The notes below the pieces were generated by a model. That model did not search any database and was not told the DNA's origin. It worked only from the letters and a program-made list of their open reading frames with translations. From contig DATKAO010000244.1 in NCBI GenBank assembly GCA_035498015.1, positions 1 to 35,436 of the forward strand: a DNA stretch of 35,436 bases, given 5' to 3'. Shown piece by piece: positions 1-35,436 of the stretch. Positions within the stretch are counted from its first letter, which is position 1. Each line of letters starts with the position of its first letter. A program made the translations under genes and the position numbers. Source of the DNA: Myxococcota bacterium. Lineage in GTDB: Bacteria > Myxococcota_A > UBA9160 > SZUA-336.

Positions 1-2
1 CC

Positions 3-302
3 GTGCGCGCGCTGCACGTCGAGCCGTCGCTCTACGACTACGCCGTGGCGCTGGTGGCCAGAAGCCGTGCGCTCGCCAGCGTGGCGCTGGGCGGCTCACC
101 GCGCGCGTCGATCTATCTGATCGAGGCGGCGCGCGCGCGCGCCTATCTCGAGCAGCGCGACTTCGTGCTGCCCGAGGACGTGAAGCAGGTGGCGCCGTCC
201 GTGCTGCGCCACCGGCTGCTCTTGACTTACGAGGCCGCCGCCGAGGGCCAGACCTCCGACGCGATCGTGCGCGAGCTGCTCGCGGCGGTCCCGACTCCGT
301 GA
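3..302 (+). CDS. MoxR-family AAA+ ATPase, C-terminal end (partial)
   Basis: Only the last 99 or so residues lie in the window; the true start is upstream of base 1. The segment with SPRAS followed by an ARARAYLEQRDFVLPEDV stretch and APSVLRHRL matches the helical lid at the end of MoxR AAA+ ATPases, where an arginine in the SPRA motif senses nucleotide. MoxR proteins act as chaperone-like ATPases and are usually encoded just before a DUF58 gene and von Willebrand A (VWA) genes, exactly as here. The stop overlaps the next gene's GTG by four bases (GTGA), so the two are probably translated together. The P-loop is outside the window, so catalytic competence cannot be judged. Confidence 0.85.
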   Translation: MRALHVEPSLYDYAVALVARSRALASVALGGSPRASIYLIEAARARAYLEQRDFVLPEDVKQVAPSVLRHRLLLTYEAAAEGQTSDAIVRELLAAVPTP

Positions 303-1150
303 CCGGCGAGGCCGCCGGCCTCGCCCGCCGACTCCGCGTGCGCGCCCGGCGCGACGTCACGACGTCGCTGACCGGCGCCTACCGCAGCGCGTTCCGCGGC
401 CAGGGACTCACGTTCGAGGAGCTGCGCGACTACGCGCCCGGCGACGACGTGCGCTGGATCGAGTGGAACGCGACCGCGCGCCTGGGCCGGCCGATCGCCA
501 AGCGCATGCGCGAGGAGCGCGACCTGGTGCTGGCGCTCCTGGTCGACGTGTCGCCCTCGCTCGAGCACGGCACGGCCGGCGCGACCAAACAGGACGCCGT
601 GCGGCGCGCGTGCGCGGCGCTCTCGACGGCGGCGATCGCCTCGCAAGACCGCGTGGCGCTGGCGCTGTTCGGCGAACGGCTCCAGCGCGTGCTCTCTCCG
701 GGCACGGGGGCGCTGCAGCGCGAGCGCGTGCTGCGCGCGCTCGAAGTGACTGCGCCCGCCGAGCGCACCGACGCGGGCCCGGCGCTCGATTGGGCGGCGG
801 AGAAGCTGCCGAGACACTCGGTGGTGGTGCTGATCTCGGACTTCCTGTTCCCCGACCCGGGCGCGCCGCTGCGGCGTTGCGCGAGCAAGCACGACCTGGT
901 GGCCCTGCGCGTGCGCGACGCCTCCGACCAGCCGCCGCGCGGCCTGCCGCCGGTGCGGGTGCGCGGCGCCGAGGGCGGGCGGGCGCTGGTCTGGCGGCGC
1001 GCGGCCGACGGCGCGCGTGCGCTCGAGGCGCCGGTCGCGGAGCGCGCGCTGCGGGCGCTGGGGGCGGACTACGGCGAGCTGTGGACGGGCGCGCGGCTCC
1101 TGCCCAGCCTGCTGCGCTTCTTCGAGGAGCGTGCGCGGAGGCGCCGGTGA
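299..1150 (+). CDS. DUF58 domain protein of the MoxR/Bat operon
   Basis: This 283-residue protein has the DUF58 signature near residues 37-65 (YAPGDDVRWIEWNATAR), then a VWA-like core with a DxSxS metal-site motif (DVSPS, about residue 83). DUF58 proteins are partners of MoxR ATPases; their biochemical role is poorly defined but they are thought to help assemble or activate the VWA proteins encoded next door. No signal peptide or membrane segment is evident, so it is probably cytoplasmic. The GTG start at 299 overlaps the moxR stop, and its own TGA (1148-1150) overlaps the GTG of the next gene, which supports coupled translation. Confidence 0.88.
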   Translation: MTGEAAGLARRLRVRARRDVTTSLTGAYRSAFRGQGLTFEELRDYAPGDDVRWIEWNATARLGRPIAKRMREERDLVLALLVDVSPSLEHGTAGATKQDAVRRACAALSTAAIASQDRVALALFGERLQRVLSPGTGALQRERVLRALEVTAPAERTDAGPALDWAAEKLPRHSVVVLISDFLFPDPGAPLRRCASKHDLVALRVRDASDQPPRGLPPVRVRGAEGGRALVWRRAADGARALEAPVAERALRALGADYGELWTGARLLPSLLRFFEERARRRR

Positions 1151-2016
1151 ATCGCGCGCTCGTGCTCGCCGCAGCGCTCGCGCTCGCCGCCTGCGGCCGC
1201 GACGTCACGCCCGCGCTCGGGATCGGCGCGCGAGTCACCCTGGACCGCAGCGAGACGCGCGTCGGCGAGCCGATCGGAGTCACCGTCGAGGTCGAGACAC
1301 CGGCCGGCTACGCGCTGCAGACCCCACCCGCGCCCTCGACGGGCGAGTTCGCGTCGGACTCGGTCCAGCTCGTGCCGCCGATCGCGGTGCCCGGCGGCCT
1401 GCGCCACCACCTCTTGTGGACCGTGCGCGCGCGCGCCGTGGGCGAGCAGGAGCTGCCGTGGCTCGACATTCCGCTGGTGCGGCCCGACGGCGCGGTGCAG
1501 GCGCTCCACGTCGGCGGCATGCCGCTGCCCGTGCTGTCGGTGAAGGCCGACCTGCCGGAGCGCGCGGCGGTGTTCGACATCCGCACGGCGCCGCCGCAGA
1601 AGCCGGTCGCTCCCTGGGTGTTCGCGCTGGGCGCGGCTGCTGCGCTGGCCGTCGTGCTGGGCTTCCGCGCGGCGCGCCGGCGCGCGCTCGCAGCGGAGGT
1701 CGCCGCGGGCCAGGTGGCCAGCGCGGGCCGCGCCGCGCTGGCCGCGCTCGAGGGCGCGGAGGGCGATGCCGATGCGCGCAGCTTCGCCGGCCGCGTGCGC
1801 GCGGCGCTGCTCGGCTTCGTCGCGGCCTGCTGGCACCTGAATACCGCCTCGGTGACTCCGCGCGAGCTGCCCGCGGAGGTCGACGGCGAGATCGCGAGCA
1901 TCCTCTCCGGGCTCGAGCGCGCGCGTTTCGCGCGCCGGCCCGAGCGCAGCGGGCTGGCCGACGTCGCGGAGCGCGCCCGGGAGCGCGTGAGGCATGTGGC
2001 GAACCTTCGCGGCTAG
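1147..2016 (+). CDS. BatD-like membrane lipoprotein
   Basis: A 289-residue protein with a lipoprotein signal (LALAAC, Cys16), an Ig-like periplasmic region that opens like BatD (LDRSETRVGEPIGVTVEVE), one membrane helix at about residues 157-174 and a basic, Ala-rich cytoplasmic tail. The tail contains a segment (TPRELPAEVDG, then LERARFARRPERS) that closely resembles the end of the batD product encoded at 4647-5855, so the two look like paralogues bracketing the operon. The GTG start at 1147 is chosen because it makes the GTGA overlap seen at several other junctions of this operon and gives an intact signal peptide. In other genomes this position often holds a short DUF4381 gene. Exact family membership is uncertain. 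Confidence 0.75.
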   Translation: MNRALVLAAALALAACGRDVTPALGIGARVTLDRSETRVGEPIGVTVEVETPAGYALQTPPAPSTGEFASDSVQLVPPIAVPGGLRHHLLWTVRARAVGEQELPWLDIPLVRPDGAVQALHVGGMPLPVLSVKADLPERAAVFDIRTAPPQKPVAPWVFALGAAAALAVVLGFRAARRRALAAEVAAGQVASAGRAALAALEGAEGDADARSFAGRVRAALLGFVAACWHLNTASVTPRELPAEVDGEIASILSGLERARFARRPERSGLADVAERARERVRHVANLRG

Positions 2017-3028
2017 CGCGCTCTCGGCCCGCGCGCTCACGGTCGAGTCACCAGCCGTGCTCTGGCTCGGGCTGGCCGCGGTGGCGGCGTTCGCGGTGCT
2101 GGCCAGCGCGCGCGGGCCGCGGCGCCTGCGCGTTCCGGCCACGGGCCCGAGCGGCGTCCTGCGCGCGCTCGACCTGCCCTGGGCCGCCTCGCTCGCGCTG
2201 CGCTGCGCGGCGCTCGCGCTCGTGGCAGTGACTGCCGCGCGGCCGGTGGGGCTTTTGGCCGAGAACCCGGCGGCCGGCTCGGGGGTCGATCTGGTGATCG
2301 CGCTCGACGCCTCGGGCAGCATGCTCGCGCTCGACGGCGAGCTCGAGGGGCGCCAGGTGACTCGCCTCGAGCTCGCCAAGCGCGTGGTCGCCGACTTCGT
2401 GCGCGCGCGCGGCGGCGACCGGATCGGTCTGGTCGTGTTCGCCGAGCACGCGTTCACGCAGTGTCCGCTGACCGTCGACCACCGGCTCGTGCTCGAGGCG
2501 CTCGACCGGGTCGAGGTGGGCGTGGTGGGCGACGCCACGGCGCTGGGCGAGGCGATCGGCCTGGCGACGCGCCGGCTGCAAGTCACCGGCGGGCCCGAGG
2601 ACGCGCGCCGCATCGTCGTGCTGGTGACCGACGGCCGGCACAACTCCGGAAAGCTCGCCCCACGCACCGCGGCCGACCTCGCGCAGACCTCGGGCGTGCG
2701 CATCCACGCCGTCGGCATCGGCAGCGAGGGTCTGGTGCCGTTCGCGCAGCCCGGAGCCGAGGCGCCCATGCGCTTCGAGCGCGTGGACCTCGACCGCGAG
2801 ACACTCCAGGCCGTGGCGGCGGCCACCGGCGGGCGCTTCTTCCACGCGCGCAAGCCCGACGACCTGCGCGCCGTGGCCGATGCCATCGACCGGCTCGAGG
2901 CGCGGCCGCAGCAGCAGGACCCGCAGTTCCGGCACGCGTCACTCGCGCCGCTCACCCTGATGCTCGCGCTGGCCTTGTTGCTGGCCGAGGCCCTGACGGC
3001 GCACGGGCTGGTGCGGAGGCTGCCGTGA
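1994..3028 (+). CDS. batA: BatA-like VWA-domain membrane protein
   Basis: This 344-residue protein has two N-terminal membrane helices (about residues 22-38 and 64-82), a von Willebrand A domain with an intact MIDAS motif (DASGS from Asp105; LVTDGRHNSG further on), and a C-terminal membrane helix near residue 320. This is the BatA layout: an inner-membrane protein that binds a divalent metal and probably interacts with the other Bat proteins. Bat clusters have been linked to stress or aerotolerance, though the mechanism is unclear. The ATG at 1994 overlaps the previous gene by 23 bases; a GTG at 2057 is an alternative start that would still keep the first helix. Confidence 0.87.
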   Translation: MWRTFAASALSARALTVESPAVLWLGLAAVAAFAVLASARGPRRLRVPATGPSGVLRALDLPWAASLALRCAALALVAVTAARPVGLLAENPAAGSGVDLVIALDASGSMLALDGELEGRQVTRLELAKRVVADFVRARGGDRIGLVVFAEHAFTQCPLTVDHRLVLEALDRVEVGVVGDATALGEAIGLATRRLQVTGGPEDARRIVVLVTDGRHNSGKLAPRTAADLAQTSGVRIHAVGIGSEGLVPFAQPGAEAPMRFERVDLDRETLQAVAAATGGRFFHARKPDDLRAVADAIDRLEARPQQQDPQFRHASLAPLTLMLALALLLAEALTAHGLVRRLP

Positions 3029-4650
3029 GCGAGCTGGCCTGGCCGTGGCTCGCGGCCGCCGCGGTGACTGCGCTGGCGCTGCACTCCGCGTGGCGCGGCC
3101 GGCGTGAGCTGTGCGCGTGGCTGGGCCGGGACCCGGCGGGCCGGCGGCGCATGGCGGGCGCGGCGGCGCTCGCGCTCGCCGCGGGCTGTCTCGCGGCCGC
3201 GCTGCAGCGCGCGGTCAGCACGCCCGAGGAGCACTCGGGCGCCGGGGCCGACGTGGTGCTCGCGGTCGACGTGTCGCTCAGCATGGACGTCGCCGACGTC
3301 GCGCCCTCGCGCCTGCGGCGCGCGCTGCGCACCGCCGAGCGCGTGGTCGAGCACGCAAAGGGCGAGCGGCTCGCGCTGGTCGTGTTCTCGGGCGACGCGT
3401 TCATCGCGCTGCCGCTCACGCAGGACCGCGACGCCGTGCTCACCTATCTGCGCGCGCTCGACAGCGACACGATCTCGCTGCGCGGCAGTGAGCTCGGGCG
3501 CGCGCTCGAGCAGGCCGGACGCGCCTTCGACCCGCGCTCCAGCCGGCCGCGCACGCTGCTCTTGTTCAGCGACGGCGAGGACTTCGGCGCGCCGCCCGAG
3601 TCACAGATCGGCGAGCTGCGGGCGCTGGGCGTGCGCGTGGTCGCGATCGGCTACGGCACCGCGGAGGGCGGGCCCGTGCCGGGCCAGGCCGCGCTGGCCG
3701 AAGCGGTGCGCAGCGGCGAGAGCACCGTGTCGCGGCGCAACGACGGCCTCTTGCAGCACATCGCCGACGGCACCGACGGCGCGTACTTCCGCGAGATCGA
3801 AGCGCGGCCCGGGCCCGAGCAGCTCCTGCCGCCGCGCGAGGCGCAGGCCTCGCCGGCGCCGCCGCGTCCGCGCGACTCACTGGCCCCGTTTCTGGCTGCG
3901 GCCGCCGCTGCGCTCGCCGCGGAGATCTGGCTCTCGGGCGGCGGCTTGCGCGCGCGCCGGCGCATGACTCGCCGCGCGCACGCCGCTGCGGCGGCCAGCG
4001 CGGCGCTGGCGCTGGGCGCGTTCGGCGAGGGCAGGCTCGTCGCGCGCGGAGACGAGGCGCTCGAGGCGGGCAAGCCCGACGAAGCGCTCGCGCTCTACCA
4101 CGAGGCCGCGGCCACGCTCGAGCGCGACCCGCGGCTCTCGATCCGCATCGGGAACGCGCTCTACCGGCTCGAGCGCATCGACCAGGCGGCGAGCTCGTAT
4201 CTCGAGGCGCTGCGCCTGCTCTCGTCCGACGACCCCGAGGCGCGCTTCGCGGCCAGCTTCAATCTCGGCAACACGTTCGTCGCCAAGCAGCACTTCGAAG
4301 AGGCGCGCGACGCGTACTGGGCGGCGCTGGTCGCCGATCCCACGAGCCTCGAGGCGAAGTTCAACTACGAGTGGGCGGTGGCGCACATCCTGCCCACGCC
4401 GCCCCCGCCGCCCCAGCCCGAGCCGTCGAACGAGCCCAAGCAGAGAGACAGGGACTCCGGCCAGGGCGAGTCGAGTGACCCGCGCCCGCGGCAGAGCGAC
4501 GCGCGCCCCGAGCGCGGCTCGCTCGACCAGCAGGAGGCGCGCAAGTGGCTCGACACGCTCGACGAGCCGGTGGGCGACGCGCTGCGCCAGGAGATCACGA
4601 ACGCGACCGGCGGGCGCCCGCGCGCCCACCCGGGCGGAAAGACGTGGTGA
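3025..4650 (+). CDS. BatB-BatC fusion: VWA domain plus TPR domain
   Basis: A single 541-residue frame combines what are often two genes. Residues 1-60 hold two membrane helices. Residues 75-270 form a VWA domain with MIDAS residues (DVSLS from Asp82, then FSDGEDFG). A third helix lies near 290-308. From about residue 314, a second signal-like hydrophobic stretch leads into TPR repeats (about 330-455), ending in a Pro/Asp/Arg-rich, probably disordered tail. BatB is the VWA partner of BatA; BatC is the TPR scaffold. An internal ATG at 3964 sits exactly where a separate BatC would begin, so independent internal initiation is possible. The GTG start overlaps the batA stop. Confidence 0.85.
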   Translation: MSELAWPWLAAAAVTALALHSAWRGRRELCAWLGRDPAGRRRMAGAAALALAAGCLAAALQRAVSTPEEHSGAGADVVLAVDVSLSMDVADVAPSRLRRALRTAERVVEHAKGERLALVVFSGDAFIALPLTQDRDAVLTYLRALDSDTISLRGSELGRALEQAGRAFDPRSSRPRTLLLFSDGEDFGAPPESQIGELRALGVRVVAIGYGTAEGGPVPGQAALAEAVRSGESTVSRRNDGLLQHIADGTDGAYFREIEARPGPEQLLPPREAQASPAPPRPRDSLAPFLAAAAAALAAEIWLSGGGLRARRRMTRRAHAAAAASAALALGAFGEGRLVARGDEALEAGKPDEALALYHEAAATLERDPRLSIRIGNALYRLERIDQAASSYLEALRLLSSDDPEARFAASFNLGNTFVAKQHFEEARDAYWAALVADPTSLEAKFNYEWAVAHILPTPPPPPQPEPSNEPKQRDRDSGQGESSDPRPRQSDARPERGSLDQQEARKWLDTLDEPVGDALRQEITNATGGRPRAHPGGKTW

Positions 4651-5855
4651 CTCGGGCGGCGCTGGCGCTGCTCCTGTGTCTCGCCGCGGCCCGAGCCGGG
4701 GCCGCCGACGCGCCGCCGCTGCAGGTGCGCGTGCGGCTCGATCGCGAGCAGGTCTATCTGCACGAGCAGGTCGTGCTGTCACTCGAGATCCTGCACCCGG
4801 CCGACGCGCGCGCGAGCTGGGACCCGCCCCCCTTCGACGGCTTCTGGGCCGAGAGACTCGGCACGCGCGCGCTGCCAGACGATCCCGGCGGCCTGCACCG
4901 CACCGAGTTCCGGCGCGCGCTGTTTCCCACCCGCGCGGGCGAGATCGAGATCGCGCCCTCGAAGCTGACCCTGGCCGGCGAGGGCGAGGCGGAGACGGAA
5001 GTGCCCGTGCCGGGCGCGCGCGTGCGCGTGAAGCCGCTGCCGGCCGGAGTGTCTCCCGATCTCCTGGTCGGCAAGCTCGAGCTGCACGTACAGCCGGGCG
5101 ACGACCGCCTGCGGCTGGGCAAGTCACTCGCGCTGACCATCGACCTGGCCGGCGAGGCCAACGTGTGGGACGCCGCTCCGCCCGCGCTCGAGGCGCGGCT
5201 GCCGGGCGTCGAGGTCTTCGCGGAGCCCCCGCACGTCTCGATCGGCGAGAGCGGCGGCCGCGCGACCACGCGCCGCACGTTCCGCTACGCGCTCGTGCCC
5301 TCGGCCGTGGGCCGCGTGCGCATGGATCCGCTCGAGCTGTCCTACTTCGACCCCGCGAGCGGCAAGGTCGAGAGCGCGCGCAGCGAGGCGCTGGTGTTCG
5401 ACGTGTTCTCGGGCAGCGCCGACGACGAGCCGCGCTCTCCGTTCAAGAAACGCGCGCCGCTCTCGGCCGAGGAGCCCTGGGAGGCCTGGCCGTTCCTGCT
5501 GGGGGCCGCCGTGGCGCTCGCGCTGTCGGGCGCGCTCTTGTGGCGCTGGCGGCGGGCAGAGCTCGCGCGCCTGCTCGCGCCCGCCGCAGCTTCGCCGCGC
5601 GCCGCGTTCGACGCCGCGCGCGCCGCGCGCGGCACCCCCGAGTTCCACTCACTCCTGGCGAGAGCCGTGCGCACCGGCGTCGGCGCGCGCCACCGCTGCG
5701 ACGCCCTGCCGCTCACGCCTCCCGAGCTCTCGGCGCGCGGCGCGGAGCGCGAGGCGATCGAGCTCCTGGAAGCGCTGGACCGGGCGCGCTTCGCGCGCCG
5801 CACGGCCGACGACGAGTCACTCCTGGAGCGCGCGCGAGCCTATCTCGAGCTCTAA
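4647..5855 (+). CDS. batD: BatD-like protein (BatD/oxygen tolerance family)
   Basis: About 402 residues: a cleavable signal peptide (LLLCLAAARAGAA), tandem Ig-like periplasmic domains, one membrane helix around residues 282-302 (WPFLLGAAVALALSGALLW), and a cytoplasmic tail that includes LTPPEL and LEALDRARFARR. BatD proteins are the last conserved members of Bat operons and probably form an envelope complex with BatA/B/C. The start is GTG at 4647, giving a GTGA overlap with the previous stop; GTG at 4644 is also in frame, and a purine-rich GGAAAG lies just upstream. The 3' end overlaps the convergent acetyltransferase gene by 39 bases. Confidence 0.82.
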   Translation: MTRAALALLLCLAAARAGAADAPPLQVRVRLDREQVYLHEQVVLSLEILHPADARASWDPPPFDGFWAERLGTRALPDDPGGLHRTEFRRALFPTRAGEIEIAPSKLTLAGEGEAETEVPVPGARVRVKPLPAGVSPDLLVGKLELHVQPGDDRLRLGKSLALTIDLAGEANVWDAAPPALEARLPGVEVFAEPPHVSIGESGGRATTRRTFRYALVPSAVGRVRMDPLELSYFDPASGKVESARSEALVFDVFSGSADDEPRSPFKKRAPLSAEEPWEAWPFLLGAAVALALSGALLWRWRRAELARLLAPAAASPRAAFDAARAARGTPEFHSLLARAVRTGVGARHRCDALPLTPPELSARGAEREAIELLEALDRARFARRTADDESLLERARAYLEL

Positions 5856-6326
5856 GAGCGACACGAAGCGCCCGTCCGAGACGCGCAGCTGGCCCACCTC
5901 GGCGAAGCCCTGCGCGGCGTGGAAGGCGAGCGAGCGCGGGTTGGGCGGGTCGAGATTCACTTCGCAGACGATGTACGGCAGCGCGCGGCGGCGCGCCTCG
6001 CGTGCGAGCTCGGCGTAGAAGGCGCGGCCCACGCCCGCGCGCCGCTGCGGCTCGGCGATCGCGATCGAGTCCACGTACAGGAAGCGCGCATGGCGCGCGG
6101 AGAACCAGCGGTACTCGTCGCCCAGCTCCGGAAAGCCCTCGCCGAACACCAAGAGGTAGCCCGCGACCTCGCCGGCCTGCTCGGCGACCCAGAACAGCGT
6201 CGCCTTCTCGACGCACGCCTCGATCTCGCCCGGCGCGAAGCGCGTCACGCCGGGCAGCCCGGCGCGGTTGATGGCGGCGATGGCGCCGGAGTCTTCGCGC
6301 CTGGCCGGGCGGATGCGAAGCGTCAC
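5817..6326 (-). CDS. GNAT-family N-acetyltransferase
   Basis: A 169-residue protein with the GNAT fold: an N-terminal strand (LRIRPARREDSGAI), a central strand with LYVDSIAIAEPQRRAGVGRAF that carries the acetyl-CoA pyrophosphate loop (Q/RxxGxG, here QRRAGVG), and a C-terminal NPRSLAFHAAQGFAEVG segment typical of motif B. It should transfer an acetyl group from acetyl-CoA to an amine; the substrate cannot be told from sequence. It is the last gene of the minus-strand run that begins with moeA, 7 bases after the oxidoreductase gene, and its end overlaps the batD tail on the other strand. Confidence 0.85.
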   Translation of the reverse strand: MTLRIRPARREDSGAIAAINRAGLPGVTRFAPGEIEACVEKATLFWVAEQAGEVAGYLLVFGEGFPELGDEYRWFSARHARFLYVDSIAIAEPQRRAGVGRAFYAELAREARRRALPYIVCEVNLDPPNPRSLAFHAAQGFAEVGQLRVSDGRFVSLLELEIGSRALQE

Positions 6327-6333
6327 GCTCGAG

Positions 6334-7416
6334 TCAGTAGCGCTCGATCACCTGCTTGGCGAAGTCGCGGAACAGCTCGCGCGCCTGGTCCATCGGCGGC
6401 AGCAGCGTGATCTCGCGCAGCCCCGCGGCCTCGGCCTCGCGCAGCTGGTGGACGAGCTCGTCGGGCGTGCCCGCCAGGATCCAGGTGCGGATCGCCTCTG
6501 GAGTCACGAAGCGCCGCTCGGCCGGTACCAGGAAGCAGCAGTGACCCTCGTGGATCTGGAGATATCGCTTCTCGGGCGGCGTCTCCATCTTGTCCACGTA
6601 GGCGCAGTACTCCTCGAACAGGCCGGCGAGCGCGGGCGGGACGGGCGGGCCCGCCGACGGGTCCATGCGCCAGCCCTCCCAGGCGTAGTGCCAGGCGGCG
6701 GCGACCTGCGAGCCGCAGGCGTCGATCACGCGCTCGCTCGAGAGTGTCTCACCCGGCCGGAGCACCACCGCGGTGGTGAGCGCCGCGGTGTGGAAGTCGG
6801 CAGGCAGCTTGCGGCCGAGCTCACGCGCGCCGGCTTCGATCGCCGCCAGGCTGCGCCGGGTCATGGCGGGCGGCTCGTTCAGCGCCGAGATCCGCCCGTC
6901 GCCGTACGCCCCGGCGGCACGCAGCGCGCCCGGCCCGTTGGCGGCCACCCAGATCGGGATCGGCTGGCCGAGCTCGATGAAGCCGCGGTCGAGGTGCAGG
7001 AAACGGATCGCGCGCGTCTCGCTGCCGTGCGTGTACGTGACTTCCTCGCCCGCCAGCAGGCCGCGCACCACGCGGAGATACTCGCGGAACTCTCGCGGCA
7101 CCATCGGCTTCATGCCCATGACGCGCATGGCCGTGTGACCGGTGCCGATGCCGAGGAAGACGCGCCCGGGCGCGAGCCGCGCGATCGACGCGATCGAGTG
7201 CGCGGTCACCGGCGCGAGCCGCGTGGGCGCGATCGCCACGCCGGTGCCCAAGCGGATGCGCGAGGTGTTCGCCGCGGCCAGCGCCAGTGTGGCGTAGCAG
7301 TCCGACCAGATCATCTGCGAGTCCGGCGCCCAGCCGTGGTCGTAGCCGAGTGACTCGCACTCCTGGAAGATGCGCCAGTCGTCCAGCTTGGTCGCGACCA
7401 TGGCCCCGAACTTCAT
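6334..7416 (-). CDS. LLM-class (luciferase-like) flavin-dependent oxidoreductase
   Basis: The 360-residue protein matches the bacterial luciferase-like TIM-barrel family: an early strand (MKFGAMV), the SRIRLGTGVAIAPTR segment, then APGRVFLGIGTGHTAMR and PIPIWVAANGPGALRAAG. Members use F420 or FMN and act on varied substrates, from F420-dependent dehydrogenases to monooxygenases. Neither cofactor nor substrate can be assigned here. The ATG start is eight bases downstream of the amidase stop, so the two are probably cotranscribed. A lone LLM enzyme beside an amidase could suggest catabolism of a nitrogen compound, but that is only inference. Confidence 0.87.
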   Translation of the reverse strand: MKFGAMVATKLDDWRIFQECESLGYDHGWAPDSQMIWSDCYATLALAAANTSRIRLGTGVAIAPTRLAPVTAHSIASIARLAPGRVFLGIGTGHTAMRVMGMKPMVPREFREYLRVVRGLLAGEEVTYTHGSETRAIRFLHLDRGFIELGQPIPIWVAANGPGALRAAGAYGDGRISALNEPPAMTRRSLAAIEAGARELGRKLPADFHTAALTTAVVLRPGETLSSERVIDACGSQVAAAWHYAWEGWRMDPSAGPPVPPALAGLFEEYCAYVDKMETPPEKRYLQIHEGHCCFLVPAERRFVTPEAIRTWILAGTPDELVHQLREAEAAGLREITLLPPMDQARELFRDFAKQVIERY

Positions 7417-7423
7417 CGGCGAC

Positions 7424-8869
7424 TCACGCGTGCACGGGCGGCTTGCGCTCGCGCCACGGCCGGGCCTGCTCGAGCTGGCCGGCGATGCGGTAGAGCACGT
7501 CCTCGCGCCCCCACGGCGCCACCAGCTGCACGCCGATCGGCAGCTTGGCGGCGTTCCAGTACAAGGGCAGCGAGATCGCCGGCTCGCCGGTCATGTTCTG
7601 GATCGGCGTGAACGGGATGAACGCCAGGAGCTTGTCCCAGGTGGCGAGCGGCGCAGAGCTTTCCGGAGTGAGTGAGCCGAGCGGCAGCGGCGGCGCACCC
7701 AGGGTGGGGGTCAGCAGCAGGTCGAAGCCCGAGCTGTAGAACTCGCCGAAGGAGCGCGAGATCACGTTGCGCCACTCGACCGCCGACAGGAAGTCGAGCG
7801 CCGCGATCTTCTTGCCCTCCTGCCACAGCGCCCAGGTCCAGACTTCGAGCTCGTCGGGGCGGATCGGGCGGCCGATCATGCCCTCCACGATCGCCAGCAG
7901 CCCCGCGGTCTGCGCGATGATGATGTGGTACAGGGTCTTCGGCGCCTGCGGGTCGTCGATCGCCGCCGGGTGTCTCGGCTCGACGGTGTGGCCGAGTGAC
8001 TCGAGCAGCTTCGCCGCGTCCCGCACCGCGGCCGCGCAGTCGGCGTGCAGCGGCTGCGGCGCCCAGCCGGGCGAGCGGTCCATGAGACCGATGCGCAGCC
8101 GGCCCGGCGCGCGGCCGACCTCGGAGAGATACGGGCGCTCCGGCTCGGGCGCGGCATACGGGTCACCGGGCATGTAGCCCTGCGTGGCGTCGAGCAGCGC
8201 GGCCGAGTCACGCACGGTGCGCGACACCACGTGCTCGCCGGCGAGCCCGTTCCAGCCCTCGCCCGCCAGCGGGCCGAGCGAGATCCGGCCGCGCGAGGTC
8301 TTCAGCCCCACGATGCCGCACAGGCTCGCCGGGATGCGGATCGAGCCGCCGCCGTCGTTCGCGTGCGCCGCCGGCACCATGCCCGACGCCACCGCGGCGG
8401 CCGAGCCGCCGCTGGAGCCGCCGGGCGAGCGAGTCAAATCCCACGGGTTCTTCGTGGGCCCGTAGGCCAGCGCCTCGCTCGTGGCGGTGAGTCCGAACTC
8501 CGGCGTCGAGGTCTTGCCCAGGAACACAAGACCCGCCGCGCGGTAGCGCGCCGCCAGGTTCGTGTCGACCGGTGGAATCACGCCCAGTGACTTCATCAGC
8601 CGGCTGCCGCTCGCCAGCGGGTCGCCCGCGCTGGCGCAGATCAGGTCCTTGAGCAGGAACGGCACGCCGCGGAACGGCCCGCTCGGCAAGTCACTCGCGG
8701 CCTGCGCGCGCGCCTTCTCGAACAGCGGAGTCACGACCGCGTTGAGCTGCGGGTTCAGCTTCTCGATGCGGGCGATCGCGGCCTCGACCAGCTCCTTGGG
8801 CGACGCATCGCCCTTGGCCACGGCCTCGGCCTGCCCGACGGCGTCGGTCCAGGTCCAATCGTTTGCCAT
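7424..8869 (-). CDS. Amidase (amidase-signature family)
   Basis: A 481-residue amidase-signature hydrolase. The Ser-cisSer-Lys triad is visible: Lys74 in LLKDL, the cis-Ser near Ser152 in PGGSSGGS, and the nucleophile Ser176 in DGGGSIRIP, followed by CGIVGLKTS. The length is normal for the family. These enzymes hydrolyse carboxamides; aryl amides, acyl amino acid derivatives and cyclic oligomers are all known substrates, and GatA is related. It is unlikely to be GatA, because no gatB or gatC is nearby. The N-terminus carries no signal peptide, so it is probably cytoplasmic. It lies nine bases downstream of mobA. Confidence 0.92.
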
Positions 8870-8878
8870 CGCCGCAGC

Positions 8879-9457
8879 CTAACGCAGATCGTCGGGCGAG
8901 TTCGCGTTGCGAAACGAGCGCAGGCTCGGGTCGAGCGCGCGCAGGTCGGCTTCGGGAACGAGCGTGCATGCGGAGTCGCGCAAGAGCGCCTGCAGCGCGA
9001 ACTCGCCGCGCGCGATGCGGCGCTCGAGCTCGGGCAGGAGGCGCGCGCGGTAGATCGCGCACAGCGGCTCGGGACCGTGCGCTCCGACGGGCGCGATCAC
9101 GTCGGCCGGCCCGTCGACGGGAGCGAGCGCGCACAGCGCAAGCACCACGCGCGGGTCGAGATGCGGCAGGTCGCACGCCGCCACCAGCACCGCGGGAGCC
9201 TCGCACGCCGCCAGCGCCGCGGCCACGCCGACCAGCGCCGCGCGTTCCGGATGGCGGTCGACGATCACGTCGCGGCCCAGCGCCCGCAGCGCGTCGTCCT
9301 TCGCGACCAGGCGCACGCGCCCCAGGCAGCGGCCCAACGCATTCGCCACGCGCAGCGCGAGCGGCACGCCGTCGAGCTCGAGCGTGGCCTTGTCCCGGCC
9401 CATGCGTGTGGACTCGCCGCCGCACAGCACGGCGCCCTCGACGTGCGTGAGCTTCAA
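8879..9457 (-). CDS. mobA: Molybdenum cofactor guanylyltransferase
   Basis: A 192-residue nucleotidyltransferase. The N-terminal GAVLCGGESTRMGRDKA matches the GTP-binding signature of MobA (usually LAGGxSxRMGxDK; Cys replaces the first Ala here), and AACDLPHLDP carries the Mg-binding Asp. MobA joins GMP to molybdopterin, making the bis-MGD cofactor used by DMSO-reductase-family enzymes. The start is a TTG at 9457, forming a TTGA overlap with the moeA stop; no ATG lies before the signature, and this start leaves only a short lead of six residues or so. Its position right after moeA supports the assignment. No molybdoenzyme is encoded in the window. Confidence 0.86.
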   Translation of the reverse strand: MKLTHVEGAVLCGGESTRMGRDKATLELDGVPLALRVANALGRCLGRVRLVAKDDALRALGRDVIVDRHPERAALVGVAAALAACEAPAVLVAACDLPHLDPRVVLALCALAPVDGPADVIAPVGAHGPEPLCAIYRARLLPELERRIARGEFALQALLRDSACTLVPEADLRALDPSLRSFRNANSPDDLR

Positions 9458-10722
9458 ATCCCGGGCTCGGACGAGAGTGACTCGCCGCCGAGCAGCTGCA
9501 CTGGCACGCGCTCACCGCGCGCCAGGCGCGTGGTCTCTGCGGGCACGAACGCGAGCCCGTCGGCGCGCACCAGCCCCAGCAGGATGTTCGAGCCCTGCTC
9601 GCCGGCCACGCGCGCCCACGGCTCACCGGCGCGCGACTCGAGCGCCACGCGTACGAAGTGGGCGCGGCCCGCGGGCTTGGCGTAATCGGCATCGAGCCGC
9701 GCGGACACCACCGGCCGGTACACGTTGGTGTGTCCCATCATGCGCAGCAGCGACGGCCGCACGAACTGTTCGAACGTGACGTAAGTCGAGACGGGATTGC
9801 CCGGCAGACCGAACACCGGCTTCCCGGCCACGCGCACGAAGGCCAGCGGCGCGCCCGGCCGCATCGCCACGCGCCACAGGCGCATCTCGCCGCCCAGCCC
9901 GAGCAGCACCTGCTTGATCCAGTCGCGGTCGCCGACCGAGACACCGCCGGTCGAGATCACGGCGTCGCAGGCCAGCGCGGCGCGGAAGCGCGCCTCGATC
10001 TCGGCCGGCTCGTCGGGCGCGATGCCCAGATACACCGGCTCGGCGCCGATCTCGCGCAGCGCCGCGCACAGCGCGTAGGAGTTCGAGCTGGCGATGCGCC
10101 CATCGTCGCGCAGCCGGTCGGGCTCGACCAGCTCGTCGCCGGTGGCGAGCACGGCCACGCGCGCGCGCGCGCGCACGGCGACCAGCGCGCGGCCCAGCGC
10201 CGCGAGCATGCCGCACAGCGGCGCGCGCAGCACGGCACCGGGGCCGGCGATCCGGGTGCCGGGCCGCACGTCCTCGCCCGCGCGCCGCACGTGCTGACCG
10301 AGCGACGCAGCTTTGTGTATGCGTACCCGGCTGCCCTCGGTCTCGGTGTCCTCCACCATCACGACCGCGTCGGCGCCTTCGGGCATGGCCGCGCCGGTCA
10401 TGATACGCGCGGCCTCGCCGGGCAGGAGCTTGCGCTGACTGCGCTTGCCCGCGGGCAGGTCTTCGCCCACCGCCAGAGTCACTGGCGCGCGCTCGGTGTC
10501 CGCAGCGCGCACCGCGTATCCGTCCATCGCGGAGTTGTCGGATGGCGGGATCCAGACGCCGGCCACGACCTCTTCCGCGAGCACGCGCCCGGTCGCCTCG
10601 GCCAGCCCCACGGTCTCGATCCCGAGCGGCGCGACCGAGCCCAGGATCAGCTCGCGCGCCTCGGCCACGCTGACCGAGGTCCGTTCTGCCTCCACCGGTC
10701 GCTGCCCCTGCCCCTCGCGCAT
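9454..10722 (-). CDS. moeA: Molybdopterin molybdenumtransferase MoeA
   Basis: A 422-residue protein with the full MoeA layout: domain I (PPSDNSAMDGYAVR, residues about 59-72), MTGAAMPEGADAVVMVEDT in domain II, the MoaB-like domain III (VAVLATGDELVEP and STGGVSVGDRDWIKQVL), GLPGNPVSTYVTFEQFVRP, and a C-terminal domain IV. MoeA inserts molybdate into adenylylated molybdopterin. The ATG at 10722 is preceded by a strong GAGGAGG ribosome site about five bases upstream. It heads the minus-strand operon moeA-mobA-amidase-LLM-GNAT and is divergent from the histidine kinase gene, with 91 bases between them. Confidence 0.94.
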   Translation of the reverse strand: MREGQGQRPVEAERTSVSVAEARELILGSVAPLGIETVGLAEATGRVLAEEVVAGVWIPPSDNSAMDGYAVRAADTERAPVTLAVGEDLPAGKRSQRKLLPGEAARIMTGAAMPEGADAVVMVEDTETEGSRVRIHKAASLGQHVRRAGEDVRPGTRIAGPGAVLRAPLCGMLAALGRALVAVRARARVAVLATGDELVEPDRLRDDGRIASSNSYALCAALREIGAEPVYLGIAPDEPAEIEARFRAALACDAVISTGGVSVGDRDWIKQVLLGLGGEMRLWRVAMRPGAPLAFVRVAGKPVFGLPGNPVSTYVTFEQFVRPSLLRMMGHTNVYRPVVSARLDADYAKPAGRAHFVRVALESRAGEPWARVAGEQGSNILLGLVRADGLAFVPAETTRLARGERVPVQLLGGESLSSEPGI

Positions 10723-10742
10723 TCCGCCTCCTCGATGTTAGT

Positions 10743-10761
10743 CTGCCCAAATCCTAGGCAG
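10743..10761. promoter_or_regulatory. Inverted repeat in the moeA / kinase divergent gap
   Basis: The 91-base gap between divergent moeA and the NtrB-like kinase gene contains CTGCC-N9-GGCAG (10743-10747 and 10757-10761). A TATATG stretch at 10791 could be a -10 element for the rightward genes, but no good -35 partner is visible at normal spacing. Five-base arms in GC-rich DNA can arise by chance, so this is only a candidate operator. Confidence 0.25.
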
Positions 10762-10813
10762 CTTTCCCCCCACGCGACCCGAGAGCCCAGTATATGCAGC
10801 GGAAAACCCCCCG

Positions 10814-11895
10814 ATGACCGAGACCGCCGAGCGTCTCGACGCCATCTTCGGCTCGCTGCGGGTGGGGGTGCTGGCCGCGGACGCCGACGGCCGGGTCGAG
10901 CTCCAGAACCCCGAGGCCAGCCGGATCCTCGGCCTCTCGGGCGTTTCGACCCTGGGCCGGCCGCTCACCGAGAGCCTCGGACCCGACCACCCGGCGGTGA
11001 CCGTGCTGGAGACGGCGCTGCACGAAGGCCGCGAGGTCGCCGAGCACGGCGCGCGCGTGCGCGATCGCCTGGGCGGGCGCGCGCTGGTGGTCGACCTGAC
11101 GGCCTCGCCGATCGGCGTCGGGCGCGAGGTCCGCGGCGCGGTGCTATCGCTCGCCGACCGCACGATCGGCCTCGAGCTCGAAGACCTCCTGGGCCAGCGA
11201 GCGCGCGCCGCGCTGTTCGCTCAGCTCGCCGCCGGCATCGCGCACGAGCTGCGCAACCCGCTGGGCGGGATCCGCGGCGCGGCGGAGCTCCTGCTGGGCA
11301 AGCTCGACGACCCCGGCCAGCAGCGCTACGCGGAGCTGATCCGCGCCGAGACCGAGCGCATGCGCCGCTTGCTCGACGACCTGGCCGAGCTCACGCGCGG
11401 CGGTGACCTGCGCCCGCGGCGCGCGAACCTGCACCGCGTGATCGACGACCTGGTGGAGCTCCACAGCAAGAGCGAGAGCTGGCGCGGGGTGCGCGTGCTG
11501 CGCGAGTACGACCCGAGCATCCCCGAGTTCGACTTCGACCCCGACCGCACGACCCAGGTGCTGCTCAACCTGGTGCGCAACGCCGTGCAGGCGATGGCGG
11601 GCAAGGGCACGCTCACGCTGCGCACGCGCATCGAGGCCGGCTATCACCTCGAGCGCGTCGGCCCGGAGCGCGCACGCATGGTGCGCGTCGACGTGGAGGA
11701 CACCGGCCCCGGCATTCCGGAGGCGGACCTTCCGCTCTTGTTCACGCCGTTCTTCACGCGCCGCGCGCAGGGCACGGGGCTGGGGCTGGCGGTCGCGCAG
11801 CACTGGACGGTGCGCCAGGGCGGGCGCATCCAGGTCACGAGCCGGGTGGGGATGGGTACACGAATGCGTGTAGAGCTGCCGCTGCGGAAGCCCGC

Positions 11896-11899
<4 letters not shown>
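10814..11899 (+). CDS. NtrB-like PAS sensor histidine kinase
   Basis: A 361-residue soluble kinase: a PAS domain (about residues 5-120), a HisKA dimerisation helix with the phospho-accepting His144 in AGIAHELRNPLGG, and a HATPase domain with the N box (LNLVRNAVQAM), G1 box (DTGPGIPEADLP) and G2 box (GTGLGLAV). There are no membrane segments, so it senses something inside the cell. The architecture and H-box resemble NtrB/GlnL, but the usual partners (glnB, glnA) are not in the window, so a nitrogen signal is not shown. The stop overlaps the ATG of the sigma-54 activator gene (ATGA), making them a cognate pair. Confidence 0.88.
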
Positions 11900-13340
<1,441 letters not shown>

Positions 13341-13344
<4 letters not shown>

Positions 13345-13997
13345 CTCGCGTCGGCCTCGAGCGCCTGCGCGGCGTGTACGTCTTGTGCGACGACGACCCG
13401 CGCTGGAAGAACGACGCGCTGGCGCAGGTCGAAGGCGCGCTCGCCGGTGGCGCCACGGTGCTGCAGCTGCGCTTGAAGCACACCCCCGATGGCGCGGCGC
13501 TGGCGCTGGCGCGCCGGGCGCTCGAGCGCACGCGCGCGGCCGGGGCCCTCTTGTTCGTGAACGACCGCTTCGACCTCGCGGCGCTCGCGGGCGCCGACGG
13601 CGTGCACCTGGGCCAGGACGACGTCCCGCCCGCGCTCGTGCCCGCGGACGTGCGCCGGCGGCTCTGGATCGGCTTCTCGACTCACACGCGCGCGCAGGTC
13701 GAGGCCAGCCGGGCGCTGCCGATCGACTGCGTGGCCTTCGGCCCGGTGTTCGGCACCGCCTCGAAGCAGTCGGAGTACTCGCCGCGCGGGCTCGAGGCGC
13801 TGCGCGAGGCCGTGTCACTCGCGGCGCACCCGCTGGTGGCGATCGGCGGGATCGACGCCGGGAACGTGGCGGGCGTGCGCGCCGCGGGCGCGGCGGCCGC
13901 GGCCGTGATCTCGGCGGTCGCCGACGCGCCGGACCCGGCGGCCGCGACGCGTTACCTTCAGGCCCGGTTCTTCGAGTCACCCCCCGGGAGTCGCTAG
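13341..13997 (+). CDS. thiE: Thiamine-phosphate synthase
   Basis: A 218-residue TIM-barrel enzyme with ThiE hallmarks: VLQLRLKH near residue 41 (pyrophosphate-binding QxRxK), FVNDRFDLA, GVHLGQDDVP, CVAFGPVFGTASK and LVAIGGIDAGN. ThiE condenses hydroxymethylpyrimidine pyrophosphate with the thiazole phosphate to give thiamine phosphate. The TenI branch is related, but the retained QLRLK and GQDD motifs favour true ThiE. The GTG start at 13341 overlaps the sigma-54 activator stop. No thiamine riboswitch is expected in the middle of this transcript and none was seen. Being downstream of a two-component pair is unusual for thiE. Confidence 0.88.
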
Positions 13998-14000
13998 CGC

Positions 14001-15245
14001 TTGGATCGCGCAGTCAGTGTCCTGGGGGTATTCGTCCTGCTCGGGATCGCCTGGGCCTGCTCGAGCAACCGCGCGGCGATCCGCTGGCGCACGATCGCCA
14101 GCGCGCTCGCGATCCAGCTGGCGATCGCGCTGTTCGTGCTGCGCACGCCCTGGGGCGGCTGGCTGTTCGCCAAGGCCAGCGACGGCGCCGACGCGTTCGT
14201 GGGCGCGGCCAACGCCGGGATCGAGTTCGTGTTCGGGCGCTGGCCCGAGATCGTGCTCGGGCCCGACGGCCAGCCGCTGCACCTGCCCTACGTGTTCGCC
14301 ATCCGCGTGCTGCCCATCATCGTGTTCATGTCGAGCGTGTTCGCGGTGCTGCAGCATTTCGGCGTGCTGCAGCGCGTGGTCGAGGTGCTGGCGATCGGGC
14401 TGCGGCGCACGCTGCGCACGAGCGGCGCGGAGTCACTCGCGGCGATCGCCGAGATCTTCCTGGGCATGGCCGAGTCACCGCTCATGATCCGCGCCTACGT
14501 GCCGTCGCTCACCCGCAGCGAGCTGTTCTGCGTGATGACCGCGGGCCTGGCCACGGTGGCCGGCTCCGTGCTGGTCGCGTACATGGGCATGCTGGGGCCC
14601 GCGTACGCGGGTCACCTGGTGGCGGCGAGCTTCATGGCCGCGCCCGCGGCGATCGCGGTGGCCAAGCTGATGGTGCCCGAGGAGGGCGTGCCGCAGACCT
14701 CGGGCGAGGTGCGCGTGGACGTCCCGCGCACCACCGTGAACGCGATCGACGCCGCGGCCTCGGGCGCGATCGACGGCGTGCGGCTCGCGATCAACATCGG
14801 CGGCATGCTGATCGCGTTCGTGGCGCTGATTCACATGACCGACGCGCTGCTGGCCTGGCTGGGCGCGGGGCTCGGCATGCCCCGGCTCTCGCTGGAGTCG
14901 CTGCTGGGCAGTGCGCTCGCGCCGCTGGCGTTCCTGCTGGGCGTGCCCTGGCACGACGCGGCGAAGGTCGGCGAGCTCCTGGGCGTGAAGACCGTGCTCA
15001 ACGAGTTCATCGCCTTCGGCATGCTCGCCGACCAGCGCGAGACACTCGACCCCCGCTCGATCGTGATCGCGAGCTACGCGCTGTGCGGCTTCGCGAACTT
15101 CGGCTCGCTCGCGATCCAGATCGGCGGGCTGGGCGGGATCGCGCCCGAGCGGCGCAGCGACGTGGCGCGCGACGCGCTGCGCGCGCTGCTCGCCGGCTCG
15201 CTCGCGAGCTTCATGACGGCCGCGATCGCGGGCGCGATCTACTGA
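14001..15245 (+). CDS. NupC-family concentrative nucleoside transporter
   Basis: A 414-residue inner-membrane carrier with about ten hydrophobic segments. It matches the CNT/NupC family: a hydrophobic start (VLGVFVLLGIAWACSS), the gate region MGMLGPAYAGHLVAASFMAAPAA, NIGGMLIAFVALIHM, and GVKTVLNEFIAFGML, which corresponds to the conserved NEF motif in the nucleoside site. CNT proteins import nucleosides with H+ or Na+. The TTG start at 14001 lies three bases after the thiE stop and is the only start giving the full first helix. The end overlaps the convergent histidine kinase gene by seven bases. Substrate preference (pyrimidine or purine) cannot be judged. Confidence 0.9.
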   Translation: MDRAVSVLGVFVLLGIAWACSSNRAAIRWRTIASALAIQLAIALFVLRTPWGGWLFAKASDGADAFVGAANAGIEFVFGRWPEIVLGPDGQPLHLPYVFAIRVLPIIVFMSSVFAVLQHFGVLQRVVEVLAIGLRRTLRTSGAESLAAIAEIFLGMAESPLMIRAYVPSLTRSELFCVMTAGLATVAGSVLVAYMGMLGPAYAGHLVAASFMAAPAAIAVAKLMVPEEGVPQTSGEVRVDVPRTTVNAIDAAASGAIDGVRLAINIGGMLIAFVALIHMTDALLAWLGAGLGMPRLSLESLLGSALAPLAFLLGVPWHDAAKVGELLGVKTVLNEFIAFGMLADQRETLDPRSIVIASYALCGFANFGSLAIQIGGLGGIAPERRSDVARDALRALLAGSLASFMTAAIAGAIY

Positions 15246-16132
15246 GTCCCGGCCGCCGGCTCCGGCGCGGCCGGCAGGAAGGCAGTGACTCGCGCGCCGC
15301 CGCGCGGCCCGTTCTCGCGCCGCAGCGAGCCGCCACTCGCCGCCAGGATGTGCTCGGCGGTGTACAGGCCCAGGCCCAGCCGCCCCGGCTTCGCGCTCGC
15401 GAACGGCTGGAGTGACTCGCCGAGCTGCGCCGCAGAGAAGCCCGGGCCGTCGTCGGTCACTTCGAGCGAGACCACGTCGACTTCACCCTCGGCGCCGATG
15501 CGCAGCACGACGCGCGTGGCGCCGCGCGCGCCGTCGCCCTCGCAGGCGTTCATCAAGAGCGCGTCGAGCAGGCCGGCCAGACCTTCCGCGCCGGCGCACA
15601 CCACCACGCGCGCGCCCTCGAGCGCGGGGCGCGCCAGCTCGACTTCGAGCGCCAGCCGCGGGAAGCGCGCCCGCAGCCGCGCTGCGGCGGCAGTCACCGC
15701 CTCGAGCAGACGGACGGCGCTGACCAGCGGCGCGCGCGGGCTCGTGGTCGTGGTGGCCACGCCCTGGGCCTCGCCGATCAGGCGCTTCAGCCGCTGCAGC
15801 GCCTCGACCAGCTCGCCCGCCGCCGTCTTCTGGTCGCTGAGTGACTCCGCGCGCTCGCCGGCGGCCACCGAGAACAGGAACTGCGCCGAGAGCAGCGCGG
15901 TCGAGAGCGCGTTGTTCGACTCGTGGCGGCGGCGGCGCACCTCGTCCGGAACGTCGCTGCGCGAAACGACGCGCTCGACCTGGTCCTGCCAGATGCGCGC
16001 GTCGAGCGCGCCGCGCAGCGCCTCCCCGCGCTGCCGGCGCGCGCGCGACACCGAGGCGAGCCTCGCGCACAGGAGCGCCAGCGGCAGCGCGCCCGCCGCT
16101 GCGCCGAGCAGGAACAGCGCGACGCCGTGCAC
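15239..16132 (-). CDS. Membrane-anchored histidine kinase with a variant H-box
   Basis: A 297-residue kinase with one N-terminal membrane helix (about residues 4-24), an H-box reading RRHESNNALST (His70), and a HATPase domain with an N box (LLMNACEG), G1 (DDGPGFS) and G2 (GRLGLGLYTAEHILAASGG). The HExNN form differs from the usual HELRTPL and resembles atypical HisKA groups. There is no sensory domain beyond the membrane helix. The GTG start at 16132 sits 18 bases after the response regulator stop, so the two form an operon. The end overlaps the nucleoside carrier gene on the other strand. Confidence 0.82.
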   Translation of the reverse strand: MHGVALFLLGAAAGALPLALLCARLASVSRARRQRGEALRGALDARIWQDQVERVVSRSDVPDEVRRRRHESNNALSTALLSAQFLFSVAAGERAESLSDQKTAAGELVEALQRLKRLIGEAQGVATTTTSPRAPLVSAVRLLEAVTAAAARLRARFPRLALEVELARPALEGARVVVCAGAEGLAGLLDALLMNACEGDGARGATRVVLRIGAEGEVDVVSLEVTDDGPGFSAAQLGESLQPFASAKPGRLGLGLYTAEHILAASGGSLRRENGPRGGARVTAFLPAAPEPAAGTQ

Positions 16133-16150
16133 GGGCCCGCTCGGGGCGGC

Positions 16151-16741
16151 TCAGCTCTGCTCGCGCCCGCCGCGGCGGCGGTCGCCGGCGTCGAGCTCGC
16201 GCACGATCTGCTGGACCGCCTGGCGCGTCAGGTCGAGCAGCCGCGCGGCGCCGCTGCGGCTGTTGTTCGCCTTGGCGAGCGCCTGCTCGATCATGACCCG
16301 CCGCACCTCGCCCTGGACTTCGCGCAGCGGCGTGTTGCCGACGTGCGCGGCGACGAAGGCGCCGAGGTCCGGCCGATCGGCCATCGCTTCCTCGACCGAG
16401 CGGGTCAGCTCCTCGAGCGAGATCGGCTTGCGCAGATAGCGGCGCGCGCCGGAGCGGGCGAGCTGAAAGGCCTCTTCGGCCGACGCCTGGCCACTCATCG
16501 CGATCACTGCGGCAGCCGGCCGCATGCGCACGGCCTCTTCCACGATCGGCAGGGCCTGACCGTCCGGCAAAGCCACGTCGACGATCACGACGTCGGGCAG
16601 GCGCGCGAGCAGCTCCTGGCCTTCCCGCACGGTGCCGGCCTCGAGCACCTCGGCGCCCCAGCCACGGCCGGCTCGCGCGATCGCCTGCCGCAAGGGTTTG
16701 TGGTCTTCCACGATGAGCACGCGCTCTGGTTGCGGGAACAT
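16151..16741 (-). CDS. RegA/ActR-like response regulator with Fis-type HTH
   Basis: A 196-residue regulator. The receiver domain has an ED acidic pair (VEDHK), phospho-acceptor Asp55 (VVIVDVALPDG) and Lys105 (LRKPIS). A linker leads to a Fis-type helix-turn-helix (ALAKANNSRSGAARLLDLTR). This two-domain layout without an AAA+ module is that of RegA/PrrA/ActR, which control redox and energy metabolism in proteobacteria. The start is placed at ATG 16741 because a strong GGGGGAGGG lies just upstream, whereas an open frame reaching 16834 would run through a cluster of inverted repeats. The kinase gene follows directly and is the likely partner. Confidence 0.85.
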   Translation of the reverse strand: MFPQPERVLIVEDHKPLRQAIARAGRGWGAEVLEAGTVREGQELLARLPDVVIVDVALPDGQALPIVEEAVRMRPAAAVIAMSGQASAEEAFQLARSGARRYLRKPISLEELTRSVEEAMADRPDLGAFVAAHVGNTPLREVQGEVRRVMIEQALAKANNSRSGAARLLDLTRQAVQQIVRELDAGDRRRGGREQS

Positions 16742-16799
16742 CACCACCCTCCCCCTCGTATCCCAAAGTACCACGCCCGGACCGGAGCCCGGGTGAAGA

Positions 16800-16845
16800 T
16801 CCGACGGAGTCGGACCCCGCAAGTAGTCTTGCATTCCGGTCCGAC
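16800..16845. promoter_or_regulatory. Cluster of inverted GTCCGAC half-sites before the response regulator
   Basis: Upstream of the RegA-like gene are three related half-sites: TCCGAC (16800-16805), GTCGGACC (16809-16816) and GGTCCGAC (16838-16845). The outer pair is a perfect 8-base inverted repeat with a 21-base spacer; the first two form a 6-bp hairpin with a 3-base loop. The spacing of two turns between dyad arms suits a dimeric regulator, so this may be an autoregulatory site. The rest of the 271-base gap shows no gene. Confidence 0.35.
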
Positions 16846-16944
16846 CGAGAACAGCGCACTCTTCCAGTGGTGTGAGAACAGATCCCTTCCCTCTCGCACC
16901 TGAGCGATCCGAGGAAGCGATTCGTTTCTAGGGTGGCTCCGCTG

Positions 16945-16977
16945 GGGCGGCGGTGAGCGGCAGCTCACCGTCCGCCC
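16945..16977 (-). terminator. Strong GC hairpin after the PLP-enzyme operon
   Basis: The arms GGGCGG-c-GGTGAGC (16945-16958) and GCTCACC-gt-CCGCCC (16963-16977) form a 13-bp stem with a small bulge and a GGCA loop. It lies about 36 bases beyond the PLP-enzyme stop at 17013, where a transcript end is expected. On the minus strand no U-tract follows; only the plus-strand side has a short TTT. It may act as a hairpin-only terminator or 3' stabiliser. Confidence 0.4.
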
Positions 16978-17012
16978 TTTGCGCTTCTGCTGGGTTTTCG
17001 GTCGCCGGCGCT

Positions 17013-18830
17013 TCAGGCCAGGAGCTCGGCCATCGTTGGTTGCGAGCGGACATAACGCTCGTGAGTTCCGAGGTAGATCGAGCGATAGAGCTCGTCCACG
17101 TCGGCGGGCGCCGGGAAGCGCTTCGAGAAACCCGGGCTCACCGGGTCGAGCGCGAGCTCGGCGGCGCGCTGGAAGTGAGCCAGCAGCGCCCGCGGGTCCT
17201 CGTCGCCGACCGCGATGCGGATCGTGGTCGGCGAGATACCGGCCGCGGCCAGCGCCTCGGCCGAGAGCTCCGAGTGACTGGTCTGCGCGGGGCACAGCAC
17301 CACGGTGTTCACCTGGCCGAGACTCACCTGCAGGCCGAAGGCCGGCTCGAGGCAATCGAAGAAGCGCTTGAAGGCCGCGATCGGAATGCCCGAGCCCTCG
17401 AACGAGATCGTGAACAGCGGCGCCGAGAGACCCAGCACCATCGTGCGCCGGCACAGCTCGGCGTTCTCGTTGCCCGGCACCGCGTTGCAGTGCACCTGCA
17501 CGCCGGGGTGACTCGCGAGCGCGCGCGCCAGCGTCGCGGTCGAGATGCACTTCTGCAGCATGCGCAGCTCGAGCGTGCGCATGCCGTTGATCACCTCGAA
17601 CGCCTTGTCCGCGTCGAGAAACGCGCCCTTCACGTAGTACACGTTCCAGAACAGCGTCTCGCTCCAGTCGATCTCGCGCGTGCCGCCGGCGGGCGCGGGC
17701 ACCGTGACCCGGCTGCCCTTGGGCAGGAACATGCGCTCGTTGCGCGCGATCGCCACGCCGGCGGTCGTGGTGCCGGTGCCCACCAGGTCCTTGGTGTAGG
17801 AGTGGATCACGAAGTCGGGCCGCTCGCGCGGGTCGGCGCGGCGCAGCACCGGGTGCAGGAACGGCGTGCCCACGGTCGAGTCACAGATCACTTCGAGCCC
17901 TGCGTCGTGCGCGGCCCGGCAGATCGCGGGCACGTCGAGCACGTAGCCGTGCGGGTTGCAGGGCGACTCGAGATACACGTACACGTTTCGGCCCTGGCGC
18001 AATCGCTCCGCGTGCACCGCGCGCAGCTCCGCCAGCGCGAGCTCGAAGTCGCGCGCGCCGAAGCCGTCGAACCACTCCACGGCCACGTCCAGGTTGCTGC
18101 GTTTGCCGTACCAGTCCGCCAGCAGCTGGTGCGCGCCGCCGTACACGTTGCGGCTGGAGAGCACGACGTCGCGGTAGCCGACCAGGTGCGCCAGCACCGC
18201 GTCGATCGCCGCCATGCCCGAGTTGAAGTTCCAGGCGAAATACTCGCCGGCCAGCGGCCCGGCCTCGACGTCGACGATGTAGTTCGCGAGACACGTCGAG
18301 GTCGGGTTCATGAGCCGCGAGTAGATCTCGTGCAGGAGCTCCTTGCCCTGGAACGCGTCGTCGATCCACTCGGTGCAGGCGTACAGGTATGTGGCGGTGC
18401 GCGTGATCACCGGCGTCGAGCTGAAGATCGCGGTCACGTTGTCGAACATGGCGTAGGGCCCGCGCTGCGCGGCATGGCCCTGCTCGAGCGAGAGTGACTG
18501 CCAGGTCTTGCGCATCGGGTTCTGCAGCGTGTCGAGCAGCTTCGCCAGCTGGAAGCACAGGAAGCGCTTGGCGTTCCAGAACGCGATCCGGTCCTTGCGG
18601 TCGAGCGCCGCCAGTCGCGCGACCGTGGCGTCCCACAGGCCGTGCATGGCCTGGTTCGCGCGGTACACGTGCGTGGCGACCTCGGCCAGCTCGCGCCCGA
18701 GCTCGCTCTCCGGGTCGAGCGAGAAGTGCGCCAGCTGCTCGCGCACCAGCGCCTCGACGCTCCGTGCGCCCGTGGTCTTGCGCAGCGGCGAGAGCTCGCG
18801 TGCGGCGTCGAGAAGCGAGCGGTCAGCCAT
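17013..18830 (-). CDS. PLP-dependent Cys/Met-metabolism-type enzyme with N-terminal extension
   Basis: A 605-residue fold-type I PLP enzyme of the trans-sulfuration (cystathionine gamma-synthase/lyase) family. Recognisable motifs are YSRLMNPTSTCLANYI (170-185), SSRNVYGGAHQLL (225-237), YLESPCNPHGYVLDVP (286-301), the pyridine-N-binding Asp317 (ICDST) and the Schiff-base Lys347 in HSYTKDLVGTGTTTAG. The usual length is about 390 residues. Here roughly 130 residues precede the region matching the normal start, with no recognisable domain, and the rest is also longer than usual. The precise reaction is not clear: gamma-synthase, gamma-lyase or sulfhydrylase are all possible. The ATG start overlaps the VOC stop (TGATG). 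It ends a five-gene operon. Confidence 0.85.
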   Translation of the reverse strand: MADRSLLDAARELSPLRKTTGARSVEALVREQLAHFSLDPESELGRELAEVATHVYRANQAMHGLWDATVARLAALDRKDRIAFWNAKRFLCFQLAKLLDTLQNPMRKTWQSLSLEQGHAAQRGPYAMFDNVTAIFSSTPVITRTATYLYACTEWIDDAFQGKELLHEIYSRLMNPTSTCLANYIVDVEAGPLAGEYFAWNFNSGMAAIDAVLAHLVGYRDVVLSSRNVYGGAHQLLADWYGKRSNLDVAVEWFDGFGARDFELALAELRAVHAERLRQGRNVYVYLESPCNPHGYVLDVPAICRAAHDAGLEVICDSTVGTPFLHPVLRRADPRERPDFVIHSYTKDLVGTGTTTAGVAIARNERMFLPKGSRVTVPAPAGGTREIDWSETLFWNVYYVKGAFLDADKAFEVINGMRTLELRMLQKCISTATLARALASHPGVQVHCNAVPGNENAELCRRTMVLGLSAPLFTISFEGSGIPIAAFKRFFDCLEPAFGLQVSLGQVNTVVLCPAQTSHSELSAEALAAAGISPTTIRIAVGDEDPRALLAHFQRAAELALDPVSPGFSKRFPAPADVDELYRSIYLGTHERYVRSQPTMAELLA

Positions 18831-19198
18831 CAGCGGCTCTCGAACAGGTAGAGCGAGTGACCCTGGTCGTCCTCGAGCGAGAGCTCGCGCGTTCCGTACG
18901 CCGTCTCGTAGACGCCGCGCGTGAGCCGCACGCCCTTCGCAGCGAGCTCCTGCGCGGCCGCGCGCACGTCGTCGACGCCGATGTAGAGGTGCACGTGCTC
19001 GCCCGCGCGCGCGAACGCGATCGAGGGATCGGCTGCGTCGACGAGCTTCAAGTGGAAGGCGTACGCGCCCGCGCAGATGCCCGCATAGAAGTCCTGGTAC
19101 TGGAACGCGAGCTCGAAGCCCAGGATCTCGGTGTAGAACCGGATCGAGCCGGCAAGGTCGGTGGTCCGCAGCTGCGGAGTCACACTCTGGATCTTCAC
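18830..19198 (-). CDS. VOC-superfamily (glyoxalase-like) protein
   Basis: A 122-residue protein of the vicinal oxygen chelate fold, with paired beta-alpha-beta-beta-beta modules: TTDLAGSIRFYTEILGFELAF at the N-terminus and a second half with HVHLYIGVDDVRAAAQELAAKG ending in ELSLEDDQGHSLYLFE. The closing Glu and His are in positions that often bind metal. The family includes glyoxalases, dioxygenases and antibiotic-binding proteins, so the substrate is unknown. The GTG start at 19198 has GGGGGAG just upstream and overlaps the preceding gene's stop by four bases. Confidence 0.82.
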   Translation of the reverse strand: MKIQSVTPQLRTTDLAGSIRFYTEILGFELAFQYQDFYAGICAGAYAFHLKLVDAADPSIAFARAGEHVHLYIGVDDVRAAAQELAAKGVRLTRGVYETAYGTRELSLEDDQGHSLYLFESR

Positions 19199-20091
19199 GT
19201 CTCCCCCTTCGGCAGCGCCGCGAGCAGCGCGCACAGTGCGCCGTTCAGCGGCGTCGCGATGCCGTGCCGCGCTCCGATGCGCACGATCGCCCCGTTGCGC
19301 GCATCGAGCTCGAGCGGCCGGCCCGCCCGCCGGTCGTAGAGCATCGAGTTGCCCGAGCCCGACGGCAAGGCGAGACAGCGCGCCAGGATCTCGTCGGCGA
19401 CCTCGTCGCCCAGCGCGGCGCCCTCGGCGCGCGCCACCGCCAGACACTCGCGCATGAGGCCGAGCGCGAGCTCCGCCATGCCGGGCTCGTGCAACACCTC
19501 GATCGGGCGCGCCGTCGCTGCGCACAGCGCGCCGCTGGCCGCGTTGAGACACAGCTTGCGCCAGGCGGCCGTGGTGAAGTCGGGCGTGACCTCGACCGGG
19601 AAGCCCGTGTCCGCGAACAGCGCCGCGAAGGCCTGACCGGCCGGTCCCGCCGGCACCGTGAGCCGTCCGCCGGCGCGCATGCGCACCCGGCCCGGAGCCG
19701 TGCGCTCGGCCGGGAGCTCGACCACCACCGGCAGCACCTCGGCCTCACCCGCGAACGGAGTGACTCGTGCGCGCTGCTCGACGCCGTTCTGCACCACCGC
19801 GATCACGGCGCCCGGGCGGCCCAGCTCGGCCAGCCACTTGGCCGCGCCGGGCACCTCGTGCGCCTTGGTCGCCAGCAGGACCCAGTCGGCGGGGCCGACC
19901 CGCGCGGGGTCGGTCTCGCAGCGCAGCGCCACGTCGATGCGGCGCGCCGGTGACTCGACCACCAGCCGCTCGAACGGCCGGCGCACGCACAGCACGAGTT
20001 CGTGCCGGCCCTGCGCGGCGAGCGACGCGGCGAGCGCGCCGCCGATCGCGCCCACCCCCACGCAGGCGATGCGCATCGGAGCCGGGCTCAT
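19195..20091 (-). CDS. Ketopantoate reductase-like (ApbA/PanE family) protein
   Basis: A 298-residue NADPH-dependent reductase-like protein. The Rossmann motif GVGAIGG lies near residues 12-18, the catalytic-type lysine in LLATKAHEV, then VIAVVQNGVEQ, and a C-terminal helical domain opens with TTAAWRKLCLNAASGALCA. PanE reduces 2-dehydropantoate to pantoate in coenzyme A synthesis, but many paralogues have other substrates, and no panB or panC is nearby, so the symbol is withheld. ATG at 20091 is chosen because it makes an ATGA overlap with the phosphatase stop; ATG 20076, five codons later, is possible. Confidence 0.85.
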   Translation of the reverse strand: MSPAPMRIACVGVGAIGGALAASLAAQGRHELVLCVRRPFERLVVESPARRIDVALRCETDPARVGPADWVLLATKAHEVPGAAKWLAELGRPGAVIAVVQNGVEQRARVTPFAGEAEVLPVVVELPAERTAPGRVRMRAGGRLTVPAGPAGQAFAALFADTGFPVEVTPDFTTAAWRKLCLNAASGALCAATARPIEVLHEPGMAELALGLMRECLAVARAEGAALGDEVADEILARCLALPSGSGNSMLYDRRAGRPLELDARNGAIVRIGARHGIATPLNGALCALLAALPKGET

Positions 20092-20666
20092 TCCAGGCCC
20101 AGGGCCACGACGCGGCCGTGCGGGTGCGAGTACTCGAGCATGCGAGCCGGCTCCAGGTCGAAGTAGGCACCGAACAGCGTGCGGCTGAACATTTCGTGAG
20201 TCACCGCGATGGTGTGCACGCCCGGCTTTCGGGCCGCGAGCCAGGCGCGCGCGCGCAGCGCCACGTCCGCATAGCTCTCGCCGCCCGGAAACACGTAGTG
20301 CCACTTGTCGCGCTCGCGCGCGGCGCGCGCGCCGGGATAGCGCGCGTCGATCTCCGGCGGAGTGAGTCCCTCCCAGGTCCCCTGGCGCAGCTCCGCCAGC
20401 AGCGGATGGGTCACGATCGAGGTCTCGGGCCAGCCCAGCTCGCGACACACGATCTCGGCCGTGCGCTGCGCGCGGCCGAGCGGGCTGCACTCGAGCACGA
20501 CGTCAGTGCGCTCGCGCAGCGCCGCGCGCAACACGCGGCCCGCGGCCACCGCCTGCTCGATCCCGCGCGGGGTGAGCGGCGAGTCGAGGCTGCCCTGCCT
20601 GCGGCCTGCGACGTTCCACTCCGTCTCGCCGTGACGGACCAGCCAGATCGGGCCGGCGCCCTTCAC
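20088..20666 (-). CDS. Histidine phosphatase family protein (phosphoglycerate-mutase-like)
   Basis: A 192-residue protein with the phospho-histidine motif LVRHGETEWN (RHG at 11-13), the second basic residue in SPLGRAQRTAEI, an acidic residue in ELRQGTWEGLT, and the second histidine in VTHEMFSRTL. The size fits GpmB/CobC-type phosphatases rather than true mutases. Possible substrates include sugar phosphates, alpha-ribazole phosphate or nucleotides; the sequence does not decide. It overlaps both neighbours by four bases, so it is translated as part of the five-gene operon. Confidence 0.9.
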   Translation of the reverse strand: MKGAGPIWLVRHGETEWNVAGRRQGSLDSPLTPRGIEQAVAAGRVLRAALRERTDVVLECSPLGRAQRTAEIVCRELGWPETSIVTHPLLAELRQGTWEGLTPPEIDARYPGARAARERDKWHYVFPGGESYADVALRARAWLAARKPGVHTIAVTHEMFSRTLFGAYFDLEPARMLEYSHPHGRVVALGLE

Positions 20667-21241
20667 GGCTCGACCTCGAGGTCGCGGTCGGCCTCGACCT
20701 CGGCGCGCTTGGCCGCGATCCAGGCGCGATACTCGGGGCCGTCCCAGGCGCGGTGCAGGCCGCGCGCGTAGTGACTCGCGTTGCGCTGGTACTGCCAGGC
20801 GTTCAGCCGGTTCTCGCGCGACGCGTCGCGCGTGGCGATCACTCTGGCCGGCACGCCCACCAGGATGGAGCCGGGCGGAAACACCTTGCCTTCGGGCACG
20901 AGCGCCCCGCCGCCCACGATCGAGCCCTTTCCGATCACCGCACCGTCCATGATCGTGGCGCCGATCCCGATCAGGCAGTGGTCGCCGATCGTGCAGCCGT
21001 GCACGGTCGCGCGGTGCGTGATCGAGCAGAAGTCACCGATCACCGTGCGCGCGTCGTAGCCCACGTGCAGCATGGCGAAGTCCTGGATGTTGGTCATGCG
21101 CCCGATGCGCACTTCCTGCGCCTCGGCGCGAATGACCGCGTGCGGCCAGAGACTCGCGTGCGCGCCGATGGTGACCCGGCCGTAGATCTGCACGCCGGGG
21201 GCGATCCAGACGGATCCGTGAATCGACTGGAGAGACTCCAC
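20663..21241 (-). CDS. Gamma-carbonic-anhydrase family hexapeptide-repeat protein
   Basis: A protein of about 192 residues forming a left-handed beta helix, with hexapeptide turns such as IGRMTNIQDFAMLHV, VIGDFCSITHRATVHGCTIG and CLIGIGATIMDGAVIG. The histidines in MLHV and THRATVHG match the zinc ligands of gamma-carbonic anhydrases and their YrdA/CaiE/PaaY relatives. The C-terminus adds an unusual charged helix (EYRAWIAAKRAEVEADRD). No ATG lies near the family start; GTG 21241 fits best, with TTG 21250 as an alternative. It is the first gene of the minus-strand operon and is divergent from asd. Confidence 0.82.
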   Translation of the reverse strand: MESLQSIHGSVWIAPGVQIYGRVTIGAHASLWPHAVIRAEAQEVRIGRMTNIQDFAMLHVGYDARTVIGDFCSITHRATVHGCTIGDHCLIGIGATIMDGAVIGKGSIVGGGALVPEGKVFPPGSILVGVPARVIATRDASRENRLNAWQYQRNASHYARGLHRAWDGPEYRAWIAAKRAEVEADRDLEVEP

Positions 21242-21253
21242 CGGGGCCAAAGC

Positions 21254-21283
21254 TTGGCACGAACGCCGATCCGACGATAGGAT
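21254..21283 (+). promoter_or_regulatory. Likely sigma-70-type promoter of asd with a very short leader
   Basis: TTGGCA (21254-21259, five of six bases of the -35 consensus) is separated by 18 bases from TAGGAT (21278-21283, four of six of the -10). Transcription would start near 21290, only a few bases before the asd ATG at 21294, and no Shine-Dalgarno sequence is visible there. The asd message may therefore be leaderless or nearly so. Confidence 0.4.
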
Positions 21284-21293
21284 TCGGCCCCCT

Positions 21294-22334
21294 ATGGCCA
21301 AGAACACCCCCGACCCGTCGCGCGGCCGCGTGGTCGCGATCGCCGGCGCCACGGGCGCCGTCGGCGAGGTCCTGCTGCGCATCCTGGAGCAGCGCTCGTT
21401 CCCCGTCTCGGAGCTGCGGCCGCTCGCGAGCGAGCGCTCGGCCGGCAGCGCGACCGTCCGCTTCCGCGGCCAGACGCTGCCCGTAGAGCTCGCGCGCGCG
21501 GAGGCGTTCGACGGCGTCGACTTCGCCTTCTTCGCCGCCACCGGCGCGCTCGCGAAGGAGCTCGCGCCCGAGGTCGCCAAGCGCGGTGGCATCGCGATCG
21601 ACAAGTCGAACACCTGGCGCATGGATCCGCAGGTGCCGCTGGTGATTCCCGAGATCAACGGCGCCGCGCTCGAGAAGCACCAGGGCATCGTCGCCAGCCC
21701 GAACTGCACCACCACGCCCTTCGTGATGGCGCTCGCGCCGCTGCGCGCGCTCGGCAAGCTGAAACGCGCCGTGGTCACCACGTTCCAGTCCGCCTCCGGC
21801 GCCGGCGTGCCGGGCGTGGAGGAGCTCGAGAGTCAGATCCAGGCCATCGCCGCGGGCCGGCCCGTGCCGGCGCCCAAGACGTTCAAGGCGCAGATCGCCA
21901 ACAACGTCGTGCCGCTGTGCGAGACCTTCCGCGACGACAGCTACTCGACCGAGGAGGTCAAGCTGCTGCACGAGACGCGCAAGATCCTCGAGGATCCCGC
22001 GCTCGACGTCGCCATGACTTGCGTGCGCGTGCCCGTGCCCGTGGGTCACTCGGCGTCGGTGCTGCTCGAGACCGAGCCCGCGATCACGCCCGACCAGGCG
22101 CGCGCCGCGCTGGCCGCGTTCCCCGGCGTGCGCGTGATGGACGACCCCAAGCACGACGTCTTCCCCACCCCCGTGGACTGCGCGGGCGGCGACGACGTGC
22201 TGGTGGGCCGCATCCGCCGCGACCTGAACAGCGATCGGCTCTGGCTCTGGACCGTGGGCGACAACCTGCGCAAGGGCGCGGCGCTGAACGCGGTGCAGAT
22301 CGCCGAAGAGCTGATGCGGCGCGGCCTGCGCTGA
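21294..22334 (+). CDS. asd: Aspartate-semialdehyde dehydrogenase
   Basis: A 346-residue enzyme that reduces aspartyl phosphate to aspartate semialdehyde, the branch point to lysine/diaminopimelate, methionine and threonine. The NADP-binding motif GATGAVGE lies at about residues 18-25, the catalytic Cys138 in SPNCTT, the substrate-binding SASGAGVPG, and the catalytic histidine in VPVGHSASV. The pattern (IDKSNTWRM, then FQSASGAG) is that of the shorter bacterial Asd type. It is the first gene of a rightward pair with acetoacetyl-CoA synthetase, 16 bases apart. No other gene of the aspartate pathway is in the window, unless the PLP enzyme on the opposite strand takes part in methionine synthesis. 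Confidence 0.95.
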   Translation: MAKNTPDPSRGRVVAIAGATGAVGEVLLRILEQRSFPVSELRPLASERSAGSATVRFRGQTLPVELARAEAFDGVDFAFFAATGALAKELAPEVAKRGGIAIDKSNTWRMDPQVPLVIPEINGAALEKHQGIVASPNCTTTPFVMALAPLRALGKLKRAVVTTFQSASGAGVPGVEELESQIQAIAAGRPVPAPKTFKAQIANNVVPLCETFRDDSYSTEEVKLLHETRKILEDPALDVAMTCVRVPVPVGHSASVLLETEPAITPDQARAALAAFPGVRVMDDPKHDVFPTPVDCAGGDDVLVGRIRRDLNSDRLWLWTVGDNLRKGAALNAVQIAEELMRRGLR

Positions 22335-22350
22335 GCGCGGGACTCTCCCC

Positions 22351-24285
22351 GTGACTGCGCCGCTCTGGTCGCCGTCGGCCGAGCGCATCGAGCGCGCTGC
22401 GCTGACGCGCTTCCGGCGGCGCAGCGAGTCACAGACCGGGCAGTCGTTCCCGGCGTACGCCGATCTCTGGCGCTGGTCGGTCGACGAGCGCGCGGCGTTC
22501 TGGCGCGCGGCCTGGGAGTTCTGCGAACTGGTCGGCGAGCCGGGCTGGGCGCCCTATCTCGTCGACGACCGCATGCCGGGCGCGAAGTGGTTCCCCGAGG
22601 CGCGGCTCAACTACGCCGAGAACCTGCTCGCGCGCAGTGACTCGGCGCCCGCGCTGATCTTCGTGAGCGAGACGGGCGCCCGGCGCGAGCTCTCCTGGCA
22701 GGAGCTGCGCCGGCAGGTGGGCGCGGTCTCCGCCTGGCTGCGCCAGGCCGGCGTGGTCGCCGGCGACCGGGTCGCCGGCATCGTGCCGAACTGCCCCGAG
22801 GCGATCGTGGCCATGCTGGCCGCCACTTCGCTGGGGGCGATCTGGTCCTCGTGCTCGCCCGACTTCGGGGTGCGCGGCGTGCTGGACCGCTTCGGGCAGA
22901 TCGAGCCCAAGGTTTTGTTCGCCGCCGACGGCTACTGGTACGGCGGCAAGAGCCACTCACTCGCCGAGCGGGTCAGCGAGATCTACCGCGGCCTGCCCAC
23001 GCTGCAACACGTGGTGTCGATCCCGTTCCTCGGCGGCGCGCCGCTCTCGGGCGCGGAGCACTTCGAGCGCATCGCGGTCCGGCCCGTCGCTCTGCACTTC
23101 GAGAGACTCCCGTTCGACCACCCGCTGTTCATCCTGTTCTCGTCGGGCACGACGGGCATCCCGAAGGGCATCGTGCACTGCGCGGGCGGGCTGTTGCTGA
23201 AGATCGCGGTCGAGCAGCGCCTGCACTCCGACGTCTCGCGCGCCGACCGGCTGTTCTATTTCACGACCTGCGGCTGGATGATGTGGAACTGGCTCGCGAC
23301 CGGTCTGGCCACGGGCGCAACGCTTTTGCTGTTCGACGGCTCGCCCTTCCAGCCCGGCGAGCGCGTGCTGTGGGACCTGGCCGAGCGCGAGCGGGTCACG
23401 GTGTTCGGCACGTCAGCGAAGTATCTCGACGCGGTCCGCAAGTCGGGGCTCGAGCCCGAGAAGACCCACGACCTGTCCGCGCTGAAGACGATCCTGTCGA
23501 CCGGCTCGGTGCTGGCGCCGGAGAGCTTCGACTTCGTGTACGGCGGCATCAAAGAGGACGTCCTGCTGTCGTCGATCTCGGGCGGCACCGACATCGCCGG
23601 CTGCTTCGTTGCGGGCAGCCCGACGCTCCCGGTGTGGCGCGGCGAAGCGCAGTGTCTCGCGCTGGGCATGAAGGTCGAGGTGTTCGGCGAGCGCGGCCAG
23701 TCACTCCCGCCGGGCGAGAAGGGGGAGCTCGTGTGCACGCGTGCCTTCCCGACCCAGCCGCTGGGCTTCTGGAACGACCCCGACGGCGCGCGCTACCGCG
23801 CGGCCTACTTCGAGCGCTTCCCGGGCGTGTGGCACCACGGCGACTGGGTCGAGCTCACCGGGCACGGCGGCATGACCTTGTTCGGGCGCTCCGACGCCGT
23901 GCTGAACCCGGGCGGCGTGCGCATCGGCACGGCCGAGATCTACCGTCCGGTCGAGCAGCTCGACGAGGTGGTCGAGGCGCTGGCCGTGGGACAGGACTGG
24001 GAGAGCGACGTGCGCGTGGTGCTGTTCGTGCGCCTGCGCGAGGGAGTCACGCTGTCTTCCGAGCTCGAGACGCGCATCCGCTCGGCCATTCGCACGCACG
24101 CCACGCCGAGACACGTGCCCGCGCGCATCGTCCAGGTCGGCGACATTCCCCGCACCAAGAGCGGCAAGATCGTCGAGCTCGCCGTGCGCGACGTGGTCCA
24201 CGGGCGCACGCCCAAGAACCTGGAGGCGCTGGCGAACCCGGAGGCGCTCGAGCAGTTCCGCGGGCGCGCGGAGCTCCGCTCCTAG
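22351..24285 (+). CDS. Acetoacetyl-CoA synthetase
   Basis: A 644-residue adenylate-forming ligase. The N-terminal ACAS region contains the [17 protein letters not shown] motif typical of acetoacetyl-CoA and acetyl-CoA synthetases. The AMP-binding loop is [16 protein letters not shown], followed by [14 protein letters not shown], which favours acetoacetyl-CoA synthetase (AacS), then [12 protein letters not shown] and a C-terminal [12 protein letters not shown] carrying the adenylation lysine. AacS activates acetoacetate for ketone-body or polyhydroxybutyrate metabolism. The GTG start at 22351 is chosen because it gives the normal N-terminus. The end comes two bases before the convergent flavoprotein gene. 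Confidence 0.92.
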
Positions 24286-24287
24286 GC

Positions 24288-25472
24288 TCAGGCGAACGGG
24301 AAGCCGAGCGGGTCCTCGCCCGGGTCGACGCCCAGAGTCACCGCGCCCGCGAGCTGCGCGATCGAGTCGTAGTCGACGATCGCGTGGTGGCTCGCCGTGT
24401 CCAGGTCGCGCCGGATGCGCTGGAGCTCGCTCGACTCGTAGATGGCGTGCGCGCCCGACGCCGAGAACAGCCGGCCCAGAGCGCGCTGACACAGCTCCAC
24501 CACGTAGGCCGCGTCGGCGCGAAAGCGGATGCGCTCCTCCAGCGAGAGCGGGCCGGCGTCTTGTTTCATCGCGGCCTCGAAGCGGTCACAGATGTGGAGC
24601 AGGAGCAGGCGCGCCGCCTGCAGCTCGGAACGTGACTCGGAGAAGCGCGCTTGCACGCCGGGGTCCCGGGCCTTGGTGCCGCTGCGCGCATCGCGGCGCT
24701 CGCGCGCGCTCGCCACGAAGCGTTCGAAGCCGCGCTCCGCGATGCCGAGCACGCTGGCCGCCACCATGGCCGAGAGCGCGCCGAGCACCGGCAGGCGATA
24801 GACCGCGCTCGAGGCCTCGGGACAGTCACCGACGAAGGTCGGGTGAGTGGGCACGGCGCGGTGCGCGGGCACGAACACGTCGCGCGCGACGAGATCCTTC
24901 GAGCCCGTGCCGCGCATGCCGAGTGTGTGCCACGTGTCGTCGAGCACCATGTCTCGCGCCGGAACCACCACGTGGACGTGCTTCCACGCGCCGGGCTTCG
25001 GCTCCACCACGCGCGCACCGATCAGGAGCCACGGGGAGTGATCGCAGCCGCTGGCGAACTGCCAGCGGCCATTCAGGATCCAGCCGTCGCCGCTGGCGCG
25101 CACCGAGCCCTGCGGTGACAGCGTTCCAGCGATCAGCACCTCGGGATCGGCGCCGAACACCTCCTGCTGACAGCGCTCGGGAAAGCGGCCGACCACGTAG
25201 GTGTGCGCGCCACAGACCATGAGCACCCAGCTCGCGGCCGAGCAGCCATGGCCGAGCTCTGCAACGGCGAGCAGGTGCGCACGCGGCGTGAGCTCGAAGC
25301 CACCGAAGCGGCGGGGCGTGAACAGGCTGCCCAGCCGCTGCTCGCGCAGCGCGGCCACGGCATCGTCGTCGAGCCGGCGCAGGGCCTCGCTGCGCGCGCT
25401 GCTCGCGGCCACGCGCGGGACGATCTCGCGCGCGCGCTGGACGGCTTCGAGCTCGGCGATCTGCTCGGCCAT
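24288..25472 (-). CDS. Acyl-CoA-dehydrogenase-fold flavin-dependent monooxygenase-like protein
   Basis: A 394-residue protein of the acyl-CoA dehydrogenase superfamily. LAVAELGHGCSAASWVL, GTLSPQGSVRASGDGWILNGRWQFASGCDHSPW and LGMRGTGSKDLVARDVFVP correspond to the middle beta domain. The pattern of group-D-type flavin monooxygenases (HsaA, DszC relatives) fits better than true acyl-CoA dehydrogenases, since no catalytic Glu region was recognised and the C-terminal domain looks like the type-2 form. Such enzymes hydroxylate aromatic or steroid substrates with reduced flavin from a separate reductase; none is nearby. ATG 25472 has GGAGAAGGA at good spacing. Confidence 0.82.
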   Translation of the reverse strand: MAEQIAELEAVQRAREIVPRVAASSARSEALRRLDDDAVAALREQRLGSLFTPRRFGGFELTPRAHLLAVAELGHGCSAASWVLMVCGAHTYVVGRFPERCQQEVFGADPEVLIAGTLSPQGSVRASGDGWILNGRWQFASGCDHSPWLLIGARVVEPKPGAWKHVHVVVPARDMVLDDTWHTLGMRGTGSKDLVARDVFVPAHRAVPTHPTFVGDCPEASSAVYRLPVLGALSAMVAASVLGIAERGFERFVASARERRDARSGTKARDPGVQARFSESRSELQAARLLLLHICDRFEAAMKQDAGPLSLEERIRFRADAAYVVELCQRALGRLFSASGAHAIYESSELQRIRRDLDTASHHAIVDYDSIAQLAGAVTLGVDPGEDPLGFPFA

Positions 25473-25489
25473 GGCAGGTCCTTCTCCGC

Positions 25490-26095
25490 TCAGCGTGCTC
25501 CGCGAGCGATTCCGAGCCACTCTTCGGCCGGCTCGATCGTGAGTGCGGGGTCGTCCTTCTTCTCCAAGCTCTCGGCGAGCCAGCTTCGCATCGGCTCGGA
25601 CAAGAGATCCGGCGGCCCCTGGAACGTGCGCGTGTGCAGGAGCGAATAGACGCTGTCTCCGAGCGGCGCCACCTTCACGAGCCAGGCTTGCCCCGTCTGC
25701 TCCTCCGGCTGCAGCGCGGTGCGAGCCACGAAGTACTGGAGCGCGCCGGTGCTCGGGTCCGGCGCCGCAAAGCCGTAATCGAACGACGCCCGTTCGCGCT
25801 GCCTTGCGCGCAGCATCCGGGCGACGTCCTCCGCCGTGAACGACTCCGTCGTCCACACGCCCGGGACGTAGAGGTTGAGAATCAAGCCTTCCTCCTGCTC
25901 GTCGCCGAGCTTCGCGCACGCGACCACGAACACCCGCGTCTCTTCCAAGGTCCGCTCGCAGTTTCCGAACGTTCCCTCCCGAGTCACGAGCTGGACGTCG
26001 CCCGGCGCGAACACGATGCGCCCCGCGGGCACTTCGCGCCTCGCGGTCGCCGCACAGGCCGCGAACACGAGACAGGCGAGGACCGCGGGCCGCAC
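25490..26095 (-). CDS. Uncharacterised lipoprotein
   Basis: A 201-residue protein with a short lipoprotein signal peptide (LACLVFAAC, Cys14), so probably lipid-anchored in the envelope. The mature part is charged and contains two cysteines (GNCERTLEETRVFVVACAKLG) that may form a disulfide. No known domain was recognised. The GTG start at 26095 abuts the stop of the alpha/beta hydrolase gene (TAG then GTG), so the two are probably cotranscribed, with the flavoprotein gene 17 bases downstream. The codon use, a little poorer in GC than its neighbours, may hint at weaker selection. Confidence 0.7.
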   Translation of the reverse strand: MRPAVLACLVFAACAATARREVPAGRIVFAPGDVQLVTREGTFGNCERTLEETRVFVVACAKLGDEQEEGLILNLYVPGVWTTESFTAEDVARMLRARQRERASFDYGFAAPDPSTGALQYFVARTALQPEEQTGQAWLVKVAPLGDSVYSLLHTRTFQGPPDLLSEPMRSWLAESLEKKDDPALTIEPAEEWLGIARGAR

Positions 26096-26950
26096 CTAGC
26101 GCAGCAGACGAGTCACCGCGCCGAGCACCTCGTACGCGATGCTGAAGTGACCGAGCTCGTCGCGGATGTCGAGCTTCGCGCCGGGCACGATCTCGGCCGT
26201 GTGTCGCGCCTGCGCGACCGGCACGATCGTGTCACTCCCGCCGTGCAGCACGGTGACCGGGCAGCGGACCTTCGAGACCTCGAACGAGCCCCAGCCGGGG
26301 CCGTCGGCGCGGCGGTCGTCGACGTAGCCCTGGACGCCGTTCGCGAACATCTCGCGCAGCCCGCCGACCATGCCCGCGAGCCACTGTGGGTCGGCGAGCA
26401 GCTTCAGGTCCGCGGGCGGCAGCTCCTGGATCGCGCCGCCGGGCGCGAGCATCTTGCTGCCGTCGGCGCCGAAGATCTCGGTCGCGAGCCCGAGCGCCGT
26501 CTCGCGGCTGGCCGCGGCCCAGATGTCGCCGGTTCCCGGCTTGTCCATCATGCGCCGGCCCTCGGGCCAGCGCATGTCGGTGAGCGCGCAGCACGCGACC
26601 ACGCCGATCACGCGCGGCGACGCCGCCGCGAGCGCGAGTGAGTACGCGCCGCCCGTCGAGACGCCGACCGCCACGAAACGCTCGGCGCCGAGCGAGTCGG
26701 CGACCGCGAGCCCGTCGGAGACCCAGTCGGCGATCTTCCGCCCCGGCTGCACGCTCGACTTGCCGTAGCCCGGCCGGTCGATACCGATCAGGCGCAGCCC
26801 CTGCGCGCGCGCGTCGGCTTCGAACGCGGCGGGCTCGAGCCGGCTGCCCGGCCCGCCGTGACACCACAGCACCGGAGTGTCTCCGCGCGCGCCGTAATCC
26901 GCGTACCCGACCTGCCGCCCGTCCGCGACCCGGATCTGCCCGTCCACCAT
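26096..26950 (-). CDS. Alpha/beta hydrolase
   Basis: A 284-residue alpha/beta hydrolase. Visible elements are the oxyanion loop WCHGGPGSRLE, the strand motif IGIDRPGYGKS, the nucleophile elbow GVSTGG (catalytic Ser), a late acidic residue in VLHGGSDTIVP, and the catalytic histidine in DELGHFS. HGGPG motifs occur in prolyl-iminopeptidase-like and related esterase families, but the substrate is unknown. No signal peptide. The ATG at 26950 lies 80 bases from the end of the next gene upstream, and the region between holds nothing recognisable. Confidence 0.88.
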   Translation of the reverse strand: MVDGQIRVADGRQVGYADYGARGDTPVLWCHGGPGSRLEPAAFEADARAQGLRLIGIDRPGYGKSSVQPGRKIADWVSDGLAVADSLGAERFVAVGVSTGGAYSLALAAASPRVIGVVACCALTDMRWPEGRRMMDKPGTGDIWAAASRETALGLATEIFGADGSKMLAPGGAIQELPPADLKLLADPQWLAGMVGGLREMFANGVQGYVDDRRADGPGWGSFEVSKVRCPVTVLHGGSDTIVPVAQARHTAEIVPGAKLDIRDELGHFSIAYEVLGAVTRLLR

Positions 26951-27030
26951 GCGACGAGGCTACCAGAACGCTAGTCGCTCGACGTGTCGTACGCGAGCCA
27001 GATCGCCCCACGAGGCGGAACGGCCATCAC

Positions 27031-27648
27031 TCAGATCTCGCGCGTCATGCGCCAGACGATCCGGTCGCGCTCGGGGCGCTCCCACTCCCACAGGTCGGGC
27101 GAGTTGTGCTGGCGGGCCATCTCGTTGGTGAAGCCGTCGGAGGCCCAGACCAGTGTCTCGGGGTATTCCTTGGCCTGACTGTTCTCGATCATCCAGCGCA
27201 TTTTGCGGTCGGGATCGGGCTTGTGGATGGTGCGGCCGAAGTTGAGGATGCTGGCGCTGATCGTGGTGAGTCGCGCGAGGTCGCGCCCGAAGGCCTCGAA
27301 GCGCGCGTTCTTGTCGCTCTCTTGCGCGAACAGCGTGCGGTGCGTGTACTCGAGCTGCTGGTAGAGGCCCGCGTCGAGCAAGCGCTTCGCGTTGCGCGCG
27401 CCGCGCTGGCGCAGATACTCGTTCCTGCCGCCGCCTTCGACGTCGCGCAAGAGGAGACTCATGTGGTCGTAGCTGCGGATGTCGTACCACTCGAAGGGCT
27501 GCACCGGCGCGTCGAGATACCCGACGTCTTTGGGCGCGAGCCAGCGCTTGAGCTCCTCGCGCTTGAGCTTCCTGGCGGCGAGGAGCTTCTGGATGTCCTC
27601 GACCAGGCCGGCGAAGACGGAGCCTTTGATCGACGGGAGGGTCGGCAT
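27031..27648 (-). CDS. Uncharacterised protein, possibly TIGR02265/DUF2378-like
   Basis: A 205-residue soluble protein with no family I can assign firmly. The layout of a KGSVF start, a WLAPKD turn, then PFEWYDIRSYDHMSLLLRDV and a helical middle recalls the myxobacterial TIGR02265/DUF2378 proteins, but the resemblance is weak. It is rich in charged helices and has no Cys, signal peptide or membrane segment. ATG 27648 is chosen over upstream codons because AGGAGGA sits at good spacing just before it. It lies between the citrate synthase and alpha/beta hydrolase genes on the same strand, and a hairpin (27670-27687) precedes its ribosome site. Confidence 0.7.
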   Translation of the reverse strand: MPTLPSIKGSVFAGLVEDIQKLLAARKLKREELKRWLAPKDVGYLDAPVQPFEWYDIRSYDHMSLLLRDVEGGGRNEYLRQRGARNAKRLLDAGLYQQLEYTHRTLFAQESDKNARFEAFGRDLARLTTISASILNFGRTIHKPDPDRKMRWMIENSQAKEYPETLVWASDGFTNEMARQHNSPDLWEWERPERDRIVWRMTREI

Positions 27649-27669
27649 GACGGGTCCTCCTACGTCCTT

Positions 27670-27687
27670 CACGGATCGGCATCCGTG
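27670..27687 (-). other. Small perfect hairpin between citrate synthase and the next gene
   Basis: CACGGAT (27670-27676) and ATCCGTG (27681-27687) make a 7-bp stem with a CGGC loop. It lies 50 bases after the citrate synthase stop and just upstream of the AGGAGGA ribosome site of the next gene. No U-tract follows, so it may be a weak terminator or a leader structure that limits readthrough or translation. Confidence 0.35.
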
Positions 27688-27736
27688 CCCACGTGCTGAA
27701 GGTCGCGCCGGCCGTACGAAGCAGCCCGCCGGGCGT

Positions 27737-28840
27737 TCAGGCGGCCACGGGAGTGTCCGGCGCGGGCCCCACGTAGCGCGACGCGGGCCGGATGAGCCGC
27801 CCGCCGCGCGCCTGCTCGTCGACGTGCGCGAGCCAGCCCGCGACGCGCGCCACCGCGAAGGTGGGCGAGAACAGCTCCTGCGGCAGCCCGATCGCGTCGA
27901 GGATCACCGCCGTGTAGAACTCGACGTTGGCCGCGAGCCGGCGCTCCGGGCGGCGCTCGCCCAGCGACGCGACCGCGACCGCCTCTACGGCGCGCGCCAG
28001 GTCGAGCCGGTCGCTGCGCAGACCGCCCGTGCGCAGCCGCTCCACCGCGCGCTCGAGCACCGCCGCACGCGGGTCGCGCACGCGGTACACGCGGTGGCCC
28101 ATGCCCATGATGCGCCGGCCCGCCGCGAGCTCGTCGGCGATCCAGCCCGCCGCGCGGCCGGGCGTGCCGATCGCGTCGAGCATGGCCAGCACCGGCCCGG
28201 GCGCGCCCCCGTGCCTGGGGCCCTTCAACGCGCCCAGCGCCGCCACCACGGCCGACACCGGGTCCGACTCCGTCGACGCCACCACGCGCGCGGTGAAGGT
28301 CGAGGCGTTCATGCCGTGATCGGCGGCGGTCACGAGATAGGCGTCGAGCGCCTGGCTGCGCGCGGGATCAGTGCCGTGTGCGCTGGCCATGCGCAGGTAG
28401 TCGGCAGCGTGCGAGAGGCTCGGGTCGGGCGCGAGCGCCGGGACGCCGCGGCGCTTGCGCGCCCAGGCCGCCGCGAACACCGCCACCGCGGCCGTGAGCT
28501 CGACGTGCAGCTCCGCCGGGTCGATCGCGCTGGCGCGCAGGTGCGCGAGCGCCGCGCGCAGACACTCCATGCCGTCGGCCCCCTCGAGTGAGTCGCCCAG
28601 GTGGGGCAAGCGGCCGAACGCGCGCACGCGCGCGCGCCCCAGGCTGGCCCGCAGCGCCGCGTGCTCCGCCGGCGCCGGCAGCGCTCCGTGCCAGAGCAGC
28701 GCGCACACCGCCTCGAAGTCGTTGGCGAGCGCGAGCGCTTCCACGTCGTGCCCGCGAATCACCAGCCGCCCGAGCTCGCCGTCCACGTCGCTGAGCTGGG
28801 TGTCGGCTACCACCACGCCTTCCAGACCGTCCGAGGTCAT
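27737..28840 (-). CDS. Citrate synthase / 2-methylcitrate synthase
   Basis: A 367-residue type-II citrate synthase fold. Residues seen are the oxaloacetate-binding His175 (TAADHGMNAST), catalytic His210 (GPRHGG), His249 (GMGHRVYRVRDPR) and, at the position of the third catalytic residue, Glu307 (NVEFYTA) instead of the usual Asp. It condenses acetyl-CoA or propionyl-CoA with oxaloacetate; the sequence does not decide between the two. It is somewhat shorter than classical GltA because the N-terminal domain is trimmed. ATG 28840 has AGGAGA upstream. It is divergent from a second citrate synthase fused to a DNA-binding domain, with a palindromic operator-like site between them. Confidence 0.88.
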   Translation of the reverse strand: MTSDGLEGVVVADTQLSDVDGELGRLVIRGHDVEALALANDFEAVCALLWHGALPAPAEHAALRASLGRARVRAFGRLPHLGDSLEGADGMECLRAALAHLRASAIDPAELHVELTAAVAVFAAAWARKRRGVPALAPDPSLSHAADYLRMASAHGTDPARSQALDAYLVTAADHGMNASTFTARVVASTESDPVSAVVAALGALKGPRHGGAPGPVLAMLDAIGTPGRAAGWIADELAAGRRIMGMGHRVYRVRDPRAAVLERAVERLRTGGLRSDRLDLARAVEAVAVASLGERRPERRLAANVEFYTAVILDAIGLPQELFSPTFAVARVAGWLAHVDEQARGGRLIRPASRYVGPAPDTPVAA

Positions 28841-28887
28841 CGCTTTTCTCCTGGTTGTTGGCTCTTACGTTGCCGCTTCCGCTGGAC

Positions 28888-28905
28888 TTGATCAACGTTG
28901 ATCAA
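28888..28905. promoter_or_regulatory. Perfect 18-bp palindromic operator between divergent citrate synthases
   Basis: TTGATCAACGTTGATCAA is an exact palindrome made of two copies of the octamer TTGATCAA, itself palindromic, whose starts are 10 bp apart. A further TCAATCAAG follows to 28914. This AT-rich site stands out in GC-rich DNA and lies in the 84-base gap between the two starts. If the left octamer serves as the -35 (TTGATC, 28888-28893), AGATAT at 28913-28918 is 19 bases away, the long spacing typical of MerR-controlled promoters. The N-terminal HTH of the adjacent fusion is the natural candidate ligand. Confidence 0.7.
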
Positions 28906-28924
28906 TCAATCAAGATATCGTTCC

Positions 28925-30139
28925 ATGAAGCGGGACGACCGGATGAGCTCGCGCGAGGCGGCGGACTTCCTCGGGATCAAGCTCGAGACCCTGTACGCGT
29001 ACGCGAGCCGGGGGCTGGTGGCGGGCGCGCGCGCGGCGGGCGAGCGCGGGCGGCGGTACACACGCGCCGATCTCGAAGGGCTGCGCGCGCGCGCCGCCGG
29101 GCCCGCGGCCTCGGCGCTGCGCTTCGGCGAGCCGGTGCTCGACACGCGCATCACGCGCTTGACTCCCGAGGGTCCGGAGTACCGGGGCCGGCCCGCGGTC
29201 GAGCTGGCGCGCGCGGGTACGCCGTTCGCCGCGGTCGCCGAGCTGCTGTGGACCGGCGCCCTGCCGGAGCGCCGCCCGCACTGGCCGGAAGGCCCCGCGC
29301 TCCCGGCGCGCGAGCTGGCGCGGCTCGTGCCGCGCGACGCGTCGCCGCTGGCCGCGCTGGCGCTCGCGCTGCCGGCGCTGGCCGCCGCCGACCCGCTGCG
29401 CTTCGACGCGCGCCCCGAAGCCGTGTGCGAGCGGGCGCGGCGGCTGATTCCGCGCCTGGCGGCCTCGCTCGCGCTGGCGCTCGATCCGGGGCGCGTGCCG
29501 GCGGCGCTGGCCGCGACCGATCCCACGCGCGCGCTCGCCGCTGCGCTCGGCGTGCCGGCGCGCGGCAAGTCACTCGCGCTGCTCGAGACCGCGCTCGTGC
29601 TCCTGGCCGACCACGAGCTGAACGCCTCGACCTTCGCGGCGCGCGTGGCGGCGTCGACCGGCGCCGACCTGTACGCGTGTCTCTCGGCCGGGGTCGCCGC
29701 GCTGTCCGGCCCGCTGCATGGCGGCGCCAGCGAGCAGGTCGAGATGCTCGTGCGCGAGGCGGGCGATCCGGCAGGCGCGGCCGCCGCCGTGCGCGACCGC
29801 ATGCGGCGCGGCGAGTTACTGCCGGGCTTCGGCCACCCGCTCTACCCCGACGGCGACCCGCGCCACCCGCCGCTGTTCGCGGCCGCGCTGGCCCTCGCCC
29901 CCCGCAGCCCGCGCGTGCGCACGATCGCGGCGATCGTGGCGGCCATGGAGGCCGCGGGCCGGGCCCGGCCCAACGTCGACACCTCGCTGGCCGCAGCCTG
30001 CGCCGCGCTCGACCTGCCCCAGGGCCTGGGCGGCGCCCTGTTTGCGATCGGCCGGTCAGCCGGCTGGGTGGCCCACGTGCTCGAGCAGAGTGAGACGAAG
30101 GCCGTTCTGCGCCCGCGCGCCCGCTTCATCTCCGATTGA
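28925..30139 (+). CDS. Citrate synthase fused to an N-terminal MerR/excisionase-type HTH
   Basis: A 404-residue protein (from ATG 28925). Residues 7-55 form a helix-turn-helix (SSREAADFLGIKLETLYAYA, then RRYTRADLEGL, as in MerR/HTH_17 domains). The rest is a citrate synthase fold with His230 (LADHELNAST), His265 (GPLHGG), His304 (GFGHPLYPDGDPR) and Asp352 (RPNVDTSLA), so the catalytic triad is retained even though the usual FYS after Asp is TSL. It may be an active enzyme, a regulator sensing citrate-synthase substrates, or both. A TTG at 28898 also opens the frame but lies inside the palindrome; ATG 28943 is another choice. No good Shine-Dalgarno is visible. Confidence 0.87.
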   Translation: MKRDDRMSSREAADFLGIKLETLYAYASRGLVAGARAAGERGRRYTRADLEGLRARAAGPAASALRFGEPVLDTRITRLTPEGPEYRGRPAVELARAGTPFAAVAELLWTGALPERRPHWPEGPALPARELARLVPRDASPLAALALALPALAAADPLRFDARPEAVCERARRLIPRLAASLALALDPGRVPAALAATDPTRALAAALGVPARGKSLALLETALVLLADHELNASTFAARVAASTGADLYACLSAGVAALSGPLHGGASEQVEMLVREAGDPAGAAAAVRDRMRRGELLPGFGHPLYPDGDPRHPPLFAAALALAPRSPRVRTIAAIVAAMEAAGRARPNVDTSLAAACAALDLPQGLGGALFAIGRSAGWVAHVLEQSETKAVLRPRARFISD

Positions 30140-30217
30140 CTTCGCTTGGGCCTCGTTCGCGACTCAGCACGAAGACTCACACGGGGGGGCGTGTTAGCCT
30201 GACCTCGAGGAGGCGGC

Positions 30218-31612
<1,395 letters not shown>

Positions 31613-31615
31613 CTC

Positions 31616-31993
31616 GTGGCGAGACCGCTGGTGCTGGTGGTCGAAGACCGGCCGATGAACGCGAAGCTCTTGCGCGACGTGCTGGTGGCGAGCGGCTACG
31701 ACGTGGTCGAGACCGAGACCGCCGAGGCGGGCATCGCGCTGGCCAAGGAGCGCCTGCCCGCGCTGATCCTGATGGACATCCAGCTGCCGGGCATGGACGG
31801 CATGGCGGCCCTGCGCGAGCTCAAACGCGAGCCGGCGACCGCGAAGATCCCCGTCGTGGCAGTCACCGCCTCGGCCATGCCGCTGGAGCGCGCGTCGATC
31901 CTGCGCGCCGGCTTCGACGGCTACCAGGCCAAGCCGATCTCGGTGAAAGACCTCCTGGCCGAGGTGCGCCGGCTGGTCCCGGGCCAGGGGTGA
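31616..31993 (+). CDS. Stand-alone response regulator receiver (DivK/CheY-like)
   Basis: A 125-residue receiver domain with no output domain: acidic pair in VVEDRP, phospho-acceptor Asp54 (ILMDIQLPGMDG), the signalling Thr/Ser region VTASAMP and Lys106 (YQAKPIS). It most resembles DivK-type single-domain regulators, which relay phosphate or bind other kinases. The GTG start at 31616 follows GGAGGAG, three bases after the kinase stop; the small gap suggests translational coupling with the kinase. It sits between the kinase and a receiver-cyclase gene, so phosphate could be shared between the two receivers. Confidence 0.9.
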   Translation: MARPLVLVVEDRPMNAKLLRDVLVASGYDVVETETAEAGIALAKERLPALILMDIQLPGMDGMAALRELKREPATAKIPVVAVTASAMPLERASILRAGFDGYQAKPISVKDLLAEVRRLVPGQG

Positions 31994-31997
31994 CTCG

Positions 31998-33113
31998 ATG
32001 AGCGCCGGCAGCCGCGTCCTGGTCGTCGACGACACTCCGCGCAACGCGAAGCTCCTGGCCGACCTGCTGGCCGCCAACGGCTTCCAGGTTGCGACCGCGA
32101 GCTCCGGCGCCGAGGCGCTCGAGTCACTCGCCAAGGAGCCCGCCGACCTGGTGCTGCTCGACGTGGTCATGCCCGGTCTCTCCGGCTACGACGTGTGCCG
32201 CGAGGTGCGCAAACGCGAGCACGGCGGCTACCTGCCGATCATCCTGGTCACCGCGCTCGACCCCGAAGAGGAGCGCATGCGCGGGCTCGAAGCCGGCGCC
32301 GACGACTTCCTGACCAAGCCGGTGAACCTGGGCGAGGTGCTGGGCCGCGTGCGCTCGCTCCTGCGCATCCGCACGCTGCACGAGACGGTGCGCGCGCAGG
32401 CGCAGGAGCTCGCGGACTGGAACCGCGAGCTCGAGGGGCGCGTGCGCGAGCAGGTGGCGGAGCTGGAGCGACTCACCCGCCTGAAGCGCTTCCTCGCGCC
32501 GCAGGTGGCCGAGGCGATCGCCGCCGGCGGGCTCGAGATCCTGCGCCCGCACCGCCGGCGAGTCACCGTGGTGTTCCTCGACCTGCGCGGCTTCACGGCC
32601 TTCGCCGAGTCGTCCGAGCCGGAAGAGGTGATGGAGCTCTTGCGCGAGTACCACGCGCACATGGGCCGGCTCGTGGTCGCGCACCAGGGCACGCTCGAGC
32701 GCTTCACCGGCGACGGAATGATGGTGTTCTTCAACGACCCGATCGAGCTCGCCGACCCCGAGCTCGAAGCCGTCACCATGGCGCTCGAGATGCGCGCCGC
32801 CGCGGCCCGGCTGTCCGAGTCGTGGCGCCGGCGCGGCCACGCGCTCGAGCTCGGCATGGGCATCACGCACGGCTACGCGACGCTGGGCGCGATCGGCTTC
32901 GACGAGCGCCAGGACTACGCCGCGATCGGCAGGGTCACGAACCAGGCCGCCCGCCTGTGCGAGGCCGCCGCGGCCGGCCAGATCCTGATCTCCGAGCGCC
33001 TGCGCGCAGAGATCGAGTCACGCATCGACACCGAGCCCGTAGGCGAGCTGGCCCTGAAGGGCTTCCACCGGCCGGTCCCGGCGCACAACGTGCTGCAGCT
33101 CCGCGCTCGATGA
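31998..33113 (+). CDS. Response regulator with class III nucleotidyl cyclase output
   Basis: A 371-residue protein. Residues 1-120 are a receiver (VVDDTP, phospho-acceptor Asp55 in LLDVVMPG, Lys108 in TKPV). A helical linker (about 130-165) leads to a class III adenylyl/guanylyl cyclase domain. Metal ligands are Asp195 (FLDLRGF) and Asp239 (TGDGMMVFF); transition-state residues Asn315 and Arg319 lie in RVTNQAARL. At base-selecting positions, the usual Lys is Arg235 and the usual Asp/Thr is Ala308, so nucleotide specificity is unclear. It should make cAMP or cGMP when its receiver is phosphorylated by the upstream kinase. The stop overlaps the next ATG (ATGA). Confidence 0.9.
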   Translation: MSAGSRVLVVDDTPRNAKLLADLLAANGFQVATASSGAEALESLAKEPADLVLLDVVMPGLSGYDVCREVRKREHGGYLPIILVTALDPEEERMRGLEAGADDFLTKPVNLGEVLGRVRSLLRIRTLHETVRAQAQELADWNRELEGRVREQVAELERLTRLKRFLAPQVAEAIAAGGLEILRPHRRRVTVVFLDLRGFTAFAESSEPEEVMELLREYHAHMGRLVVAHQGTLERFTGDGMMVFFNDPIELADPELEAVTMALEMRAAAARLSESWRRRGHALELGMGITHGYATLGAIGFDERQDYAAIGRVTNQAARLCEAAAAGQILISERLRAEIESRIDTEPVGELALKGFHRPVPAHNVLQLRAR

Positions 33114-33535
33114 AGCGCGCCTGCGCGCTCGCCCTGGCGGCGCTCGCCTGCGCCGGGCCGGGTCCCTCGCTGGAGTGCCGGGTCAACGTTCCGGCGCTGT
33201 ACCTGCAGCCGGGCGCGGAGCTCGTCCCGCCGCCGGACGGCGAGCCCGAGCCCGTGCGCTACACGCGCGCCTACCAGGCCTTCTGGTGGAATTGCGTGGC
33301 CGTGCGCGCGCGCCGGCTCGACGCGCGCTGTCCGTTCACTTGCAGCGGCACGCCGGCTGCGAGCGACGGCTGCGCCGAGGGCAGCAGCGACGCGACGCGC
33401 GACATCGACTCACTCCTGCAGCGCTTCCCACCGGGGCGCGTCCAATCCTACCTGACCTCGCTCGCCGCCCAGCCCGAGGCGCGCGAGAAGCTGGCGGCGT
33501 ACTTCGGCAACACGCCGCGGGCCTGGTTGCCCTAG
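33110..33535 (+). CDS. Small Cys-rich exported protein, possible lipoprotein
   Basis: A 141-residue protein with a hydrophobic N-terminal signal ([19 protein letters not shown]). The cysteine in ALAALAC could be lipidated, although the -3 residue is Ala rather than Leu. The mature part has a [20 protein letters not shown] stretch followed by PFTC, and a later DGCAEG, suggesting disulfides. No known domain was recognised. The ATG at 33110 overlaps the cyclase stop by four bases, so it is translated with the signalling genes and might be an envelope partner of the pathway. That link is inference from position only. Confidence 0.72.
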
Positions 33536-33587
33536 CCGACTCAACTGCAGGCGGCGATCGGTCGATCCCTCCCGCGTGAACCACGCC

Positions 33588-33908
33588 ATGACCACGACCG
33601 CCTTCGAGCTGCCGGGCTACCGGGTAGGCCGGACGCTCGGCCTGGTGCGCGGCATCACCGTCCGCTCGCGCTCGATCTTCGGCACGATCGGCGGCTCGCT
33701 GCAGACGCTGGTAGGCGGGAACATCACCCTGTTCACGTCGCTGTGCGAGCGCACGCGCGCGGAGGCGTTCGAGATGATGCTCCAGCACGCGACTCAGATG
33801 GGCGCGAACGCGGTGATCGGCGTGCGCTACGACGCGACCGAGGTCATGCAGGGCGTGACCGAGGTGCTGTGCTACGGCACGGCCGTGGTGGCCGAGCCGG
33901 TGCGCTGA
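33588..33908 (+). CDS. YbjQ-family (DUF74/UPF0145) protein
   Basis: A 106-residue protein of the YbjQ family: [28 protein letters not shown], the helix [19 protein letters not shown] and the signature [17 protein letters not shown], ending in a CYGTAVV strand. YbjQ proteins form pentamers with a dodecin- or heavy-metal-binding-domain-like fold; their function is not established. ATG 33588 is preferred because it lines up with the family start; a GTG at 33576 would add four residues. It lies 52 bases after the exported protein gene and converges on the branching-enzyme gene with nine bases between the stops. Confidence 0.85.
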
Positions 33909-33917
33909 GCCCGCGAC

Positions 33918-35436
<1,519 letters not shown>

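Follow-up and report, generated by a model that had tools for sequence, protein, structure and literature searches.

A citrate synthase fused to a helix-turn-helix domain, with a conserved operator-like element at its start, as a probable transcription regulator

Two citrate synthase genes lie back to back in a 35,436-nucleotide stretch of DNA from a member of the Myxococcota (contig DATKAO010000244.1; hereafter the window), and one of them begins with a DNA-binding domain. This arrangement raises the question of whether the fused protein is an enzyme, a regulator or both, and what it might control. An earlier sequence-only reading had seen in the pair a possible self-regulating enzyme switch. 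Having compared the locus with its relatives, we consider it likely that the fusion is a one-component transcription regulator, with a MerR-like helix-turn-helix (HTH) seated on a conserved element in the gap and a citrate-synthase domain serving as metabolite sensor, which would regulate its own gene together with the divergent one.

The fusion gene (28925-30139, plus strand) encodes 404 residues and has the two domains that the sequence-only reading had assigned to it. Residues 7-54 match HTH_17 (28.3 bits, cut-off 27) and MerR_1 (24.1 bits, cut-off 21.6) of Pfam, both scores barely exceeding the cut-offs; the winged HTH itself covers residues 7-51 (28943-29077, plus strand) and includes a recognition helix region, TLYAYASRG, and a wing with Tyr45. 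Residues 68-398 (29126-30118, plus strand) form a complete citrate-synthase domain (PF00285, 229.6 bits, cut-off 27). It bears the expected triad, His265 (GPLHGG), His304 (GFGH) and Asp352 (PNVD), while His230, Arg313, Arg377 and Arg396 align with the oxaloacetate ligands H229, R314, R387 and R407 of E. coli GltA. This full set of seven catalytic and oxaloacetate-binding residues is likewise found in 67 of 67 paired fusions, so that catalysis by the fusion could still occur. No NCBIfam synthase model, however, reached its cut-off on the window fusion (best score 190.5 vs 421.3). Beside the active-site His, the protein reads GHPLYP at the GHRVYK positions. The equivalents of GltA Arg306 and Lys309 are both Pro in most fusions, whereas every partner has Arg at the first and Arg or Lys at the second, which suggests that the fusions may bind CoA more weakly or differently. 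An AlphaFold model (mean pLDDT 91.3) confidently resolves two domains: a winged HTH with helix-helix-strand-strand topology and, following helices 47-57 and 60-64 and a flexible, low-confidence linker (63-68), a citrate-synthase body. The best PDB matches of the model are methylcitrate and citrate synthases. Strict membership of the MerR family was considered and rejected, as the model lacks the long antiparallel coiled-coil dimerisation helix after the HTH. Current annotations call such genes 'citrate synthase family protein', 'citrate synthase' or 'citrate/2-methylcitrate synthase'. The genes that directly follow the fusion in the window encode a sensor histidine kinase, a receiver and a receiver-adenylate/guanylate-cyclase protein, in that order (30218-31612 and 31998-33113).

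The divergent partner (27737-28840, minus strand), which the sequence-only reading had also called a citrate synthase, is a full-length type-II enzyme of 367 residues (PF00285, 349 bits; NCBIfam NF009005, 387 bits, above the cut-off of 332). It is of a Glu type: Glu307 (codon 27920-27922, minus strand), in the motif NVEF, aligns with the catalytic Asp362 of E. coli GltA, and this replacement, with the remaining site intact, is seen in 65 of 65 readable partners. Among solved structures, the nearest is that of the related B. subtilis CitA (PDB 2c6x, 40% identity), which also has Glu within NVEF. Since the source genome encodes two further citrate synthases, on contigs C16 and C256, the pair in the window is probably an accessory system. 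A survey that started from the partner and covered 91 genomes of the class yielded 22 loci with a readable Glu-type synthase, 21 of them beside a divergent fusion and the last one running off the end of its contig. Two truncated synthase genes in this survey also have a divergent fusion, and none of the six Asp-type synthases has one.

Scanning one genome per species, we found at least 520 relatives of the fusion. The loci of the best 80 of these were fetched and come from Myxococcota, Burkholderiales, Rhizobiales, Bosea, Bradyrhizobium, Caulobacterales and others. Adding the window itself and twelve relatives from whole genomes brings the set to 93 fusion loci. In 66 of these (one a duplicate), a citrate synthase gene diverges from the fusion at a distance of no more than about 200 bases. 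When 108 citrate-synthase domains were placed in a maximum-likelihood tree, the fusions fell into one group (support 100) and the partners into another (support 99), parted by long branches; the fusion is thus a single widespread clade, occurring in Alpha- and Betaproteobacteria, Myxococcota and others. Pairwise distances among fusions and among their partners are closely correlated (r=0.88 for 40 pairs; permutation maximum 0.20), indicating that the two genes travel together. Among the matches listed, the closest copies of the window pair are in two Ideonella MAGs (L035 and L036; fusion 70%, partner 76% identity), betaproteobacterial bins that are closer to it than genomes of the window's own family, by transfer or by misbinning.

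The gap between the two genes contains the palindrome TTGATCAACGTTGATCAA (28888-28905). The sequence-only reading had singled out a TTGATCAA palindrome there, which is indeed present and conserved, but the conserved element proved to be longer, with three half-sites: ATCAA (28891-28895), TTGAT (28898-28902) and a further ATCAA (28909-28913). From conservation and pattern searches, we predict an operator at 28888-28913 that consists of the palindrome plus the third half-site (ATCAA-CG-TTGAT-N6-ATCAA), the consensus common to the gaps being ATCAA-N2-TTGAT-N5..8-ATCAA, adjoining the fusion start. Scored as matches over 15 fixed positions, the element reaches at least 13 in 64 of the 65 distinct divergent pairs and 12 in the other, against a background of four among 7,998 window-strands from other parts of these loci. 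Conservation of the divergent pair and its gap element in relatives, which had been proposed as a check, is therefore borne out, and we rejected the view that pair or element arose by chance or annotation artefact. All 30 Caulobacter loci, with fusions 67-100% identical to the query, score 13-14. The 27 unpaired fusions are more varied, with scores of at least 13 in 12 cases, 11-12 in nine and 10 or less in six; the nine intermediate ones mostly represent a Myxococcaceae variant, CTCAATCTCGATTCGACCATC. In the partnerless Myxococcaceae fusions (L037, L038, L041, L043-L046 and L067), this diverged element reads CTCAATCTCGATTCGACCATC(A/C/G)A, and nearly all of them have the full catalytic set. 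The end of the element is a median 17.5 bases from the start of the matched fusion protein, and the median distance between the element and the partner start is 70 bases. On the protein side, Tyr24, Tyr26, Ser28, Arg29 and Gly30 of the recognition helix and Tyr45 of the wing are invariant in 98 of 98 fusions, and the element is likewise almost invariant.

With 3 mismatches allowed, the element matches once in the window and in none of 100 shuffles, and its exact form occurs a single time in the 4.52 Mb source genome. Searching 20 other genomes or records (about 124 Mb) with the pattern RTCAA-N2-TTGAT-N5..8-ATCAA gave 19 matches, compared to none for the reversed-pattern control, and 18 of the 19 are located directly upstream of an HTH-citrate-synthase (HTH-CS) gene; the five searched genomes lacking an exact match have known variants that differ by one or few bases. 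Three previously unrecognised second HTH-CS paralogues from Chelatococcus and Paraburkholderia were found only via the element. One (L136) faces a luciferase-like monooxygenase gene and appears to retain neither the second His nor the Asp, another (L144) faces a CoA-transferase III gene, and the third (L143) resembles L144, its divergent gene also being present in L233. The sole match away from an HTH-CS gene, in Paraburkholderia (L149, about 1500-1525), has a spacer of 5 and is situated between LysR-like and epimerase-like genes. As in autogenous regulators, a conserved operator-like element thus sits at the fusion start and is found almost only at HTH-CS genes. The suggestion that the fusion acts as a DNA-binding regulator at the gap is strongly supported at the sequence level by the element, its linkage and its conservation.

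The genes opposite the fusion differ considerably between lineages. Without a partner synthase, fusion and element face an iron-sulfur oxygenase ferredoxin in Massilia, a TPP enzyme in an aromatic-degradation neighbourhood in Caballeronia, cupin and HpaI-type aldolase genes in Paraburkholderia, a CoA-transferase III in Ewingella and a DUF2332 gene in Pseudoroseomonas. From 120 Burkholderiaceae genomes, 23 fusion loci were recovered, 20 of them with an element score of at least 13. Those fusions with intact catalytic residues are opposite CoA-transferase III in all five cases examined, and five degenerate ones are opposite MFS transporters (three), a cupin gene and a 2Fe-2S/cupin gene. Because the element is kept opposite unrelated genes, it travels with the HTH-CS gene and not with the neighbour. 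For the same reason, and given its absence upstream of Asp-type synthases, we rejected the element as a property of the partner synthase. The earlier proposal that the fusion controls the citrate synthase pair agrees with the element in the gap, but is too narrow for the group, in which related predicted regulators are divergent from genes for CoA-transferase, transporters and oxygenases. In the tree, the catalytically altered Burkholderiales fusions cluster as a nested group (support 100), in which, using GltA numbering, His264 is replaced by Thr, Val, Leu or Ile and Asp362 by Glu or Ala, while the oxaloacetate-binding Arg314, Arg387 and Arg407 are kept in nearly all members (L058 has Gln for Arg387). 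Two unpaired fusions outside this group, L017 and L067, also depart from the full catalytic set.

A member of the family has very probably been studied before. In Caulobacter crescentus, the adjacent genes citB and citC (CCNA_03757/03758) were both regarded as citrate synthase paralogues; an E. coli strain lacking gltA was complemented by CitB but not by CitC (PMC7083601). The reported identities are 37% to B. subtilis CitA and 30% to GltA for CitB, and 32% and 33%, respectively, for CitC (PMC7083601). These values match those that we obtained for the C. hibisci partner (37.1% and 29.5%) and fusion (33.0% and 31.5%), and matching the figures in this way makes it a strong inference that CitB and CitC are orthologues of partner and fusion. 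The fusion is present in 37 of 41 genomes drawn from the genus Caulobacter. The text of the CitB/CitC paper makes no mention of a helix-turn-helix (PMC7083601), and in the open literature we found neither a citrate-synthase sensor/HTH fusion with its own operator nor work on M. tuberculosis CitA. In Cupriavidus metallidurans, five 'citrate synthases' are distributed over both replicons (PMC2864759), and some of them may be HTH-CS regulators.

From these sequence patterns, we infer how DNA binding, ligand sensing, domain closure and repression could be connected. The MerR-like winged HTH would bind ATCAA-N2-TTGAT-N5..8-ATCAA as a dimer held together by the citrate-synthase fold, which would give the fusion its two-fold symmetry in addition to acting as metabolite sensor. 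Given that the carboxylate-binding arginines outlast the catalytic residues, the sensed ligand is most likely oxaloacetate or a dicarboxylate resembling it, alone or together with an acyl-CoA, though another ligand is possible. The proposal of the sequence-only reading that the fusion binds oxaloacetate, an acyl-CoA or citrate, and that flux thereby sets expression, is a hypothesis at present. Ligand binding would close the citrate-synthase domain and thereby alter the seating of the two HTHs on the DNA. With the element at the fusion's own start, the simplest reading is that the fusion represses itself and simultaneously controls the divergent gene, in the window the Glu-type accessory citrate synthase. 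No sigma-70 consensus promoter, within whose 19-20 bp spacer MerR operators lie, was recognised in the window gap, which makes repression a guess from position.

Other readings of the locus must be weighed against this one. Were the element the site of another regulator, the HTH of the fusion would do something else. This is scarcely credible: while the pairing of fusion and element is itself deduced from sequence, 18 of the 19 genome-wide copies are at HTH-CS genes, also where the neighbour differs. Citrate synthases function only as dimers, whose subunits share active sites, and the two genes of the pair are co-inherited, so that the fusion might alternatively dimerise with the partner synthase, with DNA binding governed by how much of that enzyme is present or by whether it is liganded. 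We regard such a heteromer as very unlikely, because many genomes keep fusion and element without a partner synthase opposite, and long branches separate the two proteins.

Less easily dismissed, but in our view still unlikely, is that the fusion works as a citrate or 2-methylcitrate synthase and, when short of substrate, additionally represses its own locus, comparable to PutA and proline use. The complete active sites of the paired fusions, together with eight Burkholderiaceae fusions of the HHHRDRR type and the match of the fold to methylcitrate synthases, would fit this idea. It is at odds with the failure of CitC, the apparent orthologue, to replace GltA where CitB succeeded (PMC7083601), although this negative result can also reflect poor expression. 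In addition, the basic pair at Arg306/Lys309 is lost in most fusions and kept in all partners, one subclade is catalytically degenerate, and the window fusion falls below the cut-off of every NCBIfam synthase model. For the complementation result, the missing Arg/Lys pair and the degenerate subclade, the notion of an enzyme switch is doubtful, and we retain a ligand-responsive regulator as the preferred reading.

Regulators with enzyme-derived sensor domains are already known, among them MocR, ROK and trigger enzymes. MocR/GabR proteins are one-component regulators that join a GntR-type HTH to an aminotransferase fold and are often divergent from the gene they control. The fusion resembles them in using a whole enzyme fold as sensor domain, with the substrate pocket kept and a divergent target, but differs in both HTH family and enzyme fold. 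In B. subtilis, citR and citA are divergent, and CitR is a LysR-type regulator lacking a citrate-synthase domain. The window likewise pairs an accessory Glu-type synthase with a divergent, predicted dedicated regulator, which, unlike CitR, has a MerR-type HTH and a citrate-synthase domain. With MerR and HspR, the fusion shares an N-terminal winged HTH, and its inverted TTGAT...ATCAA half-sites recall the HAIR element of HspR; however, a citrate-synthase domain takes the place of the coiled-coil helix, and the HspR model scores 21.5 vs a cut-off of 105. PutA, BirA and NadR are trigger enzymes, that is, proven enzymes with a DNA-binding domain and autoregulation. The fusion similarly links a DNA-binding domain to a metabolic-enzyme domain and is predicted to be autoregulated, but its catalysis is only putative, and a CitC-type protein failed in complementation (PMC7083601).

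On balance, though with less assurance than for the window fusion itself, we favour the view that these proteins are a large unrecognised transcription-factor family annotated as citrate synthases. Their fold would sense oxaloacetate-like acids and acyl-CoA, one shared operator would serve an accessory synthase, CoA-transferases or aromatic-acid uptake and breakdown, and one branch would have become a pure sensor after catalytic loss. Regulators that sense central carbon through a citrate-synthase fold were not found described in the open literature, and yet the family occurs in well-studied genera such as Caulobacter, Bradyrhizobium, Agrobacterium and Paraburkholderia, where it inflates citrate synthase counts. 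Having one common operator makes regulon and ligand directly testable. The regulator reading would also account for Caulobacter CitC not being a functional synthase, and the series from catalytic to sensor proteins inside one clade would clearly illustrate how an enzyme turns into a receptor.

Follow-up and report, generated by a model that had tools for sequence, protein, structure and literature searches.

Organisation of the divergent locus

The window, by which we mean the whole 35,436-nucleotide stretch of Myxococcota DNA analysed here, contains two divergent genes whose starts (28840 on the minus strand and 28925 on the plus strand) are separated by an 84-bp gap with a GC content of 48%, compared to 73% for the window. 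The rightward gene (28925-30139, plus strand; 404 amino acids from the ATG at 28925) combines a MerR-type HTH with a citrate synthase according to both Pfam and AlphaFold2, and we refer to it as HTH-CS. Its leftward partner (27737-28840, minus strand) is a citrate synthase without an HTH, which matched PF00285 and NF009005 above cut-off and has Glu at the D375-equivalent position. The catalytic positions of citrate synthase are given here as H274, H320, D375, and R401, in the numbering of the pig enzyme. Glu was present at the catalytic Asp375 position in 69/69 of the aligned partners having that residue, and HTH-CS proteins mostly have Asp there. Another citrate synthase homologue is present elsewhere in the window's genome (G000:C256:12339-13499, minus strand), with an in-frame TAG within the match.

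In HTH-CS, Pfam places HTH_17/MerR_1 (PF12728/PF13411) at residues 7-54, with a score of 24.1 bits for PF13411 over a cut-off of 21.6, and PF00285 at residues 68-398 (7.4e-68). The AlphaFold2 model, built from a 42-sequence alignment, has a pLDDT of 91 and consists of a winged HTH (residues 6-57; 28940-29095, plus strand), an interdomain linker that is predicted to be disordered (residues 60-69; 29102-29131, plus strand; pLDDT below 50), and a citrate synthase fold from residue 77 (residues 77-398; 29153-30118, plus strand), in which H265, H304, and D352 occupy the H274, H320, and D375 positions; alignment and Foldseek also support this fold. Whole-chain Foldseek searches of the model returned citrate and methylcitrate synthases, and the isolated HTH best matched DNA-binding domains of the MerR superfamily (BldC, SoxR, NmlR, RacA, and GlnR, many of them with DNA), with weak E-values of which the best was 0.004. 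None of the 60 PDB matches listed spans both domains, all of them starting at residue 71 or later. The coiled-coil dimerisation helix of MerR is absent from the model, in which the citrate synthase fold follows the residues predicted to be disordered.

An AT-rich palindrome in the intergenic gap

The window contains exactly two copies of the octamer TTGATCAA, one at 28888-28895 and the other at 28898-28905, which are joined by CG into the perfect 18-bp palindrome TTGATCAACGTTGATCAA (28888-28905), as described in an initial annotation that also correctly placed it between the divergent starts. Directly 3' of it lies TCAATCAAG (28906-28914), which the annotation treated as trailing sequence and which contains the third arm of the conserved element described below. 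The 18-mer is present in a single copy in the 4.5-Mb genome when up to three mismatches are allowed. The annotation had put the odds of such a palindrome at well below one in a thousand, which is wrong: first-order Markov shuffles of the window yielded 1.6 perfect palindromes of at least 18 bp per shuffle, and a second perfect 18-bp palindrome, the GC-rich CGCGCGACGCGTCGCGCG at 20815-20832, is present in the window as expected by chance. Its remark that the palindrome is AT-rich in GC-rich DNA held, with no palindrome of comparable composition (at most 6 G/C of 18) in 200 shuffles. As a bare palindrome 28888-28905 is unremarkable and is rare only in its AT-rich composition; the evidence for the significance of the element at 28888 is its conservation.

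We could not reproduce the promoter with 19-bp spacing that had been annotated here, and a scan for sigma-70 promoters with spacings of 16-18 gave none in 28780-29000. Placement of a -10 by eye was inconsistent across clades. An RNA hairpin or terminator was considered as well, but no terminator-like site was found.

A three-armed element is conserved upstream of HTH-CS genes

To obtain related loci we collected homologues from 58 related genomes (59 including the window's own) and 80 named contigs, which gave 102 distinct loci, the counts of which are not independent because many of the loci are close relatives (Bosea, Bradyrhizobium). The window's own entries (L001 and L002), L008 and L014 (on contigs shared with L044 and L037), and citrate synthases without an HTH (L027-L031) were dropped before counting. 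With nothing but the 27 bases of the annotated feature (28888-28914) as a query, 62 of the 102 loci had their best ungapped match, out of the whole locus, in the 200 bp preceding HTH-CS, compared to an expected 3.6. The element resolved from the alignment was present upstream of HTH-CS with a score of at least 12/14 in 89/102 loci, compared to 3/1747 random control windows, and a strict regular expression (TTGA[TA] allowed) matched in 63 of the 102 gaps, with a single match outside them in 649 kb and none in 20 whole-locus shuffles. Seven further loci have an element that is recognisable by eye (L019-L023, with a core spacing of one base, and L042 and L045, with a score of 11), leaving six without one (L025, L049, L050, L055, L056, and L073), all of which have an intact recognition helix. 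L073 has no operator upstream of HTH-CS, but an operator sequence, TCAATCTTGAACATTCAATCAA, lies at 4279-4300 (minus strand), approximately 40 bp past the point where the match to the gene ends, as if it had moved. Loci with the element bear the titles Myxococcus, Corallococcus, Burkholderiales, Rhizobiales, Caulobacter, and Novosphingobium.

Alignment of the loci resolved the conserved unit as ATCAA/TCAA-N2-TTGAT-N5..8-ATCAA. In the window the predicted operator (28892-28913, plus strand; pattern TCAANNTTGATN{5,8}ATCAA, with two sites in the genome) reads TCAA, CG, TTGAT, CAATCA, and ATCAA in succession. Information content and spacing counts delimit three arms: arm A (28891-28895), which is ATCAA on the plus strand and TTGAT on the minus strand; arm B (28898-28902), which is TTGAT on the plus strand; and arm C (28909-28913), again ATCAA on the plus strand and, like arm A, assigned to the minus strand, 6 bp after arm B. 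The outward ATCAA-N2-TTGAT pair formed by the first two occurred in 41/102 gaps and nowhere else in the loci, and for the inward TTGAT-ATCAA spacing the 102 gaps showed peaks at N7, with 37 loci, and N6, with 10. The distance to arm C differs between lineages, from 4 to 8 bp, a variability that one rigid dimer would not usually show. A median of 10 bp separates the end of the operator from the first in-frame HTH-CS start downstream of it; in many loci arm C comes to 1-11 bp from the start codon (11 bp in the window), and in many Bradyrhizobium and related loci the ATG is 1 bp from the operator or overlaps it.

The two octamers, which the annotation took to be a unit phased at one helical turn, fared differently. 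Of the 90 sites aligned, 25 have the first octamer intact, 10 have the second, and only the window and L033 have both, and on this alignment we reject the phased octamers as the functional unit; the 18-bp palindrome is a lineage-specific form of the operator's left part. Because the spacing of arm C varies between lineages, strict helical phasing is likewise not a common property of the element.

Conservation of the HTH and loss of catalytic residues

The recognition helix and the SRG that follows it (residues 20-30, LETLYAYASRG; 28982-29014, plus strand) are conserved across an alignment of 105 HTH-CS proteins. Excluding L089, which stops after 24 residues, Y24, Y26, S28, R29, and G30 are identical in 104/104. 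The excluded sequence (L089 3001, Rhizobium sp. Leaf262) has a frame that stops within the recognition helix and is either a pseudogene or a sequencing error.

Conservation of the active site is less complete, with one or more of the H274, H320, D375, and R401 positions altered in 12 of the 104 proteins. Eight of these 12 retain the operator (L057, L064, L075, L078, L090, L103, L106, and L115p). In L115, a second HTH-CS of Chelatococcus, the H320 and D375 equivalents are both replaced, and a perfect operator is present beside a divergent luciferase-like monooxygenase gene. The HTH-CS of the window keeps all four positions, so catalysis remains possible; since the catalytic residues are intact here and in 92/104 members, HTH-CS may also, or even mainly, be an enzyme.

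The element accompanies HTH-CS rather than its neighbours

Of the 102 loci, 70 have a citrate synthase as the divergent partner. The element was found with a score of at least 12/14 in all 70 of these and in 19 of the 32 loci without this partner. Relatives with the same gene pair thus show the footprint on which the annotation had staked its central guess, that the gap between the divergent starts holds a regulatory dyad; this part of the annotation is supported, and the octamer unit and the promoter are not. Elsewhere the element is kept beside divergent genes for a methyltransferase (L035), a TctC-type receptor (L103), a cupin protein (L106), a CoA-transferase, and a luciferase-like monooxygenase.

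At the level of genomes, the exact pattern was found in 12 of 25 relatives with HTH-CS compared to 1 of 34 without it (59 genomes when that of the window is counted in; G054, whose match is partial and sits at the edge of a contig, was scored as lacking HTH-CS). Thirteen of the 15 exact sites in these 59 genomes adjoin HTH-CS, the exceptions being a site in G014 and a possible trans site in the window's genome, and the element is close to unique per genome. Among Rhizobiales, HTH-CS is encoded in 20 of 121 genomes and the exact pattern lies within 50 bp upstream in 17 of the 20 (it is absent upstream in G117, G152, and G166); 24 of the 41 exact sites in this order are not at HTH-CS and constitute background. 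In Burkholderiales we detected 14 genes of the HTH-CS type in 11 of 150 genomes, six of them with the exact pattern upstream and a seventh (G200) with a probable site that is a partial match, leaving about half without the exact pattern upstream; here 28 of 35 exact sites lie elsewhere than at HTH-CS. The background of the exact pattern in these lower-GC orders is approximately 0.2 sites per genome.

The distribution of the gene pair is patchy: a genome of the same genus (G001) lacks HTH-CS, its best matches being other citrate synthases. The nearest HTH-CS relatives of the window, L032 and L033 (71% and 66% identity; partners 75%), come from metagenome-assembled genomes titled Ideonella sp. 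That genomes labelled as a betaproteobacterium are closer than the window's own family suggests either transfer or mislabelled bins. No HTH-CS was found on plasmids at an E-value of 1e-30.

The genome of the window has only one more exact site (G000:C79:620-641). A family III CoA-transferase gene, truncated by the end of the contig, starts at 588, 31 bases from the edge of this site. A homologous CoA-transferase (57% identity) is divergent from HTH-CS in Paraburkholderia (G065, L114), with the operator between the two genes in matching orientation, and G320, another Burkholderiales genome, is arranged likewise (CoA-transferase at 163823-165184 on the minus strand, operator at 165293, HTH-CS at 165330 on the plus strand). 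These two genomes are the only ones of 26 CoA-transferase places at which an exact operator adjoins the gene. G001 has a CoA-transferase homologue (67%) and lacks both HTH-CS and the operator, and the 58 nearer relatives contain one unrelated exact site. Given the background of other orders, the site in G000:C79 is suggestive of a trans site of the HTH-CS operator rather than proof of one. No relatives of the CoA-transferase were found in viral contigs.

Comparison with the citrate synthases of Caulobacter

When the two C. hibisci proteins were compared with PDB 2c6x (Bacillus subtilis CitA), the HTH-free partner scored 234 bits and HTH-CS 94 bits. In Caulobacter crescentus, as here, two adjacent citrate synthase genes (CitB and CitC) accompany the main one (CitA), and the parts of PMC7083601 used here report that CitB replaces E. 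coli GltA, that the adjacent CitC fails to do so, and that the two have 37% and 32% identity to B. subtilis CitA, respectively. Because the C. hibisci partner is the closer of the pair to B. subtilis CitA, matching the higher identity of CitB than of CitC, the sequences suggest that CitC is probably the HTH-CS; the primer names in the main text of PMC7083601 do not indicate which gene it is. Unlike our description of the HTH-CS locus, those parts of the account mention neither an HTH nor an operator.

Alternative explanations for the element

A palindrome arising by chance and serving no function would be in keeping with the frequency of perfect 18-bp palindromes in shuffles of this GC-rich window, but the conservation of the element across phyla refutes it and its AT-rich composition was unmatched in the shuffles, such that we assign this explanation a negligible probability. 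A site for a regulator of the CRP/FNR family (FNR, Anr, FixK), with HTH-CS an incidental neighbour, has in its favour that the consensus of this family is TTGAT-N4-ATCAA, its half-sites are identical to the arms described here, and FixK/FNR boxes are common in Rhizobiales. However, the N4 spacing occurred in only 2 of 102 gaps and is absent from that of the window, and N7 and N6 prevail among the loci instead; the additional outward pair of 41 loci forms no part of such a box, and the element tracks HTH-CS genes across genomes. We therefore reject an FNR/FixK site on spacing and regard it as very improbable.

The element could also belong to the divergent citrate synthase or to another adjacent gene and be read by an unlinked regulator, and its presence in every locus with the partner, compared to 19/32 without it, is compatible with this. 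Yet those same 19 loci keep the element in the absence of that partner, it co-occurs with HTH-CS across genomes, and G001 lacks both despite its CoA-transferase homologue; this possibility is improbable, if slightly less so than an FNR/FixK site. The alternative we consider the least remote, though still unlikely, concerns the mode of action, with HTH-CS acting not by repression but as a MerR-style activator, through the twisting of an over-long spacer in the promoter. The winged HTH is of the MerR type, and TTGATC at 28888 followed by AT-rich DNA 19-20 bp downstream resembles a MerR promoter by eye. Against this, the promoter scan at spacings of 16-18 recognised nothing in 28780-29000, the position of arm C so close to the start codon in many loci is downstream of that expected for a MerR activator site, and the model is without the MerR coiled-coil helix.

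A predicted operator of a putative enzyme-derived regulator

We consider it likely that 28892-28913 is the operator of HTH-CS, a putative one-component regulator derived from an enzyme, which probably represses its own gene and controls the divergent one. Readable in the sequences are the architecture of genes and domains and the operator itself, which goes with HTH-CS independently of the neighbour and is retained where catalytic residues are lost. Beyond these, we infer physical binding, repression over activation, an oligomer on DNA, and a ligand. HTH-CS, as a dimer or larger assembly formed through the citrate synthase body, would bring its winged HTHs to the TTGAT arms, thereby covering the promoter region shared by the divergent genes. 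As the operator abuts or overlaps the HTH-CS start, bound protein would cover its own transcript start or promoter, which favours autorepression, together with control of the divergent gene, as the likeliest effect. The fixed ATCAA-N2-TTGAT pair and variable third arm suggest either a dimer on two arms with another subunit on the third, or a linker that lets one dimer span differing distances. Binding of substrate (an oxo acid and/or acyl-CoA) by the citrate synthase body may relieve or reverse the effect.

Several known systems resemble this arrangement. Members of the MerR superfamily (SoxR, NmlR, and CueR, as well as BldC, RacA, and GlnR, which are without a classical sensor) have the same type of winged HTH and an inverted-repeat operator at the regulated promoter, whereas in HTH-CS a whole citrate synthase joined by a disordered linker replaces the coiled coil and small sensor, and the operator is built of three TTGAT arms, one spacing between which is variable. 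BirA, NadR, and PutA are further examples of regulators derived from enzymes, and HTH-CS likewise has a DNA-binding domain on an enzyme fold and a conserved operator beside its own gene and target. MocR/GabR proteins (HTH and aminotransferase; EnuR, PMC8739950) share a DNA-binding domain on a complete enzyme fold and a gene often divergent from its target, with ligand sensing by the enzyme pocket to be expected. HTH-CS would work like MocR/GabR and is not a member of that family: the enzyme is a citrate synthase, the DNA-binding domain is of the MerR type, and the catalytic residues are mostly kept and lost in some. Full-text searches of freely readable journal articles listed no description of this protein class or its operator.

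With somewhat less assurance, we favour the broader view that HTH-CS is a citrate synthase turned transcription factor, whose active site would sense the central oxo-acid/acyl-CoA pool and pass the signal directly to DNA. Through an operator that has been maintained in Alphaproteobacteria, Burkholderiales, and Myxococcota alike, it would control another citrate synthase or acyl-CoA/tricarboxylate genes; in some branches, having lost catalytic residues, these proteins may have become pure regulators. In soil bacteria, symbionts, and myxobacteria, in whose genomes HTH-CS genes look like extra citrate synthases, the fold of the enzyme at the entry to the TCA cycle would then be tied directly to the control of genes. 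This reading provides a defined 22-bp site for testing the regulator and its ligand, and could explain why Caulobacter and rhizobia have a third citrate synthase gene.
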